DNA of 64,000 nt from contig NZ_CP046056.1 of NCBI RefSeq assembly GCF_016132445.1, positions 2,542,501-2,606,500 on the forward strand. The letters run 5' to 3'. Shown here in pieces: positions 1 through 64,000 of the stretch (the stretch's first letter is position 1; every line of letters starts with the position of its first letter). The stretch comes from Venatoribacter cucullus (GTDB taxonomy: Bacteria; Pseudomonadota; Gammaproteobacteria; Pseudomonadales; Oceanobacteraceae). The notes under the pieces were generated by a model. The model worked only from the letters and a program-made list of their open reading frames with translations, was not told the DNA's origin and made no database searches. A program made the position numbers and the translations under genes.

Positions 1-158
1 TGTCATGGTTCGCTCTTGATTATCGGGTTGTAAAGAAAGGTGGGTGAACATACCTGATCATTGGGCAAAATCAAGTTCAGGGGGTAAAATGCCGGCGTTT
101 TGTTTACACTCGTACAGCATTTAAATGTTTCAAAAATAACAAGGACAAGCATCTGATT

Positions 159-1448
159 ATGGCTTTGTCGGGACGCCTGCAGTATTTCCCTGCCACACAT
201 CTTGTTGGTTTAGCTCTGGCGGCCATAGTACTGACCTTAATCGCGTTATGGCCGGCCAGCACCGATCATGCACGACTGGAAGAAACCCGTTACGTTATTG
301 AAATGCCGGAACCGGCAGAACTGATTCCGGAAGCGCCACCGGTGCGCTGGGAAACCGATGAAATACGTTCCGGTGACAGCCTCTCTACCCTGTTCAACCG
401 CCATAACCTCAGTGCTGCCGATGTTATCGACATTGCCGCCATCGCCCCACGGGGTGCATTGACACTGCGGCCGGGGCAGAAAGTTCACTGGGTACGGACC
501 CAAAACAACAGCGTGCAACAGCTACAGCTGGAAGTAACGGCACTGGCCCGGCATAGCTTCAGCCGCAATACGGAAGGGTCACTGGTATACGAACTGCAAG
601 AACGTGATGCCGATTATCTGCCCCGCCACGCCAGCGTCGTGATTAAAAACTCCTTATTTCTGGATGGTAACCAGGCCGGTATTCCGGACCAGATCCTGAT
701 TGAAGTAGCGGCTATTTTTGGCTGGGATATCGACTTTGCGCTGGATATCCGCCAGGGCGACAGCATCAGCCTGATTTACGACGAAGTGTTTGTCGATGGC
801 GAGCGCATCAGTAACGGCAACATCAAAATTGCCCGCTTCAATAATCAGGGCCGGGAAATCACCGCCATCCGCTTTACCGATGACAAAGGCAATACCGGCT
901 ATTACAACCCGGCCGGCCAAAGCATGCGTAAAGAGTTCCTGCGCAATCCCATCGACTTTGCCCGCATCAGTTCGCGCTTTAACCCTAACCGTCGGCATCC
1001 GGTACTGAATACCATCCGGGCCCATAAAGGCACTGACTACGCGGCGCCGACCGGCACACCGATTAAAGCCACCGGCGATGGCCGCATTATCCATGCCGGC
1101 AAAAAAGGCGGTTACGGTAACACCGTGATTATTCAGCACGGCAGCACTTATAAAACCATTTACGCCCATTTAAGCCGTTTTAACCGCAACACCCGGGTCG
1201 GCCGTAGCGTTAAACAAGGCCAGATCATTGGTTACGTAGGCAGTACCGGCCTGGCCACCGGCCCGCATTTGCATTACGAGTTTCTGGTTAATGGTGTGCA
1301 CCGGGACTCGCTGCGCATTCAGCTGCCCAAAGCACAATCCATTCCGGCCAGTCAGAAAGACGCCTTCAACAAGCACAGTGACAGCCTGTTAACCATGCTG
1401 GACAGTTTTGGCGACGGCATCACCAATCCGGTCGGGGCACGTCAGTGA
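159..1448 (+). CDS. M23 family metallopeptidase with OapA/LysM-like N-terminal region
   Basis: Periplasmic peptidoglycan hydrolase of the M23 (lysostaphin/LytM) family, 429 aa, probably a cross-link endopeptidase of the MepM type. A single N-terminal membrane segment lies at about residues 13-31. It is followed by an OapA/LysM-like segment (IRSGDSLSTLFNRHNLS, about residues 69-85) and a second linker domain. The C-terminal peptidase domain has the metal-site motifs HKGTDYAAP (near residue 290) and HLHYEF (near residue 370), so the zinc ligands look intact. The ATG follows a weak AAGGAC about 12 nt upstream. The stop overlaps the GTG start of anmK, which couples wall cleavage to anhydro-MurNAc recycling. 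In Pseudomonas the same gene lies next to tyrS; here tyrS would fall outside the window. The 158 bases before it hold no gene I can support. Family assignment is firm; the exact bond cut is inferred. Confidence 0.93.
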   Translation: MALSGRLQYFPATHLVGLALAAIVLTLIALWPASTDHARLEETRYVIEMPEPAELIPEAPPVRWETDEIRSGDSLSTLFNRHNLSAADVIDIAAIAPRGALTLRPGQKVHWVRTQNNSVQQLQLEVTALARHSFSRNTEGSLVYELQERDADYLPRHASVVIKNSLFLDGNQAGIPDQILIEVAAIFGWDIDFALDIRQGDSISLIYDEVFVDGERISNGNIKIARFNNQGREITAIRFTDDKGNTGYYNPAGQSMRKEFLRNPIDFARISSRFNPNRRHPVLNTIRAHKGTDYAAPTGTPIKATGDGRIIHAGKKGGYGNTVIIQHGSTYKTIYAHLSRFNRNTRVGRSVKQGQIIGYVGSTGLATGPHLHYEFLVNGVHRDSLRIQLPKAQSIPASQKDAFNKHSDSLLTMLDSFGDGITNPVGARQ

Positions 1449-2521
1449 CGCTGTATATCGGCCTGATGTCCGGCACCAGCGCCGATGGTATGGATGCCGC
1501 ACTAATTGACTACGATGCTGGCGTCACCTTAAAAGCTGCGCTGTGCCTGCCTTACACCGATGATTTCCGCCAGCAGCTGCGCGATGCGGCCATCAGCGCC
1601 AGCGCCGACATCCGCTATCTTGCTCAACTTGATCGCCAGATTGCTGTGCATTCCGTGCGGGCCGTACAGACACTGCTGCAACAACAGCAACTGTCCGCCA
1701 GTGCCATTACAGCCATTGGTTCACACGGCCATACCCTGCGCCATCAACCACAACCGCAAGGCTTCAGCTGGCAAATCGGCGACCCGTCCTGGATTGCCGA
1801 ACACACCTGTATTACTTGTGTGGCCGATTTTCGCCGCCGCGACATTGCCGCCGGCGGCCAGGGCGCGCCTCTGGTACCGGCCTTTCACCGGGCTTGTCTG
1901 CCGGCGGGCAGCATGGTGCTGAACATTGGCGGCATTGCCAACCTAAGCATTCTGCCGGCCACGGGGGGGCGGCTGATCGGTTTTGATACCGGCCCGGGCA
2001 ACGCCCTGCTGGACGAATGGTGTCAGCAAGTGTTCCACCGCAGTTGTGATGCCGGCGGCCAGCTGGCCGCACAGGGGCAGGTTCTGCCGGATCAGCTGCT
2101 GCAATGGCTGGATCACCCTTACTTCCGCCAGCCGCCACCGAAGAGCACCGGGCGGGAAATGTTCCGCCTGGATGCGCTGGGTGACCTGACCGCACTGAAT
2201 CCGCTGGATGTTCTGACCACGCTCACCGAACTGACTGCTGTGAGCATCCGTAACGCGGTGCAGCACTATGGCCACCGGCACGGGGAATTACTGATCTGCG
2301 GCGGCGGTATTCACAACCACTATTTATTACAACGGCTGCAGGCGTTATTGCCAGCGCTGCGCATCGGCAGCACCGCTGACTATGGTGTGGCTCCGGACTG
2401 GCTGGAAGCGATGGCATTCGGTTGGTTAGCCGCACGCACGCTGAACCAGCTGAGTGGCAATGCTCCGGATGTTACCGGCGCCAGCGGAGAGAGAATTCTG
2501 GGGGGAATTTATCCGGCCTGA
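1445..2521 (+). CDS. anmK: Anhydro-N-acetylmuramic acid kinase
   Basis: Phosphorylates and opens 1,6-anhydro-N-acetylmuramic acid to MurNAc-6-phosphate in cytoplasmic peptidoglycan recycling. The protein is 358 aa, close to the usual length. It begins with the characteristic YIGLMSGTSADGMDAAL glycine-rich phosphate loop. It also carries NIGGIANLSIL and FDTGPGNALLDEW, conserved parts of the ASKHA-fold active site, and ends in a typical SGERILGGIYP tail. The start is GTG and overlaps the upstream peptidase stop as GTGA, which indicates translational coupling. It is convergent with erpA, with only about 20 bases between the stops. Confidence 0.96.
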   Translation: MTLYIGLMSGTSADGMDAALIDYDAGVTLKAALCLPYTDDFRQQLRDAAISASADIRYLAQLDRQIAVHSVRAVQTLLQQQQLSASAITAIGSHGHTLRHQPQPQGFSWQIGDPSWIAEHTCITCVADFRRRDIAAGGQGAPLVPAFHRACLPAGSMVLNIGGIANLSILPATGGRLIGFDTGPGNALLDEWCQQVFHRSCDAGGQLAAQGQVLPDQLLQWLDHPYFRQPPPKSTGREMFRLDALGDLTALNPLDVLTTLTELTAVSIRNAVQHYGHRHGELLICGGGIHNHYLLQRLQALLPALRIGSTADYGVAPDWLEAMAFGWLAARTLNQLSGNAPDVTGASGERILGGIYPA

Positions 2522-2542
2522 CGACCGGACAGATCCGCGGGA

Positions 2543-2890
2543 TCAGATAGAAAAGGACGAACCACAACCACAGGTTGAACTGGCGGCCGGGTTGGTAACC
2601 ACAAAACGAGAACCTTCCAGCCCTTCTTTATAGTCCAGTACCGAGCCGACCAGATAGCCATAACTCAGCACATCGACCAGCACCCGCACGCCATCGAGCT
2701 CAATCAGCGTATCGTCTTCGGCACGCTCATCATCGAAGGTAAAACCGTACTGAAACCCGGAGCAGCCGCCACCGGTGACAAAGACGCGCAAACACAGCTC
2801 GTCATCAGCCTCTTCCTGCAACAGCTCACGGATTTTTGTTTCAGCCGCCGCCGATAATTCGATCGGGCTGGCTTGTTGTACTGCACTCAT
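2543..2890 (-). CDS. erpA: Iron-sulfur cluster insertion protein ErpA
   Basis: A-type Fe-S carrier that delivers clusters to apo-proteins such as IspG/IspH. The protein is 115 aa, the normal length. The three cluster-binding cysteines are present in [10 protein letters not shown] (near residue 43) and STCGCGSSF at the C-terminus, with the family's [12 protein letters not shown] segment between them. The ATG has a GGAA about 6 nt upstream. It is the first gene after the convergent anmK, and the neighbouring bactofilin and argC genes repeat the order seen in Pseudomonas, which supports ErpA over IscA or SufA. Confidence 0.95.
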
Positions 2891-2942
2891 ACGGATTCCG
2901 GATTTAGTAAACCTGCGGCGATTATCTGTTTATCCGACTGTT

Positions 2943-3359
2943 TCAGTCAACTTTAGCCTCAGCGGCAACGTCAGACTCCGGCTTTTTCCGGGAATCGCCT
3001 TTGGCCTGATGATGCAGTTTGCCGTTAACCTCCGCACCCAGCACCATTTCCATGGCCAGGTAGTAAACATCACCACTGACCTGGGCTTTTTTCGCCAGCT
3101 CAATGTATTCACTGGCATGTACGTCGCCAATCACGCGACCATTAATAATCACGTTCGGTGCCGTAATCTGGCCCTCAACACGGCCTTTATCACTGATGCG
3201 CACCACCGCACCACTGCCGGGTTCTGCGACCAGATTCCCTTTAATGACACCATCCACATGCAGGCCACCGGTGAACTTCACATCGCCGACAATTTCAGTT
3301 TTTACTGAAATCAGTGTGTCGTAATGGGTATTCGCACCCTTATCTTTACTGCTGAACAT
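2943..3359 (-). CDS. Bactofilin family polymer-forming protein
   Basis: Small bactofilin (DUF583), 138 aa from the chosen start. These proteins form right-handed beta-helix filaments without nucleotide and act as scaffolds for cell-shape or wall enzymes. The beta-helix repeats show as regular VxGDV/VxGxI turns (EIVGDVKFTGGLHVDG, GRVEGQITAP, GRVIGDVHASEY). The C-terminal tail is short, charged and probably disordered. The start chosen is the ATG reading MFSSKDKG because an AAGGAGAG Shine-Dalgarno lies 4 nt upstream; the longer frame starting at 3383 has no such site and would run into the upstream gene's stop. It follows the DUF6776 gene by 11 bases, so the two are almost certainly co-transcribed. 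Confidence 0.9.
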   Translation of the reverse strand: MFSSKDKGANTHYDTLISVKTEIVGDVKFTGGLHVDGVIKGNLVAEPGSGAVVRISDKGRVEGQITAPNVIINGRVIGDVHASEYIELAKKAQVSGDVYYLAMEMVLGAEVNGKLHHQAKGDSRKKPESDVAAEAKVD

Positions 3360-3370
3360 GAAGCCTCTCC

Positions 3371-4102
3371 TTACTGGGGCCAATCGATGGTTTGTTCGAC
3401 ACGCTGTGCCTTGCCGCCCGTTGACTGCAAGACAACCTGCACTTGTTCCGGTACAAATTGTTCCGGCAGTTGCAGTTCTCCGGAAATTTCCTGGAAATAA
3501 CGGAAACGGAATTTTACACCCAGATCGGTCACTGAACTGTCCAGATCACGCAGCGGCAGAATCACCCGCTCACCATTGCGCAAACCGACAAAATTCACCG
3601 CCGCCAGCCCGGAAATATACGAGCTGTTATCCGCCACCTGCGTAAGCATGATGGAATAACGGAAACTACCGACATTTTCCAGCGCGGCAATATCAATTTT
3701 ACTGACCCGCAGGCCGCGATCATTGCTGCTGGGCGCCATGATTCCTTTATAGAAGGAAACCTCTTCCTCCAGTGTGGAAATCTGCGCTTTCAGTTCCTTG
3801 ACCGTCTGCCGGATACCTTCGGTGGCTTTGCGATCAACCTCGCCACCTTTTTCCAGCACATTAACGCGCTGGGTGAAGCTGGCAATGCTGCGTTCGGCCG
3901 CCTGCAGTTCGGAACTCAGAGAGTCACGCTCCAGCGTCAGCTGCTGAATCCGGCTCATGCTGTCGTACAAACCGCCGTAATAGCCACCAACACCCACCAA
4001 AGCAATCAGCAGCAAGAAATAAACAGCGCGGCGAAATCGTTCCCAGGGCTGATACTGGCGTATCACCAGCCGTTCCTGTTGGCTTCCTTTTACCACCGCC
4101 AT
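3371..4102 (-). CDS. DUF6776 family single-pass membrane protein with coiled coil
   Basis: Protein of unknown function, 243 aa, resembling the family annotated next to bactofilins in Pseudomonas. It has a short basic N-terminus, one transmembrane segment at about residues 26-45, then a long heptad-rich coiled coil (about residues 50-125). A C-terminal beta-rich domain of about 110 residues follows, presumably periplasmic. The topology resembles PilN/FtsL-type bitopic scaffolds. Its stop is 11 bases before the bactofilin start and overlaps that gene's ribosome-binding region, so the pair probably works together. A role in anchoring bactofilin to the membrane is only inference. Confidence 0.85.
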   Translation of the reverse strand: MAVVKGSQQERLVIRQYQPWERFRRAVYFLLLIALVGVGGYYGGLYDSMSRIQQLTLERDSLSSELQAAERSIASFTQRVNVLEKGGEVDRKATEGIRQTVKELKAQISTLEEEVSFYKGIMAPSSNDRGLRVSKIDIAALENVGSFRYSIMLTQVADNSSYISGLAAVNFVGLRNGERVILPLRDLDSSVTDLGVKFRFRYFQEISGELQLPEQFVPEQVQVVLQSTGGKAQRVEQTIDWPQ

Positions 4103-4139
4103 AAGCTGTTACTCTCCTCTGTTGTTGTCATTCAGTGAA

Positions 4140-5174
4140 TCAGGGTAGCAAAGCTACCTGTTGCAGACCGGCATTTTCAGCCAGACCAAACATAATGTTC
4201 ATATTCTGCACCGCCTGACCGGAAGCCCCTTTGACCAGGTTATCAATCACTGACAGCACAATAATTTGGCCAGTCGCGGCATGATAATGCACGGCGATAC
4301 GGCAGACGTTGCTGCCCTTCACACTGCGGGTGGCCGGATGGCTGCCGGCCGGCATCACATCCACGAAAGGTTCGTTGGCATAACGCTGCTCGTACAATGC
4401 CTGCAGTTTTTCCTGGGTCAGGCCCGAAGCGCTGGCGTACAAGGTCGAGTGAATGCCCCGGATCATCGGCGTTAAATGCGGCACAAAGGTCAGCTGCACT
4501 TCTTTACCAGCCGCGCGCTTCAGGCCCTGACGGATTTCCGGCAAATGCCGGTGGCCTTTTACGGCATAGGCCATCATCGATTCACTGGCTTCACACAGCA
4601 GCGAACCAACACTGGCACCACGGCCGGCACCGGATACGCCGGACTTACAGTCGGCAATCAGCATCTGCTCACCGAGCAGATTGTTTTCCAGCAGCGGCAG
4701 CAAGCCCAGCTGCACCGAGGTCGGGTAGCAACCCGGCACCGCAATTAAGCGGGCCTGTTTGATCTGTTCACGGTTCACTTCCGGCAAACCATACACGGCC
4801 TGCGGCAGAATACCCGGCGCGCCGTGTGGCTGACCGTACCACTGCGCCCATTCATCGGCGTCCTGCAAGCGGAAGTCGGCAGACAAGTCGATAACCCGGG
4901 CGCCGGTATTCAGGATTTCTTCCGCCATGGCATGGGCAACACCGTGCGGGGTGGCAAAGAACACCACATCGCATTCGCCCAGCTTCTGCACATCCGGCAC
5001 GCTGAATTGCAGATCGGTATGGCCGCGCAGGTTGGGGAACATATCGGCAACGCGCACGCCTTCTTCGCTGCGCGAGGTGATCACTTTCAGCTCCACGTCC
5101 GGATGATTGACCAGAATTCTGAGCAATTCGACCCCGGTATATCCGGTGCCACCAACGATACCGACTTTAATCAC
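4140..5174 (-). CDS. argC: N-acetyl-gamma-glutamyl-phosphate reductase
   Basis: NADPH-dependent reduction of N-acetylglutamyl phosphate to the semialdehyde, the third step of arginine synthesis. The protein is 344 aa, typical of the long type. It starts with a Rossmann loop ([16 protein letters not shown]). The active-site cysteine is in [13 protein letters not shown], near residue 149, and the substrate region HRHLPEI is near residue 210. It is first in the argC-DUF6776-bactofilin direction and is divergent from the chloride channel gene, with about 125 bases between them. I saw no ARG box that I would defend. Confidence 0.97.
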
Positions 5175-5229
5175 GCCCTGTTCCTCACTGATGTCTGGCC
5201 GCCGCAGCGGTTAAAAAAATTCAGATGGG

Positions 5230-5235
5230 TATAAT
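5230..5235 (+). promoter_or_regulatory. Candidate -10 element for the clc-hemJ-hemL operon
   Basis: A perfect TATAAT hexamer lies in the argC/clc divergent gap, about 65 bases before the chosen clc start. No good -35 hexamer sits 16-18 bases upstream (the sequence there is GCGGTT-like), so this rests on the -10 match and its position only. Confidence 0.35.
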
Positions 5236-5301
5236 ACTGATTCGCGCACTCCGATGACACCATAGCAATCCGTTTTGCACCCGCTAAGGAAAAAATCACC
5301 C

Positions 5302-7023
5302 GTGAAGCTGCAACAGCACTGGCAAAACCTGATCGCTCTGTCGGACAACCAGATTGGCCTGGCGTTGCTGGCATTATTGGCCGGGCTGGCCAGTGCCCTG
5401 GTGATTACCCTGTTCCGGCTGGCCATCGAGTGGCCCCTGATTTACAGCTTTGGGCTGGATAATCCTGAACACCTCGAACAACTGAGCCAATGGACACGCG
5501 TTGCCTTATTGCTGAGCGGCGGCGTCCTGCTGATCGTTATTTTCCAACGCCTGCCACCGGCGCAACGCAGCGTAGGCGTTACCCATGTGCTACAACGTAT
5601 GGAGCTGCATCAGGGCTATATGCCACGCAGCAATATGCTGCTGCAATGGCTGGCCGCCGTGATTGCCATTGTCAGTGGCCACAGCGGCGGCCGTGAAGGG
5701 CCGGCCATTCACCTGGGGGCCGGTACCGCCAGCCAACTGGGCCAGGCCGCCGGGCTGGCCCATCACCGCCTGCGCATTCTGGCCGGAGCCGGGGTCGCCA
5801 GTGCCATTTCGGCTTCTTTTAATACGCCCATGGCCGGGGTGATTTTTGCCATGGAAGTGGTGCTGCTGGAATACAGCATCCGGGGTTTTATCCCCATTAT
5901 TCTGGCGTCGGTGGCTGGTGCCATTGTCAGCCGCGTCGTGTTTGGCAGCGCCACCGCCTTTGATGTGCCGGCGCTGGATATGCATTCACTGCTGGAAGTG
6001 CCCTTTATTCTGCTGCTGGGTTTATTAGCGGGTGTCGTGGCGGCCGGCTTTATCCGGCTGATGACACAACTGCAACGGCTGAACAGCTTGCCGCTGGTCG
6101 TTAAATGGGGCGGCTTAACCCTGACCACGGTGCTGCTCAGCCTGTATTTACCCGAAGTGCTGGGCATTGGTTACGACACCGTAAACGATGCGCTGGCCGG
6201 CAAAGTCGTTATCGGCATGCTGGCCGGCTTATTACTGGCGAAATTATTTCTCGGGGCCTGGGCTGCCGCCGTCGGTTTTCCGGTCGGGCTGATCGGCCCC
6301 ACATTATTTATCGGCGCCGCGCTGGGCGGTTTATTCGGCCAGCTGCTGGCCAATTTGTTCAGTAGTCTGCCGCTGTCGGTCGGTTTTTACGCCATGCTCG
6401 GCATGGGCGCATTAATGGGCGCCACCCTGCGCGCACCGCTGGCGGCTCTGGTGGCGCTGCTGGAGTTAACCGCCAACCCCAACATTATTATGCCGGGCAT
6501 GCTGGTGATCGTGGTTGCCGGCTTAGTGGTGAGTGAAGGCTTCCGCCTGCCGTCAGTATTTGAGGCGCAACTGGGTGGCGGCCACAATTACCAGTTGCCA
6601 CAGCCGGTACAGCAGATGCTGCGCAATACCTGGGTGGCAGAAGTAATGCAGCAATCTTTTGTCAGCACGCCGGTGGAGATCACCACCGAAGCGGCCGGCT
6701 TTATGCTGCAACGGGAGCCGGACTGGTTACTGCTGGAACAGGAAAATCTGATCATGCCACCGTCGGCACTGGCCGAAGCCCTGCAACAGCAGGAGGCCGA
6801 CAACAACAGTGACCGTATTAACCTGCTGAAAATTCCTGCCGACCGGGAACCGGTGGCGCGTATTTCTCTGAAAGCCAACCTGCAGGATGCCTTAGACCTG
6901 ATGCAGCAGCATGACCTACAATGGCTGGCCGTTTACCGTGATAACGAACTGACCCGCTGCGCCGGACTGGTATCGCGTACGCACATTGACCACTTTTATC
7001 AATACCAACCGCGAGGCCGCTGA
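5302..7023 (+). CDS. ClC-type chloride channel/antiporter with C-terminal CBS-like region
   Basis: Integral membrane chloride transporter of the ClC family, 573 aa from the chosen start. The gating-glutamate motif is present as GGREGPAIHLG (about residue 135) and the second anion-binding helix as FPVGLIGPTLFIGA (about residue 330). The first helix, normally GSGIP, reads RSVGVTHV, so the selectivity serine and proline are not conserved. After the membrane part a C-terminal region of about 130 residues resembles a degenerate CBS pair (VAEVMQQSFVSTP, RISLKANLQDALDLM, LVSRTHIDHF). I chose GTG at 5302 because TAAGGA lies 11 nt upstream; a TTG at 5275 would add nine residues without a ribosome site. 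The stop overlaps the hemJ start by one base. Channel versus proton antiporter cannot be decided here. Confidence 0.9.
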   Translation: MKLQQHWQNLIALSDNQIGLALLALLAGLASALVITLFRLAIEWPLIYSFGLDNPEHLEQLSQWTRVALLLSGGVLLIVIFQRLPPAQRSVGVTHVLQRMELHQGYMPRSNMLLQWLAAVIAIVSGHSGGREGPAIHLGAGTASQLGQAAGLAHHRLRILAGAGVASAISASFNTPMAGVIFAMEVVLLEYSIRGFIPIILASVAGAIVSRVVFGSATAFDVPALDMHSLLEVPFILLLGLLAGVVAAGFIRLMTQLQRLNSLPLVVKWGGLTLTTVLLSLYLPEVLGIGYDTVNDALAGKVVIGMLAGLLLAKLFLGAWAAAVGFPVGLIGPTLFIGAALGGLFGQLLANLFSSLPLSVGFYAMLGMGALMGATLRAPLAALVALLELTANPNIIMPGMLVIVVAGLVVSEGFRLPSVFEAQLGGGHNYQLPQPVQQMLRNTWVAEVMQQSFVSTPVEITTEAAGFMLQREPDWLLLEQENLIMPPSALAEALQQQEADNNSDRINLLKIPADREPVARISLKANLQDALDLMQQHDLQWLAVYRDNELTRCAGLVSRTHIDHFYQYQPRGR

Positions 7024-7454
7024 TGACCTTCCTGTACGTCAAAGCTTTTCACATTATTGCCGTGGTTACCTGGTTTGCCGCTATTTTTTACCTGCCGCGC
7101 CTGTTTGTATACCACGCCAGTGCTGATGACCAGGTATCACGCGAGCGCTTTAAAATTATGGAGCGCAAACTCTACCGCGGCATTATGACTCCTTCGATGG
7201 TAGTGGTGGTGGCATTGGGCAGCTGGCTGATCAGTTTTAACCCGCAGTACTACCTGATCGAAAGCCACTGGCTGCACGCCAAATTAACTCTGGTTACTCT
7301 GCTGATTGTTTACCACTTTTATTGCGGCCACTTATTAAAAGTGTTCCGCGACGACAACAACCAGCGCAGCCATGTTTTTTATCGCTGGTTTAATGAAGTC
7401 CCCGTTTTTCTGCTGATCGCCATTGTTATTCTGGCCATCGTCAAACCCTTTTAA
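7023..7454 (+). CDS. hemJ: Protoporphyrinogen IX oxidase HemJ
   Basis: Membrane enzyme that oxidises protoporphyrinogen IX to protoporphyrin IX in haem synthesis, in species lacking HemG and HemY. The protein is 143 aa with four predicted membrane helices. Conserved histidine and arginine residues occur in the first helix region (FHIIAVVTWFAAIFYLPRLF), and a conserved lysine lies in LHAKLTLV. The ATG overlaps the clc stop as TGATG, and hemL follows 22 bases downstream, so a haem role is supported by both sequence and context. Confidence 0.92.
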   Translation: MTFLYVKAFHIIAVVTWFAAIFYLPRLFVYHASADDQVSRERFKIMERKLYRGIMTPSMVVVVALGSWLISFNPQYYLIESHWLHAKLTLVTLLIVYHFYCGHLLKVFRDDNNQRSHVFYRWFNEVPVFLLIAIVILAIVKPF

Positions 7455-7476
7455 TGCGTAAGAAAAAGAGAATTGT

Positions 7477-8775
7477 ATGACCTATTCCATTACCCAATCC
7501 GAAGCTTTATTTGCCGCCGCTCAGAAACACATTCCCGGTGGCGTGAACTCGCCGGTCCGTGCCTTTAAAGGTGTGGGCGGCACCCCGATTTTCTTCGACC
7601 ACGCCAAGGGCGCTTACGTATTTGATGCCGACGGCAACCGCTACATTGATTACGTCGGCAGCTGGGGGCCAATGATTCTGGGCCACAGTGCCGATGAAAT
7701 CCTTGATGCCGTAAAAGCACGCATGGACAAAGGCCTGAGCTTCGGCGCACCGACCCATATCGAAATCGAAATGGCGGAAGAAGTGTGCAAATTAATTCCG
7801 TCCATGGACATGGTGCGCATGGTGAACTCCGGCACCGAAGCCACCATGAGTGCCATCCGTCTGGCGCGGGGTTTTACCGGCCGTGACAAACTGGTGAAAT
7901 TCGAAGGCTGCTACCACGGCCACGCCGACTCCCTGCTGGTAAAAGCCGGCTCCGGCATGCTGACCTTAGGTGTGCCGACCTCGCCGGGCGTACCGGCTGC
8001 CGTGGCCGCCAACACCATTACCCTGGACTACAACAACCTCGACAGCGTCAAAGAATGCTTCGCGCAAATGGGCGATGAAATTGCCTGCGTGATCATTGAG
8101 CCGGTGGCCGGCAACATGAACTGCATTCCGCCAAATAAATCCTTCCTGCAGGGCCTGCGGGAGCTGTGCACCGTGCATGGCATCGTGCTGATTTTTGATG
8201 AAGTAATGAGTGGTTTCCGCGCCGCCCTGGGTGGCGCGCAGGAATATTACGGCATCGTGCCGGACATGACCTGCCTGGGCAAAGTCATCGGCGGCGGTCT
8301 TCCAGTCGGTGCCTTTGGTGGTAAGCGCGAAATTATGGAATATCTGGCGCCGCTGGGCCCGGTGTATCAGGCCGGGACCTTGTCCGGCAACCCGCTGGCC
8401 ATGGCCGCCGGTCTGGCGATGCTGAAAGCCATTCAGAAGCCCGGTTTCTACGACCAGCTGAACGCCCGCGTGCAATTATTGCTGAACGGTCTGCAGGCGG
8501 CGGCCGATGCGCACGGTATTCCCTTTACCCACAACAGCGCCGGTTCCATGTTCGGTATTTTCTTCACCGAACTGCAAAAAGTGACCACCTACCGCGATGT
8601 GGCTGACCACTGCGACACCCAGCGTTTCAATCAGTTTTTCCACGGCATGCTGAAAGAAGGTGTGTATCTGGCACCGTCAGCGTTTGAAGCCGGCTTTATG
8701 TCCATCGCCCACAGCGAACAGGACATTCTGGAAACCATCGCCGCCGCCGACCGGGTAATGGCGACACTGAAATGA
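7477..8775 (+). CDS. hemL: Glutamate-1-semialdehyde 2,1-aminomutase
   Basis: PLP-dependent conversion of glutamate-1-semialdehyde to 5-aminolevulinate, the C5 entry to tetrapyrroles. The protein is 432 aa, full length. The start [21 protein letters not shown] is typical, the PLP lysine is in [17 protein letters not shown] near residue 270, and the cofactor-binding [15 protein letters not shown] is near residue 110. It is downstream of hemJ and shares ATGA with the following membrane-protein gene, giving a clc-hemJ-hemL-orf operon. Confidence 0.97.
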
Positions 8776-9332
8776 TCTGGCTCGGTTCTGTATTACTGCT
8801 GAGCGCCAGTGCGTTATTGCTGTGGCTTAACCGCCCGGCCGCGCACTGGCCAGGCGCTGCCGCGGCTCGCTTTGCCGCGGCGCTGATCACAGCGCTGTAC
8901 GCCCTGCTGGCTCCCTGGCCGGCCAGCGAACTGACCACCAGCCAGTTATTACTGCAACAACTCAGCCTCTATGCCGCGCTGCCGCTGCTGTTATCGGTGG
9001 CGGCCGCCACCGCGTTTGGCTATGACTGGTCGCGGATGATCTGGGGACGGGTGTTACTGGGCTGGTGCGTGGTGTTTGAATTGTGCCGGCGCAACGATGT
9101 GCTGGCAGCCTGTCTGCAGCTGGAAATTCTGGCGGGTCTGCTGATTACCCTGCTGCCGCTGATGATTAATCGTCGTGTTATTTATTCCGCGTTGCTCTGC
9201 AGCACTGGCTGGCTGATTCTGGTGGCTGGCGTCTGGCTGCAACCCGCCTGGCTGAGCCCGCTGATTATTCTCACAACAGCGCTTTTACTGATATTTATCA
9301 ATCCGGCGCAACGACAGCAAACAACCCGTTAA
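8772..9332 (+). CDS. Hypothetical multi-pass membrane protein
   Basis: I do not recognise a family. The 186-residue product is strongly hydrophobic, with about six predicted membrane segments and short loops (roughly residues 3-18, 33-47, 61-83, 92-104, 115-132 and 138-175). It has few charged residues and no visible catalytic motif. The start codon overlaps the hemL stop as ATGA, so it is translationally coupled to haem synthesis. That context allows a haem-related or simple membrane accessory role, but nothing in the sequence shows it. Confidence 0.75.
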
Positions 9333-9386
9333 CTAAAATTAAACGGCTGCCGATAACGTCAGCAGGTTTAAGAGGTTGTTACGGGT

Positions 9387-10880
9387 ATGAGCACACTGCG
9401 CGATGAATTTTATCAACAAGCCGACCGTTTTTTTCTGGGCGTTACCAGCGCCCTGTTTGGCGTGTCATTATTATTAGCCAACTGGTACAACACCTGGACC
9501 GTGGCCTTGGTTATCGGTCTGCCCGCCGTGTTAGTTCCATATCTGGTCAGTAAGCTATCCCCCGGCAGCCGACTATCACGCATCGCTTATGCTGCTGCGC
9601 TGATGATTTTAACCGGCCTGCACATCCATCAGGCGCACGGCCTGCTGGAAATGCACTTCGGTATTTTTGCCCTGCTGGCACTGCTGCTCTATTACCGCGA
9701 TTCGCTGCCCATTCTGGTCGCTGCCGGCGTTATTGCGGTGCACCACCTGCTGTTTAATTATCTGCAGGAACAGGGCAGCAATGTGTGGGTGTTTGAGTCG
9801 CGCACCGGCATCGACATTGTGTTGCTGCACGCCGTGTTTGTGGTGGTGGAAGCTGCCGCCCTGGTGTATCTGGCGCGTAAAAGCTGGCAGGAGTTTCAGC
9901 AAAACATGGAACTGGCAGAAATCGGCCAGCACATTTCCCGTGAAGGCGAAGTGGATCTGACGTTCCGCATTAACAACCCGGAAGGCCGCTTCACCCGCTC
10001 GTTCAATGATTTTTTCGCCTTAATGGAACAACTGGTGCGCGAAGCCAACCAGATGTCGGCACGCCTGCAGGAACTGAGCGACACCTTCCGTACCTCCACT
10101 CAGGCCATGAACGATGGCGCACAACGGCAATTTCATGAAACCGATATGATTGCCACTGCCACGGAAGAAATGAATGCCGGCATGCAAACCATGCAGCAGC
10201 ACGTTAATGAAGCCGCTCAGCATACTGAAACCGCCGAAACCCTAAGCCGCCGCAGCGGTGACAGCATGGCGCACAGCAGTCGCGATATTCAGCAACTGGC
10301 GGGCGATATTCAGCGCGCCAGCGAGGTTATTCATAACCTGCATGCCGAGAGCAATAACATCGGCACGGTATTGGCCGTGATCCGTGGTATTGCCGAGCAA
10401 ACCAACCTGCTGGCGCTGAACGCCGCCATTGAAGCCGCCCGTGCCGGTGATCAGGGCCGGGGGTTTGCTGTGGTGGCGGATGAAGTCCGCACATTGGCAT
10501 CGCGTACGCAAAACAGCACTGAAGAAATTCAGCGCATGATTGAACGCTTACAGAAAGGCTCCACCGAAGCGGTGAACGCCATGACCGCCAGCCGTGAGGG
10601 CGCGGAAAAAAGCGTGCAGCAAATTCACAGCAGCACCGAAGACCTTCAACAAATGGCGGCCGCCATGGCTGAGATTTATGCCATGAGCCATCAGATTGCC
10701 CGCGCCATGGACGAGCAGGGCCGTGCGATTGCGGAGGTAACCGGTAATCTGGCGGTGATCCGCGACATCAGCGAACAAACCTCCGGCCAGAGTGCCGCGG
10801 CGGCCACCGATTCCGGGCGTTTGTCGGCCATGGCCAAAGACTTACGCAGCCTGCTGAAACAGTTCCGCGTCAGCGGCTAG
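9387..10880 (+). CDS. Methyl-accepting chemotaxis protein with multi-pass membrane sensor
   Basis: Chemoreceptor of 497 aa. The N-terminal 175 residues form about six membrane helices with several histidines ([24 protein letters not shown]) instead of a periplasmic ligand domain between two helices. A cytoplasmic coiled coil follows, with the conserved signalling hairpin tip [18 protein letters not shown] at about residues 335-352 and [12 protein letters not shown] after it. There is no clear HAMP domain and no C-terminal CheR-tethering pentapeptide (it ends FRVSG). It has its own short leader with GAGG about 11 nt before the ATG. The ligand is unknown; a membrane-embedded or redox sensor is a reasonable guess from the histidines. 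Confidence 0.93.
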
Positions 10881-10882
10881 CG

Positions 10883-10902
10883 GTTAAACAGCGGCGTTTA
10901 AC
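10883..10902. repeat. Perfect inverted repeat between convergent genes
   Basis: GTTAAAC-AGCGGC-GTTTAAC: seven-base arms with a six-base centre, directly after the chemoreceptor stop and before the convergent lpoP stop. There is no T-tract, so it is a weak terminator candidate at best and could be a protein site. Confidence 0.45.
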
Positions 10903-10910
10903 AGGACAGA

Positions 10911-11369
10911 TTAATAGGATTGCTGACGGGCGGCATCGGCTTCTGCCGGTCGCCCCTGAGCGTCCAGCGCTTCCGCCAGCAGGGCATACAGGCGCCGCTT
11001 TAACGCTGCATCTTCACCGGCAAACACCAGCGCCCGGCGCAATAAGTGCTCGGCCTGTTGCGGTTCATTCTGCTGCAGTCGCACCCAGGCCTGACGATAA
11101 AAAATGGCCGGATTACGCGGCTGAATCTGGCGCGCCTGATCCAGGTACGTATGCACCCGGTCCCAGCGCCGTTGTTGCCGGGCCTGCTCGGCCTGCCGCA
11201 ATAAACTGGCCACCGCCGGATGATGCTGGCCTTCGTCCAGTGCGGTTAAGGTGCCCGCCTGCCAGTCGGGCAAATCGTCGGCACCAGCCGGCTCTTCCAG
11301 TTGCCGCAGGGGCGAAGGCGCGCAACCGGCCAGGGCCAGTAACAGGCTCAGAACAACCAATCGAACCAT
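10911..11369 (-). CDS. lpoP: TPR-containing outer-membrane lipoprotein, probable PBP1b activator LpoP
   Basis: Lipoprotein of 152 aa. It has a short signal peptide and a lipobox LALAGC (cysteine at residue 16), then a helical region with two or three tetratricopeptide-like repeats (about residues 55-150, for example RRWDRVHTYLDQARQIQPRN). Its start lies inside the 3' end of the PBP1b gene (22-base overlap), so the two are coupled. In P. aeruginosa a TPR lipoprotein encoded beside ponB, LpoP, activates PBP1b; the position and architecture match. The assignment is inference from family knowledge and context, not from a diagnostic motif. Confidence 0.78.
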   Translation of the reverse strand: MVRLVVLSLLLALAGCAPSPLRQLEEPAGADDLPDWQAGTLTALDEGQHHPAVASLLRQAEQARQQRRWDRVHTYLDQARQIQPRNPAIFYRQAWVRLQQNEPQQAEHLLRRALVFAGEDAALKRRLYALLAEALDAQGRPAEADAARQQSY

Positions 11370-13657
11370 GAACGTTTTTCCTTTATCGGATGGTCAGCAG
11401 CAGGTGCGCTGACGCAGGGCGTTACCCCGGCCGGCATGCGACTGGCGGGCATGGGGTAACGCGCTCCCCCACAACCTTCGCCCTGCACGCGGCCAAGATT
11501 ATCCACCGTTATCCACGACCAGGGGATAGCTGGCAAGGGTTCACTGCCCATTTTCACAAAAGCATCCCGCCACACCGGCAGTGCCGCGCCGCTGCCGGCA
11601 AAGGGCATCGGCTCGTTATCATCACGCCCTACCCACACCACCCCCACATGCTGGTTATCGAAACCGGCAAACCAGGCGTCGCGCTGGTCATTACTGGTGC
11701 CGGTTTTGGCCGCCAGCGGCAAGGACAACGCCGGCGCCAGCGCTTTGGCGGTGCCGCGCTCAGCCACCTGCTCCAGCCCCCAGCGCAGCCAGCGCATCAG
11801 GCTGGCATCAAAGCGTTGCTCACCGCGCAAACCGTAGGACGACAGCGTCTGCCCCTGCAGATCGGTAACCGCTTCAATACTGCGCAACGGCATCACAAAC
11901 CCCTGCGAGGCGATGCCCTGGTACAAACCCGCCACCTGCAGCGGCGACATCGGAATGGCACCCAGCAACATCGACGGATAAGGCGGTACCTCGTCTTCCA
12001 GCCCCAACCGGCGGAAGGTATCGGCTACTTTGCTCAACCCCACATTCATCCCCAGCCGGGCGGTGGACTGGTTCAGCGACAGCGCCAGCGAATCCACCAG
12101 CGGCACCGGCCCGTAAGAGCGGCGGTTATAGTTTTGCGGCTGCCACAGCTGACCACCGGGCCCGGATACCGTCACTTCTTTGTCTTCAATCAGCGTGCCC
12201 CAGTGCCAGCGGCCACTGTCCAGTGCCGCCAGAAACACCACGGGCTTAGACAGCGAACCAATCGCCCGCCGGGCATTCAGGGCCCGGTTGAAGCCAAAAA
12301 ATTCAGCCTCGCGGCCACCCAGTAACGCCCGCACTTCGCCGCCATCGACACTGGTAATAACAGCCGCGGTCTGCAACTGGCCGCGTTGTTGCGGATGGCG
12401 TTGCTCCAGCCGTTGCAAATGGGCAGCGGCCGCGCCTTCCACCGCATGCTGGGCCCAGGGATCGAGGGTGGTGAAAATATGCAGGCCTTCGCTCTGCAGA
12501 TCTTCCAGCCGGTAGTCGCGTTGTAATTGCCCCCGCGCCAGCTCCAGAAAGGCCGGATACTCACGCTGGCCAGCGCGGTTGGCATCGGCCGTCTGCAACG
12601 GCTGCGCCTGAGCACGGATGCGCTCGGCGCTGGTGATAATCTGCTGGTTTTCCATTAACGCCAGCACCAGATCACGGCGCTCTTTGGAGCGTTGCGGATT
12701 GCGGCGCGGGTTGTAATAAGAAGCCCCTTTCACCAGCCCCACCAGGGTGGCGATTTCGGCATGGTCGAGTTCGTTCAGCGGTTTACCGAAATAAAAGCGC
12801 GACGCCAGCCCGAAGCCATGAATGGCCCGGCGGCCGGCCTGGCCCAGATACACTTCATTTAAATAGGCCTGCAGAATCTCTTCTTTGCTGTAGTGCAGCT
12901 CCAGCAGCAAGGCCATTAAGGCTTCCTGACCTTTGCGGATAAGAGTGCGGTCACTGCTGAGGAAGAAGTTTTTTACCAGCTGCTGGGTCAGGGTGGAGCC
13001 GCCCTGCACCACACCGCCGGCCTGCAGGTTGGCCACCAGCGCGCGGGCAATACCGCGCAACGAAATACCAAAGTGGTCAAAAAAAGCTTTGTCTTCGGTG
13101 ACGATCAGCGCCGCGACCAAAGCCGGCGGCACATCCTCCAGCCGCACCAGCTGACGGTCTTCGTTATGCGCCGGAAAAATCCCGCCAATGTATTGTGGTT
13201 CCAGCCGCACAATGGGCAGCGACTCTCCATTTTCACGGATCTCCGCCACCCGGTTATCCTGCAAGCGCACCGCTAACCGCCGCGCCGGCTCCGGGCCATC
13301 CCAGAACGGAAAGGCGCGGCGATGAATGCTGAACACCAGCCCTTCACGCCGATAAGTGCCGGCCCGCCCGGTATCGCTCACCGCCCGGTAATCGGCCCAC
13401 TGCAGTTCGGCACTGAGCTGTTCCGGGCTTAACAAGCGCCCGGGGTACAGGGTTAGGGGGCGCGCGTACACCTTGGCCGGCAAGGTCCATTTATTGCCAT
13501 CGAAGCGCGCCCGCACCTGGGCATCCAGCCATACCAGCCAGACACTCAGCAATACCAGCCCCAGCAGGGCAAGGCGCAGCAGCCACACCAGCCAGCGCGG
13601 CCAGCGGGTGGCCGCAGAGCGGGCAGGTTTCCGTGATACAGGTTGACGGCGTGGCAC
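11348..13657 (-). CDS. mrcB: Penicillin-binding protein 1B (bifunctional transglycosylase/transpeptidase)
   Basis: Polymerises lipid II and cross-links peptidoglycan in the periplasm; 769 aa. A basic cytoplasmic tail and one membrane anchor (about residues 22-44) are followed by a UB2H-like region. The GT51 domain has the catalytic glutamate in VTEDKAFFDHFGIS (near residue 188) plus GGSTLTQQLVKN and RKGQEALMA. The transpeptidase domain has SxxK as SLSK (near residue 468), SxN as SLN, and KTGTS (near residue 651). It is shorter than the 844-residue E. coli protein, mainly in the tails. The start is GTG with GGAG about 6 nt upstream. The 3' end overlaps lpoP. Confidence 0.95.
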   Translation of the reverse strand: MPRRQPVSRKPARSAATRWPRWLVWLLRLALLGLVLLSVWLVWLDAQVRARFDGNKWTLPAKVYARPLTLYPGRLLSPEQLSAELQWADYRAVSDTGRAGTYRREGLVFSIHRRAFPFWDGPEPARRLAVRLQDNRVAEIRENGESLPIVRLEPQYIGGIFPAHNEDRQLVRLEDVPPALVAALIVTEDKAFFDHFGISLRGIARALVANLQAGGVVQGGSTLTQQLVKNFFLSSDRTLIRKGQEALMALLLELHYSKEEILQAYLNEVYLGQAGRRAIHGFGLASRFYFGKPLNELDHAEIATLVGLVKGASYYNPRRNPQRSKERRDLVLALMENQQIITSAERIRAQAQPLQTADANRAGQREYPAFLELARGQLQRDYRLEDLQSEGLHIFTTLDPWAQHAVEGAAAAHLQRLEQRHPQQRGQLQTAAVITSVDGGEVRALLGGREAEFFGFNRALNARRAIGSLSKPVVFLAALDSGRWHWGTLIEDKEVTVSGPGGQLWQPQNYNRRSYGPVPLVDSLALSLNQSTARLGMNVGLSKVADTFRRLGLEDEVPPYPSMLLGAIPMSPLQVAGLYQGIASQGFVMPLRSIEAVTDLQGQTLSSYGLRGEQRFDASLMRWLRWGLEQVAERGTAKALAPALSLPLAAKTGTSNDQRDAWFAGFDNQHVGVVWVGRDDNEPMPFAGSGAALPVWRDAFVKMGSEPLPAIPWSWITVDNLGRVQGEGCGGARYPMPASRMPAGVTPCVSAPAADHPIKEKRSWFDWLF

Positions 13658-13690
13658 AGTGACTCCGGAACAATAAAAAACAGGGCGGCA

Positions 13691-13710
13691 TCATAACAGC
13701 GACGTTATGA
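13691..13710. repeat. Perfect inverted repeat upstream of mrcB
   Basis: TCATAAC-AGCGAC-GTTATGA: seven-base arms around a six-base centre, about 35 bases upstream of the mrcB GTG in the 227-base divergent gap before the antiporter gene. The position would suit an operator or promoter-overlapping site for mrcB. The rest of the gap shows no other defensible element. Confidence 0.4.
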
Positions 13711-13884
13711 CCGTGATAACCCGCGTATTACGCCCCGCAGACCAGCGCCTGTGGCGCAAAAACATTGATCGTGACAATCCAATCTATTGTCTGTATTTTT
13801 CGCCGGATATTGCCATTATTGCGCGCTGCAATTGCCCCCCAACGACCATCCGGCCTGCCGGTAGAACGATGAGAACAAACAAAT

Positions 13885-15360
13885 ATGACAACAGATGCCC
13901 TGGTTGAAAGCCTCGCCGAACCTGTTGCCGCGGTGGCAGAAGCCGCCGCCGTTGAGCCCACTGCCCTCAGTCTTATTCCGCCGGTATTGGTGTTGTTGTT
14001 TGCCGTGTGGCTGAAACGTCCGATTCTGGCACTGGTGCTGGGGTCGGCCGCTGGTCTGCTGCTGTTGGGTGGTTCACCGCTGGATTCCTTATTCAACCTG
14101 GGCGATACCTCGTTGCGGGTAATGCAGGACGAAACCATCGGCTGGCTGATTCTGGTCTGTGGTGGCTTTGGTGCCCTGATTGCCCTGCTGGTGCACACCG
14201 GTGGTGCCTTTGCCTTTGGCCGCATCGCCCAGCAATACGCCAGCGGCCGCAAGCCTTCGTTATTAATGACCTACTTCCTCGGTCTGCTGATTTTTATCGA
14301 CGACTACCTGAATGCGCTGGCCGTGGGTGAAACCATGAAACGCATTACCGATAAATTCAAAGTATCGCGGGAAATGCTGGCCTATGTGGTGGATTCCACC
14401 GCCGCCCCAATGTGCGTACTGGTGCCTATTTCGACCTGGGCGATTTTCTTCGGTGGCTTACTGGTGGCCAATGGTATTGCGCCGGAAACCGACCCCAATG
14501 GCATTAAAACCTATATGTCGGCCATTCCTTATATGCTCTACGCCTGGCTGGCGCTGATTATCGTGCCGCTGGTTATTTTCGGCATTATTCCGTTGCTGGG
14601 CCCGATGAAAAAAGCCGAACTGGCGGCCCAGCAGGGTGGTGTTCTGCGCGATGCCTTACCGGCGGCCACCGCTGCCGATACCCCGGCCACCAGCGATGAC
14701 TTTGCCGTGGAAGCCTTTGAAGAAGAGTTCGACGCCGCCAATAAAAAAACCGGCCGTCTGCATAACTTCCTGCTGCCGATGCTGATGCTGATTGGTTTTA
14801 CCATCTGGTTTGATGCCGATATCTGGCCGGCCCTGATTCTGACCTTTATTGTGACCATTCCGATGTATATGGTGCAGCGCCTGATGCCCTTCACCGAAAT
14901 GATGGAAACCATGATGCACGGTTTTAAAACCATGCTGCCGGCCATCTGCACGGTGATTGCGGCCTTTGTATTCAAAGATATTTCCGACCAGCTCGGTCTG
15001 CCACGTTACGTTATCGACAACATGGCCCCCTACATGACCCCGCAAATGCTGCCGGCACTGGTGTTCGTCGCCATGGCGGTGCTGGCCTTTACCACCGGTT
15101 CCAGCTGGGGCATTTTTGCGGTGTCTATTCCTATCGTGATGCCACTGGCGGTAGCGGTAGAAGCCGACATTCCGCTGGTAATCGGTGCGCTGCTGTCGGC
15201 CAGCTCGTTCGGTAGCCAGGCCTGTTTTTACAGTGACTCCACCATTCTGGCGGCGCAGGGTTCCGGCTGTGATCTGGTCAGCCATGCGGTTACCCAGCTG
15301 CCCTACGCATTAATCGGTGCAGTGCTGGCGTTCTTCGGCTTTATTGTTCTGGCGCTGTAA
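13885..15360 (+). CDS. NhaC-family Na+/H+ antiporter
   Basis: Polytopic transporter of 491 aa in the NhaC superfamily. About 11-12 membrane helices are visible. The hallmark C-terminal segment SSFGSQACFYSDSTILAAQGSGCD followed by HAVTQLPYALIG is present, as is the central FIDDYLNALAVGETM motif (near residue 138). An acidic, alanine-rich cytoplasmic loop (about residues 255-288) separates two halves. The N-terminal 30 residues are Ala/Glu-rich and may not be membrane-embedded. It stands alone: it is divergent from mrcB and separated from glnE by about 85 bases. Substrate could be sodium/proton or an organic acid or amine, as NhaC-fold proteins vary. Confidence 0.88.
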   Translation: MTTDALVESLAEPVAAVAEAAAVEPTALSLIPPVLVLLFAVWLKRPILALVLGSAAGLLLLGGSPLDSLFNLGDTSLRVMQDETIGWLILVCGGFGALIALLVHTGGAFAFGRIAQQYASGRKPSLLMTYFLGLLIFIDDYLNALAVGETMKRITDKFKVSREMLAYVVDSTAAPMCVLVPISTWAIFFGGLLVANGIAPETDPNGIKTYMSAIPYMLYAWLALIIVPLVIFGIIPLLGPMKKAELAAQQGGVLRDALPAATAADTPATSDDFAVEAFEEEFDAANKKTGRLHNFLLPMLMLIGFTIWFDADIWPALILTFIVTIPMYMVQRLMPFTEMMETMMHGFKTMLPAICTVIAAFVFKDISDQLGLPRYVIDNMAPYMTPQMLPALVFVAMAVLAFTTGSSWGIFAVSIPIVMPLAVAVEADIPLVIGALLSASSFGSQACFYSDSTILAAQGSGCDLVSHAVTQLPYALIGAVLAFFGFIVLAL

Positions 15361-15446
15361 TACCAACAGCGCTCGCCGGACGGGAAGCCCTGAACCCCAC
15401 CGGCGTGCTAAATTAGCCCTTCTTTTCCGCACCGGAGCCCGGCCCT

Positions 15447-18356
15447 ATGTTGCCCGCCAGCCTCGCTGCCCACTGGCAGCAGATTCAGACCCAACTGACC
15501 GACCACGGCGTACACCACGGGCTGGACTGGCCGGGATTATGGGCACAACTGCCGGAACAACAACAGCAACAGGCGCAGCGGGTACTGACCATCAGCCGCT
15601 ATGTGGCCGATGCCCTGCCCCGTGAAGCCGCCTGGTTTACCAGCGCCCTGCTGGAAAACCGTTTTCTGCAACCCCTTACCCGTCCCACCATTGCCCGTTG
15701 GCTGGATGAACTGAGTGCCGGCGCCAGCAGCGAAGACGACTGGAGTAAAGCCCTGCGCAAACTGCGCCGCCGCGCCATGGTACAGATTATCTGGCGCGAC
15801 CTGTTACGGCTGGCGCCTACTCTCGAAACCACCCGCGCGCTGTCCGACCTGGCCGATGAATGTGTGGTGCGCTCGCTGGATTTTTTAACCGACATTCTGG
15901 CCGCACGTCATGGCCGCCCCATGGGCCGCCAGAGCGGTGCCGAACAAAGCATGCTGGTGCTGGGCATGGGCAAACTGGGCGCCTATGAACTGAATTTAAG
16001 CTCTGATATCGACCTTATTTTCACCTACCCGGAAAGTGGCGATACCAGCGGCCCCAAGGTCATCAGCAATCAGGAATTTTTCGTTAAGCTCGGGCAAAAA
16101 CTCATTCAGGCGCTGGATAAACCCACCGCCGATGGTTTTGTATTCCGCACCGATATGCGCCTGCGCCCCTACGGCCAGAGCGGCCCGCTGGTAATGAATT
16201 TCCGTTCGCTGGAAGAGTATTACCAGGACCAGGGCCGCGACTGGGAACGCTACGCCATGGTGAAGGCGAGGGTAATGAACGGCGAACACCAGCCGGCCGC
16301 GCGCGAATTACTGAATATTCTGCGCCCCTTTACCTATCGCGTGTACGTCGACTACAGCGCCTTCGATTCACTGCGTTCCATGAAAGCCATGATCAACGCC
16401 GAAGTGCGCCGGCGCGGGCTGGAAAATAACGTCAAACTCGGCTCCGGCGGCATCCGCGAAGTGGAATTTATTGTGCAGGCCTTCCAGCTGATTCGCGGCG
16501 GCCAGGATAAAAGTCTGCAAACCCGCGAAATTATCAAAGTGCTGGAAATACTGGCGGCGGAAGGTTACCTGCCGGCCGCGGCCTGCACCGAACTGCGTGA
16601 CGCCTATTTATTCCTGCGCGACAGCGAACATGCCCTGCAGGCCTTAAACGACGAACAAACCCAGCTGCTGCCGGAAGAGGCTAGCGCCCAGGCGCGGGTA
16701 GCGCTGGCCATGGGCTGCGAAGACTGGCCACAGTACCTGCAGCAACTGGAACAGCACCGCGCGCGGGTACGCCACCATTTTGCCCAGATCGTTGCCAGCG
16801 ACGAAGACGACCAGCACAACAGCGACGAACTGCTGCAATGGGCGGATATGTGGCTGGATGATCTGGACGAGCAGGAACAGCAGGCTTTTTTGCAGCAACA
16901 TCCTTGCCCCTGCGATGGCTTTACGGACGTACAGGAACAACTGCATCAGTTTCGCGAATCCCGCGCGGTACTGGGTATGCAGCAAATCGGCCGCGAACGG
17001 CTGGATGCCTTAATGCCCCTGCTGCTGCGCGAACTTTGGCAACAACCGCAACCGGTGGTCACCTTGCAACGGGTGATGCCGCTGCTGGAAGCCGTGGTGC
17101 GCCGTACCGCCTATCTGGTGCTGCTGAAAGAAAACCCGCAGGCACTTACCCAATTACTGAAACTCTGCGGTGCCTCCAGCTGGGTGGCCGCCTATATTGC
17201 CCAGACCCCACTGCTGCTGGACGAACTGCTGAACACCAGCAGCCTCTACCACCTGCCCACTCGGCAGGAGCTGGCGGAAGAACTGCATCTGCGCCTGCTG
17301 CGCATTGATGAGGAAGATCTGGAACAGCAGATGGAACAGCTGCGCCAGTATGTGCGCGCGCACAAACTGCGCGCCGCCGCCTGCGAGGTAATGGACGCGC
17401 TGCCGTTAATGAAAGTAAGCGATTACCTCACCTGGCTGGCCGAAGTAACGCTGGAAACCGTGCTGAACCTGTCCTGGTCTCAGATGGTAGCCAAATACGG
17501 CTATCCCACCGATGAGCAGGGCGACCCCGTTACCGGCCCGGAAATGGTGGTGATTGGCTACGGCAAAGTCGGCGGACTGGAACTCAGCTACAGCTCTGAC
17601 CTTGATCTGGTGCTGCTGCACAACAGCTACAGCATGGGCAGCACCACCGGCGAGCGCAGCCAGGAAAACGGCGTGTTCTACACCCGCATGGGCCAGCGCA
17701 TGATCCACATTCTCACCACCCAGACCCGCGCCGGTGATTTATACGATGTGGATATGCGCCTGCGCCCGTCCGGCAACTCCGGCATGATCGTCGCCAGCGT
17801 CAAATCCTTCGGCGAATACCAGCAGCAACACGCCTGGACCTGGGAACATCAGGCGCTGGTGCGGGCCCGGGTACTGTGCGGCAGCGCCAATGCCGCGGAG
17901 CAATTTGAACAGATCCGCCGCGCCACCTTAAGCCGCCCGCGCGAGCTGCCCTCGCTGCGCGAAGAAGTGCGGGCGATGCGGCAGAAAATGGTGGATAATC
18001 TCGGCTCCAAAGATGCAAGCGGTCAACATTTTCACCTTAAGCAGGATGCCGGGGGTATTGTTGATATCGAGTTTCTGGTTCAATACGGCGTTCTGGCCTG
18101 GTCACACCACTATCCAGAGCTGCTCGACGTTACCGACAACATGAGGTTGCTGGATGCGTTCGAGGCAGCGGGCCTGATGGATCCACAAGATCGTCAGACC
18201 CTGCAGGAAACCTACCTGTCCTACCGTGCCGAAACTCACCGGCGTGCATTACAGAAACAAGATCTGCTGCTGGATGCAGAAACCCTGACCAGACTTGGCT
18301 TTGATGCGCGGCGCAATGATGTGACCCGACTGTGGAAATTGTGGCTGGAGGCGTAG
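15447..18356 (+). CDS. glnE: Bifunctional glutamine synthetase adenylyltransferase/adenylyl-removing enzyme
   Basis: Controls glutamine synthetase by adding or removing AMP, in response to PII and glutamine. The 969-residue length is typical. Two nucleotidyltransferase domains are visible: the N-terminal deadenylylase with GMGKLGAYELNLSSDIDL (about residues 172-189) and the C-terminal adenylylase with GYGKVGGLELSYSSDLDL (about residues 703-720). Each is followed by its DMRLRP motif, and a regulatory linker lies between them. It is followed by ilvE after about 70 bases with a separate ribosome site. Confidence 0.97.
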   Translation: MLPASLAAHWQQIQTQLTDHGVHHGLDWPGLWAQLPEQQQQQAQRVLTISRYVADALPREAAWFTSALLENRFLQPLTRPTIARWLDELSAGASSEDDWSKALRKLRRRAMVQIIWRDLLRLAPTLETTRALSDLADECVVRSLDFLTDILAARHGRPMGRQSGAEQSMLVLGMGKLGAYELNLSSDIDLIFTYPESGDTSGPKVISNQEFFVKLGQKLIQALDKPTADGFVFRTDMRLRPYGQSGPLVMNFRSLEEYYQDQGRDWERYAMVKARVMNGEHQPAARELLNILRPFTYRVYVDYSAFDSLRSMKAMINAEVRRRGLENNVKLGSGGIREVEFIVQAFQLIRGGQDKSLQTREIIKVLEILAAEGYLPAAACTELRDAYLFLRDSEHALQALNDEQTQLLPEEASAQARVALAMGCEDWPQYLQQLEQHRARVRHHFAQIVASDEDDQHNSDELLQWADMWLDDLDEQEQQAFLQQHPCPCDGFTDVQEQLHQFRESRAVLGMQQIGRERLDALMPLLLRELWQQPQPVVTLQRVMPLLEAVVRRTAYLVLLKENPQALTQLLKLCGASSWVAAYIAQTPLLLDELLNTSSLYHLPTRQELAEELHLRLLRIDEEDLEQQMEQLRQYVRAHKLRAAACEVMDALPLMKVSDYLTWLAEVTLETVLNLSWSQMVAKYGYPTDEQGDPVTGPEMVVIGYGKVGGLELSYSSDLDLVLLHNSYSMGSTTGERSQENGVFYTRMGQRMIHILTTQTRAGDLYDVDMRLRPSGNSGMIVASVKSFGEYQQQHAWTWEHQALVRARVLCGSANAAEQFEQIRRATLSRPRELPSLREEVRAMRQKMVDNLGSKDASGQHFHLKQDAGGIVDIEFLVQYGVLAWSHHYPELLDVTDNMRLLDAFEAAGLMDPQDRQTLQETYLSYRAETHRRALQKQDLLLDAETLTRLGFDARRNDVTRLWKLWLEA

Positions 18357-18425
18357 ACGGCGGCATCTGAAGCACCCGAAACGTCCCCTGAATTAATCTT
18401 GTCTGAAATTTTGAGTGAGGTCCTT

Positions 18426-19355
18426 ATGCTACCTTCCATGTCCGACCGCGATGGTCTGATCTGGTTAGACGGTGAGTTGGTTGACTGGCGCGAAGCCAAG
18501 GTTCACGTACTGACTCACACACTGCACTACGGTATGGGCGTTTTTGAAGGCGTGCGCGCTTACGAAACTCCGCAGGGTGCGGCTATTTTCCGCCTGCAGG
18601 AACACACCGACCGGCTGTTCAATTCGGCGAAAATCCTGGGCATGAAAATGCCGTTCAGCAAAGACGAAATCAACGAAGCTCAGCGTGCCGCCGTGCGTGA
18701 AAACAACCTGAACAGCGCCTACCTGCGCCCGATGGTGTTTTTCGGTTCAGAAGGCATGGGTCTGCGTGCCGAAAACCTGAAAGTGCACGTGATGGTTGCG
18801 GCCTGGGAATGGCCGGCCTACATGGGCGAAGAAGCCAAAACCCAGGGCATTAAAATCCGTACCTCCAGCTTTACCCGCCACCATGTGAACATCACTATGT
18901 GTAAGGCCAAAGCCAACGGTAACTACATCAACTCCATGCTGGCGCTGCGCGAAGCCATCGACAGCGGTTGTGAAGAAGCGCTGCTGCTGGATCCGGAAGG
19001 CTACGTGGCCGAAGGCTCTGGTGAAAACTTCTTCATCGTCCGTGACGGCGTGATTTACACCCCGGAGCTGACCGCCTGTCTGGACGGCATTACCCGCCGC
19101 ACCATCATCGAAATGGCCAAGTCACTGGGTTACGAAGTGCGCGAAAAACGCATCACCCGCGACGAAGTGTACATTGCTGATGAAGCCTTCTTTACCGGTA
19201 CTGCCGCGGAAGTTCTGCCCATCCGCATGCTGGATGGCCGCGCCATCGGTATCGGCAGCCGTGGCCCGGTAACGGAAAAGCTGCAAACCATGTACTTCGA
19301 CCAGGTTACCGGTAAAGCGCCGTACAAACCTGAGTGGCTGACGCTGGTTAAATAA
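18426..19355 (+). CDS. ilvE: Branched-chain amino acid aminotransferase
   Basis: PLP-dependent transaminase for the last step of valine, leucine and isoleucine synthesis and the first step of their breakdown; fold type IV. The body has the expected DRDGLIWLDGELVDW start, LHYGMGVFEGVRAY and the PLP lysine in CKAKANGNYINSML. I chose ATG at 18426 because GAGG lies 5 nt upstream, giving 309 aa; the frame extends to a TTG at 18399 without a ribosome site, and a second ATG at 18438 is also possible. A strong terminator follows. Confidence 0.95.
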   Translation: MLPSMSDRDGLIWLDGELVDWREAKVHVLTHTLHYGMGVFEGVRAYETPQGAAIFRLQEHTDRLFNSAKILGMKMPFSKDEINEAQRAAVRENNLNSAYLRPMVFFGSEGMGLRAENLKVHVMVAAWEWPAYMGEEAKTQGIKIRTSSFTRHHVNITMCKAKANGNYINSMLALREAIDSGCEEALLLDPEGYVAEGSGENFFIVRDGVIYTPELTACLDGITRRTIIEMAKSLGYEVREKRITRDEVYIADEAFFTGTAAEVLPIRMLDGRAIGIGSRGPVTEKLQTMYFDQVTGKAPYKPEWLTLVK

Positions 19356-19388
19356 TTCAGGGTTTTTATAAATTCTGAACATAAAAAA

Positions 19389-19410
19389 CCCCGGGATTCC
19401 GGGGTTTTTT
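19389..19410 (+). terminator. Rho-independent terminator after ilvE
   Basis: CCCCGG-GATT-CCGGGG stem-loop followed by six T, and preceded by six A so that the paired stem can extend. It lies about 30 bases after the ilvE stop. Confidence 0.9.
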
Positions 19411-19450
19411 ATTTCTGGTTACACTGCGCCGAAACAGAAAGGGAAACAAT

Positions 19451-20236
19451 ATGTGCGAACTCCTGGGCATGAGCGCCAACACCCCCACCGACCTGTGCTT
19501 CAGCTTTACCGGCTTAACCCAGCGCGGTGGCAATACCGGCCCGCATAAAGACGGCTGGGGCGTGGCCTTTTATGAAGGCAAAGGCGTGCGTTTGTTTCTG
19601 GACCCGCAACCCAGTGTCAGTTCGCCGGTGGCGGAACTGGTGCAGAATTATCCGATTAAAAGCAAAACAGCCATCTGCCATATCCGCCAGGCCAATGTCG
19701 GGGATATTTGCTTAGCGAATACCCACCCCTTTGTGCGTGAACTCTGGGGCCGTAACTGGGTGTTCGCCCACAACGGCCAGCTGCCGCATTTTACCCGCCA
19801 GCCCGGCCCCTATGAGCCGGTGGGCGACACCGACAGCGAAACCATTTTCTGCGATTTAATGAACCGCATTCATCATGTCTTGCCCCGCGATGCCATGCCG
19901 CACCAACTGGCCGCCACCCTGGCGGAGTTAGCGGAAGAATACGCCGCACAAGGGGTATTTAATTGTTTACTAAGTAACGGCGACTGGCTGTTTACCTATT
20001 GCAGCACCAAACTGGCCAGCATCACCCGCCGCGCACCGTTTGGTGCCGCACAATTAAAAGACGCGGATGTCACCGTCGATTTCAGCGCCGTCACCACTCC
20101 CAACGATGTGGTCAGCATTATTGCCACCGAGCCGTTAACCACCGATGAGCAATGGGATATTTACCAGCCCGGCGAATGGAAACTCTGGTCGCAGGGTGAA
20201 GTGATTGCCCATGGTGGTGATGGCAGCCGCGCTTAG
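19451..20236 (+). CDS. Class II glutamine amidotransferase (YafJ family)
   Basis: Ntn-type glutamine amidotransferase domain protein, 261 aa. The nucleophile cysteine is residue 2 (MCELLGMSANTP). HKDGWGVAFYEG, ICHIRQAN and FAHNGQL are the glutaminase-fold motifs. No synthase domain is attached, so the acceptor is unknown. It lies downstream of the ilvE terminator with its own GGGAAA ribosome site. The stop overlaps the convergent metallophosphoesterase stop by four bases. Confidence 0.9.
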   Translation: MCELLGMSANTPTDLCFSFTGLTQRGGNTGPHKDGWGVAFYEGKGVRLFLDPQPSVSSPVAELVQNYPIKSKTAICHIRQANVGDICLANTHPFVRELWGRNWVFAHNGQLPHFTRQPGPYEPVGDTDSETIFCDLMNRIHHVLPRDAMPHQLAATLAELAEEYAAQGVFNCLLSNGDWLFTYCSTKLASITRRAPFGAAQLKDADVTVDFSAVTTPNDVVSIIATEPLTTDEQWDIYQPGEWKLWSQGEVIAHGGDGSRA

Positions 20237-21126
20237 CGCGGCAACGTAAATTCATAGCGATGACGGGCAAGTGCTTCGCGCTTGCCTGTCTGATAGGTTT
20301 CGACCAACACATTGCCACCGGCGTCGATACTGAATACCCGGAACATCGGTACGTGGCGGTTTTCATCCGGAATTTTCGTGCGTTCAAGCGCCGGGATATG
20401 CAGATAATGCACATGACCGATTTGTTTTGAATGCTGAGTGCGGTTCATATCCATATGCAGATCACCGGAAATAACCGCTGCCAGGTTAGATTGTTCAATC
20501 ACCGCAGAAAAGTTCGCATTATGAATGCCTTTTTCAGCATTTTCCGGATACACGCCGGCCTGAGCGCCATGCACAATCAGCAGTACCGGCTTAGGTGCCA
20601 GGCGCTGAATTTCCTGCTGTATCCAGGCCACACCGTCATCATTAAAATCACGGCCGAAATCCGGCGAGGCGTACACCAGCGCCACGCTGTCGTATTCCTG
20701 TATGTAACGCGGGCTGTTGATCATCGCTTTGCCGTTATTCCAGCGATTGGCGTATTCCAGAAAGCGCTCCACCGTACTGCCGTGTTCTTCATTGCCCATA
20801 ATGGGGTAAAACGGCAGGCTTAACTGCTGCAGAACCGGGGTGACGTTGTCGTATTGCAGTAAAGTGCCTTTGTGCGCGATATCACCTACTCCCACCACAA
20901 AATCCAGCCGGCTTTTTTCTGCCATCGCATTAATATCCTGCACCGCCGCTGCAACACCGGGAAACTCAGCTTTGGGTTTTGGTTCGGCATCGCCCAGCAC
21001 GGCAAAGCGCAACACCGTGCCTTGCTGCTGAGCAGCTGAAGCGGTATTTATTTTCTGTGTTGCGGACGTTCCACAAGCGGACAACACCACCGCCAGTAAT
21101 ACCGGCAATACGTTCATTAATTTCAT
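20233..21126 (-). CDS. Metallophosphoesterase family lipoprotein
   Basis: Calcineurin-like phosphoesterase of 297 aa with a lipoprotein signal (lipobox LSAC, cysteine at residue 18). Metal-site blocks are recognisable but varied: VLGDAEPK, GVGDIAHKG, MGNEEHG where GNHE is usual, VHGAQ where GH is usual, and SGDLHMD. I chose the ATG at 21126, because AAAGGAGC lies about 8 nt upstream and the lipobox then sits at the right distance; the frame itself runs to 21171. It starts 22 bases after phoX ends and shares its direction, so it is probably the second gene of a phosphate-starvation operon. Substrate not predictable. Confidence 0.85.
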   Translation of the reverse strand: MKLMNVLPVLLAVVLSACGTSATQKINTASAAQQQGTVLRFAVLGDAEPKPKAEFPGVAAAVQDINAMAEKSRLDFVVGVGDIAHKGTLLQYDNVTPVLQQLSLPFYPIMGNEEHGSTVERFLEYANRWNNGKAMINSPRYIQEYDSVALVYASPDFGRDFNDDGVAWIQQEIQRLAPKPVLLIVHGAQAGVYPENAEKGIHNANFSAVIEQSNLAAVISGDLHMDMNRTQHSKQIGHVHYLHIPALERTKIPDENRHVPMFRVFSIDAGGNVLVETYQTGKREALARHRYEFTLPR

Positions 21127-21148
21127 TTTATAAGCTCCTTTAAAAAAA

Positions 21149-23137
21149 TTACGCACCGATTTTTTTGCCATTTATACGGCGTATGGCCACCGTGGCTGAA
21201 CGCGGACGCGAGCGGCCACCATCCGGCCAATGGCTGGTAAAATTCGTGGGGGTTGAGCCTTCGCCGGGGTGCTGGATATTCACAAACAGCGTGGTCTGAT
21301 CGGGCGTGCTGACCACGCCGGTGACTTCACAGCCATTGGGTCCGGATAAAAACCGGCGTAATTCACCAGTGCTTGGATCGGCCGCGTACATGCCGTTATG
21401 GCCGAATGCGGCACTGCCCAATAAGGCACTGGAATTACTGATATCGGTCTGAATCCACAGACGGCCGTCGGCGTCGAACCATAAACCATCGGGGCAGGCA
21501 ATTTCGCTGGCAGCGGACGTTGTGGTCTTGTGCTGCGGCTGTGCTGTGCCGGCAGGGCCGCCGAACCAGAATACATCCCACGCAAAATGTTGCGCCTGCG
21601 GTAAACCCTGCTCACGCCAGCGGATAATATGGCCGTATTGATTGCGCGCGCGCGGATTCACCGCATCGGTTTCATCAGAACGGCGTTTATCGTTATTGGT
21701 CAGAGTGAAATACACCTCGCCGCTGTGCGGATGCACCGCGCCCCACTCCGGCCGGTCCATTTTGGTGGCACCCATCACATCGGCCGCCAAACGGGTATTC
21801 AGCAACACATCCGCCTGATCGGCGAAGGTAACGCCCGCCTGCGCAGCACGCTGCTGGAATTCCGTATTATTAATATCCAGCGCCCGCCATTCGCCACGGC
21901 CGTCGTCATGAAATACCGCCACATACAGAGTACCGTTCTCGAGCAAATGCGGGCCGGCACTGGCCTGGAAATAGGCCTCGCGGCTGACAAATTTATAAAT
22001 GTACTCAAAGCGGGAATCATCGCCCGAGTACGCCACCAGTGGCTGACCTTCCACGGCTTTATGGAAAATAATGCCCTCATGCGCGAAACGCCCTAGCGCC
22101 GTGTGTTTGCGTGGTGTGGAATCCGGATTAAACGGATCAATCTCCACCATCCAGCCAAACTGATGCGGTTCGTTGCGGTAATCCTGCATGGCAGTATCTG
22201 CCGTTGCGGTGGCATCAAAACGGCGCACAATATCGGCTTGTGGCTGTGCCGTATGCCAGTGATATTTGCTGTTATCGGCACGAATACCGTAACGGTAGTG
22301 GCTGCGTGGAATATCGGTATCGCGATTAATAAAACAATCGGCCCAGTTTTCTTCGCAGGTTAAATAAGTGCCCCAGGGCGTTACGCCCATCGAGCAGTTA
22401 TTCAGCGTGCCACGGGCAGAAATACCTTCCGGACTGAACGCCGTCTGCATACAGATATGACCACGCAACGGCCCGGCAATGTCCATTTTCGTAGTACCGG
22501 TAATACGGCGATTAAACCGGCTGTTACGCACCAGTTGCCACTGGCCGGCATCATCCAGTTTGATGTGCGCCACACTGACGCCGTGGGCCGCCAGTTCTTT
22601 TTCCACCTGTGCCAGCGGCCGCGGTAAGCCCAATGCGCCTTGCGTATGCAACAGATCCGGATCGCAGTATTCGTGATTCATCACCAACAGCCCTTCCGCT
22701 GAGCTGTTTCCACCCGCCGGTAAATCAATCGGGAAAAAATGCATACCATCGTGATGCGAGCCAACCTGCAGTGCCTGCTCAGCCGCACTGTCCGATGCAT
22801 CGGTTTTGAAATCGGCAGCACCCGGCAATAACGGCGTTCCCCAGGGCAGTAGCGTTTGCGTGGTGTAACCCGCGGGAACCGTTACCTTATCCAGCGTGAG
22901 TGCCGGTATGGCCTCAAACCCCAGTAAAGATTTAGCCGCTGCGACTCTGGTTGCGGCACAGGCCGTCAATAAACCCGGCAGTGTCAGCGCCGCAGCCAGT
23001 GCACCGCCACCGCCCAATAAACGCCGGCGACTGATGCGGGTGGCCAGTAAGTCACTGAAATGCGGATTATCCGAGGCGTTGGATAACGGCTCGTCTGCTG
23101 CCAGATCAATAAGAGGCACCGCTGGTTGCTTGTGCAT
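21149..23137 (-). CDS. phoX: PhoX family alkaline phosphatase
   Basis: Tat-exported, probably calcium-dependent phosphomonoesterase of the PhoX (DUF839) family, 662 aa. The signal has SRRRLL at residues 36-41 and a following hydrophobic run that ends in LLTAC (cysteine 60), which also fits a lipobox. Family blocks include NHEYCDPD, NNCSMGVTPWGTYLTCEENW, EIDPFNP and CPDGLWFDADGRLWIQTD. The ATG (MHKQPAVP) was chosen over the upstream frame extension because it gives a normal Tat signal and has an AGGG ribosome site. A Pho box lies 52-69 bases upstream. It hydrolyses organic phosphate outside the cytoplasm. Confidence 0.93.
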   Translation of the reverse strand: MHKQPAVPLIDLAADEPLSNASDNPHFSDLLATRISRRRLLGGGGALAAALTLPGLLTACAATRVAAAKSLLGFEAIPALTLDKVTVPAGYTTQTLLPWGTPLLPGAADFKTDASDSAAEQALQVGSHHDGMHFFPIDLPAGGNSSAEGLLVMNHEYCDPDLLHTQGALGLPRPLAQVEKELAAHGVSVAHIKLDDAGQWQLVRNSRFNRRITGTTKMDIAGPLRGHICMQTAFSPEGISARGTLNNCSMGVTPWGTYLTCEENWADCFINRDTDIPRSHYRYGIRADNSKYHWHTAQPQADIVRRFDATATADTAMQDYRNEPHQFGWMVEIDPFNPDSTPRKHTALGRFAHEGIIFHKAVEGQPLVAYSGDDSRFEYIYKFVSREAYFQASAGPHLLENGTLYVAVFHDDGRGEWRALDINNTEFQQRAAQAGVTFADQADVLLNTRLAADVMGATKMDRPEWGAVHPHSGEVYFTLTNNDKRRSDETDAVNPRARNQYGHIIRWREQGLPQAQHFAWDVFWFGGPAGTAQPQHKTTTSAASEIACPDGLWFDADGRLWIQTDISNSSALLGSAAFGHNGMYAADPSTGELRRFLSGPNGCEVTGVVSTPDQTTLFVNIQHPGEGSTPTNFTSHWPDGGRSRPRSATVAIRRINGKKIGA

Positions 23138-23188
23138 AGAAACACCCTGAATTACCTGAATATCAGGGCGGTATCCTGAACTACGAAT

Positions 23189-23206
23189 ATGACAGGGCAA
23201 TTACAG
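23189..23206 (-). promoter_or_regulatory. Pho box (PhoB-binding site) upstream of phoX
   Basis: On the minus strand this reads CTGTAAT-TGCC-CTGTCAT: two 7-base half-sites with a 4-base spacer, matching the PhoB consensus at nearly every position. A -10-like CAGGAT follows 10 bases after the second half-site, which is the usual Pho-promoter geometry. Regulation by PhoB is inferred from this match. Confidence 0.8.
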
Positions 23207-23253
23207 GAATGCCGAAAGACGTGAATCAGGCTGAGCTGATATCACCCCGGGGG

Positions 23254-24513
23254 TTACAGCATGCAATTGGCATAAAAGGTGGTGGTCGCCGGCCAGTCAG
23301 AAAATACGCCGATGACGCCGACATCCTGAGCCAGCACATGCAGCAGCTCCAGCGTCACCGCATCACTGCGGGTAATTTCCCCAATGCTCTGGTAATACCA
23401 ACCTCCTCCCTTTTGCTCTGCGCCTGCAGGATATAGAGGACCAGAGCGTTCCAGTGACCAGCTGATGATCTGTAATCCGGCCTGCTTCGCCATAACCGCA
23501 AAATCCGATGGTGCGATGCGCCCATTCTGATTCTGCACCAGCATCCACTGCGCCGGAGCAATAATATTCAGACCCTTGGCTTTCCGTTGTTTTAATTCTT
23601 CAGGCCAGGTTTTCGGTTGCTGCGGATCAAAACCCGCCGCCGCGTAATCCTCCACCAGCCACACCGCCTGACGGCCAAATTCCGGTTCCCGGGTCAGCCA
23701 ATATTCAATATCCGGCCACTCAAAGGACTGCAGCCAAACATCCGATGGTGACACACCAGCGGTGCGCAATTCATCCACCAACTGTTGGGCATTTTGCTCA
23801 CGGCTATACGGCTGGGTGATCTGCGCCGAGGTGAACGGCATATTCACCTGCGGTGCTTTTAATTCCGGTGTCATTTTCCGGCCCAGCTGCTGAAACAGCG
23901 CCACACTTTCTTTATGCGACAGAACGGTGCCGCACTGGCTGTATAAATCGGTACGCCAGCCCGGTGTGCCCTGCAAAAATTCTTCTGCTGTTTTCGCTGC
24001 CGGGTTAAAGCCATCCATTTTGCCGCACAGGGTTTTGAATTCCGCCAGCGTAATGTCGCTGGTGCAGCATTGTGCCGATGCCGGCTGGTCACCCTCTGCC
24101 GGCACAAAAGGCTGACGGCATTTTTGTGCCAGTTCCGGTTTTAACAGAATATCGGTGGTCTGATGCAAATCGCATTGAGCATGGCGGCACACCAGTTCGC
24201 CATCGGCCGTGAACGTAACATCACATTCGAGAATACCAGCGCCCATAATGGCCGCCGCTTCATAGGATTCTTTGGTATGTTCCGGAAACTGCATCGGTGC
24301 ACCGCGATGACCAATGGAAAAATCGTGCGCCACAAAGGGGCCTTTTGTGCAGGCCTCTAAACGGGATTTTAATTCCCCATCCGGCAAGGTATTCAACAAA
24401 TAAAATGGCCGTGGCCCCAGCTGAGCCGTCTCGTTATCAACGGCTGGCACGGAGGCACAACCGGTCAGTAACAACACCAGAACGATGGCTGGTAATATGG
24501 GCAATGACGTCAT
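23254..24513 (-). CDS. Glycerophosphodiester phosphodiesterase family lipoprotein
   Basis: Hydrolyses glycerophosphodiesters to glycerol-3-phosphate and an alcohol; 419 aa. The signal ends in lipobox LLTGC (cysteine 19). The GDPD signature is clear: [36 protein letters not shown], and a late FSDWPATT. It is longer than E. coli GlpQ and carries an unusual cysteine-rich insertion after the active-site blocks (about residues 135-190, including QCCTSD). I chose the ATG at 24513, which has AAGGA about 8 nt upstream and a proper lipoprotein signal; the open frame extends 68 codons further upstream without such support. It is divergent from the alkaline phosphatase and upstream of phoX. Confidence 0.88.
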
Positions 24514-24555
24514 AAGCAATATCCTTAACCGGGATGCAGACAGTATAGTAACGCG

Positions 24556-24578
24556 AATATAACCACCGACTATGACAA
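24556..24578 (-). promoter_or_regulatory. Half Pho box with -10 element for the GDPD gene
   Basis: On the minus strand, TTGTCAT is followed after exactly 10 bases by TATATT, the spacing of the E. coli phoA promoter. The first 7-base half-site is not recognisable, so PhoB binding is uncertain, but the position upstream of a phosphodiesterase gene fits. Confidence 0.45.
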
Positions 24579-24604
24579 AGCGTCGTTCCAGCAGGTATCT
24601 GCCG

Positions 24605-26179
24605 ATGAAATTAATACTACTGATCACCAGCCTGTTACTGCTGGGCTGCAGCCCGGCCCATGAGCCAGCAGCGCCAGCGAAAGTAAAAAATATTATTCTG
24701 CTGATTGGTGATGGCATGGGACCGGCGCAATTCGGCTTGCTGGAAACCTATGCCCGCCGAGCGCCCAACAGTATTTATGGCGAACGACCCACAGCCGTCA
24801 GCCAGTTAATGCAGCAGGGTAAAACGCTGCTGTCCGATACCGGCCCGCACAATGCGCTGGTGGTGGATTCGGCCTGCTCCGCCACCCAACTGGCCATTGG
24901 CGAAGCCTCTGGCAGTGAAATGATTGGCCTGAACGCACGCGGCGACCGGGTAGAAACGGTATTGCAGCAGGCTAAGCGCCTCGGCAAAGCCACCGGATTG
25001 GTGTCGGACACCCGCATCACTCACGCTACCCCCGCCAGCTTTGCAGCGCATCAAACTCACCGGCGCTTTGAAAATGCAATCGCCACCGATTTATTACACA
25101 GCGGCGTGGATGTGATGCTGTCCGGTGGGCTGCGTTATTTTTTACCGGATAATCCCGCGTTAATCAGTCCGCAACAGCAGAAGAACATTGTGGCGGCTGG
25201 CTTGCCAGTGCAGTCCAAACGCACCGACTCGCGCAATTTATTAACCGTCGCCCAACAACAGGGTTATCAACTGGCGTTTAACCGCGAGCAACTACAGACG
25301 GTAGACACATTTCCGGTGTTGGGATTATTCGCCAGTTCCGCCCTGCCGGATGCCCTGCTGGAAAATTCACAGCCACAACGCACGCAACCCAGCCTGACAG
25401 AAATGACCGAAGCGGCGCTGAATTTACTCAGCCAGCATGAGCAGGGATTTTTTCTGATGGTGGAAGGCGGCCAGATTGACTGGGCTGGCCACAATAATGA
25501 TGCCGGCGGTTTATTGCATGAATTACTTCGCTTTGACGAAACCATTCAGGTGGTGGTGAACTGGGCTGAAAAGCGCAACGATACGCTGGTGATATTAACG
25601 GCCGACCATGAAACTGGCGGCTTCGGTTTCTCCTACAGCGCAGCGGATATTCCTGCACCCACAACCCTGCCTGGCGTAGCGTTTGCCGGGCAGGAATTTG
25701 CGCCCAACTTTAATTTTGGTGAACTCTCGTTGCTCGACCGTCTGTATAACCAGCAGCAGAGTTTTTACACGCTCTGGGCTGAAGCCAGCCGTAACGGTGA
25801 GCATGGTAAACCCACACCAGCGTCATTAATAAACGCGGTCAATAACAGCATGGATTTCCGCATTACCGAAGAACAGGCGCAGCGCATTCTGCGTCGCTCG
25901 CCCAACCGCTTTTATCGGGCGGGGCACAGCGATCTGAGCGCACAGGAATTTCCGCACATCCACGACTTTTCTGCTTTTTATGTGTATGGCGATGATGTGC
26001 ATCTGAACCTGCTGGCACGTGAGCTGGCCGCTCAACAGAACGTGGTGTGGAGTACCGGCACCCATACCGCCAGTCCGGTGCCGGTGATTGTGGCCGGGCC
26101 CGATTATGCGCTGGAACAATTCAGTGGCTTTATGACCCACGCCCAGGTGGGGGCGCTAATGAAACAACTGCTGCATTGA
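24605..26179 (+). CDS. PhoA-type alkaline phosphatase, lipoprotein
   Basis: Metal-dependent phosphomonoesterase of the alkaline phosphatase superfamily, 524 aa. The lipobox is LLLGCS (cysteine 15). Catalytic features in order: metal-binding IGDGMGPAQ near residue 33, nucleophile serine in [12 protein letters not shown] near residue 90, [21 protein letters not shown] and [10 protein letters not shown] near the C-terminus. The ATG at 24605 (MKLILLIT) is preferred because it gives a lipoprotein signal and has an AGG about 10 nt upstream; the frame is open to 24572. It is convergent with topB. Confidence 0.9.
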
Positions 26180-26189
26180 TGCCGCAGCA

Positions 26190-28124
26190 TTATCCTTTGG
26201 CTGGGCGAGCCGCCTTTTTGCGCGCACCGCTATAACGCTTTTTACCCGCCGCCTTTCCGGCCGGCAACGCCACCGCCCGAATTTGTGTGGTCAGCGCCTG
26301 TTGCACCAACTGCTGTAATTGCTGCTGCATGGGCTGCATAAAATCGTCGTAACGGCACTCGCGCTGGGCAATATCGTTCAGCTGACGCTCCCACTGTGCA
26401 GTCATATCCGGGCGGCTGGTTTGCTCCGGCAGTGCGGTAATAAGTGCCCGGCCCAACTCGGTAGAGCGGATACTTTTGCCCTCGCGCTGTAAAAACCGGC
26501 GTTTGAATAATAATTCGATAATGCCGGCGCGGGTGGCTTCGGTACCCAGCCCGTCCGTTTCTTTCAGAATGGCGCGCAGAGCACTGTCCTGCACATAGCG
26601 GCCAATATTGGTCATGGCGGCTAACAGGGTGGCATCGGTAAAAGGCGCTGGCGGCTGGGTATGTTTTTCCTGCACCTGCGGCTCGCCGCTCCACAATATT
26701 TGACCGGCGTTTAATTCCGGCAAATTGACAGCCCCGCCCGCTTCGTCCTGCTGTTTTTTACCCAATATAACTTTCCAGCCCGGCGCGGTGGTTTGCCGCT
26801 GGCTGGCGGTGAATAAGCCACCGCTAATGGTCAGGCTGATTTTGTAGTCGGCGTACTGCCAGGGTGGAAAAAACTGCGCCGCGTACTGGCGTGCAATTAA
26901 TTCATAGAGTTTCGCTTCATAGCCATTTAAGGCTGATTTTCCGGCCATTTTCTGCGTCGGAATAATGGCATGGTGAGCACCCACTTTGCTGTCATCAAAG
27001 GCGCGGCAACGGCCACTAACATTGGCCTGGGTTAATAACGGCTGCAACGCCGGGCAATGCGACGTTACCGCCTGCAGTACGGCGGCGGCATCGGCCTGAT
27101 GTTCTTTGGGTAAATAACGACAGTCGGAACGCGGGTAGGTAATCAATTGGTGTTTTTCGTACAACGACTGCGCCGTATCCAGCACTTGCTGGGCGCTCAT
27201 GCCCAATGCTTTGGCGGCATCAATCTGCAACGCCGACAAGCTGTACGGCAGCGGCGCCACCTGCTTGTGCGCTTTGCGCTCGGCACTCTCAACCTGGGCT
27301 GGCTGGTTGCGGATACGCGCCGCGACGTTGTGCGCCAGTTTCGGGTTCAGTACCCGGCCATCTTCGTCCTGATGGGCGGCACAGGCTTCGCTGGGTTGCC
27401 ATTGCGCGTAAAAACTCAGCGGCTGTTGCTCGCTCAAATGAATGGCGGCCTGCACTTCATAAAATGGCCGGCTGACGAAGCGGTTAATCTCCTCGTCGCG
27501 GCGTACGACCAAGCCCAGCACCGGCGTTTGTACCCGCCCCACCGACAACACCGCATTCATCCCGCTGGCGCGACCACGTAAGGTAAAGGCGCGGGTTAAA
27601 TTAATGCCGTACAACCAGTCGGCGCGTGAACGCGCCAGGGCCGATACCGATAAGGGAATAAACTCGCTGTTGGGGCGTAATTGCTGCAAGGCCCGGCGCA
27701 CCGCCTCGGGGTTCAGGTCGCTGATCAGCAAGCGCTGCATACTGTCGCGCTTGGCGGCGGGTACTTTCAGATAGCTGATCACTTCATCCACCAGCAACTG
27801 ACCTTCGCGGTCGGGGTCGCCGGCATGCACCAGCTGGCTGGCCTCTTTTACCAGCCCGCGCAATACGCTCAGTTGTTTGCGGGTTTGTGACTTGGGCTGC
27901 AGTTGCCACTGCGGCGGAATAATGGGCAGATGCTCAGCGCGCCATTGTTTAAACACCGGATCGTAGGCTTCAGGCTCTGCCTGCTCCAGCAAATGTCCGA
28001 TGCACCAGCTCACCACATCGCCATTGGCCGCGCGCACAAAGCCTTCACCTTTGCTGTGCGGCTTCGGCAACACCTCGGCAATGGCCCGGCCCAGGCTGGG
28101 TTTTTCGGCAATGATTAAACGCAT
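26190..28124 (-). CDS. topB: DNA topoisomerase III
   Basis: Type IA topoisomerase that relaxes negatively supercoiled DNA and unlinks precatenanes; 644 aa. The TOPRIM domain has IIAEKPSLGRAIAE at the N-terminus and HAGDPDREGQLLVDE with the metal-binding DxD near residue 104. The catalytic tyrosine is in LITYPRSDCRYLP near residue 330. The C-terminal tail is basic (GKKRYSGARKKAARPAKG) and probably binds DNA. The stop lies 10 bases from the convergent alkaline phosphatase stop. Confidence 0.95.
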   Translation of the reverse strand: MRLIIAEKPSLGRAIAEVLPKPHSKGEGFVRAANGDVVSWCIGHLLEQAEPEAYDPVFKQWRAEHLPIIPPQWQLQPKSQTRKQLSVLRGLVKEASQLVHAGDPDREGQLLVDEVISYLKVPAAKRDSMQRLLISDLNPEAVRRALQQLRPNSEFIPLSVSALARSRADWLYGINLTRAFTLRGRASGMNAVLSVGRVQTPVLGLVVRRDEEINRFVSRPFYEVQAAIHLSEQQPLSFYAQWQPSEACAAHQDEDGRVLNPKLAHNVAARIRNQPAQVESAERKAHKQVAPLPYSLSALQIDAAKALGMSAQQVLDTAQSLYEKHQLITYPRSDCRYLPKEHQADAAAVLQAVTSHCPALQPLLTQANVSGRCRAFDDSKVGAHHAIIPTQKMAGKSALNGYEAKLYELIARQYAAQFFPPWQYADYKISLTISGGLFTASQRQTTAPGWKVILGKKQQDEAGGAVNLPELNAGQILWSGEPQVQEKHTQPPAPFTDATLLAAMTNIGRYVQDSALRAILKETDGLGTEATRAGIIELLFKRRFLQREGKSIRSTELGRALITALPEQTSRPDMTAQWERQLNDIAQRECRYDDFMQPMQQQLQQLVQQALTTQIRAVALPAGKAAGKKRYSGARKKAARPAKG

Positions 28125-28187
28125 AGCAATCTGCAGACACTGTATTTACGTCCAGTATAGTGAACCATGCCGTTAATACAACGCTGC

Positions 28188-30407
28188 TCATCGCAGCAAC
28201 GCTGACACCTGCAATACCAGTTGCTGCAATTCGCGCACATCTACCTCGTCGTTCTGATACACCAGCCGGTTTACGGCAGCGGCCAGCTGCTGAAATTCGG
28301 CATGGTCGCCGTATTGTTGCTGCAGCGCAGCGGTCCAGTGCTCGATCAGTTCATCCAGCTGGCGCGGCGGTAACCGCTGTTCCGCCATACGTTGTAAATG
28401 GTGCAGATAAAAATCCAGTGCCAGCCGGCTGTGCAGCGGCTGGTAGCGCTGAATGCGCCGGTTACTGAGCCAGGCACGAGCATGCACCTGCCAATAGGGA
28501 CGGGTCAGCCAGGCAATGGCCACGACCACCAGCGCAGTAACCCATAGTGGCAACAGCGTGATCATCAGCCATTGAAGTCCGGCTAATACCAGCACCACGG
28601 CGGTATAAATCTGCAGCCATAACGCACTGATTAAACCAGTTAGCGTCCACTCGCCGTCGGCATTGCCCTGCTGATTGCGCTTAATAAAATCCTGCGCGTA
28701 ACGGCTGATTTGTTCGGCGGTAAAACGCCCCTGATCCGGCGGCGGTAAATCGTAATAAGCCGTGGGTTCAAAGGTCACCCAGCGGCCATCAATCCAGGCT
28801 TCGGTCCAGGCATGGCCATCAATGGCGCGAATATCAAAATAGCCGGTCAACGGGTTGCGCGTGGTGGCGCTGAAACCGGTCACTAAGCGCGCCGGAATAT
28901 TCAGTGTGCGCAGCATAATGGTCATGGCGCTGGCAAAGTATTCGCAATGCCCTTGTTTATCTTCAAACAAAAACTTCGCCAGCGGAGTTTGCCCCTGCGA
29001 CTCGGTAATGGAGGCAAAACTGTAGGCGTACTGCGTGCGTAAATGCTGCTCCAGCAATTGCGCTTTCTGGTATGGATTCTGGCCCGTTTTGGTTACCTGC
29101 ATAGCCAGGTTTTTAATACGCGGATCCTGATCGTCCGGTATCTGCAAATCGGCAGCGTCCGCCGCCGGTGCGCGCGACAGCGGCCGGTTATCCTGTAATT
29201 CCCGTGCTGACTGTACCGTATAGCGGGTGCCCGGCAGCAGCGGGCCCGGTAACAGTGGCTGAGCAAACATATCCAGCGCGATGGCACTGGCCGGTACCCA
29301 TAAGGCGACCGGATCGGCCGCCGCCGGCAGCCAGGCCGGCATGGGTTGTTCAATGGTAATCACCTGCTGAAAAGCCCCATCCCGGCTGCTGTTCAGGCTG
29401 GCATGGCCACGACGGTCGGTGGTTAATTTGCGGGCGATATCCGCATTACTGACCGACCAGCTGACGCCATCGAAGGTATCGAAGGTGCGTATTTTTAAAT
29501 AGGCGCCCTGCTCGGCCTGCAGCCGCGCCACAATGGCATTTAAATCGACGCCGCCACTGCGGTCGCTGCTGCGGATATCAAATTGATCGCCAAAGCCATC
29601 GTAACGATACGCACCGTCGCCGCTGCTGTTTAAATTGGTTAATTCCTGAAATTTCTGCTGCGCGCGCTGCGGATTAAAATCCGCTTCCTGTTGCGGTTTT
29701 TGCTGCAGATTATCGTGACGATCACGGCCCTGCTGCTGCCACTGTTCATTGTGATAAAAATCGCCGGCTGACGATTCCTGCCCACCCCAGTTCAAGGCAT
29801 CCGGACGCGGCATCAGCACATAAATCATAAAGGCCACCAGCATGGTCAGCAGACCGGCCACTGCCCGCGCCCCGGCACCCGGGCCCTGCCGGGCAGCCCG
29901 GCTTTCGCCTCTTTCACCTCTGTCGCCAACAGAACGAATATCACCCTGATCCAGCCAGGCTTCACTGAGCGAGAACGCCGCCGCCAGACAGTACAGCGCC
30001 ATCACCCATAAATAATGGCCACTGGTGGCGTCGCCGGCGCCGGCCAGCAATAAAACAAAGCTGATTAATTGCGCCACATAGAATTTTCGCCAGCGGTTTA
30101 ATTGCGCATTCATCGCCAGGGTCGCCAGCAATAATAACGCCACCAGTGCCGGCATTAAACTGGCGCTGAGTAACAGCACTAAAAATAGCGCCAACCCGGC
30201 CACGGCAATGGCATCGGCCAGTGGTTTGTTGCGCTCAATCTGTTCCCGCGCCTGCCAGGCTTTGCGCAACACCATAAAATTGGCCGGCAAAAAAATCAGC
30301 CCGGCCAGCACACCCAGAGCGGGGGACAACATTGTGCCCAGCACCCCCGCCGCGGTAATAGCCAATTGCAGGCTTAACCAGAAAAACACCGCCGGCCGCC
30401 GGATCAT
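28188..30407 (-). CDS. tgpA: Membrane-anchored transglutaminase-like protein TgpA family (DUF3488)
   Basis: Membrane protein of 739 aa with a periplasmic transglutaminase-fold domain. The N-terminal DUF3488 part has about six helices (residues 7-190). The core domain has the catalytic triad context GHCEYFASAMTIML (cysteine near residue 487), DGHAWTEAWIDG and FEPTAYYD. A further helix near residue 580 and a DUF4129-like cytoplasmic tail follow. The start overlaps the DUF58 stop as ATGA; the moxR-DUF58-tgpA order is widespread. In Pseudomonas TgpA is important for viability. Its physiological substrate is not known from this sequence. Confidence 0.92.
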   Translation of the reverse strand: MIRRPAVFFWLSLQLAITAAGVLGTMLSPALGVLAGLIFLPANFMVLRKAWQAREQIERNKPLADAIAVAGLALFLVLLLSASLMPALVALLLLATLAMNAQLNRWRKFYVAQLISFVLLLAGAGDATSGHYLWVMALYCLAAAFSLSEAWLDQGDIRSVGDRGERGESRAARQGPGAGARAVAGLLTMLVAFMIYVLMPRPDALNWGGQESSAGDFYHNEQWQQQGRDRHDNLQQKPQQEADFNPQRAQQKFQELTNLNSSGDGAYRYDGFGDQFDIRSSDRSGGVDLNAIVARLQAEQGAYLKIRTFDTFDGVSWSVSNADIARKLTTDRRGHASLNSSRDGAFQQVITIEQPMPAWLPAAADPVALWVPASAIALDMFAQPLLPGPLLPGTRYTVQSARELQDNRPLSRAPAADAADLQIPDDQDPRIKNLAMQVTKTGQNPYQKAQLLEQHLRTQYAYSFASITESQGQTPLAKFLFEDKQGHCEYFASAMTIMLRTLNIPARLVTGFSATTRNPLTGYFDIRAIDGHAWTEAWIDGRWVTFEPTAYYDLPPPDQGRFTAEQISRYAQDFIKRNQQGNADGEWTLTGLISALWLQIYTAVVLVLAGLQWLMITLLPLWVTALVVVAIAWLTRPYWQVHARAWLSNRRIQRYQPLHSRLALDFYLHHLQRMAEQRLPPRQLDELIEHWTAALQQQYGDHAEFQQLAAAVNRLVYQNDEVDVRELQQLVLQVSALLR

Positions 30408-31639
30408 AAGGCCCCCTTGCCGCTGGCAAATATCTGCGCCAACTGACTGCGCCGGTGTAACTGTAATTGCAGCACCCCCGGCTTCAGGGTGCGCCAGCCT
30501 TCCGGATAGTGCTGTAACGGATGCACAAAACTGTCGTCGGCGTACACCACATCCAGATGCCCGCCCCGGGGCGTTACGGCCAGCGGTTGACTGCTGCGCC
30601 GCACGGTCAGCAGCACCGGCTGCTCCTGCAATGCCGCCAGCTCCTGCTGAATAATCTGGGCGTAGGGCGTATCGCCATCATCAGTTACCCGCGCCAGCGC
30701 ATCGAGGTGATCGCGCAGATCGCGGGTGCCCGGCTCCAGCGTTAACCGCAGGGGCTGCCGGCCACTGATCACCAGCGTCAGCCGCAAATGGTTTTCCTGT
30801 GCGTAATGCAGCAACGAAGCCGCTATTTGCAGCGCGTATTCAAAGGTAGTGTCGGCGCCCTGCCCCAGCGCATTACCAGCCTGCGCATCAACAATCATTA
30901 ACCAGGACGGCGTGTCGTAACTGTGAAATTCCCGCACCACCAGTTGCTGCTGGCGGGCCGAAGCCGCCCAGTGCACCAGCCGCATGGAATCGCCATCGCG
31001 GTAGGGCCGCACGCCGGCAAATTCACTGTGCGCGCCCCGGCTTAAAAAGGAATCAGCGCCTTCCATCACCGGATTGTCGGTCGCCGGCTGCGGCAACTGA
31101 CGCACCGGAAACCACTGCGGCCACACCAATAATTCCAGCCCGGGGCCAGTGGCGGGTAATTGCCGTTCAATAAACCCAAAAGGCCAGGCGCAACTGAGCT
31201 GCACCGGTGGCAGCGTGAACACACCGCGCTGCGGCGTGGTGTATGACAGCGTCAGTTCATCATCGGGACGAATCTGCGCCAGAAAATGACCATCCGCCTG
31301 CTCCGTTCCCGGCAGCTGTTCGCGGATATGCAGATAAAACACCGGCCGGCGGCCCGCAAAGCGGTAGCGCAGCCGTACCGCGCCCCCGGCCACCGCATTA
31401 CCCAGCACCTGCCGCTGCACCTGCAAACCGCGCATCATCCAGCCGGGCAACACCCAGCTGACCAGCAACAAGGCCAGAATTAAGGCCAGCAGCCCGTACA
31501 GCAAGGCAATACCCCGGTTCCAGGCAATCAGAAAACACAGCAGCGCCAGCAGCCACAATAAACGCGGGGCGGTAATGTGCTGCGCCAGCCACTGCAGTAA
31601 CGGATGTTGTGGGGCCTCCAGCCCCGGTGCACGATTCAT
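30404..31639 (-). CDS. DUF58 domain-containing membrane protein
   Basis: Protein of 411 aa with two N-terminal membrane helices (about residues 28-70), then a beta-rich segment and the DUF58 block (SRGAHSEFAGVRPYRDGDSMRLVHW, shown here only in part as FAGVRPYRDGD and VHWAASAR). A vWA-like C-terminal half follows. DUF58 proteins pair with MoxR ATPases and are thought to take part in chaperone-like assembly. ATG at 31639 (MNRAPGLE) is preferred over an upstream TTG at 31645. It sits 19 bases after moxR and overlaps tgpA by four. Confidence 0.9.
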   Translation of the reverse strand: MNRAPGLEAPQHPLLQWLAQHITAPRLLWLLALLCFLIAWNRGIALLYGLLALILALLLVSWVLPGWMMRGLQVQRQVLGNAVAGGAVRLRYRFAGRRPVFYLHIREQLPGTEQADGHFLAQIRPDDELTLSYTTPQRGVFTLPPVQLSCAWPFGFIERQLPATGPGLELLVWPQWFPVRQLPQPATDNPVMEGADSFLSRGAHSEFAGVRPYRDGDSMRLVHWAASARQQQLVVREFHSYDTPSWLMIVDAQAGNALGQGADTTFEYALQIAASLLHYAQENHLRLTLVISGRQPLRLTLEPGTRDLRDHLDALARVTDDGDTPYAQIIQQELAALQEQPVLLTVRRSSQPLAVTPRGGHLDVVYADDSFVHPLQHYPEGWRTLKPGVLQLQLHRRSQLAQIFASGKGAL

Positions 31640-31658
31640 CAGCAATTTATCCGTCTAC

Positions 31659-32630
31659 TTATCCGGCTACAGCCGCCGGAAAATCCGGCACCGCAACGCT
31701 GGCAATAATCTGCTGCCAGAATTCAGCGCGGGCGGCCGGTTGCTGCAACATGGCATCGCGGAAGATCAGCCGGTGTGCCAGCACCGGCTCCAGTAATGGC
31801 CGCACAAATTCCGGCGTTACCGTTTTTTTGCCCGACAGAATCGCCATGGCCCGGGCCGCCCGCATCAGCGCCAGCGAACCACGCGGGCTGGCGCCCAGCC
31901 GCACCTGCTTGTGCTCACGGGTAGCCCGCACCAACTGGCTGATGTAGCGCACCATGGCTTCGTTCAGCGTTACTTTTTCGACCATGGCCTGTAACGCCAG
32001 CAGCTGCTGTTCGGTCATCACCGCCTGCAGCTTGTCGAGCGGATGGCCGGACTGCTGTGCCAGCAACATGGCCACTTCCTGCTGCTCATCGGGATAACCG
32101 AGGCTGATGCGCATAAAAAAGCGGTCGAGCTGCGCCTCCGGCAAGGGGTAAGTGCCGCTGAATTCCACCGGGTTCTGGGTGGCCAGCACCATAAAGGGAT
32201 TGGGCAACTGGTAGGTTTTACGATCGGCCGTGACCGTGCCTTCGGCCATGGCTTCCAGCAACGCCGACTGCGTACGCGGCGTAGCGCGGTTGATTTCATC
32301 CGCCAGCAATACGTTGCTGAACACCGGCCCCGGCATGAAATGGAATTTATGCTCTTCGCTGTTGTACACGCTGATGCCGGTAATGTCGGACGGCATTAAA
32401 TCTGGCGTGCACTGCAAGCGTTTCATCCGCAACTGCAGCGACTGCGCCAACGCCCGCGCCAGCGTGGTTTTGCCTAGCCCCGGCGCGTCTTCCAGCAATA
32501 AATGGCCACGGCACAGCAAGGTGACCAGCAGCAGTTTCAGGTTATGCGGCTGAGTCTGAATAACCCGGCTGAGGTTTTGCTGCAGGCGCTGCAGCGCCCC
32601 GATCAGTTCTTGTGTGGTGAGTTCTGACAT
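31659..32630 (-). CDS. MoxR family AAA+ ATPase
   Basis: AAA+ ATPase of 323 aa. Walker A is EDAPGLGKTTLARALA (near residue 43) and Walker B is VLLADEINRATPRTQ (near residue 108). The sensor region GTYPLPEAQLDRF and a C-terminal lid with ASPRGSLALMRAARA are present. It is first of three genes with DUF58 and tgpA. MoxR ATPases act as chaperones for complex maturation; the client here is presumably in the DUF58/TgpA complex. Confidence 0.93.
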   Translation of the reverse strand: MSELTTQELIGALQRLQQNLSRVIQTQPHNLKLLLVTLLCRGHLLLEDAPGLGKTTLARALAQSLQLRMKRLQCTPDLMPSDITGISVYNSEEHKFHFMPGPVFSNVLLADEINRATPRTQSALLEAMAEGTVTADRKTYQLPNPFMVLATQNPVEFSGTYPLPEAQLDRFFMRISLGYPDEQQEVAMLLAQQSGHPLDKLQAVMTEQQLLALQAMVEKVTLNEAMVRYISQLVRATREHKQVRLGASPRGSLALMRAARAMAILSGKKTVTPEFVRPLLEPVLAHRLIFRDAMLQQPAARAEFWQQIIASVAVPDFPAAVAG

Positions 32631-32708
32631 GGTTCATCCCTGTAATCAAAGCGGCCCCGAGTATGCCGGTTCCGCGGGTTCTGTAAAGTGATGTAATTCC
32701 TGAAAATC

Positions 32709-32730
32709 TATATCGAAAAAAATTGATATA
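32709..32730. promoter_or_regulatory. Palindromic operator candidate upstream of sahR
   Basis: TATATC-(10 A/T-rich bases)-GATATA is a perfect six-base inverted repeat, 29 bases before the sahR start. Its right arm overlaps a good -35 (TTGATA at 32724), followed after 16 bases by TAAACT (32746) as -10. A repressor bound here would block the promoter. Autoregulation by SahR is inferred. Confidence 0.65.
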
Positions 32731-32759
32731 CCCTGCGCACAGGGCTAAACTCCGCCCTT

Positions 32760-33785
32760 ATGAATGCCAAGCAACCCTCTGTTACTGCCGCAATGCCCGC
32801 CCCGGCGCTGGGTATTGCCGAACTTGCCCAGGCCAGCAAAGCCGCTGGTGATCCGTTGCGCCTGCACATTCTGCAGCTGCTGGGGCAAGGTGCGTTCGGG
32901 GTGCTGGAGCTGTGCCAGGTGTTCGACATTAAGCAATCGAGCCTGAGCCATCATCTGAAGGTGCTGGCCCAGGCCGGGCTGGTGAGCACGCAGCGCGAAG
33001 GCAACAGCATTTTTTACCGCCGCCCGCTGCTCACCGCCGATGACGACCGCAGCCGTTGGCTGAAGGCGCTGTTTCAGGCCATTGATGCGGCTCAGGCTGA
33101 AACCGATATCGCGCCGGCGGTGGCGCAGGTGTTAAGCAGCCGCGCCGAAGCCTGCGCCGAATTTTTTGCCCGCCACGCGCACGAGTTTAAAGAACAGCAG
33201 GATTTAATTGCCTCGCACGACCAATACGGCGATGCCTTAACCGCTCTGCTGACCTCCCTGAGTGGTAAAGCCAAACGCTTAAGCGGCAGTGGCGAAGCGC
33301 TGGAAATCGGCCCCGGCGAAGGGGCGTTTTTACCGGTGCTGGCAAAACATTTTGCCGGCGTAACCGCGCTGGATATTTCCCCGGACATGCTGCAGAAAAG
33401 TGCTGCCCGGGTGGCGCAGGAACAATTAAATAATGTGCAGTGTGTGGCCGGCGATACCGCCAGCCTGCTGCCGCATCAGGCCGGCCGTTATGAATTTGCC
33501 GCCGCCAATATGGTGCTGCACCACGTACCGGCACCGAAAACCATTTTCACCGACGCGGCGCAATTACTGGCACCCGGCGGTACGCTGCTGATTACCGATT
33601 TATGTCACCACGATCAGGTGTGGGCGCGGGAATCCTGCGGTGATTTATGGCTGGGTTTTGAGCCGGCCGATTTATCGGCCTGGGCACAGGAAGCCGGCTT
33701 AGTGGAAGGCCAGAGCCAATACTCCGGTTTGCGTAACGGCTTTCAGATTCAGTTTCGTTTATTTCATCGTCCGCCGGTTCATTAA
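32760..33785 (+). CDS. sahR: ArsR-type regulator fused to SAM-methyltransferase-like domain (SahR family)
   Basis: Fusion of 341 aa. Residues about 18-95 form an ArsR winged helix (GDPLRLHILQLLGQGAFGVL, then IKQSSLSHHLKVLAQAGLV as the recognition helix). Residues about 165-335 form a class I methyltransferase fold with motif I LEIGPGEGAFLPVLA, a following acidic residue in TALDISPDM, and NMVLHHVPAP. SahR proteins of this build repress SAM-cycle genes and release DNA when they bind S-adenosylhomocysteine. The next gene is metK, 36 bases on, and ahcY and metF follow, exactly the expected targets. No Shine-Dalgarno precedes the ATG, and the predicted promoter would start transcription within a few bases of it, so the mRNA may be leaderless. 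No ArsR metal-site cysteines are evident. Confidence 0.88.
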   Translation: MNAKQPSVTAAMPAPALGIAELAQASKAAGDPLRLHILQLLGQGAFGVLELCQVFDIKQSSLSHHLKVLAQAGLVSTQREGNSIFYRRPLLTADDDRSRWLKALFQAIDAAQAETDIAPAVAQVLSSRAEACAEFFARHAHEFKEQQDLIASHDQYGDALTALLTSLSGKAKRLSGSGEALEIGPGEGAFLPVLAKHFAGVTALDISPDMLQKSAARVAQEQLNNVQCVAGDTASLLPHQAGRYEFAAANMVLHHVPAPKTIFTDAAQLLAPGGTLLITDLCHHDQVWARESCGDLWLGFEPADLSAWAQEAGLVEGQSQYSGLRNGFQIQFRLFHRPPVH

Positions 33786-33821
33786 CCCGGGCGTTTACTG
33801 TTTTTAAATAAGGAGTCAACC

Positions 33822-35033
33822 ATGAGCGAATATTCGATTTTTACCTCTGAGTCGGTATCCGAAGGACACCCGGATAAAGTCGCCGACCAGATTTCTGATG
33901 CCGTCCTGGACGCCATTATTGCCCGCGACCCCTATGCCCGCGTGGCGGTAGAAACGCTGGTAAAAACCGGTATGGCCATCGTTGCCGGTGAAGTAACCAC
34001 CTCCTGCTATGTCGACCTTGAAGACATCGTGCGTAACGTCATTACCGGTATTGGTTATAACAGCTCATTCGTGGGCTTCGACGGTGCCACCTGTGCGGTG
34101 CTGAACGGCATTGGCAAACAGTCTGTGGATATTAACCAAGGTGTTGACCGCGCCAAACCGGAAGATCAGGGCGCTGGCGACCAGGGCCTGATGTTCGGCT
34201 ACGCCACCAACGAAACCCCCAACCTGATGCCGGCGCCGCTGTACTACTCGCACCTGCTGGTACAACGCCAGGCCGAACTGCGCCGCAACGGCACCCTGCC
34301 GTGGCTGCGTCCGGATGCCAAATCTCAGGTAACCATTAACTACGAAGGCGACCAGCCGAAAATCGACGCCGTGGTCCTGTCGACCCAGCACGACCCAAGC
34401 ATCAGCCTGGAAGACCTGCGCTCTGCCGTGCTGGAAAATATTATCAAGCACGTCCTGCCGGCCGAAATGCTGCACGAAGGCACCCTGTACCACATTAACC
34501 CGACCGGCAATTTCGTGATTGGCGGCCCGGTGGGCGACTGCGGTTTAACCGGTCGTAAAATCATCGTCGACACTTACGGCGGTATGGCCCGTCATGGTGG
34601 CGGTGCCTTCTCCGGTAAAGACCCATCCAAAGTAGACCGTTCTGCTGCGTACATGGGCCGTTATGTGGCGAAAAATATCGTTGCTGCGGGTCTGGCTGAC
34701 CGTTGTGAAATTCAGGTGTCTTACGCCATCGGCGTGGCCGAACCGACCTCGGTATCGGTGAACAGCTTCGGCACCGGCAAACTCAGTGATAAAGAACTGG
34801 CCAAAGTAATCCGCACTGTATTCGACCTGCGCCCGTACGCCATTCAGAACCAACTGGAACTGCTGAACCCGATGTACCAGGCCACCGCCGCCTACGGTCA
34901 CTTCGGTCGCGAACCGTTCGAAATGACCTACGAATACAGCGAAAACGGCGAGAAAAAGAGCAAAACCTTTACCGCTTTCACCTGGGAACGGACGGATAAA
35001 GTGGAAGCGCTGAAAGCGGCGGCGGGAGTCTGA
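33822..35033 (+). CDS. metK: S-adenosylmethionine synthetase
   Basis: Makes SAM from methionine and ATP; 403 aa. Signature blocks are [20 protein letters not shown] at the N-terminus, the [16 protein letters not shown] loop near residue 118, and [19 protein letters not shown] near residue 263. It has AAGGAG 6 nt before the ATG. It directly follows sahR and is the first enzyme of the SAM-cycle block. A repeat arm of the heptad family begins three bases after its stop. Confidence 0.97.
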
Positions 35034-35035
35034 AC

Positions 35036-35069
35036 GTTAGGGGTTGAGCGTTCAGCGTTCAGCGTGTCC
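35036..35069. repeat. Left heptad arm of element A
   Basis: Four tandem seven-base units beginning GTT, followed by GTGTCC. It begins three bases after the metK stop. It is an imperfect inverted match to 35504-35537 and a direct match to the left arms at 36944 and 58766. Confidence 0.85.
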
Positions 35070-35089
35070 GGTGGTAACTCCGGACTTTT
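35066..35089 (+). terminator. Terminator-like hairpin after metK
   Basis: GTCCGG-TGGTAACT-CCGGAC, a perfect six-base stem with an eight-base loop, followed by TTTT. It overlaps the inner end of the left arm and could reduce transcription from sahR-metK into the downstream genes. Confidence 0.55.
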
Positions 35090-35128
35090 GCTTAACCCTC
35101 ACCCCGAATGTTAAACAAGGAGGTTGGC

Positions 35129-35488
35129 ATGAGAAATTATCAGGAGTTAGAAGCCTGGCAGCATTCGATGATATTAACGGAATCTATTTATCGTATTACT
35201 GCCAGCTTCCCTGAGAATGAAAGATTTGGACTGACCAGCCAGATGCGACGGGCTGCAATAAGCATCCCCTCTAACATCGCGGAAGGCCACGGCCGTGAGT
35301 CCGGACAGGATTTTAAGCGTTTTCTGCTGATTGCACGCGGTTCATTATCAGAGCTAGAGACGCAACTAAAAATTGCACAAAGAATTGGATTGTATGTTGA
35401 GGATGAAACGGTTGAGACACAGATTCAGCGTGTATTCTCGCTGCTTAATGGCCTCATCAACTATCTGAAACGAAAATTTAATCCGTAA
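35129..35488 (+). CDS. Four-helix-bundle protein, 23S rRNA IVP/S23 family
   Basis: Small protein of 119 aa of the four-helix-bundle family first known from intervening sequences in 23S rRNA genes (S23/IVP). Family landmarks: NYQELEAWQHSM at the N-terminus, FGLTSQMRRAAISIPSNIAEG at the helix 2 junction, and RGSLSELETQLKIAQRIG in helix 3. The related Avd proteins serve diversity-generating retroelements, but no reverse transcriptase or template repeat is here. I chose the ATG at 35129, 5 nt after a full AAGGAGGT, the strongest ribosome site I saw in the window. An ATG at 35108 in the same frame has none. The gene lies between inverted heptad arms, splitting metK from ahcY. Cellular function is unknown; RNA binding is only a family-level idea. 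Confidence 0.87.
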   Translation: MRNYQELEAWQHSMILTESIYRITASFPENERFGLTSQMRRAAISIPSNIAEGHGRESGQDFKRFLLIARGSLSELETQLKIAQRIGLYVEDETVETQIQRVFSLLNGLINYLKRKFNP

Positions 35489-35503
35489 CTTCGTTGGACT
35501 AAG

Positions 35504-35537
35504 GTGCACGCAAAACCTTGAACGCCCAACCCTTAAC
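35504..35537. repeat. Right heptad arm of element A
   Basis: GTGCAC followed by four units ending in AAC (GCAAAAC, CTTGAAC, GCCCAAC, CCTTAAC), the reverse-complement form of the GTT heptads. It ends 13 bases before the ahcY ATG, abutting its GAGAG ribosome site. Confidence 0.85.
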
Positions 35538-35550
35538 GACGAGAGATAAC

Positions 35551-36930
35551 ATGACCTTCACCGACTACAAAGTTGCCGATATGTCCCTGGCCGACTGGGG
35601 CCGTAAAGAAATTAAAATCGCCGAAAGCGAAATGCCGGCACTGATGGCGCTGCGCCGCAAATACAAAGAATCACAGCCGTTGGCCGGTGCCAAAATCATG
35701 GGCTGTATTCACATGACCATTCAGACCGCGGTGCTGATCGAAACCCTGGTCGATCTGGGTGCCGACGTGCGCTGGTCTTCCTGCAATATTTTCTCTACCC
35801 AGGACCATGCCGCTGCCGCTATTGCGGCCGCCGGTATTCCGGTATTTGCCTGGAAAGGCGAAACCGAAGAAGAATTCCTGTGGTGCATTGAGCAAACCAT
35901 TCTGGCCGAAAAAGACGGCAGCGCAGTCTGGGATGCCAACATGATTCTGGACGACGGTGGCGACCTGACCGAAATGGTTCACGCCAAATATCCGGCCATG
36001 CTGAACAGCATTCACGGTATTTCGGAAGAAACCACCACCGGCGTGCACCGTTTGCTGGACATGCTGGCCAAAGGTGAGCTGAAAGTACCGGCGATTAACG
36101 TCAACGATTCTGTAACCAAATCCAAAAACGACAACAAATACGGTTGCCGCCATTCTCTGAACGACGCGATCAAGCGTGGTACTGACCACCTGCTGAGCGG
36201 TAAAAAAGCGCTGGTTATCGGTTACGGCGATGTGGGTAAAGGCTCTGCCGCGTCCCTGCGTCAGGAAGGCATGATCGTAAAAGTCACCGAAATTGACCCG
36301 ATCTGCGCCATGCAGGCCTGCATGGACGGTTACGAAGTGGTTTCACCCTATATTAATGGTGAAAACCTCGGCACACTGGAATGCGTAGACGGCGACCTGC
36401 TGGGCAAAACCGACCTGCTGGTGACCACCACCGGCAACATCAACGTGTGCGACCAGTTTATGCTGCAAAAGCTGAAATCCGGCGCTGTGGTGTGCAACAT
36501 CGGCCACTTCGATAACGAAATCGATACCGCCTTTATGCGCAAAAACTGGGAATGGGAAGAAATTAAACCCCAGGTACACAAGGTTTACCGCAACAAAGCG
36601 GCCGACGATCACCTGCTGCTTCTGTCTGAGGGCCGCTTAGTGAACCTGGGCAACGCCACTGGCCACCCATCCCGCATTATGGACGGTTCTTTCGCCAACC
36701 AGGTACTGGCGCAGATTTATCTGTACGAGCGTAAATTCGCCAACCTGATGGAAGCCGAAAAAGCCGAAAGCGTGTACGTAAAAGTACTGCCGAAAAAACT
36801 GGACGAAGAAGTCGCCAAAGACATGGTGGAAGGTTTCGGTGGCGTAATCACCAAACTGACGCCGACTCAGGCGAAATACATCAACGTAAAAGTGGATGGC
36901 CCGTTCAAGCCGGAAGCGTATAAATACTAA
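35551..36930 (+). CDS. ahcY: Adenosylhomocysteinase
   Basis: Hydrolyses S-adenosylhomocysteine to adenosine and homocysteine, removing the product inhibitor of methyltransferases; 459 aa. NAD-binding [15 protein letters not shown] is near residue 225, with [20 protein letters not shown] before it and the C-terminal [13 protein letters not shown] and KPEAYKY end intact. The ATG at 35551 has GAGAG upstream; the open frame continues back to a TTG inside the repeat arm, which I reject. It lies between elements A and B of the heptad repeat family. Confidence 0.97.
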
Positions 36931-36943
36931 TTGCGCGTACGGC

Positions 36944-37031
36944 GTTAAGCGTTCCGGGTTCAGCGTGCTGCGATCATCACCAAACATCGCAACACCTGGC
37001 TGCGGAGCGCGCCAAACGCTCAACGCCTAAC
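36944..37031. repeat. Heptad-armed inverted repeat without a gene (element B)
   Basis: Left arm 36944-36971 has GTTAAGC, GTTCCGG, GTTCAGC then GTGCTGC. Right arm 37004-37031, read on the minus strand, has GTTAGGC, GTTGAGC, GTTTGGC then GCGCTCC. The 32-base centre has a small inner repeat (TGCGAT/ATCGCA). It fills the ahcY-metF gap, ending 13 bases before the metF ATG. No reading frame fits inside. Confidence 0.8.
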
Positions 37032-37044
37032 GCGGAACGATAAT

Positions 37045-37869
37045 ATGACAACTTTAAGTTTTGAATTTTTCCCGACCAAAACCGACGAAGGTACAGGCAA
37101 CCTGCTGAAAGTGCGCGATGAACTGGCGCCTTTTAATCCGGAGTTTTTTTCGGTGACTTACGGTGCCGGCGGTTCTACCCGCGACCGCACTTTTGCCATT
37201 GTAAAAGCCATTCAGGAACGAGGCATTGCCGCTGCCCCGCACTTGTCCTGCGTGGGCGACAGCAAAACCGATCTGCGCGACCTGCTTACCCGCTATAAAG
37301 AACTGGGCATTAACCGCATCGTTACCCTGCGCGGCGACCTGCCCAGCGGCTCTGGCCTGGCCAGCAGCGAACTGCGCTACGCCAACGAACTGGTGGAATT
37401 TATCCGGGAAGAAACCGGCGACCACTTCACCCTGGAAGTGGCGGCTTACCCGGAAATGCACCCGCAAGCGACCAGCTTTGAAAAAGACCTGCAGAACTTT
37501 GTCCGCAAAGTAAAAGCCGGTGCCGACAGCGCCATTACCCAGTACTTTTTCAACGCCGACAGCTACTTCCACTTTGTTGACCGTGTACGGGCCATGGGCG
37601 TGGATATTCCGATTATCCCGGGCATTATGCCGATTACTAACTACAGCAAGCTGGCGCGCTTTTCCGACAGCTGTGGTGCTGAAATTCCGCGCTGGATCCG
37701 CAAGCAGCTGGAAGCCTACGGCGACGACAGCGACAGCATCGTGAAGTTTGGCGAAGAAGTGGTGACCGATATGTGCCGTCGTCTGCTGGATGGCGGCGCA
37801 CCGGGGCTGCATTTCTATACGCTGAACCAGTCTAAACCCAGCCTGGCGGTGTGGAAAAATCTGATCTGA
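37045..37869 (+). CDS. metF: Methylenetetrahydrofolate reductase
   Basis: FAD enzyme that reduces 5,10-methylene-THF to 5-methyl-THF for homocysteine methylation; 274 aa, slightly shorter than the 296 of E. coli. Blocks include LSFEFFPTKTDEG at the N-terminus, TYGAGGSTRDRT, RIVTLRGDLP near residue 95, and a C-terminal GAPGLHFYTLNQS. It completes the SAM cycle with ahcY and metK, and is the last gene before the polysaccharide island. Only a weak GGAA precedes the ATG. Confidence 0.96.
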   Translation: MTTLSFEFFPTKTDEGTGNLLKVRDELAPFNPEFFSVTYGAGGSTRDRTFAIVKAIQERGIAAAPHLSCVGDSKTDLRDLLTRYKELGINRIVTLRGDLPSGSGLASSELRYANELVEFIREETGDHFTLEVAAYPEMHPQATSFEKDLQNFVRKVKAGADSAITQYFFNADSYFHFVDRVRAMGVDIPIIPGIMPITNYSKLARFSDSCGAEIPRWIRKQLEAYGDDSDSIVKFGEEVVTDMCRRLLDGGAPGLHFYTLNQSKPSLAVWKNLI

Positions 37870-37873
37870 TGGG

Positions 37874-37911
37874 TGCGGCATACCTCTACCGGTATGCTGC
37901 GCACTTCTTTA
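37874..37911 (+). terminator. Probable terminator after metF
   Basis: Stem TGCGGCATACC / GGTATGCTGCGCA with a six-base loop and one mismatch, followed by CTTCTTT. It starts five bases after the metF stop. The T-tract is imperfect. Confidence 0.65.
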
Positions 37912-37962
37912 CAATACCTGCTGGTCGTTTACAGTAGCCCTTGTTACGGCGGCAGGTTATTC

Positions 37963-38169
37963 ATGAAGATTCTGTTACAAACCCCAACCGCTATTCCGCC
38001 TTATAAATATGGCGGAACCAATCGGGTTGTCTGGAGCCTGGGTAAAGAACTGGTCAAGCAGGGCCATGATGTCACCTTTCTGGCACCAGTAGGATCAACC
38101 TGCGCATTTGCGCCGGTTGTGCACTTCACAACGGATATACCTTTGCAGCAGCAGATTCCGGATGGTTAG
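37963..38169 (+). pseudogene. 5' remnant of a GT4-type glycosyltransferase
   Basis: Only 68 codons remain of what would be a protein of some 350 residues. The start MKILLQTPTAIPPYKYGGT, followed by VVWSLGKELVKQGHDVTFLA, is the usual N-terminal Rossmann half of a GT4 glycosyltransferase. Translation stops at IPDG, where a full protein would go on to its VVHFH-type strand. The bases after the stop show no continuation in any frame. Base composition is GC-rich like the backbone up to the break and AT-rich immediately after, so the break marks a recombination junction. A short expressed peptide cannot be excluded, as an AGG precedes the ATG. Confidence 0.8.
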
Positions 38170-38317
38170 TCTTAAACCAACACGTAGACAACTGCCGTTA
38201 AGTAAATAAATGATCGATATATGTACTACAAAACAGATAAAAACTGATCCATTTGATACTTTCAAATCTTAGTTTCAAATAGTATGAACATCATTCACCA
38301 TTAGAAAAGGAAGAATC

Positions 38318-39763
38318 ATGATCCCGGTAATTATGGCTGGAGGCTCTGGAACTCGGTTATGGCCATTGTCACGAACTTCTTTTCCAAAACAATTCTTAAA
38401 TCTCAACGGCGTCGATACCATGCTGCAAAGTACAGTATCCAGGCTAGACGGACTTCCAGTTGATGAACCCATTGTTATTTGCAATACCGAACATCGTTTT
38501 TTAGTTGCAGAACAGCTTCGACAAATACAAAAAAAAGCCAGCATCTTACTGGAACCCATTGGAAGAAATACTGCACCAGCCATCGCACTGGCCGCATTAC
38601 ACGCCTTACGCAACAATAAAGATCACAACCCAGTTTTGTTAATTTTAGCTGCAGATCACATTATAAATGATGGTGATGCATTCCGAGCCGCCGTAAAAAA
38701 GTTATTACCTGAAGTAGAAAATGGAAAATTTGGAACACTGGGTATTGTTCCAACAGAAGCTGCAACTGGTTATGGTTATATTAAAGCGAATACAACATCA
38801 ACAGACGAATTATCTGATGTTGAACAGTTTGTTGAAAAACCTGACCTGAAAACAGCCCAGGAGTATCTAAAAGAAGGCGGGTACTTTTGGAATAGCGGAA
38901 TATTCATGGTTCGTGCAGACCGGTACCTAGAAGCACTAAAAGAATACCGCCCAGATATTTTCAACATCTGCCAGCTTGCCATTGAAACAACAACAACCGA
39001 TTGTGACTTTATCAGAGTTAATGAGGAAGTTTTTTCAAAATGCGCTGATGAATCCATTGATTACGCCATAATGGAACCTTTATCACAAATATCCGGTGAT
39101 TCTCAAATTGTCGTTTCACCTCTAATTGCCGGCTGGAATGATATTGGAAGCTGGTCGGCATTATGGGAGATTGGCAACAAAGACAATGATGGCAATGTAA
39201 TAATGACGGGAAATTCAACCAGCAAAAATGACATTATAATGAAGAACAGCCAAAACTGTCTGGTATCGGCTAATCACAAGCTGGTTGCAACTATTGGCAT
39301 TAAAGATTTAGTTATTGTGGACACACCCGATGCTATCTTAGTGGCTGATAGATCAATGGTTCAGGATGTTAAATCCATCGTGGCGGAATTAAAAAAACGC
39401 GAAAGAACAGAACATTATAGTCACCGAGAAGTCTATCGACCCTGGGGAAAATACGACTCCATCGATAATGGTGAACGCTACCAAGTAAAACGAATTACCG
39501 TTAATCCAGGAGCCAAGCTCTCACTACAAATGCATCATCATAGAGCAGAGCACTGGATTGTCGTTTCAGGAACGGCAAAAGTCACAAATGGAGAAAAAAC
39601 GTTTATAGTTACAGAAAATCAGTCGACTTATATTCCTATTGGCCAGATTCACTGCTTGGAAAATCCAGGGGTAATACCGCTGGAAATGGTGGAAGTACAA
39701 TCTGGTTCATATTTAGGAGAAGACGACATTGTTCGCCTGAAAGATCAATACGGTCGAACCTGA
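38318..39763 (+). CDS. manC: Mannose-1-phosphate guanylyltransferase/mannose-6-phosphate isomerase
   Basis: Bifunctional type II enzyme of 481 aa that makes GDP-mannose and can isomerise fructose-6-phosphate. The N-terminal pyrophosphorylase has IMAGGSGTRLWPLSR and FPKQFL, and FVEKPD near residue 170. The C-terminal cupin isomerase domain (from about residue 365) starts with RPWGKYDSI and contains QMHHHRAEHWIVVSG. AAGGAAG precedes the ATG. It is first of the plus-strand group with manB, so the pair supplies GDP-mannose for the island's glycan. Confidence 0.95.
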   Translation: MIPVIMAGGSGTRLWPLSRTSFPKQFLNLNGVDTMLQSTVSRLDGLPVDEPIVICNTEHRFLVAEQLRQIQKKASILLEPIGRNTAPAIALAALHALRNNKDHNPVLLILAADHIINDGDAFRAAVKKLLPEVENGKFGTLGIVPTEAATGYGYIKANTTSTDELSDVEQFVEKPDLKTAQEYLKEGGYFWNSGIFMVRADRYLEALKEYRPDIFNICQLAIETTTTDCDFIRVNEEVFSKCADESIDYAIMEPLSQISGDSQIVVSPLIAGWNDIGSWSALWEIGNKDNDGNVIMTGNSTSKNDIIMKNSQNCLVSANHKLVATIGIKDLVIVDTPDAILVADRSMVQDVKSIVAELKKRERTEHYSHREVYRPWGKYDSIDNGERYQVKRITVNPGAKLSLQMHHHRAEHWIVVSGTAKVTNGEKTFIVTENQSTYIPIGQIHCLENPGVIPLEMVEVQSGSYLGEDDIVRLKDQYGRT

Positions 39764-39785
39764 GTTGTTACCAATGAGTAAAAAT

Positions 39786-41156
39786 ATGACAACACTCACA
39801 TGCTTCAAGGCCTATGACATCCGCGGTCGTCTATATGAAGAATTAAACACTGAGATTGCATATCGAATTGGCCGCGCATATGCTCAGTTTTTAAATGCCA
39901 GAAAAATTGCCATTGGTGGCGACATCAGATCGACAAGTGAAGAACTAAAAGAAGCACTTGCAAATGGTATTATGGATGCAGGTTGTGACGTCATTGATTT
40001 AGGCATGACGGGTACAGAGCATGTTTATTTTGCTTCATTTCACATGGACGTTGATGGAGGCATTGAAGTTACTGCCAGTCATAATCCAATAGATTTTAAT
40101 GGGATGAAGCTGGTAAAACGCAATGCTCAGCCGGTTAGCGGGGACAGCGGACTAAAAGATATCCAGAAGATTGCTGAAAGTAGTTCATTTAAAAATATTA
40201 AGAATAGAGGAACACTTACTAAACTTGATCTGATGGATGATTATATAAATCACATCCTAAGCTACATTCGTCTGGAAAATATCAAACCAATAAAATTAGT
40301 TGTGAATGCAGGAAATGGTTCCGCTGGACCTACCCTAGATGCTCTGGAGGAAATGTTTCATAGAAAGAAAATTCCTGTTGAATTTGTAAAGATACATCAC
40401 ACCCCAGATCCAACTTTTCCAAATGGTATCCCCAACCCTCTATTACCAGAAAATCGTTCAGCAACTTCAGATGCCGTGAGAACTTACAAGGCAGATATTG
40501 GGGTTGCTTGGGATGGTGATTTTGATCGTTGTTTTCTTTTTGATGAAAATGGAGATTTTATTGAAGGTTATTACATTGTTGGATTACTAGCGGAAGCTTT
40601 CCTCAAAAAAAAATCCGGGGAAAAAATCATTCATGACCCACGACTAACATGGAATACTATCGACATCGTAGAAAAGAATAATGGTATTTGCATACAGTCG
40701 AAAACCGGCCATGCCTTTATAAAAGAACGAATGCGTCTTGAAAATGCGGTCTACGGCGGAGAAATGAGTGCTCACCACTATTTTCGTGATTTTTCATATT
40801 GCGACAGCGGTATGATTCCGTGGCTACTAATTATCGAGCTGATCTCTGTTACCAACACCCCTCTATCTTCGATGGTACGCGAACGCATGCAAGCTTTTCC
40901 ATGTAGTGGAGAAATCAATTTTAAAGTTCACAATACAGATTCTGTTATAAACGCAGTAAAGAGCCACTACAAATACCTTAATCCAGTTGAGGACTATACT
41001 GATGGGCTTAGTTTAGAGTTCGACAGCTGGCGCTTAAACATACGGTCATCCAATACTGAACCTTTATTAAGGCTTAATGTAGAAAGCAAGAATAATGATC
41101 AGTTAGTTAAGGACGCTGTACACACCATTAAGCGAATTATTAAAAATTGCATGTAA
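39786..41156 (+). CDS. manB: Phosphomannomutase
   Basis: Interconverts mannose-6-phosphate and mannose-1-phosphate; 456 aa from the chosen start, the same length as E. coli CpsG. The phosphoserine loop is EVTASHNPIDFNG near residue 96, the metal loop is WDGDFDRCFLFD near residue 241, the sugar loop is GGEMSAHHYFRD, and the phosphate site is RSSNTEP. I start at the second ATG, reading MTTLTCFKAYDIRG, because this aligns with the family start; an ATG four codons earlier (39774) is equally possible. It follows manC by about 20 bases. Confidence 0.94.
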   Translation: MTTLTCFKAYDIRGRLYEELNTEIAYRIGRAYAQFLNARKIAIGGDIRSTSEELKEALANGIMDAGCDVIDLGMTGTEHVYFASFHMDVDGGIEVTASHNPIDFNGMKLVKRNAQPVSGDSGLKDIQKIAESSSFKNIKNRGTLTKLDLMDDYINHILSYIRLENIKPIKLVVNAGNGSAGPTLDALEEMFHRKKIPVEFVKIHHTPDPTFPNGIPNPLLPENRSATSDAVRTYKADIGVAWDGDFDRCFLFDENGDFIEGYYIVGLLAEAFLKKKSGEKIIHDPRLTWNTIDIVEKNNGICIQSKTGHAFIKERMRLENAVYGGEMSAHHYFRDFSYCDSGMIPWLLIIELISVTNTPLSSMVRERMQAFPCSGEINFKVHNTDSVINAVKSHYKYLNPVEDYTDGLSLEFDSWRLNIRSSNTEPLLRLNVESKNNDQLVKDAVHTIKRIIKNCM

Positions 41157-41183
41157 AGCTTTATTTAATTCAGGAGACTAGCG

Positions 41184-42104
41184 ATGTCAATTAGTGCGGT
41201 TTTACCATTAAAAGCCACAGGAAGCTATGGCGCTGACGACCTCAATCGTGCGCATATTCTTTTTAAATCATTAACAATTTTCGCTGAACCAAATCTTTTC
41301 TCAGAGTTTTATGTTGTTGTCCCGGATGACGAAGTTATTTTGGTAAAAGAGACTTTTTCTCGCTGGAATACACTACCAATCATTGTCATTCCTGAAAGTC
41401 AATTACTACCAGAACTTAAAAACTATCCAAAAATGCGAGGCTGGCGAAAGCAACAACTAATCAAAATTGCTGCATCCAAACTTATCAGTTCTGATTTTTA
41501 TCTTACATTTGATGCTGACATTGTTGCTTTACGAAAATTTTCCGAGAAAGATCTTATTGTAAGTGGCAAGGCAATTCTTCAGTACGAGCCAAGAAATCGC
41601 CATCCTAAATGGTGGAAAGCATCTGCACGTCTTTTAAAAACATCACACAAAATCGGTGATAAAACTCGTGGAATGAGCGTAACACCAGCAATACTGGCCA
41701 CCAAAATCTGCCAAAAATTGATGACTGATATTCAAAGCCAAAGTAAAAAGTACACCTGGGCTGAAATAATTTGCAACCTGCACATTCCTTCAAACCCAAG
41801 AAATTGGTGGATTGGAAATTACCTGAAATTAAAATGGACTGAATATTCGTTATATTATTTATGCTCACAAAAGCATGATTTATTTGACCGATATCATATT
41901 GAAGCAGGTACAGACTCATTACCACAACTATTGTTTGTTAACGACACTTTAGATTATGACAACTGGGATCCAGCTAACAGCTTCATCGACACCAATCCGG
42001 GATTATTTTGCATTATTGGCAGCAAAACAGCCACCAATCCCAAAAATGTCTGGGAAAAAATATATCCATTCCTCTCGCCAGATGATCCGCATCTTCTTCA
42101 ATAA
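41184..42104 (+). CDS. DUF6492-like putative glycosyltransferase
   Basis: Protein of 306 aa resembling the DUF6492 group of GT-A-fold proteins. It opens with a strand pattern (ISAVLPLKA). It has MRGWRKQQLIKIAASKLI and a DxD-like FDADIVAL near residue 112, where a nucleotide-sugar metal site is expected. Trp-rich segments follow. There is no signal peptide or membrane helix. It ends at a bidirectional terminator. Donor and acceptor are unknown; the manC-manB neighbours make GDP-mannose a possible donor. Confidence 0.75.
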   Translation: MSISAVLPLKATGSYGADDLNRAHILFKSLTIFAEPNLFSEFYVVVPDDEVILVKETFSRWNTLPIIVIPESQLLPELKNYPKMRGWRKQQLIKIAASKLISSDFYLTFDADIVALRKFSEKDLIVSGKAILQYEPRNRHPKWWKASARLLKTSHKIGDKTRGMSVTPAILATKICQKLMTDIQSQSKKYTWAEIICNLHIPSNPRNWWIGNYLKLKWTEYSLYYLCSQKHDLFDRYHIEAGTDSLPQLLFVNDTLDYDNWDPANSFIDTNPGLFCIIGSKTATNPKNVWEKIYPFLSPDDPHLLQ

Positions 42105-42127
42105 AAAAACCGCTCCTGCGGTTTTTT
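42104..42127. terminator. Bidirectional terminator between convergent island genes
   Basis: AAAAAACCGC-TCCT-GCGGTTTTTT is a symmetrical stem with A and T tracts at its ends, so it can act on both strands. The stop codon of the minus-strand glycosyltransferase overlaps its edge. Confidence 0.9.
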
Positions 42128-42884
42128 ATTGTTGGTTAAACTCAAATAGTTTAGCTTCTTTTAAAAACGCATACATAGAATCTACGCATGAGTAAACCAG
42201 CCCACGAATACCAGACAAGAACATTCGCTTAAAAAAATAAACCTTAATAAAATTCATCGGAAATATTAACATTAACTTCAAAATCGAGGCTTTCTTGCCA
42301 TGATCATATTTATCCAATGCCTTTAGGGTTGAATATCTATTTTGCTTAAGCATCAAGGTCTCAGTTGAATTGTAACCATAATGTTTCACCAGGCCAGAAA
42401 TACTTCCAACTTTGGCTGATTTATTTAGGATCAGGTTTTCATGTACTTTCCTATCATGTGGATATCTAGCCACATGTTTTTTAAAAAGCCTTACAATAGA
42501 TCTTTTTGAAGAGTAACGAGACATCGGTTTATTCCAGAAAAGATCTTCAAAGTGAAGCCTGTATGCCTCGAAATCATTGCTTACAACTGATTTTCTAATA
42601 CTCTCAACAACAGCTTCATTCAGAACCTCATCACCATCAATATTAACAACCCATTCGTTTTTACATAAAGACATGGCATATTCTTTTTGCTTAGAAAACC
42701 CCATCCAATCCTTATGAAAAACTTTTGCTCCATTTTTCTTAGCAATATCAACTGTTGAATCTGTACTGCCAGAGTCTACAAGAATGATCTCATCAAATTG
42801 CTTCAATGGTTCCAGAACTTCCTGGAGATGCTCAGCTTCATTTAATGTCACCAGGTAAACACTTACAGGAATGTTTCTCTCCAC
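42126..42884 (-). CDS. Glycosyltransferase family 2, LPS-core beta-glucosyltransferase-like
   Basis: GT-A-fold glycosyltransferase of 252 aa, similar to the WaaE/KdtX group. It has VYLVTLNEAEHLQEVLEPL at the N-terminus, ILVDSGSTDSTVDIA near residue 35, and the metal motif NIDGDEVL near residue 82. It ends in a basic amphipathic region and a possible membrane-associated helix (about residues 200-235). The start is GTG with GGAG 8 nt upstream. The upstream GT4 gene would end 15 bases before it if its internal stop were absent. Probable role in core or O-chain assembly at the inner face of the membrane. Confidence 0.88.
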   Translation of the reverse strand: MERNIPVSVYLVTLNEAEHLQEVLEPLKQFDEIILVDSGSTDSTVDIAKKNGAKVFHKDWMGFSKQKEYAMSLCKNEWVVNIDGDEVLNEAVVESIRKSVVSNDFEAYRLHFEDLFWNKPMSRYSSKRSIVRLFKKHVARYPHDRKVHENLILNKSAKVGSISGLVKHYGYNSTETLMLKQNRYSTLKALDKYDHGKKASILKLMLIFPMNFIKVYFFKRMFLSGIRGLVYSCVDSMYAFLKEAKLFEFNQQ

Positions 42885-42959
42885 GGCGAATACTCCAATT
42901 CAAATAATTTCTAGCCATTTCTTCATGACACTATCGATATCATATTGAGCAACCATTCT

Positions 42960-43979
42960 TTATGCTGAAATAGACATTTCAGAATAGTCATAATCATCCA
43001 TATGTATTAAATGCAAGATACCCTTGCTGAGTTCAAAAACATTATCGGGCTCTATCAGAAGACCATTCTGACCGTTAGAGATCATTTCCGATGGGCCAGT
43101 TGGACAATCAAAGGCTACTACAGGAAGGCCGAACTGCTGGGCCTCCAAAAGAACCATAGGAAAGCCTTCATAGCGCGAACTAAGACAATATATTGATGCT
43201 GAGGAATAATGATCATCAATTGTCTTTGTTGCTGGCTCAAAAACCACCCTTTTATTTAATTGATTATCCTCAACATATTTCTTGAGTATATTCTCTTGAC
43301 TACCACTTCCTACAATTTTCAACACCCAATCATTATTAACATTACACACCAGCTTCCAAGCCTTCAGGAGAAGATCGAATCCTTTTTGATCCTCTAGTCG
43401 GCCTACTGATAATACAGTTTTATTTTTTTTACTTGGTTTGGATTGAACAAGCTTTTTTTCTACTGGATTTGGTATGGGAAAAATTGAAGAATTGATTTCT
43501 TTTAGCCCCTTCCGCCAGTAATCAGCATCTGTATGTGTCAGCGTCACGACTACATCAGAGTATTTAGCTGCCAACTTTCTACCGAGCCCACGTCGTTTCG
43601 TAGAGGACCTCGAATTAAAATTAAAATGTTCCCAAGCAATTTTTTTTACGTTCAACCCCATGCAAGCCGTGGCAACATAACGAAACAAAGTAGTGTCAAC
43701 AACAACCAAGGTTTCAAACTCCCCATTCCTTACTATTCGCCTAAGCTTCCATGCGACGGTGAGGAAATGCCGAGTAAATGAAACTCTTTTTTTTAACGGA
43801 AATAAACTGATAACCTTAACTTTTTCATCTAATTTAAAATACGGATGATCACCTTGCACTAAACTCAGAAATGTCACATCAAATCCAAGTGATGCAAACT
43901 TACTGGCTATAATACTAGAAACGCACTCTGTGCCCCCAGTACTATTAAGATTAGTGATACAAAACAAAATCTTCTTCAA
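42960..43979 (-). CDS. Glycosyltransferase family 4, C-terminus cut by an in-frame stop
   Basis: GT-B-fold glycosyltransferase of 339 aa. The N-terminal domain opens ILFCITNLNSTGGTE. The donor domain has VLSVGRLEDQKGFDLLLKAW near residue 190 and the conserved SSRYEGFPMVLLEAQQFGLPVVAFD near residue 270 (glutamates of the EX7E motif present). It ends SEMSISA at TAA (42960-42962). Reading on past this stop in the same frame gives RMVAQYDIDSVMKKWLEII and then TGA at 42900, which looks like the ordinary C-terminal helix of this family. So the gene appears to have lost its last 19-20 residues by a single base change, or is a true shorter form. The start overlaps the ligase stop as ATGA. Confidence 0.88.
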   Translation of the reverse strand: MKKILFCITNLNSTGGTECVSSIIASKFASLGFDVTFLSLVQGDHPYFKLDEKVKVISLFPLKKRVSFTRHFLTVAWKLRRIVRNGEFETLVVVDTTLFRYVATACMGLNVKKIAWEHFNFNSRSSTKRRGLGRKLAAKYSDVVVTLTHTDADYWRKGLKEINSSIFPIPNPVEKKLVQSKPSKKNKTVLSVGRLEDQKGFDLLLKAWKLVCNVNNDWVLKIVGSGSQENILKKYVEDNQLNKRVVFEPATKTIDDHYSSASIYCLSSRYEGFPMVLLEAQQFGLPVVAFDCPTGPSEMISNGQNGLLIEPDNVFELSKGILHLIHMDDYDYSEMSISA

Positions 43980-45229
43980 GAAAGACCCCTAACATTATAT
44001 TCATACATGGCATTATCATCAGAATCAAAGGTCAAAAGCATCACTATCAAAAATGAATAAATCATGACTCCGTTATTATGCGCAAAGAAAACCTGCGTAA
44101 TACCAAAATCAATATAAGAAAAAACCAAAACCAGTCCAGCAACAGCTTTCGGAGAGCCTGGATTTCGTCTTAACATCCGATAAAAAATCAACGCAGGAAT
44201 AAAATACAGAGCAAACAGACTGAGAATTCCTATCAGTCCTCTTCGGGCGCCAGCATCTAGAATCTCATTGTGTGAGTGACTGACGATGGATGGTGCAATA
44301 GCTCCCTCTTTACGTAACTCAGCTATGCGAGCCTCATAGCCAGAGCGCCCCATACCCCATAAAGGGCTTTCTGATATAACAATCATACTTCCACGCCATA
44401 GTTCAAAGCGGGTTCCGGTCGAAGTGCTACTCACTCCTTCAGAATACACTTCAATATCATGAAAAATCTCAAGAACACGCCCCTGCACCCCAGTGGCTGG
44501 TAAAAAATATATTGTCGTCAATAAGAGTGTGACGGATAAAACCACTACGGTAATGATTCTTTTTGACACAACCCCAAAGTATTGCTGGCCAATAAAAAAC
44601 AATATCAACGGCAAGCCGATCCAGCCTCCTCTGCTCCCGGAAAGGAATGATGCAACAATACCCAGCAAGAATCCTATACTCATTACTGCAATCCATAACG
44701 ACCTGAATTGCTGTTTGTGCATTGCCCAACGTATTCCAACCAGACACAGCAATCCGAATAGCATGGAGATATTTCCGAACTGAATAGCATTGGTAAAGCC
44801 ATCAGCTCTGGGCACTCCTATAATCACTCGCTCATACAGCGCTATTGTACCGGCGGCAACAGCAGCAAAAGCGATACCAGACCAGAATGCTGTTTCCCTG
44901 GGTGGATATTTCAGGAAATAGAAAATGACGAATATTGCAGCAATAAACCGAAACGGTTTGTCATGCTCTCTCAGTGCCTGATCATGCCAGAAAACCTCCA
45001 GATGCCAGAGCAGTGAAAAAACCAAAAAGGTAGCGATGATTTTTTTAATGTCATCTGTTGTTTCAAAGAAACGCCTATTGGAGATTACAACGTATATTCC
45101 TGCTAAAAACATGATAATTGCCGGATAAACATACCCGGATGGATAAGTCAGAGACAGAGCGAAAAAAAGAAATACCAGCACGGACGAAATATTGTCTGAA
45201 AGAAAGGACATCCTGATGAATCGGGCCAA
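43976..45229 (-). CDS. O-antigen ligase/polymerase family membrane protein (Wzy_C/WaaL-like)
   Basis: Polytopic membrane protein of about 417 aa with 10-12 helices. The Wzy_C region has SGSRGGWIGLPLILFF near residue 205. A large periplasmic loop contains STGTRFELWRGS, GMGRSGYEA and the key SHSHNEILDAGARRGLIG near residue 300, as in ligases that transfer glycans from undecaprenyl carriers to lipid A core. The start is unsure: TTG at 45229 has AAGGG at 8 nt, TTG at 45235 is too close to it, and ATG at 45211 has AGGA directly adjacent. It is the first gene of the minus-strand group. Ligase and polymerase cannot be separated by sequence alone. Confidence 0.85.
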   Translation of the reverse strand: MARFIRMSFLSDNISSVLVFLFFALSLTYPSGYVYPAIIMFLAGIYVVISNRRFFETTDDIKKIIATFLVFSLLWHLEVFWHDQALREHDKPFRFIAAIFVIFYFLKYPPRETAFWSGIAFAAVAAGTIALYERVIIGVPRADGFTNAIQFGNISMLFGLLCLVGIRWAMHKQQFRSLWIAVMSIGFLLGIVASFLSGSRGGWIGLPLILFFIGQQYFGVVSKRIITVVVLSVTLLLTTIYFLPATGVQGRVLEIFHDIEVYSEGVSSTSTGTRFELWRGSMIVISESPLWGMGRSGYEARIAELRKEGAIAPSIVSHSHNEILDAGARRGLIGILSLFALYFIPALIFYRMLRRNPGSPKAVAGLVLVFSYIDFGITQVFFAHNNGVMIYSFLIVMLLTFDSDDNAMYEYNVRGLS

Positions 45230-45264
45230 AATCAAATCCCTTAAATTTTAACAGGGTTAAAAAA

Positions 45265-45744
45265 TCAAATAGTTGCCAGCAAAGCTTCTTCCACTTTATC
45301 CAGATCCGGAATCATGGCCGGGTCCTGCCCCAGCGTTACCGCGCGCGCATCGTAACCGCCCATATTCATGGCGTCCACATCCTGTATATCTTTTTCGTGG
45401 ATGTGTACCAGTTTAGGAATACCCTGAATCAACAGGGCATAGAAAGGCATTTTCTTATTCGCACCGACACCGTTAATAATGGCAAAGCGGGCATTGGGGT
45501 TCGGGGCCGGGGCGGTCTGGCGGTTGAGCATTTCGTAGCACACCACAGGAACGGTGACGCCGCGCCAGTCAATACGGCCCAGAATCCAGTCCACGCTGGA
45601 GGCGGTGGTCAGCAGGTGTGAGAACGGAATAATCTCAGCCACCGACACGTTAGGCAGCAGCAGCTGTTTGTCTTTCAGCGGAATCAGCAGGCAATCCACC
45701 TGGTCTGGTGCGGCCGGTAAGGTTTTAGTGAGCGATTGATTCAT
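45265..45744 (-). CDS. chpC: CheW-like adaptor ChpC
   Basis: CheW-domain protein of 159 aa, last gene of the Pil-Chp cluster. The domain runs from about residue 18 (CLLIPLKDKQLLLPNVSVAEII) with WILGRIDWRGVTVPVVCYE as its core. It would link receptors or localisation factors to the ChpA kinase. I chose the ATG at 45744 reading MNQSLTKT, which lies inside the 3' end of chpB (20-base overlap) with GGAT about 9 nt upstream; the frame extends to 45771. It is directly downstream of the polysaccharide island. Confidence 0.92.
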   Translation of the reverse strand: MNQSLTKTLPAAPDQVDCLLIPLKDKQLLLPNVSVAEIIPFSHLLTTASSVDWILGRIDWRGVTVPVVCYEMLNRQTAPAPNPNARFAIINGVGANKKMPFYALLIQGIPKLVHIHEKDIQDVDAMNMGGYDARAVTLGQDPAMIPDLDKVEEALLATI

Positions 45745-46756
45745 GGTTTTGTATCCAGCTGTGTTTAACACGGTTTACCAGCTGTAAGGCCAGCTGGTAA
45801 GGATCGCCAATGTAATTTACGCGCCGGGTGGCGATAGCGCTTTCCGGCATGGAAGAGTTGCCGCAGGTGGCCGGGGTTTGTACCCACACCGGCACATCGG
45901 GGTCGGTCAGGGTAGCCAGCGCTTCGGCCCCGTCATTGCCCATACCACTGAACAAAATGTATCCGGCTTTGTGGCCATAGCTGCGGCTGATATTGAGTAT
46001 GACCTGGTCAATGGATGGGCCATAGGGGCCAGGCCAGTCGGTGCCCAGGGTTTGCGGTAACCCCTTATCGTCAAAGCAGAATTCGTGCTGAATCGGTGCC
46101 ACCAGCACTTCACCGCAACGCAGCGGTTCGCCGGCGCGGAAGTTTTTCAGGCTGTATGCAGCGTGCCGGCCGATGGTTTTGCACAGGCTTTGTTCAAAGC
46201 GCGGGTCAATGTGCTGGGCATACACAAAAGCCACCGGCAAGCCGGCGGGTAAGGCATCGAGAAAGGCTTTTACGGCTTCCGGGCCGCCCAGTGAGGCACC
46301 CAGCACCCATACGCAGCTTGCTACCTGCTGGCTGAAATCCTGCCCGGCTAAGCTGGCGGGTAGCGGTATGCGGGGGTTTTGCTGCCCCGGCAGCTGCTCC
46401 AGTGCCTGGCTGTTTTCGGCCAGCAAAGGGGTTACCTGGGTCAGTTCCAGCAGTTTGCTGTAGAGTTTTTTTTCCCATTTCGGAAAGGTCGGGCAGGTTT
46501 TTTGCGGGGCTTTTTCCAGCCCGATCAGCACCGGAATATCGCCATCCAGCAGGTTATCCAGCCAGTGCAGGTTTTCATCGTCTTCGTGGCGGATATCCAC
46601 CACCCAGGCATCCAGCCTGAGTTCCGCCCCCAGCTCCGGCAAGCGCTCGGGGTCGGTGCTCAGCACCACGTCAAAACCAAAGTGCACTAAGGCGGTTTTG
46701 AGCAGGTGCTGCTGCAGCCGGTCGTCGGCCAGTATCCCGACCCGGGGCAGCGCCAT
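45725..46756 (-). CDS. chpB: CheB-type protein-glutamate methylesterase ChpB
   Basis: Removes methyl groups from PilJ receptor glutamates; 343 aa. The N-terminal 120 residues resemble a receiver but keep few of the acidic-pocket residues (DAWVVDIR is the likely phospho-acceptor strand). The C-terminal esterase has catalytic serine in GASLGGPEA near residue 153, histidine in YAQHIDP near residue 180, and aspartate in SGMGNDGAEAL near residue 273. It starts one base after chpA ends. Confidence 0.93.
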   Translation of the reverse strand: MALPRVGILADDRLQQHLLKTALVHFGFDVVLSTDPERLPELGAELRLDAWVVDIRHEDDENLHWLDNLLDGDIPVLIGLEKAPQKTCPTFPKWEKKLYSKLLELTQVTPLLAENSQALEQLPGQQNPRIPLPASLAGQDFSQQVASCVWVLGASLGGPEAVKAFLDALPAGLPVAFVYAQHIDPRFEQSLCKTIGRHAAYSLKNFRAGEPLRCGEVLVAPIQHEFCFDDKGLPQTLGTDWPGPYGPSIDQVILNISRSYGHKAGYILFSGMGNDGAEALATLTDPDVPVWVQTPATCGNSSMPESAIATRRVNYIGDPYQLALQLVNRVKHSWIQNHESIAH

Positions 46757-46757
46757 A

Positions 46758-49700
46758 TCAGTGCTCCCCGCGTCCCAGCAGGCGGTTCATGGTGCCCAGC
46801 AGAATATCTTCCTGGAACGGCTTACCGAGGTATTCGTTCACCCCAATCGACATCGCCCGTTCGCGGTGTTTATCACCGGTACGCGAGGTGATCATGATGA
46901 TCGGAATGTCTTGTAAGCGTGAATCGTGGCGCACCAGCGAGGCCACTTCAAAGCCGTCCATGCGCGGCATTTCAATATCCAGCAGCATCAGGTCGGGTTT
47001 GTGGTCCTGCAGGGTGGCCATGGCATCCACACCGTCTTTGGCGGTGAATACTTCCATGCCGTTACGTTCCAGCAGGCGCGTGGTTACCTTCCGTACGGTT
47101 ACCGAGTCATCCACCACCAGAATGCGTGGCAGGCGGCTTTCCAGTTCATGACGACGTTCCGCTTCCTGGTGATCCAGCAGTTTGGCCTGCTGGTATTCCA
47201 GGCTGGACTGGGTACGGATCATGGCCGGCAGGTCGAGAATGATGACCACCGAACCGTCACCCAGAATGGTACCGCCAGACACACCCATCACGCCGGCGAA
47301 TTGCGGGCCGAGGGTTTTTACCACAATTTCCCGCGAGCCCAGCAGACTGTCGACCTGCAGGGCAAAGGGTGTGGTGCCCCGCACCAGCAAGACCGGCAAT
47401 GGCATGGTCTGGGCACTGAACTTGGGTGAGGCTTCGTTTTCCAGCATCACGCCCAGGTATTCAATGCGGTAATCGGTGCTGGCGTAGTGGTACTTACGCT
47501 CAGCCTGCGGCTGTTCATACAGGGCCTGCATCTGGTTAACCGGCACCCGCACAATACCCTGAATGTTGTTCAGCGGTACGGCGTACAGGTCGTCGCCGAC
47601 TTTCACCATCAGGGCGCGGTTGACCGATACGGTGAACGGCAGACGCACCACGAAGCGGGTACCCACACCGGCTTCGGACTGAATTTCGACCGAGCCGCCC
47701 ATCTGTTTGATTTCGCTGGCCACCACGTCCATGCCGACGCCACGGCCGGAAATCTGGGTAATGGCTTCGGCGGTAGAGAAACCGGCCTGCAGAATAAACT
47801 GCAGCACTTCCTGATCCGGCAGCTCGTTCTCATCGCTCATCAAGCCACGTTCAATGGCTTTTTTGCGCACGGCGGCCAGGTTAATACCGCGACCGTCGTC
47901 GGTCATGGTGATCAGTACATCACCACCGTCACGGCTGATCTCGAGGTCAATGCTGCCCACGTCCGACTTGCCGGCACTGGCGCGCTGTTCGCGGGTTTCA
48001 ATACCGTGGTCCACCGCGTTACGCACCATGTGCTCAAGCGGGGAGATCATGCGTTCCAGAATGGTGCGGTCCATTTCGCCGTCGGCGTTGTAGACGCGCA
48101 ATTCCACCTGTTTATCCAGCTCCAGACTCACCTGCCGCACAATACGGCGCAGGCGCGGCACCAGCCGCTGGAACGGTACCATGCGGGTTTTCATCAACCC
48201 TTCCTGCAGTTCCGTGTTCACACGGCTTTGCTGCAGCAGCAGGGTTTCCGCATCGCGGGTCTTGTAGCTGAGGGTTTCTTTCAGATCGAGCAAGTCGGAA
48301 GCCGATTCCACCAGCGCCCGCGACAGCTGCTGAATGGTGGAGTAACGGTCCATTTCCAGCGGGTCGAAATCTTCGTATTCCGGGCCGTGACGTTCCTGGC
48401 GGAACAGTACCTGGGCTTCGGTTTCCATATCCAGACGGCGCAGCTGGTCGCGCAGACGATCCAGCGTCATGTCCATTTCGTCGAGGGTGTGGGCGAAGTC
48501 AGTCACCTGCTGTTCCAGACGGCCACGGCCAATGGAGGTTTCACCGGCCAGGTTCACCAGGCTGTCGAGCAGGTCGGCAGAAACTTTTACCAGTTCCTGC
48601 GGTGCTTTGTTGCGCGTCTGCTGTTGTACTTTTTGCTGCGCTTGCGGCTGCGGTTGCTGCGGTTTGTCTGCAACCGGTACCGGGCTTGTGGCCGCAGCAG
48701 CCGGACGCAGCGGCACCACATTGGTACCGGCAACAGGCTGTTCCTGTTCCGGTTCCTGCTCTTGCGGTTCGTCAGCCTCAGCAGCTGACGGTACGTCTGC
48801 CGGTGGTTGCGGTGCCAGTGTCAGCGAGGCTTCGCCCAGCACCACCAGGCCATCGCCCTGCAGCGCGGCAGCGACCTGATCAACCTCTTGCATCAGCTCA
48901 TCCTGACGCTGGTAAGCGCCCTGGAAGAAAGCCGCATCGCGGTTAATCTGGCCCTGCTGGGCGCGCAGAATATGGGTTTCAAAATCGTGCGCGAGGTCAC
49001 CAATCCGGCTGAGGCCAGCCAGCCGCGCCCCACCTTTCAGGGTATGCAATACACGCTGAGCCTCTTCCGGCCCGGCATGCTCGTCCGGTTCCTGTTCCCA
49101 GTCATGCAGCGCACGGTCGAGTGCTTCCTGCAGTTCATGAGCTTCTTCCAGGAAAATTTCCAGAATTTCGCGGTCCGATTCGTCCAGCGTTTCGGTATGA
49201 ATGGCGGCAGAAATGGCCGGAACCGTTTCGGTGGCACTTTCATCGTCCACATAGTCCGGTACTTCGGCATAGGCCTGGCCACGCAGAAAACCACGGATTT
49301 CCGCCATCATGGCATCGGCCGGTTCCGGTACTTGCCCGCCACGCACGGCATCCAGCTGCACACCCAGTTCGTCATGGGCGCGGTCGAGCAATTCAAACAA
49401 CGCTGGTTCGGTACTTAAGCGGCCATCACTGACGTTTTCGTACAGGGTTTCCAGCTCGTGACAGAGATCGGCCACGGCGGCAATTTCCGCCATGCGAGCG
49501 CCACCCTTTAAGGTGTGCAGCTCGCGCTGCAGCTGAGCTACCTGCAGTAAATCGTCCGGGTTTTCGCGCCAGCGCAGCAAAGCGGTTTCAACCGATTCAC
49601 CAATTTCCTGGGCTTCTTCGAGGAAGATTTCCAGGATTTCATCGTCGATGCTGTCGTCGTCAGCGGCGGCCGGCGATTCAGCCAGGGTGATGTCTTCGGC

Positions 49701-52700
49701 CAGAACATCTTCAGCGAGAACATCTTCGGCCAGAGCATCTTCAGCAGTAAGCTCTTCAGCTTCCGGCGCAGCATTATCATCCGACAACCAATCAGGAACC
49801 GCCGCCGGCTCTGCTTCCAGAGTCAGCTCATCAGCGGCCCAGTCATCGGCCGGAATAACCTCTGTGCCTGCGGCCGTATCTTCTGCGGCGGTATCTTCTG
49901 CAGCCAGATCAAATGCACTGAAATCAATTTCTTCCGCATCATCACCGGCGTTGAAAGCATCGGCCAGCGTGGTGTGGTCGTCCGCTTCCGGAGCGGCAGC
50001 ATCGATAAATTCCCAGGTCCGCAGACGTTCCAGCAGGGCTTCCGGGCGCTGGGTTTCCTGACCAGCGGCCAGACAATCCATCAGCGTCAGCATTTCTTCG
50101 TGCGCATCGGATGCCAGTGCCAGCAAGCCTTCTTCCGGGCTGGCCTGTTCATCTTCAATACGCTGATACAGTTCGTTCAGCACTTCGGCCAGCAGCTGAA
50201 TGTGTGGCACTTCAGCTTCGGCGGCACCGGCGGCCACATCCTGCAGATCGCGCCGCAAACCCTGCAGCACGGCCGGATCCTGTTGCTGCTGCCATTGCTG
50301 CAGCAGTTCATCAGCATCCAGCAAGGAATCCATACCCTGCGCCAGGAAGCGGGAAATCGCCTGCGGATTCGGGCCGCGGCGTTCCTCATTGCTGCTCTGA
50401 ATATGCTCCAGCAGTTCGTGTTCCAGCTCGGCCAGGTCGGCCAGATAATCAGCACTGCCGCGCAACGCCTCGGCCTGCATAGCGGCCCGGTCGCCCAGCG
50501 CATTACCAATTAACTGGGCGCCGGATGCCAGCATATCGACGACGTCGGCGCTGTTATTCACCTGATAAGAACGCAGCTCTTTAACCAGTTTTTCCAGGGG
50601 CGACGCGACTTCAGCAATGGCACCGATACCGGCCATATGGGCGCTGCCCTTTAGGGTATGCAGGGCGCGTTGCAGGTTATCGCTGAGCGGGTTCAGGTAA
50701 TCCTGTTCGCGCGACGCCTGTACAAAGTCATCCATGGTTTGCAGATGCGAACGGGCTTCGCCTTCAAAGATGTCCAGCAGGCTGTCGTCTTCATCGGCTT
50801 CGTCGCTGAGGTTGTCGGCGGTGGCCGTTTCAGCGTCATCAGCGGCCGCGGAAGGCAGGGCTCCGGTAATATCACTCAACGGACCAACCGTTTCGCCCGC
50901 TGCCAGTGCAAAGGCGTAATCCATCAGCGGCTGGGTATTCACCCCGGCTGGCCGCTGGTTACGGAAATCGTCAATCAGACCCGGCAACAGGGTAATAACG
51001 TGGTCGACCAGGCCAATCAGTTCCGGAGTGATGACGATGGTGTTGTCGAGCACCCGGTTGAACATATTTTCAATTGACCAGGCCAGCTCGCCAATGGTCG
51101 CGGCCTTTACCATGCGGCCGCTGCCTTTCAGGGTATGGAAGGCACGCCGCACGGTGGTCATGGCTTCTTTATCGTCCTGATCGGCTTTGAATTGCGGCCA
51201 GTATTCATTCAGGGTTTCGGTAACTTCGTCGGCTTCTTCGAGGAAGATTTCGATGATTTCATCGTCGATAAGGTCATCATCGTCGTCTGCCGCGGCGGCC
51301 GGTTCAACTGCCGGCGCTGGCGCGGCATCAGACACCTGCCCGGATCCGGTTTCAGATGCGGTTTCCGGTTCTGCCTCAGGAGCGGCTTCAGGCCCATCTT
51401 CAGGCCCATCTTCCGGCATGGCGGCCGGTTCAGGAACCGCTGCCGTCAGCATTACTTCTTCTTCATCCGGGCCGGCGGCGGCATCGAATTCACCGGCTAA
51501 TGGCAGGCCAAGGTGTTCGTCGCCGTCAAGGCTGATTTCTTCCGCCACCACGTCAGCAGGCGCGGCCGGCAGCGGCGCGGTCAGGGGCAGATCGCCCAGT
51601 GCCCGTTCGGACCGCTGCAATAAGTCATCACCGGCACTGCGCGGATTTTCGCTGTAGCGCTCGAGGAAATATTCCACCCCGCTGAGCACATCGGCAAAGG
51701 TGTCCAGTACCGACCACTGCGGTTTCAGACCCGCATCGATCAGTTGCTGCTGCACAAAGGCCGCGGCATGACGCAACACCGCCGCTACCCGTGGCAGCGG
51801 AATCATATTCAGCGAGCCTTCAATGCTGTGCAGCTGCCCCGGTACGTCCTGCAGCTCGGCGACGGCCCACTGGTTGGCGATGTACGCCACCACAGAGTCT
51901 TTAACCTGCTCCAGCACATTGCGGGCTTCACGCAGTACGGCTTTCTGGGCATCGGACAGCGCACTCTGGCCCACTTTCATGGTCAGATCGCCTTCGCGCT
52001 GCATGCCACTGAGCGTGGCTTCGATGTACAGCAAGGCACCGGCCACATCCAGCAGCGCTTCATCCGTGGCCTGGCCATTCGCCAGCATCTGTTCAACCGT
52101 GCTTTGTTGTTCCTGCATCACCTTGCGCGGCATGCCCAGACCGAGCATACCCATGGTGTCGCCGATTTGTTTCATGCTGCCGGTCAGATCACGCAGGGCA
52201 TCGATGCGGTTGTCATCACTGCGCACCAGTAAATCAAAGCGGTCTTTCAGCGCGGCAATTTCTTCGACCAGCGCCCCCAGCACATGGCCAACAGTAGCGC
52301 GGTCAGGCCCGGCCAGCGCATGGCGTTCCTGTTCAATTTCTTCTTCGCTCGGCAGCGCCTGACGCAGACCAAACTGTTCTTGCACCTGGCGGATGGCTTC
52401 ACCCTGGGCATCGGTCCGGGCTACATAAAACAGCAGATTTTTCAGCAGCTCAGCCGGTGCCGGCTGATTAATAGCGGCCACACCTTCTTCAATGGTGGCT
52501 TTCAGCAGGTGGTCCAGCTGCCGCAGCAATTGCTTGGCGCTGGAGGGCAGGTGCTGTTGTTTCTGCAACCATTCGCTGAACGCCAGCGCCGGCAGCCAGA
52601 CAATCCCCTGCGGCGTATGGCCGAGGGTTTTGTGCAGGCGGGCAAAGGCTTTGTTCAGGTATTGCTTGGCTACATCCGGTTGTTTGTTTTGCAGTAATTG

Positions 52701-53228
52701 CAGCGTGGCGGTCTGCAGCATCTGCCGCACTTTACGCGCCCACTGGGCAAAATCAGCCGAGCCAACGGCCTGCGCCTGCTGCGGACTGAGTGGGGCGTTA
52801 TGGCGGATAACCGGGGCAAACAGTGAGGTTTCTGACAGGAAGGCTTCGCCCCGGGCGGAGCGCAGTTCGTTCAGAATAGGCAACAAGACCACCGGCAAAT
52901 CGCGTCGGCCGACTTTGACGTGTTCCAGATAATGCGGCAGCTGAATAATGGCCTGCATGAGGATCTCCAGACCCTCACGCTCATTCTTCAGTGCAGCGGA
53001 TGACAGGGCAGAGGCAACGGCTTCCATTTCTTCGGCCAATAAGGCCGCGCCATAGAATTCGACCATCTGCAGCGTACCGTGAATCTGGTGCAGGTAGCTC
53101 AGGCAAAACTTCAGCCGGCTTTTATCCTGGGGATTCTCCACATAGGCTTCCAGCGCTTGCTGTGCCTGTTGCAGGGTTTCTTCGATTTCCCCTTTTACCC
53201 ACTCCAGAGCGATGTAATCCTGGCTCAT
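46758..53228 (-). CDS. chpA: Hybrid histidine kinase/response regulator ChpA of the type IV pilus chemosensory system
   Basis: Very large CheA homologue, 2156 aa, that controls twitching motility and pilus-dependent surface signalling. Four Hpt modules with a phosphorylatable HTLKG core lie near residues 696, 858, 1239 and 1396. Two earlier Hpt-like modules are altered: LHQIHGTLQ near residue 46 and LHSIEGSLN near residue 468. The kinase core has the N box HMVRNAVDHGIE near residue 1733, DDGRGI and GRGVGMDVV. It is followed by a CheW-like domain (about 1890-2015) and a C-terminal receiver with DIEMPRMDG (aspartate near residue 2082). Linkers between Hpt modules are acidic and Ala/Glu-rich with short repeats (LAEDVLAEDV). 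It overlaps pilK by four bases. Confidence 0.96.
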   Translation of the reverse strand: MSQDYIALEWVKGEIEETLQQAQQALEAYVENPQDKSRLKFCLSYLHQIHGTLQMVEFYGAALLAEEMEAVASALSSAALKNEREGLEILMQAIIQLPHYLEHVKVGRRDLPVVLLPILNELRSARGEAFLSETSLFAPVIRHNAPLSPQQAQAVGSADFAQWARKVRQMLQTATLQLLQNKQPDVAKQYLNKAFARLHKTLGHTPQGIVWLPALAFSEWLQKQQHLPSSAKQLLRQLDHLLKATIEEGVAAINQPAPAELLKNLLFYVARTDAQGEAIRQVQEQFGLRQALPSEEEIEQERHALAGPDRATVGHVLGALVEEIAALKDRFDLLVRSDDNRIDALRDLTGSMKQIGDTMGMLGLGMPRKVMQEQQSTVEQMLANGQATDEALLDVAGALLYIEATLSGMQREGDLTMKVGQSALSDAQKAVLREARNVLEQVKDSVVAYIANQWAVAELQDVPGQLHSIEGSLNMIPLPRVAAVLRHAAAFVQQQLIDAGLKPQWSVLDTFADVLSGVEYFLERYSENPRSAGDDLLQRSERALGDLPLTAPLPAAPADVVAEEISLDGDEHLGLPLAGEFDAAAGPDEEEVMLTAAVPEPAAMPEDGPEDGPEAAPEAEPETASETGSGQVSDAAPAPAVEPAAAADDDDDLIDDEIIEIFLEEADEVTETLNEYWPQFKADQDDKEAMTTVRRAFHTLKGSGRMVKAATIGELAWSIENMFNRVLDNTIVITPELIGLVDHVITLLPGLIDDFRNQRPAGVNTQPLMDYAFALAAGETVGPLSDITGALPSAAADDAETATADNLSDEADEDDSLLDIFEGEARSHLQTMDDFVQASREQDYLNPLSDNLQRALHTLKGSAHMAGIGAIAEVASPLEKLVKELRSYQVNNSADVVDMLASGAQLIGNALGDRAAMQAEALRGSADYLADLAELEHELLEHIQSSNEERRGPNPQAISRFLAQGMDSLLDADELLQQWQQQQDPAVLQGLRRDLQDVAAGAAEAEVPHIQLLAEVLNELYQRIEDEQASPEEGLLALASDAHEEMLTLMDCLAAGQETQRPEALLERLRTWEFIDAAAPEADDHTTLADAFNAGDDAEEIDFSAFDLAAEDTAAEDTAAGTEVIPADDWAADELTLEAEPAAVPDWLSDDNAAPEAEELTAEDALAEDVLAEDVLAEDITLAESPAAADDDSIDDEILEIFLEEAQEIGESVETALLRWRENPDDLLQVAQLQRELHTLKGGARMAEIAAVADLCHELETLYENVSDGRLSTEPALFELLDRAHDELGVQLDAVRGGQVPEPADAMMAEIRGFLRGQAYAEVPDYVDDESATETVPAISAAIHTETLDESDREILEIFLEEAHELQEALDRALHDWEQEPDEHAGPEEAQRVLHTLKGGARLAGLSRIGDLAHDFETHILRAQQGQINRDAAFFQGAYQRQDELMQEVDQVAAALQGDGLVVLGEASLTLAPQPPADVPSAAEADEPQEQEPEQEQPVAGTNVVPLRPAAAATSPVPVADKPQQPQPQAQQKVQQQTRNKAPQELVKVSADLLDSLVNLAGETSIGRGRLEQQVTDFAHTLDEMDMTLDRLRDQLRRLDMETEAQVLFRQERHGPEYEDFDPLEMDRYSTIQQLSRALVESASDLLDLKETLSYKTRDAETLLLQQSRVNTELQEGLMKTRMVPFQRLVPRLRRIVRQVSLELDKQVELRVYNADGEMDRTILERMISPLEHMVRNAVDHGIETREQRASAGKSDVGSIDLEISRDGGDVLITMTDDGRGINLAAVRKKAIERGLMSDENELPDQEVLQFILQAGFSTAEAITQISGRGVGMDVVASEIKQMGGSVEIQSEAGVGTRFVVRLPFTVSVNRALMVKVGDDLYAVPLNNIQGIVRVPVNQMQALYEQPQAERKYHYASTDYRIEYLGVMLENEASPKFSAQTMPLPVLLVRGTTPFALQVDSLLGSREIVVKTLGPQFAGVMGVSGGTILGDGSVVIILDLPAMIRTQSSLEYQQAKLLDHQEAERRHELESRLPRILVVDDSVTVRKVTTRLLERNGMEVFTAKDGVDAMATLQDHKPDLMLLDIEMPRMDGFEVASLVRHDSRLQDIPIIMITSRTGDKHRERAMSIGVNEYLGKPFQEDILLGTMNRLLGRGEH

Positions 53229-54115
53229 CGCCTTGCGCTCTCCCCTTCAGAATTCGTTTTTTTCCGCACGAATGCGGATACCCGGCTGCTGTGAATCTGC
53301 TCCAGCAGCGGATGCTGGTAATCCACCATCTCGCCCAGACCAATCACCAGAATGCCACCCGGTGCCAGGCGCTCGGCCAGCACGTTCAGGATTTCCCGGC
53401 GCCGCCAGCGGCGGAAATAAATAAGCACGTTCTGGCAATAAATAACGTGCTGCGATTGCAGCGGACAAGCGGCCAGATTAAGAATATTGACCTGACTGAA
53501 ACAGCTGCGCTGACGCAGCTCGTCGTTGATCTGCAGCGGCTCACCGGCCTGCTGCGGTTTAAAACCAATGGCCGCATAGGCCTGCGGCACCCATTGCAGC
53601 GCCCGGGGCAGATAACGGCCGGCCCGTGCTTTGCGCAATACAATGGTGGAAATATCCGTACCGGTTACCGCGTAACGTTTGCCGGCCGGGGTTAAGAAAC
53701 GCTCACCCACCATGGCCAGACTGTAGGCTTCTTCACCGGACGAACAACCCACGCTCCAGAATTCCAGTGTTTCGTCGGCACCCAGCTCGGTGGCCTTTTG
53801 CTGCACATATTGTTCAACAAAGGCAAAAGCATCCGGGTCACGGAAAAACCGGGTTTCCTGCACGGTCAGGCGATCAACCAGCGTGGTCCACTCAATGGCA
53901 CCGGACGGCCCGGCCGTAATGCGCTCGTAATACTGCTCGTAACTGTCGCAGCCCACTTCGCGCATCCGCAAACCCAGGCTGGTTTGCAGGAATGAACGGC
54001 GCTGGGAAGCCAGACACATACCCGTACGTTCTTCCAGCAGGCTCTGCCAGCGCAAGAACTGAGTATCGTCCAACTCCGGCACAGCGCTCATGGCAGCCCG
54101 TAACGGTTGGTTCAT
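53225..54115 (-). CDS. pilK: CheR-type receptor methyltransferase PilK
   Basis: Methylates receptor glutamates using SAM; 296 aa. It has an N-terminal helical CheR domain (FLRWQSLLEERTGM). The Rossmann methyltransferase core begins near residue 125 with FWSVGCSSGEEAYSLAM, and contains GTDISTIVLRKARAG and QHVIYCQNVLIYF. The stop overlaps the chpA start as ATGA, and pilJ is 27 bases upstream. It acts on PilJ. Confidence 0.95.
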   Translation of the reverse strand: MNQPLRAAMSAVPELDDTQFLRWQSLLEERTGMCLASQRRSFLQTSLGLRMREVGCDSYEQYYERITAGPSGAIEWTTLVDRLTVQETRFFRDPDAFAFVEQYVQQKATELGADETLEFWSVGCSSGEEAYSLAMVGERFLTPAGKRYAVTGTDISTIVLRKARAGRYLPRALQWVPQAYAAIGFKPQQAGEPLQINDELRQRSCFSQVNILNLAACPLQSQHVIYCQNVLIYFRRWRRREILNVLAERLAPGGILVIGLGEMVDYQHPLLEQIHSSRVSAFVRKKTNSEGESARR

Positions 54116-54142
54116 AAGTGGTTACCCGGCCAGCCGCTGTGC

Positions 54143-56194
54143 TTAAAGCACCTGCCGCTGGTCGCCCAGGCCGGATTCCGGCAGCTTAAAGCCGGCTACC
54201 GATTCACGCAGCTGGTTGGCCATTTCGGCCAGGTTACCAATCGACTTCGCCGTAGCCGTGGTACCGGCTGAGGTCTGCGAGGTAATTTCCTGAATAACGT
54301 TCATCGTGTTGGAAATATGACCCGCAGAAGAAGCCTGCTGACGGGCAGCGTTGGAAATGTTCTGAATCAATTCCGCCAGGTTTTTCGATACGTTTTCAAT
54401 TTCTTCCAGGGCCACACCGGCGTCCTGCGCCAGACGGGCACCACGTACCACTTCAGAGGTGGTGGTTTCCATCGAAATAACCGCTTCGTTGGTGTCGTTC
54501 TGAATCGTTTTAACCAGCGCTTCAATCTGCTTGGTTGCCGCGGCTGAACGCTCCGCCAGACGCTGTACTTCGTCCGCAACCACCGCGAAGCCCCGGCCGG
54601 CGTCACCGGCCATGGACGCCTGAATGGCGGCGTTCAGCGACAGAATGTTGGTCTGGTCAGCAATGTCGGTAATCAGGGAGATGATGTCACCAATCTCCTG
54701 CGAGGATTCACCCAGACGTTTAATCCGCTTGGAGGTTTCCTGAATCTGTTCACGGATGTTATCCATGCCGTTAATGGTCGCCTGTACCACTTCCGCGCCT
54801 TTGTTGGCGATCGCTACCGACCGCTCCGCTACCGCAGACGATTCCGAGGCGTTGGCCGATACCTGGTCAATGGATACCGCCATTTCGTTAATCGCGGCAG
54901 AAGCACCGGCAATTTCCTGCGCCTGGTGCTCAGACGCTTCGGCCAGATGCATCGCTGTGGCCTGGGTTTCCTGGGCCGCCGAGGATACCTGTACCGCCGT
55001 ATCGTTAATGGCAGATACCAGCGCGCGCATCTGGTCGATGGCGTAGTTGATAGAGTCGGCGATGGCGCCGGTAAAGTCTTCGGTTACCGTGGCTGAGGCG
55101 GTTAAGTCACCGTCCGCAAGGTCAGCAATTTCGTCCAGCAGACGCAGAATCGCCATCTGGTTCTGTTCGTTTTTGCTGGCGGTCTGGTCCAGGTCACGAC
55201 GGGTTTCGCGGTAAGACAGCACCCCGAAGGCCACCATCATCACAATCGCCAGCAGCGCGGCAATATAGCCAACCGCCTGCAGCACGTTACGCTGCGTGGC
55301 ACCGGCCTGAATGTTGCCGGTCAGAATAGAGGTTTGTTCCAGCAGGGCGCGGGAATCTACGAAAATCGCGTCAGATGCTTCCCGCACCTGGAACAGTTCC
55401 GGTGAGGTTTCCAGAATTTCATCGACGGAACCGGATACGAATTCGAACAGCTCAGCGACTTCTGCCAGCGCAAAGACCGCTTCTTCGTTGGTTACCTGGG
55501 AAATGTTCATGGCCACGTTGCCCTGAATCATACCGTTCAGAACCCGGCCAAACAGCGAGGCGTCACGACCGAAGGCGTCCGCCGCCATTACCGCGTCTTC
55601 GCCACCAGCCAGTACTTTAACAACAGACCGTACAATACGCTCCGCCAGCCATGACTGACGTTGTGCCACAGCGACCTGCTCCGCCGGAGCGCCACTGTCG
55701 AGCAGAATTTCTACAATTTCGTCGTATTCCACCTGCAGCTGCGGAATGGTTTCCGCCAGTGTCGCGGCTACTTCGTGCAGCGACAGAATTACGTCCTGAG
55801 TGCGGATAATCTGGTCAGCGTTGCCTTTTACTTTATTCCACAGCGTCTGTACGTCCGGCATGGCATCCAGCTTGGCGGCCGACAGGCCCGTTTCGGCATT
55901 ACCTTTGGACAGGTAACCCCAGCGCTGCTCGAAGTTGTCACGGGCAGTACGCAGTTCGGCGAAGGCCTCGCGTTTACCACCGGCCGCTTCTACCGCGTTC
56001 TTTGCCACTTCCTGCGACAGCACGCGTAACTCACCGGCGTGTTCAAGGTACTGATCGTCGCGGTTTGCCAGGGCGTTCACATACACCGTAATACCGATGA
56101 ACACCGCCAGAAACACAAACAGCAATCCGGCCAGAATACCGTTAAGGCGATTCCGGAAGACTGCTGATAAGACGCTTCCTGTATTTCTGCTCAT
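54143..56194 (-). CDS. pilJ: Type IV pilus methyl-accepting chemotaxis protein PilJ
   Basis: Chemoreceptor of the Pil-Chp system, 683 aa. The first membrane helix is at about residues 17-38. A periplasmic region with two helical PilJ domains follows to about residue 305, then a second helix near 308-330 (VGYIAALLAIVMMVAFGV). A HAMP-like segment and a long coiled coil end in the signalling tip DQTNILSLNAAIQASMAG near residue 520. The glutamine and methionine in that tip (AAIQASM) are typical of PilJ, where most receptors have AAIEAAR. It would sense pilin or surface contact and activate ChpA. Confidence 0.96.
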   Translation of the reverse strand: MSRNTGSVLSAVFRNRLNGILAGLLFVFLAVFIGITVYVNALANRDDQYLEHAGELRVLSQEVAKNAVEAAGGKREAFAELRTARDNFEQRWGYLSKGNAETGLSAAKLDAMPDVQTLWNKVKGNADQIIRTQDVILSLHEVAATLAETIPQLQVEYDEIVEILLDSGAPAEQVAVAQRQSWLAERIVRSVVKVLAGGEDAVMAADAFGRDASLFGRVLNGMIQGNVAMNISQVTNEEAVFALAEVAELFEFVSGSVDEILETSPELFQVREASDAIFVDSRALLEQTSILTGNIQAGATQRNVLQAVGYIAALLAIVMMVAFGVLSYRETRRDLDQTASKNEQNQMAILRLLDEIADLADGDLTASATVTEDFTGAIADSINYAIDQMRALVSAINDTAVQVSSAAQETQATAMHLAEASEHQAQEIAGASAAINEMAVSIDQVSANASESSAVAERSVAIANKGAEVVQATINGMDNIREQIQETSKRIKRLGESSQEIGDIISLITDIADQTNILSLNAAIQASMAGDAGRGFAVVADEVQRLAERSAAATKQIEALVKTIQNDTNEAVISMETTTSEVVRGARLAQDAGVALEEIENVSKNLAELIQNISNAARQQASSAGHISNTMNVIQEITSQTSAGTTATAKSIGNLAEMANQLRESVAGFKLPESGLGDQRQVL

Positions 56195-56267
56195 GCCAAT
56201 TTCTCCACACTCACTGCATGCAATTTATAGTTATCAGCTGCCCGTCGGCAGATTCGGTTGCGACTGC

Positions 56268-56792
56268 TTAAACAGCAATCTGCAGAAATTCCGGTGCCTG
56301 AATCAGCTCGCGCAGCTGAAACACCGGCCATTCCTTTCCGTCACGGTCAAACCCATCCGCAGCAAACTTGGCCAGCGCCGGGTCGGTCTCGTTCATTTCG
56401 CGCCGGGTATCCACAGCAAACTGCTGCATCCCCAGCACCGCATCCACCAGCAGGCCGGTAAGGTGGTCATCCTGCTCGACCACCAGCACCCGCCGGCTGC
56501 GCCAGCTGGCACGGGACGGCAGCCCCAGCAAACCGGCCAGATCCATTACCGGCACCAGCCGGCCACGTACGTTAGCAACACCCAGCACCCAGCTGCGCAC
56601 ACCGGGCACCTTGGTTAAACGGGGAGGTTGCAGAATTTCGGCGACATCATTCATATCGGCGGCAAAGACTTGCCCGGCCAGCATAAAGCCCACGCCCCGC
56701 CAATACGTAACGGCCTCTACCTGTTGTGGCAGAGCCGAGGCATTGCGGCGACTACGGTCAGCAATATCCAGCAGCAGGGCAAAAGGATGCAT
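56268..56792 (-). CDS. pilI: CheW-like adaptor PilI
   Basis: CheW-domain protein of 174 aa that couples PilJ to ChpA. The domain starts near residue 32 (GVGFMLAGQVFAADMNDVAEIL), with VLGVANVRGRLVPVMDLAGLLGL as the core and LLVDAVLGMQQF following. It begins one base before pilH ends. About 73 bases separate it from pilJ, long enough for an extra start site, though I see no clear promoter. Confidence 0.93.
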   Translation of the reverse strand: MHPFALLLDIADRSRRNASALPQQVEAVTYWRGVGFMLAGQVFAADMNDVAEILQPPRLTKVPGVRSWVLGVANVRGRLVPVMDLAGLLGLPSRASWRSRRVLVVEQDDHLTGLLVDAVLGMQQFAVDTRREMNETDPALAKFAADGFDRDGKEWPVFQLRELIQAPEFLQIAV

Positions 56793-56793
56793 A

Positions 56794-57159
56794 TCAGCCC
56801 GCCATAACCGAGGCGATTTCTGACAGCAGGGTCGCTTCCGGAACCGGCTTCACCAGGTAGCCACTGGCCCCCTGACGCTTGCCCCAGACGCGGTCAGTTT
56901 CCTGATCTTTGGTGGTCACAATAATCACCGGAATATGCTTGGTTTCCGGGTCTTTGGTCAGCTGACGGGTAGCCTGAAAGCCATTCAGGCCCGGCATTAC
57001 GATGTCCATCAGAATGACATCGGGTTTTTCCTGCCGCGCCAGCGCCACACCATCAGCACCGTTCTCTGCGGTCAACACCTGATGCCCGTTTTTTTCCAGC
57101 ATGGTACGGAATGCTTCGGTTTCTGTCGGGGAATCATCTACTACCAAAATGCGGGCCAT
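56794..57159 (-). CDS. pilH: Response regulator PilH
   Basis: Single-domain receiver of 121 aa. The acidic pair is D8-D9 (LVVDDSPTE), the phospho-acceptor is D52 (LMDIVMPG), the threonine switch is in IIVTTKD, and the lysine is in YLVKPV. It acts downstream of ChpA; in Pseudomonas PilH and PilG have opposite effects on pilus motors and cAMP. Confidence 0.94.
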   Translation of the reverse strand: MARILVVDDSPTETEAFRTMLEKNGHQVLTAENGADGVALARQEKPDVILMDIVMPGLNGFQATRQLTKDPETKHIPVIIVTTKDQETDRVWGKRQGASGYLVKPVPEATLLSEIASVMAG

Positions 57160-57201
57160 GCCACTCTACCTCTTTAAAAATTCAAGTCTGTGCTGATTGG
57201 G

Positions 57202-57585
57202 TCAGGATTTTACATACTGACGGATGGATCCCAGCAGCTCTTCCTTGCTGAAGGGCTTGGTCAGATACTGATCTGACCCGACAATGCGTCCCTTAGCTTT
57301 ATCGAACAGGCCGTCCTTACTGGACAGCATGATGACGGGTGTCGACTTGAACTTGGAATTATTTTTGATCAATGCGCAGGTCTGGTATCCGTCCAGACGG
57401 GGCATCATGATATCGACAAAGATGATGTCCGGGTGAGTATCAGCGATCTTGGCCAATGCGTCGAAACCATCGGTGGCAGTGATGACGTCACATCCGACTT
57501 TTTTAAGCAGCGTCTCGGCGGTACGACGAATGGTTTTACTGTCGTCGATGACCATGACTTTGACGTTCTGAAAGTTATCTTCCAT
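57202..57585 (-). CDS. pilG: Response regulator PilG
   Basis: Single-domain receiver of 127 aa. The acidic pair is D14-D15, the phospho-acceptor D58 is in FVDIMMPRLDG, and the conserved lysine is in YLTKPFSKEEL. It is the first gene of the minus-strand pilG-H-I-J-K-chpA-B-C cluster. The 226-base gap to gshB has an AT-rich leader but no promoter I would defend. PilG promotes pilus extension and adenylate cyclase activation in Pseudomonas. Confidence 0.94.
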   Translation of the reverse strand: MEDNFQNVKVMVIDDSKTIRRTAETLLKKVGCDVITATDGFDALAKIADTHPDIIFVDIMMPRLDGYQTCALIKNNSKFKSTPVIMLSSKDGLFDKAKGRIVGSDQYLTKPFSKEELLGSIRQYVKS

Positions 57586-57770
57586 AGGGTGGCCTAACCA
57601 TCCGTTTCTTTTAATGGTGACAGCACCTTAGGTTCCATAAAAAAAGGAGGTGCCTTTGCGTGCGTTTGTATCACACATCATGCAACAAAGGCTAGGCTGC
57701 TGCCATGATGCACCGCACACAATTCCGATGCGCCTATAAAACAATGACTGAGGTACACTGCGCAACCAAC

Positions 57771-57794
57771 ACAACGCACCTTACAACGCACCTT
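57771..57794. repeat. Tandem 12-base duplication in the gshB leader
   Basis: ACAACGCACCTT occurs twice with no gap (57771-57782 and 57783-57794), 18 bases before the gshB ATG. Both copies are identical. Confidence 0.8.
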
Positions 57795-57811
57795 GTTATG
57801 ACGGAGTCGCT

Positions 57812-58756
57812 ATGACCATCAAAGTCGGTGTGGTGATGGACCCTATCGCCACCATTCACTTCAAGAAAGACACCTCGCTGGCTCTGCTGCACGCAGCCCA
57901 GGAGCGCGGCTGCGAACTCTGGTACATGGAACAGGGCGACCTGTCGATTCAGAACGGTCGCGCCATGGGCCGCATGGCACCGCTTACCGTGGCCATGAAC
58001 CCCGACCACTGGTTCGATCTGGGCGAGCGGCAGGAGCTGCCGCTGAACAGCCTGAACATTATCCTGATGCGCAAAGACCCGCCGTTCGACAGCGAGTTTA
58101 TTTACAGCACCTATATATTGGAACGTGCCGAGCAGGAAGGCGTACTGGTCGCCAACAAGCCGCAGAGCCTGCGCGATTGTAACGAAAAAATCTTTGCCAC
58201 CGCCTTCCCGGAGCTGATGACGCCCACCATCGTTACCCGCCGGGCCGACCTGCTGAAAGCCTTCCATAAAGAGCACAGCGATGTGATTTTCAAACCGCTG
58301 GACGGCATGGGCGGTTCGTCAATTTTTCGCCTGAAACAGGACGATCCGAACGTCAGCGTCATTATCGAAACCCTCACCAACCATGGTCAGCAACAGATCA
58401 TGGCGCAGCGTTTTATTCCTGACATTGTGAAGGGCGACAAGCGCATTCTGATGATTGACGGCGAACCCGTGCCCTACTGCCTGGCGCGCATTCCGGCCAG
58501 CGGCGAAACCCGTGGCAACCTGGCCGCCGGCGGCAGCGGTGTAACCCTGCCGTTAAGCGACGAAAACCGCGCCATCGCTGAAAAAATCGGCCCGATTCTG
58601 AAAGAAAAAGGGCTGTATTTTGTCGGCCTCGACGTGATCGGCAACAACCTCACCGAAATCAACGTCACCAGCCCCACCTGCGTGCGCGAAATCAGCCGCG
58701 ATTCCGGTATTGATGTGGCCGGGCAGCTGATTGAGTGTTTGTTGGGGAAGCTTTGA
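57812..58756 (+). CDS. gshB: Glutathione synthetase
   Basis: ATP-dependent joining of glycine to gamma-glutamylcysteine; 314 aa, the usual length. ATP-grasp features include the N-terminal KVGVVMDPIATI, FKPLDGMGGSSIFRL near residue 160, and the C-terminal GLDVIGNNLTEINVTSPTC. GGAG lies 6 nt before the ATG. It is divergent from pilG, in the same order as Pseudomonas. A heptad repeat element follows its stop. Confidence 0.96.
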   Translation: MTIKVGVVMDPIATIHFKKDTSLALLHAAQERGCELWYMEQGDLSIQNGRAMGRMAPLTVAMNPDHWFDLGERQELPLNSLNIILMRKDPPFDSEFIYSTYILERAEQEGVLVANKPQSLRDCNEKIFATAFPELMTPTIVTRRADLLKAFHKEHSDVIFKPLDGMGGSSIFRLKQDDPNVSVIIETLTNHGQQQIMAQRFIPDIVKGDKRILMIDGEPVPYCLARIPASGETRGNLAAGGSGVTLPLSDENRAIAEKIGPILKEKGLYFVGLDVIGNNLTEINVTSPTCVREISRDSGIDVAGQLIECLLGKL

Positions 58757-58765
58757 CCATTGATC

Positions 58766-58847
58766 GTTAGGGGTTGAGCGTTCAAGGTTCAGCGCGCACG
58801 GCGATAATGACCGGAGCACGCCCAACCCTGAACGCCGAACGCCCAAC
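58766..58847. repeat. Heptad-armed inverted repeat without a gene (element C)
   Basis: Left arm 58766-58799 has GTTAGGG, GTTGAGC, GTTCAAG, GTTCAGC then GCGCAC. Right arm 58813-58847, read on the minus strand, has GTTGGGC, GTTCGGC, GTTCAGG, GTTGGGC then GTGCTCC. Only 13 bases separate the arms, so the transcript could fold into a long hairpin. Its left arm is nearly identical to that of element A, 23.7 kb away. It begins nine bases after the gshB stop. Confidence 0.85.
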
Positions 58848-58871
58848 GTGCTGTATGGACAAATCCCCCCC

Positions 58872-58898
58872 AAAAGCGCAGACTTGCTGCGCTTTTTT
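58872..58898 (+). terminator. Rho-independent terminator after gshB
   Basis: AAAAGCGCAG-ACTTG-CTGCGCTTTT stem-loop running into a T-tract. It lies after element C and about 28 bases before the tonB-like start, so the tonB-yqgE-ruvX-pyr genes need their own promoter. Confidence 0.88.
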
Positions 58899-58926
58899 CA
58901 ACTGCTGAACAGGTATTTTTAACCGC

Positions 58927-59802
58927 ATGACTGCCACGGTTGTTACCAGCTCTGATCGCCTGTCGTTTGCGCTGTTTGTGGCGGTGTTGCTGCATGCTCT
59001 GGTGGTGTTTGGCGTGACCTTTCAGGCCAGTGACCGCGACAACCTGTCGAAAACCCTGGAAGTGACCTTAGCCACTTATAAAAGCGACCAGGCTCCGGAA
59101 AAAGCCGATTTTCTGGCTCAGGAAAATCAGCAAGGCAGTGGCACGCTGGATGAAGCGCGTATGCTGACCACTGATATGGAAGCTATTTTCCAGGCCAACA
59201 CCATCAACGAAACCTCCCTGCAGGAACAGCAGGCCAGTGCGCCGCGCCGGCCGGAAGGTCAGCGTCAGCTGGTCACCACAACCGCCAGCAGCCGCAATAA
59301 AATTGACACCGAACAACGCCAGCAGACCATGCAGGTCGACCTGCCCGATGGGCCGCAAAAAACCCTGCTGGAGCGCAGCCTGGAAATGGCCAGCCTGGAA
59401 GCCAAACTGGATTCCCTGCGCCAGACCTACGCCAAACAACCACGCGTGCAGCGTTTAACCGCCGCCTCCACCATGAAAGCCAGCGATGCCTACTATGTGA
59501 ACAGCTGGCGCCGCCGCATTGAAGACAACGGCGCACGCAATTACCCGCGTGAAGCAGAAAGCTGCTTCGACGACTGCCGCCTGCGTCTGCTGGTTGCTAT
59601 TAATGCCGACGGCACCATTAACGAGCTGCGTATTCTGGAATCGTCCGGCCGCAAAGTGCTGGATGACGCCGCCCTGCGCATTGTGCGCATGTCGGCCCCC
59701 TTCGCCCCCTTCACCGAAGAGATGAAGAAAACCACCGACGTGCTGGAAATCATCCGCACCTGGCAGTTCAAGGGCAACCGTTACCTTTCTGACGCCAATT
59801 AA
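58927..59802 (+). CDS. Energy transducer TonB (TonB3-like)
   Basis: Protein of 291 aa with a short cytoplasmic start, one membrane helix (about residues 14-33) and a long Gln/Ser-rich periplasmic linker without the Pro-rich repeats of classical TonB. A C-terminal TonB domain follows (from about residue 190, YVNSWRRRIEDNGARNYP). The domain carries a cysteine pair (ESCFDDCRLR) that may form a disulfide. In P. aeruginosa the gene at this position, tonB3, is needed for twitching and pilus assembly, and the pil-chp genes are next door here, so a pilus role is more likely than iron uptake. It starts a chain with yqgE one base downstream. Confidence 0.87.
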   Translation: MTATVVTSSDRLSFALFVAVLLHALVVFGVTFQASDRDNLSKTLEVTLATYKSDQAPEKADFLAQENQQGSGTLDEARMLTTDMEAIFQANTINETSLQEQQASAPRRPEGQRQLVTTTASSRNKIDTEQRQQTMQVDLPDGPQKTLLERSLEMASLEAKLDSLRQTYAKQPRVQRLTAASTMKASDAYYVNSWRRRIEDNGARNYPREAESCFDDCRLRLLVAINADGTINELRILESSGRKVLDDAALRIVRMSAPFAPFTEEMKKTTDVLEIIRTWQFKGNRYLSDAN

Positions 59803-59803
59803 T

Positions 59804-60361
59804 ATGCAACAACTGACCAGCCTGAAAAATCACCTGCTGATCGCCATGCCGCAACTGGAAGATTCCTGGTTTGCCGGCAGCGTTACCTATTTATGCGAAC
59901 ACAGCGACGAAGGCGCCATGGGTCTGGTGCTGAACAAGCCGCTGCCGGTGCACTTCGATGAAATCTGTGAGCAGCTGGATATTCCGCGCGTTACCGGTAT
60001 CGACCCTGAAATATACGCCGGTGGCCCGGTCAGCCCCGAGCACGGGTTTATTCTGCACCGCCAGCAGGGTAACTGGGGTTCCACCCTGAACATTACCGAA
60101 CAAACCCACCTGACGTCGTCGAAAGACATTCTGAAAGCCATTGCCGCCGGCTCCGGTCCGCGCCATTTCCGTCTGGCGCTGGGCTATGCCGGCTGGGACG
60201 AAGGCCAGCTGGAAGCCGAACTGCGCGCCAACAGCTGGCTGACCGTGGAAGCCACCCCGGAACTGCTGTTCGATACCCCGAACGAACAACTGTACGACGC
60301 CGCCCTGAAAGTGCTGGGTGTCAGTGCTGAATTTCTCAGCAGCGACGCAGGACACGCCTGA
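59804..60361 (+). CDS. yqgE: YqgE/AlgH family protein
   Basis: Protein of 185 aa of the YqgE/AlgH (UPF0301) family. NHLLIAMPQLEDSWFAGSVTYLCEHSDEGAMGLV is the family start, quoted here only in part as LIAMPQLEDSWF and SDEGAMGLVLNKP. GGPVSPEHGFILH follows near residue 70. Function is not settled; AlgH was named for alginate regulation. One base after tonB and overlapping ruvX by one base. Confidence 0.93.
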   Translation: MQQLTSLKNHLLIAMPQLEDSWFAGSVTYLCEHSDEGAMGLVLNKPLPVHFDEICEQLDIPRVTGIDPEIYAGGPVSPEHGFILHRQQGNWGSTLNITEQTHLTSSKDILKAIAAGSGPRHFRLALGYAGWDEGQLEAELRANSWLTVEATPELLFDTPNEQLYDAALKVLGVSAEFLSSDAGHA

Positions 60362-60813
60362 TGAGCCAGGCACCGGCCGCCAAAATCCGCAGCCTGATGG
60401 CCTTTGATTTCGGCACCCAGCGTATTGGCATTGCCATGGGTCAGCGCCTGACCGGTACCGCCCAGCCATTGAACCCCATGAAAGCCCGCGACGGCATTCC
60501 CGACTGGGAGGCGCTGCAGCGCATTGTCGATGAATGGCAACCGGATGCCTTTGTGGTGGGCTTACCGCTGAATATGGATGGCAGTGCCAGCGACATGAGC
60601 CGGCGCGCTAAGAAATTCGCCGGCCGCCTGGAAGGCCGTTATCATCGCCCGGCCTATACCCACGACGAACGCCTGACCAGCTACGAAGCCAAAGGCATGG
60701 TCATTGCTCAGGGTGGCAGCCGCGACTTCGGCGCCAACTCGGTCGATGGGCTGGCGGCACAACTGATTCTGGAAAGCTGGATGGCCGCCTGGCCGTTAAA
60801 GGACCCTCTATGA
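60361..60813 (+). CDS. ruvX: Holliday junction resolvase-like protein RuvX/YqgF
   Basis: RNase H-fold nuclease of 150 aa needed for 16S rRNA 5'-end processing and also proposed as a Holliday junction resolvase. The family start MAFDFGTQRIGIAMGQRLT carries the first catalytic aspartate (D15). VVGLPLNMDGSASDM and YTHDERLTSYEA follow, and a late aspartate is in NSVDGLAAQLIL. The ATG overlaps the yqgE stop, and the end overlaps pyrR as ATGA. Confidence 0.94.
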   Translation: MSQAPAAKIRSLMAFDFGTQRIGIAMGQRLTGTAQPLNPMKARDGIPDWEALQRIVDEWQPDAFVVGLPLNMDGSASDMSRRAKKFAGRLEGRYHRPAYTHDERLTSYEAKGMVIAQGGSRDFGANSVDGLAAQLILESWMAAWPLKDPL

Positions 60814-61304
60814 ACCTGCCCGATATTGAACAAACCTGTCTTGAACTGGGCCAGCGACTGGCCGCTTACCTGCAGGACCAGCAACTGGAACAACCATTGT
60901 TGGTCGGCATCCGCACCGGCGGCGTGTGGGTAGCGGAACGGCTGCAGGAACAACTGCACACCGAAGACGGCGTCAGTTCATTGGACATCAGCTTTTACCG
61001 CGATGATTTTACCCGCCATGGCCTGCACCCGCAGGTAAAAGGCTCGGAACTGCCCGACAGCATCGAAGACCGGCACATTATTCTGGTCGATGACGTCATT
61101 ATGAGTGGCCGCACCATCCGCGCCGCCATGAACGAACTCTTTGATTACGGCCGCCCGGCCAGCATCACCCTGGTGTGCCTGCTGGATATTGGCCGCCGCG
61201 AACTGCCGGTACAGCCGGATCTGTGCGGCGTACGCCTGCCGCTGGAAGAAGGCCAGCTGGTCAAACTGAGCGGCCCGCAACCGCTGGAACTCACCTTAGC
61301 CTGA
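60810..61304 (+). CDS. pyrR: Bifunctional pyr operon regulator/uracil phosphoribosyltransferase PyrR
   Basis: PRTase-fold protein of 164 aa. The PRPP-binding loop is [21 protein letters not shown] near residue 90 (quoted in part: [10 protein letters not shown]). [13 protein letters not shown] and DISFYRDDF are the other family blocks. It precedes pyrB. In Gram-positives PyrR attenuates pyr mRNA; in Pseudomonas it has been described as a regulator of pyrimidine genes, but I see no PyrR-binding anti-antiterminator in the short gap before pyrB. Confidence 0.93.
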
Positions 61305-61317
61305 CGAGTCTGCCACC

Positions 61318-62352
61318 ATGAATCACTTGCTCACCAGCACCGACCCCAGCCAGGTACAGCTGACCGCAGACGGCCGGCTGAAGCACTTCCTCACCACCGA
61401 AGGCTTAAGCCGCGAGCTGCTGACGGAAATCCTCGACACCGCCGACTCATTTATCAGCACCCAGGAACGCGACGTTAAAAAAGTGCCGTTGCTGCGCGGC
61501 AAAACCGTGGTGAACCTGTTCTTTGAAAACAGCACCCGCACCCGTTCCACCTTTGAGCTGGCGGCCAAGCGCCTGTCGGCGGATATCCTCAATCTGGACA
61601 TCGCCAAATCGGCCACCGCCAAGGGCGAAACCCTGATGGATACGCTGTGGAACCTGGAAGCCATGTACTCGGATATGTTCGTGGTACGCCATGCCGATTC
61701 CGGCGCTGCGCACTTTATTGCCGAGCACGTAACGCCTAATGTCGCCATCATTAACGCCGGTGACGGCCGCCATGCCCACCCGACCCAGGCGATGCTGGAT
61801 ATGCTCACCATCCGCCGTCATCAGGGCAGCATTGAGGGCAAAATCGTCGCCATCGTCGGCGATATTCTGCACTCCCGCGTCGCCCGCTCGCAGATTTATG
61901 CCCTGAATACGCTGGGCGCCGCCGAAGTGCGGGTGATCGGCCCCGGCACCCTGCTGCCACGCGACATCGAAGCGCTGGGTTGCAAGGCGTACTACCGCAT
62001 GGAAGACGGCCTCAAAGACTGTGATGTGGTGATCATGCTGCGGCTGCAGAAAGAGCGTATGCAGAACGCCCTGCTGCCGAGTGAAAGCGAATTTTTCAAA
62101 CTCTACGGTTTAACCGAAGAAAAACTGCTGTGGGCCAAACCGGATGCCATCGTTATGCACCCCGGCCCGATCAACCGCGGTGTCGAGATTGAATCCAACG
62201 TCGCCGATGGCCCGCAATCGGTCATTCTGCATCAGGTCAGCTACGGCATTGCCGTGCGCATGGCGGTGATGGCTATGGCCATGAGCGGCCAGCAGCAGGA
62301 AAAAAATGAACTGGCCGAACAGGCCGCGGTGAACGATCAGGAGGAAGCATAA
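61318..62352 (+). CDS. pyrB: Aspartate carbamoyltransferase catalytic subunit
   Basis: Condenses carbamoyl phosphate with aspartate in pyrimidine synthesis; 344 aa. The carbamoyl phosphate loop is [19 protein letters not shown] near residue 70, and [12 protein letters not shown] and [11 protein letters not shown] follow. The N-terminal extension and the downstream pyrX gene fit the class A Pseudomonas-type enzyme, a dodecamer of PyrB with inactive dihydroorotase-like subunits, rather than the E. coli PyrB-PyrI type. Followed by pyrX after two bases. Confidence 0.96.
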
Positions 62353-62354
62353 GC

Positions 62355-63623
62355 ATGCGTTACTTGCACATTCACAATGCCCGTCTGATCGACCCGGCTC
62401 AGCAGCTGGATCAGGTGGCGGATATTTACGTGGCCGAAGGCCGTATCAAAGCCATTGGCCACAAACCGGCCAGCGGTGAAATTGAACACAGCGTCGATGG
62501 CAGTGGCCAGTGGCTGGTGCCGGGACTGGTCGATCTGGGTGGCCACCTGGCCGAACCCGGTTTTGCCCACAAAGGTTCCATCGCCAGCGAAACCCGCGCC
62601 GCCTGCGCCAGTGGTTTTACTCATGTGTGCTCGTTGCCGGATACCAAACCGGTGGCCGACAGCGGCGCCGTGGTGCAGCTGATTCTGGAAAAAGCCGCCA
62701 AAGCCGGTTACGCCAAAGTGCTGCCGCTGGGTGCCTTAACCCAGGGCCTGGCCGGCGAACAGCTGGCCGCCATGTTCAGCCTGCACGAAGCCGGTTGTGT
62801 GGCGTTAAGCAATGCCCGCGCACCGTTCAAAGACAGCTATGTGCTGCGCCGGGTGATGGAATACGCCGCCACCTACGACATTCCGGTATTCCTGAACCCG
62901 GACGATGCCGCCCTGTCCGCCGCCGGCTGCATGCACGAAGGCCCGGTCGCCACTCGCATGGGCTTAACCGGTATTCCGCGTACCGCCGAAACCATCGCGC
63001 TGGCGCAAATGCTGTTATTGATTGAACAGACCGGCGTGCGCGCCCACATCAGCCAGATCAGCTGTGGCCGCAGCCTCGATATGCTGCGCCAGGCCCGTGC
63101 CGGCGGCCTGAAGATTACCGCCGACACGCCACTGGCCAACCTGGTGTACACCGATGAAGCCGTGGCCGGTTACAACAGCCAGTTCAACGTGCGCCCGCCG
63201 CTGCGTGCCGAGGCTGACCGTCAGGCCTTACTGGCGGCGGTGAACGCCGGTGAGCTGGCGATCAGCTCTAACCATCGTCCGCACGAAGTGGCGGCGAAAA
63301 AATCGACCTTCTCCGACGCCGAACCGGGCATGAGCATCTACGATGCGTTCCTGCCGCTGGCACTGCAGCTGGTGGAACGCGGCGAACTGCAGCTAAACGC
63401 GCTGATCACCGCCGCCAGCCAGCTGCCGGCCGCCGTCACCGGCTTAAGCCAGAGCCTGCAGGAAGGCCAGTGGTTTAACGCCGCGCTGATCAACCCGGCC
63501 AGCGAACGCACCTTCCGCCGCTCGCAGCTGCTGTCGAAAGGCCGTAACACGCCGATTGCCGGCCAGACGCTGAAGGGCGCGGTCAGCGCGGTGTTTGTGG
63601 ATGGCCGGAAGGTTTTTGGCTGA
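62355..63623 (+). CDS. pyrX: Noncatalytic dihydroorotase-like subunit (PyrX/PyrC')
   Basis: Amidohydrolase-fold protein of 422 aa that aligns with dihydroorotase but has lost its metal site. The HxH motif, usually DLHVHLREPG, reads [10 protein letters not shown] at residues 60-69, so the first histidine is glycine. The active-site aspartate block DHAPH reads SNHRPH near residue 305. MPNTNP is replaced by LPDTKP. In Pseudomonas the equivalent inactive subunit is structural in the PyrB complex. It follows pyrB after two bases, so the two subunits are made together. A separate active dihydroorotase should lie elsewhere in the genome. Confidence 0.92.
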
Positions 63624-63685
63624 GCGCTTTTATCCGACAGCAAGGTGGCGCTGCATGCCGTAACGACACCGCCCGTTTTCGCCCT

Positions 63686-63707
63686 GTTCAGGAATTACTT
63701 CCTGAAC
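63686..63707. terminator. Inverted repeat, likely terminator between pyrX and waaA
   Basis: GTTCAGGAA-TTAC-TTCCTGAAC is a perfect nine-base stem with a four-base loop, extendable by GCC/GGC outside a two-base bulge. It lies between convergent genes. There is no T-tract on either side, so it is a hairpin terminator without the usual tail, or another structural element. Confidence 0.55.
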
Positions 63708-63730
63708 GGCGACCGGGGCGCACAGCCCAA

Positions 63731-64000
63731 TCAACGCAGCCGCATCAATTCTTCACAATGACCGACCAGGCGCGCCACGGCGCCGCGGTTCGCCTCGACC
63801 GCCGCCAGACCCGCAGCCCCCATGGCCTGCCGGCCAGCGTCATCCGCCAGCCACTCACGCAACGCCGCCAACAATTCCTGCGGTTCGGCCGGCACGGTTC
63901 GTAACGCGCCCAACTGCTGCAAATCGGCCACGATCTGAGCGAAATTATGATGATAAGGACCCATTAAGGTGGCCTTGCCCAGCGCCGCCGGCTCAATCGG
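63731..64000 (-). CDS. waaA: 3-deoxy-D-manno-octulosonic acid transferase, C-terminal part
   Basis: Partial gene: the last 89 codons, running off the right edge of the window with its 5' end outside. The residues PIEPAALGKATLMGPYHHNF match the donor-site block of Kdo transferase (GT30), followed by a helical C-terminal tail with LVGHCEELMRLR. The enzyme adds Kdo to lipid A precursor at the inner membrane. It is convergent with pyrX. Confidence 0.85.
   Translation of the reverse strand, partial: PIEPAALGKATLMGPYHHNFAQIVADLQQLGALRTVPAEPQELLAALREWLADDAGRQAMGAAGLAAVEANRGAVARLVGHCEELMRLR

Follow-up and report, generated by a model that had tools for sequence, protein, structure and literature searches.

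A gene for a four-helix-bundle protein of the S23/IVP family lies between metK (33822-35033) and ahcY in Venatoribacter cucullus and is enclosed by two inverted arrays of heptads. We analyzed it within a stretch of 64,000 nucleotides (the window, to which positions refer), and the features of the locus are as follows.

35036-35063, plus strand: left arm, heptads GTTAGGG GTTGAGC GTTCAGC GTTCAGC (repeat and pattern searches)
35064-35116, plus strand: GTG tail and spacer (sequence, by eye)
35117-35124, plus strand: ribosome-binding site AAGGAGGT (sequence)
35129-35488, plus strand: S23/IVP four-helix-bundle gene, 119 amino acids (PF05635, TIGR02436, match to 2gsc)
35510-35537, minus strand: right arm, minus-strand heptads GTTAAGG GTTGGGC GTTCAAG GTTTTGC, then GTGCAC inwards

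The open reading frame runs from an ATG at 35129 to a stop codon at 35486-35488. Its product belongs to PF05635 (S23/IVP; E 3e-36, 124.3 bits against a cut-off of 33.8) and also matched TIGR02436, "four helix bundle protein" (125 against a cut-off of 24). The only solved chain matching it by sequence at E ≤0.001 was XCC0516 (2gsc; phmmer E 1.3e-35), a Xanthomonas campestris protein whose structure paper mentions, in its title, five four-helix bundles in one assembly. The most conserved letters over the tree alignment include Q38, R41, S45, N49, I50, E52, and E75. S23 is a common family and is not known to have a catalytic site. The 2.83-Mb host genome (G000) yielded one S23 gene. No PADLOC defense model matched the protein at E up to 1, ruling out a known anti-phage defense gene as its identity.

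The two arms are convergent around the gene, with four GTTNRGS heptads in each. They make up an inverted repeat (35035-35066 and 35507-35538; 32 nt, 81% complementary) that is the longest listed for the 1.7-kb region. A sequence-only reading of this DNA had proposed exactly this arrangement, a 119-residue S23 gene with a ribosome site between inverted four-heptad arms, and the family assignment and the repeat search confirmed it. By eye, 35090-35116 is a degenerate block of reverse heptads, so the left arm and spacer look like a complete gene-less hairpin placed ahead of the S23 gene. This reverse block could pair with the left arm, altering access to the ribosome-binding site. No Rfam family matched within 33000-60000, ruling out a known RNA family as the identity of the element.

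The arms belong to a dispersed element that is mostly gene-less. Within the window, GTTNRGCGTTNRGC (at most one mismatch) had 15 matches against 1.57 expected, a number reached by none of 100 shuffles. The double heptad, also with at most one mismatch, matched the host genome 276 times compared with 51 for the reversed pattern, and the triple heptad 189 times compared with 13. This excess and the gene-less convergent copies described below bear out the earlier proposal that the arms are dispersed. A local chance palindrome is ruled out by the pattern excess in the window and the genome, and by the association of arms with S23 genes, relative to control ORFs, described below. Two of the gene-less copies are in the window.

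36937-37038, no strand: gene-less heptad element in the ahcY-metF gap, clear heptads at 36944-36964 (plus) and 37011-37031 (minus)
58766-58847, no strand: gene-less heptad element, four plus four heptads, 26-nt loop, 82 bp

The gene-less elements have a consistent architecture. The copies examined came from listed forward matches, mostly clusters of several matches, and adjacent arm pairs were convergent in 24 cases and divergent in none (25 fetched stretches and the two window sites). These 24 elements span 46 to 234 bp with a loop of 25-27 nt in 11; the best-formed (four plus four heptads and a loop of 25-27 nt; 4/24) are 81-83 bp. In 27 longer host stretches, only 3 of 46 runs of at least three heptads were inside an ORF of at least 90 amino acids, and divergent gaps held 2 of the 43 intergenic runs, in stretches picked from forward matches. 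In some host elements, the arms enclose a second palindrome (GTAGGAGTGACATTTTTGTCACGA or a variant; G000:C1:861100-865000; 844950-845550). It looks like a RAYT-type REP, although the search of the host genome for PF01797 found no gene.

Perfect pairing is avoided between partner arms, while the fixed letters of the heptad stay. Over 19 short-loop elements, positions 1 (G, 134/135), 2 (T, 135/135), 3 (T, 135/135), and 6 (G, 131/135) were nearly invariant, and positions 4, 5, and 7 varied more. In the 19 gene-less elements, partner arms agreed at the variable positions at a frequency of 0.38, compared with 0.49 ± 0.04 for shuffled partners, and 1998 of 2000 shuffles were at or above the observed value. 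Pairing of partners that is better than random, which we had expected beforehand, is thus ruled out, and the earlier suggestion of a long RNA hairpin, if perfect pairing is the selected feature, is disfavored. The avoidance is perhaps due to cutting or loss of long perfect palindromes. Together, the reduced match between partners and the near-invariant fixed letters favor a protein that reads the array unit by unit rather than as a helix.

Inverted arms are associated with S23 genes across about a dozen phyla. We took the best 80 of 511 relatives of the window protein from a scan of genome contigs; by tree labels, these loci include methane-cycling archaea, many are metagenome bins, and some are near-copies (for example, eight Thiobacillaceae of one clade). 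The arm score compared the 200 nt on either side of a gene for inverted similarity. It exceeded the 99th percentile of swapped flanks at 43 of the 80 S23 genes (window included), compared with 3 of 80 in direct orientation. At a threshold of 18, picked after the scores were seen, arms were present at 59/80 S23 genes and at 4/259 control ORFs of the same loci (Fisher p 7e-43); at 21 or above the counts were 48/80 and 1/259. The control set came from mechanical calling of ORFs of at least 150 amino acids and may include coding flanks, a fault from which the swapped-flank controls are free.

A second sample, chosen independently of similarity to the window protein, showed the association too; it was drawn from the S23 genes of 369 genomes in the class that includes the host. 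There was a match over the Pfam cut-off in 71 of these genomes. We used 69 of the 96 over-cut-off places besides the window's own, omitting mainly fragments and repeated places in G378, and 68 of the 69 could be scored. Arms were found at 42/68 S23 genes and 14/805 swapped pairs (26/68 and 8/805 at a score of at least 21), and direct repeats reached the same score at 9/68 genes. The threshold was missed by 21/80 and 26/68 S23 genes in the two samples, some of which display heptads by eye. The sequence-only reading had linked arms and gene. The link holds in both samples (59/80 versus 4/259; 42/68 versus 14/805), but most host arms occur without the gene, because the host genome has one S23 gene and many arm pairs. 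The outcome that would have counted against that reading, arms everywhere with no statistical link, was not seen: the arms are frequent in the host, yet their link to S23 extends across phyla.

The arms in other lineages are also arrays of 7- or 8-nt units. Self-match was in excess at lags 7, 14, 21, and 28 (also 8 and 16) in S23 flanks and not in control flanks. Over lags 4-12, the best lag was 7 for 48 of 60 arm pairs (the 59 and the window) and 8 for the other 12, with self-match down to 0.35 in a few arms, and in the second sample it was 7 in 40, 8 in one, and 9 in one of 42 pairs; the best period was therefore 7 or 8 in 101 of 102. Read towards the gene, the arms had G>C in 55/60 and AG>CT in 57/60. 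Own-word 14-mers recurred outside the arms, within the same few-kb locus, at 15 of 59 loci (0.22 per kb compared with 0.016 in other loci), indicating that other lineages have gene-less copies as well.

S23 seems to be accompanied by no other gene. Named by eye, the 20 downstream neighbors read looked like ordinary genes without a common function, and guaA-, lysS-, atpG-, and rnc-like genes were among the neighbors. S23 was on the strand of both neighbors in 44 of 70 loci (two further loci had distant neighbors, and 8/80 were dropped for short flanks or no neighbor), and other adjacent pairs were on the same strand in 115 of 175, so its orientation is unremarkable. These two results speak against partner genes carried along with S23. 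At one locus (L062), the S23 element is, by eye, directly ahead of an ATP synthase gamma-subunit-like gene, with 7-nt arms of the GGTGCTA/GGTTCTA type that scored just 12 in the automatic test. Separately, 11 distant S23-like matches were listed at scattered places in a 1.5-Mb genome (G378:C1); ten are ORFs of 126-136 amino acids with identical or near-identical scores, which reads as a multi-copy S23-like gene.

The word spelled by the arms is lineage-specific and tracks the S23 protein. Arm words include GTTTTTA (Lachnoclostridium) and AGGATTC (Gallionella, Thiobacillus), and the 8-nt words AGCGACGG (Phycisphaerae) and GTTTAGCG (ANME-1/Methanophagales). Word similarity was correlated with S23 identity (Mantel r 0.58, 0/2000 permutations, n=64). 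A word was common to 33 of 34 S23 pairs at least 80% identical, many of these close pairs being near-copies, and to about 1% of pairs at 45-50%. Octad units clustered on the S23 tree, with 5 changes compared with 12.5 when shuffled (0/500 as low), a result to which near-copies contribute. In one Thiobacillus denitrificans genome, each of two S23 genes (L050, L106) has its own word.

The arm-S23 link, if general, predicts that a genome rich in GGGAATC should carry S23 inside that word. GGGAATC heptads were described in Xanthomonas by Rehm et al., with 70 and 75 convergent pairs in two genomes, mostly in the same gene context between the two (available part of PMC4692102). Among the 369 genomes of the class, the triple GGGAATC was found in one (G420; 19 matches, control 0). 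Its S23 gene (L288, G420:C14:67200-69200) is frame-broken, is between accB- and accC-like genes (identified by eye), and is preceded by GGGAATC units and followed by their inverse. The prediction held in this one case. The automatic arm test had missed the locus (score 13); the likely reason is that the frame break shifted the assigned end of the gene.

Within the family, S23 is confined to the metK-ahcY gap. It is present in 5 of 34 genomes (G000, G003, G005, G010, G017), always in this gap, and the other 29 gaps are without it. It is therefore not the case that all relatives share the gene with no empty site, the other outcome that would have spoken against a dispersed element. The clean empty sites anticipated earlier were found in part: the 29 gaps are free of S23, but several hold other palindromes or a hairpin. 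G021, which lacks S23, has by eye kept a gene-less GTC heptad hairpin there. G006, the nearest genome by AhcY (97%), also lacks S23 and has a different palindrome; GTAGGGTGGGCAT...ATGCCCACCCTAC is present in the gaps of the S23-negative congeners G006 (L119) and G002 (L125), and by eye some other S23-free gaps have further short palindromes. The metK-ahcY gap seems to favor hairpins. No target-site duplication was recognizable in the orthologous gaps compared by eye, and the boundaries differ. By eye, the arm words in this gap are GTTNRGS in the host, GTCNGAN in G003 and G005, and of the GTCGGGC type in G010 and G017. The window S23 is 51-63% identical to the other four family S23 proteins, compared with 88-93% for AhcY, yet on the tree these four are its nearest rows by path, with no starred set that groups them. 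One ancestral S23 site with fast divergence weakly fits better than five separate gains.

Genomes with S23 tend to have the highest heptad loads. Triple-pattern matches (control in parentheses) were 189 (13) for GTT in the host and, for GTC, 77 (18) in G003, 346 (40) in G005, 1553 (78) in G010, and 586 (96) in G017. Among S23-negative genomes, GTC loads were 82 (13) in G021, 37 (8) in G025, and 34 (0) in G026; G011 had 68 GTT-like matches against a reversed control of 95, and every other S23-negative genome had at most 20. The five S23-positive genomes ranked 1, 2, 3, 4, and 6 among the 34, and net load was higher with S23 (p 3e-4), in a test that is biased because the words came from S23-positive genomes and other words in S23-negative genomes are missed. 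The double GTC pattern in G003 was barely above control (113 compared with 82), and a stricter GTC pattern in G005 gave 126 compared with 4.

Some elements in related genomes occupy the same sites and are spelled with a different word. We compared 30 host stretches at GTT matches with 15 G003 and 22 G005 stretches at GTC matches. The sampled host element gaps were shared by 3 of 13 G003 and 4 of 20 G005 sites, representing five distinct host sites. Two gaps beside ahcY that were fetched on purpose, and a weak match of L207 to L255 (69% over 511 nt), were left out of these counts. Significance varies with how many gaps are assumed: with 2500 gaps, chance would give about 0.15 (G003) and 0.22 (G005) shared sites and the p values are 5e-4 and 9e-5; with 600 gaps they are 0.02 and 0.015. 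By eye, the GTT array of the host corresponds to a GTC array at the orthologous sites, and the loops look unrelated. The window element at 58766-58847 has a GTC-word element at its orthologous G005 site, and the ahcY-metF gap, which holds the GTT element at 36937-37038 in the host, has GTC-word arms in G003 and G005 (by eye). At 2645k the array of the relatives is without a clear loop, and the host copy at 2278k is weak (both by eye). We favor the interpretation that the positions are old and the word has been rewritten in place; the alternative is that the same gaps were chosen again.

Based on these results, we believe, with modest confidence, that the S23 gene and the heptad hairpins are probably the two halves of one chromosomal repeat system resembling REPIN/RAYT systems (available parts of PMC3116915 and PMC8049555), in which a four-helix-bundle protein replaces the transposase. 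The S23 gene is inside one convergent-arm copy, and many gene-less copies with the same word are in the gaps of the same genome. Since a protein that reads each unit is favored by the arm statistics, we chose a partnership of this kind, with a partner that is not a transposase, as the best explanation. We infer that S23 binds the heptads and that the elements are mobile. An S23 oligomer, possibly a ring, would read the array in single-stranded form, as either DNA or RNA, with one subunit contacting the fixed letters of each 7- or 8-nt unit (GTT..G in the host, in other lineages mostly with an AG). More speculatively, recognition by S23 might, with host replication or repair enzymes, let arrays be copied, homogenized, and re-spelled; words at old sites might change along as S23 specificity drifts, and elements might decay without S23.

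A broader form of this proposal is possible, but we regard it as more doubtful than not. S23 proteins in general would be oligomeric word-readers whose subunits recognize one 7- or 8-nt unit apiece. Working with replication or repair enzymes of the host, they would spread, homogenize, and re-spell arrays, and would rewrite old sites when their specificity changes. On this view, a single ancient S23 family of bacteria and archaea would have given rise to the heptads of Xanthomonas, Nostoc, and Beggiatoaceae.

It is unlikely, in our estimation, that S23 is simply an RNA-binding regulator with the heptads as its binding sites, somewhat comparable to TRAP, a ring-shaped protein around which repeated short motifs are wound. 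The 5' arm would autoregulate the S23 mRNA, gene-less copies would form a post-transcriptional regulon, and sites would have spread by ordinary duplication and not by S23. The fixed spacing with free letters between, the sense-strand polarity (55/60), and the scarcity of intergenic heptad runs in divergent gaps (2/43, in stretches picked from forward matches) are consistent with such a regulator, and translational control has been proposed for the TAACTGA heptamers of Beggiatoaceae, Cyanobacteria, and Bacteroidetes (available part of PMC4679880). However, for a regulon, the several hundred pattern matches in some genomes and the switch of word from one congener to another seem excessive, and the 20 downstream neighbors of S23 had, by eye, no common function.

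It appears distinctly improbable that replication slippage and template switching form the hairpins without any part played by S23. S23 would be a passenger that lands in such places or needs a hairpin-prone gap, as the long near-perfect arrays in G011, in G017, and at the G010 S23 gene, and the other palindromes in the metK-ahcY gap of G006 and G002, might suggest; heptameric repeats are also reported to be over-represented in bacteria (available part of PMC4692102). Yet arms are rare at other ORFs of these loci, the controls (4/259), heptads track both the presence of S23 (with the biased word choice) and its identity, and slippage alone gives neither convergent-only pairs (24 to 0) nor the reduced match of partner arms.

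We give very little credence to a mechanism like that of the intervening sequences in 23S rRNA genes, whose stems are cut by RNase III. Pairing of the arms in the transcript would let RNase III cut the stem and free the S23 message. The gene family is the same and the predicted RNA fold of 35034-35540, with the arms paired, was better than 100 shuffles (z -4.35), but the window element is outside a 23S gene, most copies are gene-less, and the variable positions of partner arms match below chance. A conventional non-autonomous transposon moved in trans by a reverse transcriptase, a RAYT/Y1, or another transposase is highly improbable: terminal inverted arms, dispersal, and the presence of PF00078 in G010 and G017 and of PF01797 in G005 and G017 would fit, but among these two families, the ones searched, reverse transcriptase (PF00078) is absent from S23-positive G000, G003, and G005 and Y1 transposase (PF01797) from S23-positive G000, G003, and G010, which rules out either as a requirement, the arms are degenerate arrays and not fixed ends, and no target duplication was recognized.

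S23 genes, dispersed heptads, and convergent heptad pairs are each already known; the link between S23 and heptads was not found in the literature searched, which was open-licence papers only. Our results suggest that an S23 gene and words spelled according to lineage form a two-part system. Through this link, the protein gains a testable ligand, and the ownerless repeats seen in several bacterial groups gain a candidate protein that makes or uses them. The matched pairs of protein and word from about a dozen phyla are a natural series from which specificity could be read. Rewriting of words in place, if it occurs, would re-spell an entire family of dispersed repeats, an unusual form of concerted evolution across scattered sites.

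The host elements share features with known heptamer repeats. Tandem heptads are common to Xanthomonas, Nostoc, and the host, and convergent pairs to Xanthomonas and the host, placing the host elements with the Xanthomonas type (available part of PMC4692102). The Nostoc repeat is GGGGA(C/T)T, and that source describes the repeats as possible G-quadruplex sequences; here, in contrast, a link to S23 is observed and the word need not form a G-quadruplex. The TAACTGA repeats are likewise dispersed intergenic tandem heptamers of one word, but are reported in the available part of PMC4679880 as direct, mostly just ahead of start codons, with one inverted case, whereas the host arms are convergent. 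The terms "four helix," "23S," and "intervening" were not found in the main text of PMC4692102 or in that of PMC4679880. As a separate observation, "23S rRNA IVP" is among the domains in a figure legend on CRISPR discovery (available part of PMC10910872), and heptad arrays might be mistaken for CRISPR-like repeats.

PF05635 resembles Avd of diversity-generating retroelements (available part of PMC10053308). No reverse transcriptase (PF00078) was found in the host genome, unlike in such a retroelement, and the window element is not one. Intervening sequences of 23S rRNA can hold an S23/IVP gene between complementary arms, as here, but the window element is between the protein genes metK and ahcY and has many gene-less copies, which sets it apart from that class.

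The closest resemblance is to REPINs, whose RAYT partner is a Y1 tyrosine transposase. As in those systems, a single-copy partner gene is flanked by the repeat (the host S23 gene is inside heptad arms), dispersed inverted pairs with a short loop are in gaps (24 convergent and none divergent in the host), the repeat sequence follows the partner protein (Mantel r 0.58 for S23), and the partner is at one genomic site within the family (the metK-ahcY gap). Unlike those systems, the partner is S23 (PF05635) and not a Y1 transposase (PF01797), the repeats are tandem 7- or 8-nt words whose spelling can be wholly different between congeners, and arms at S23 genes occur in archaea and about a dozen phyla.
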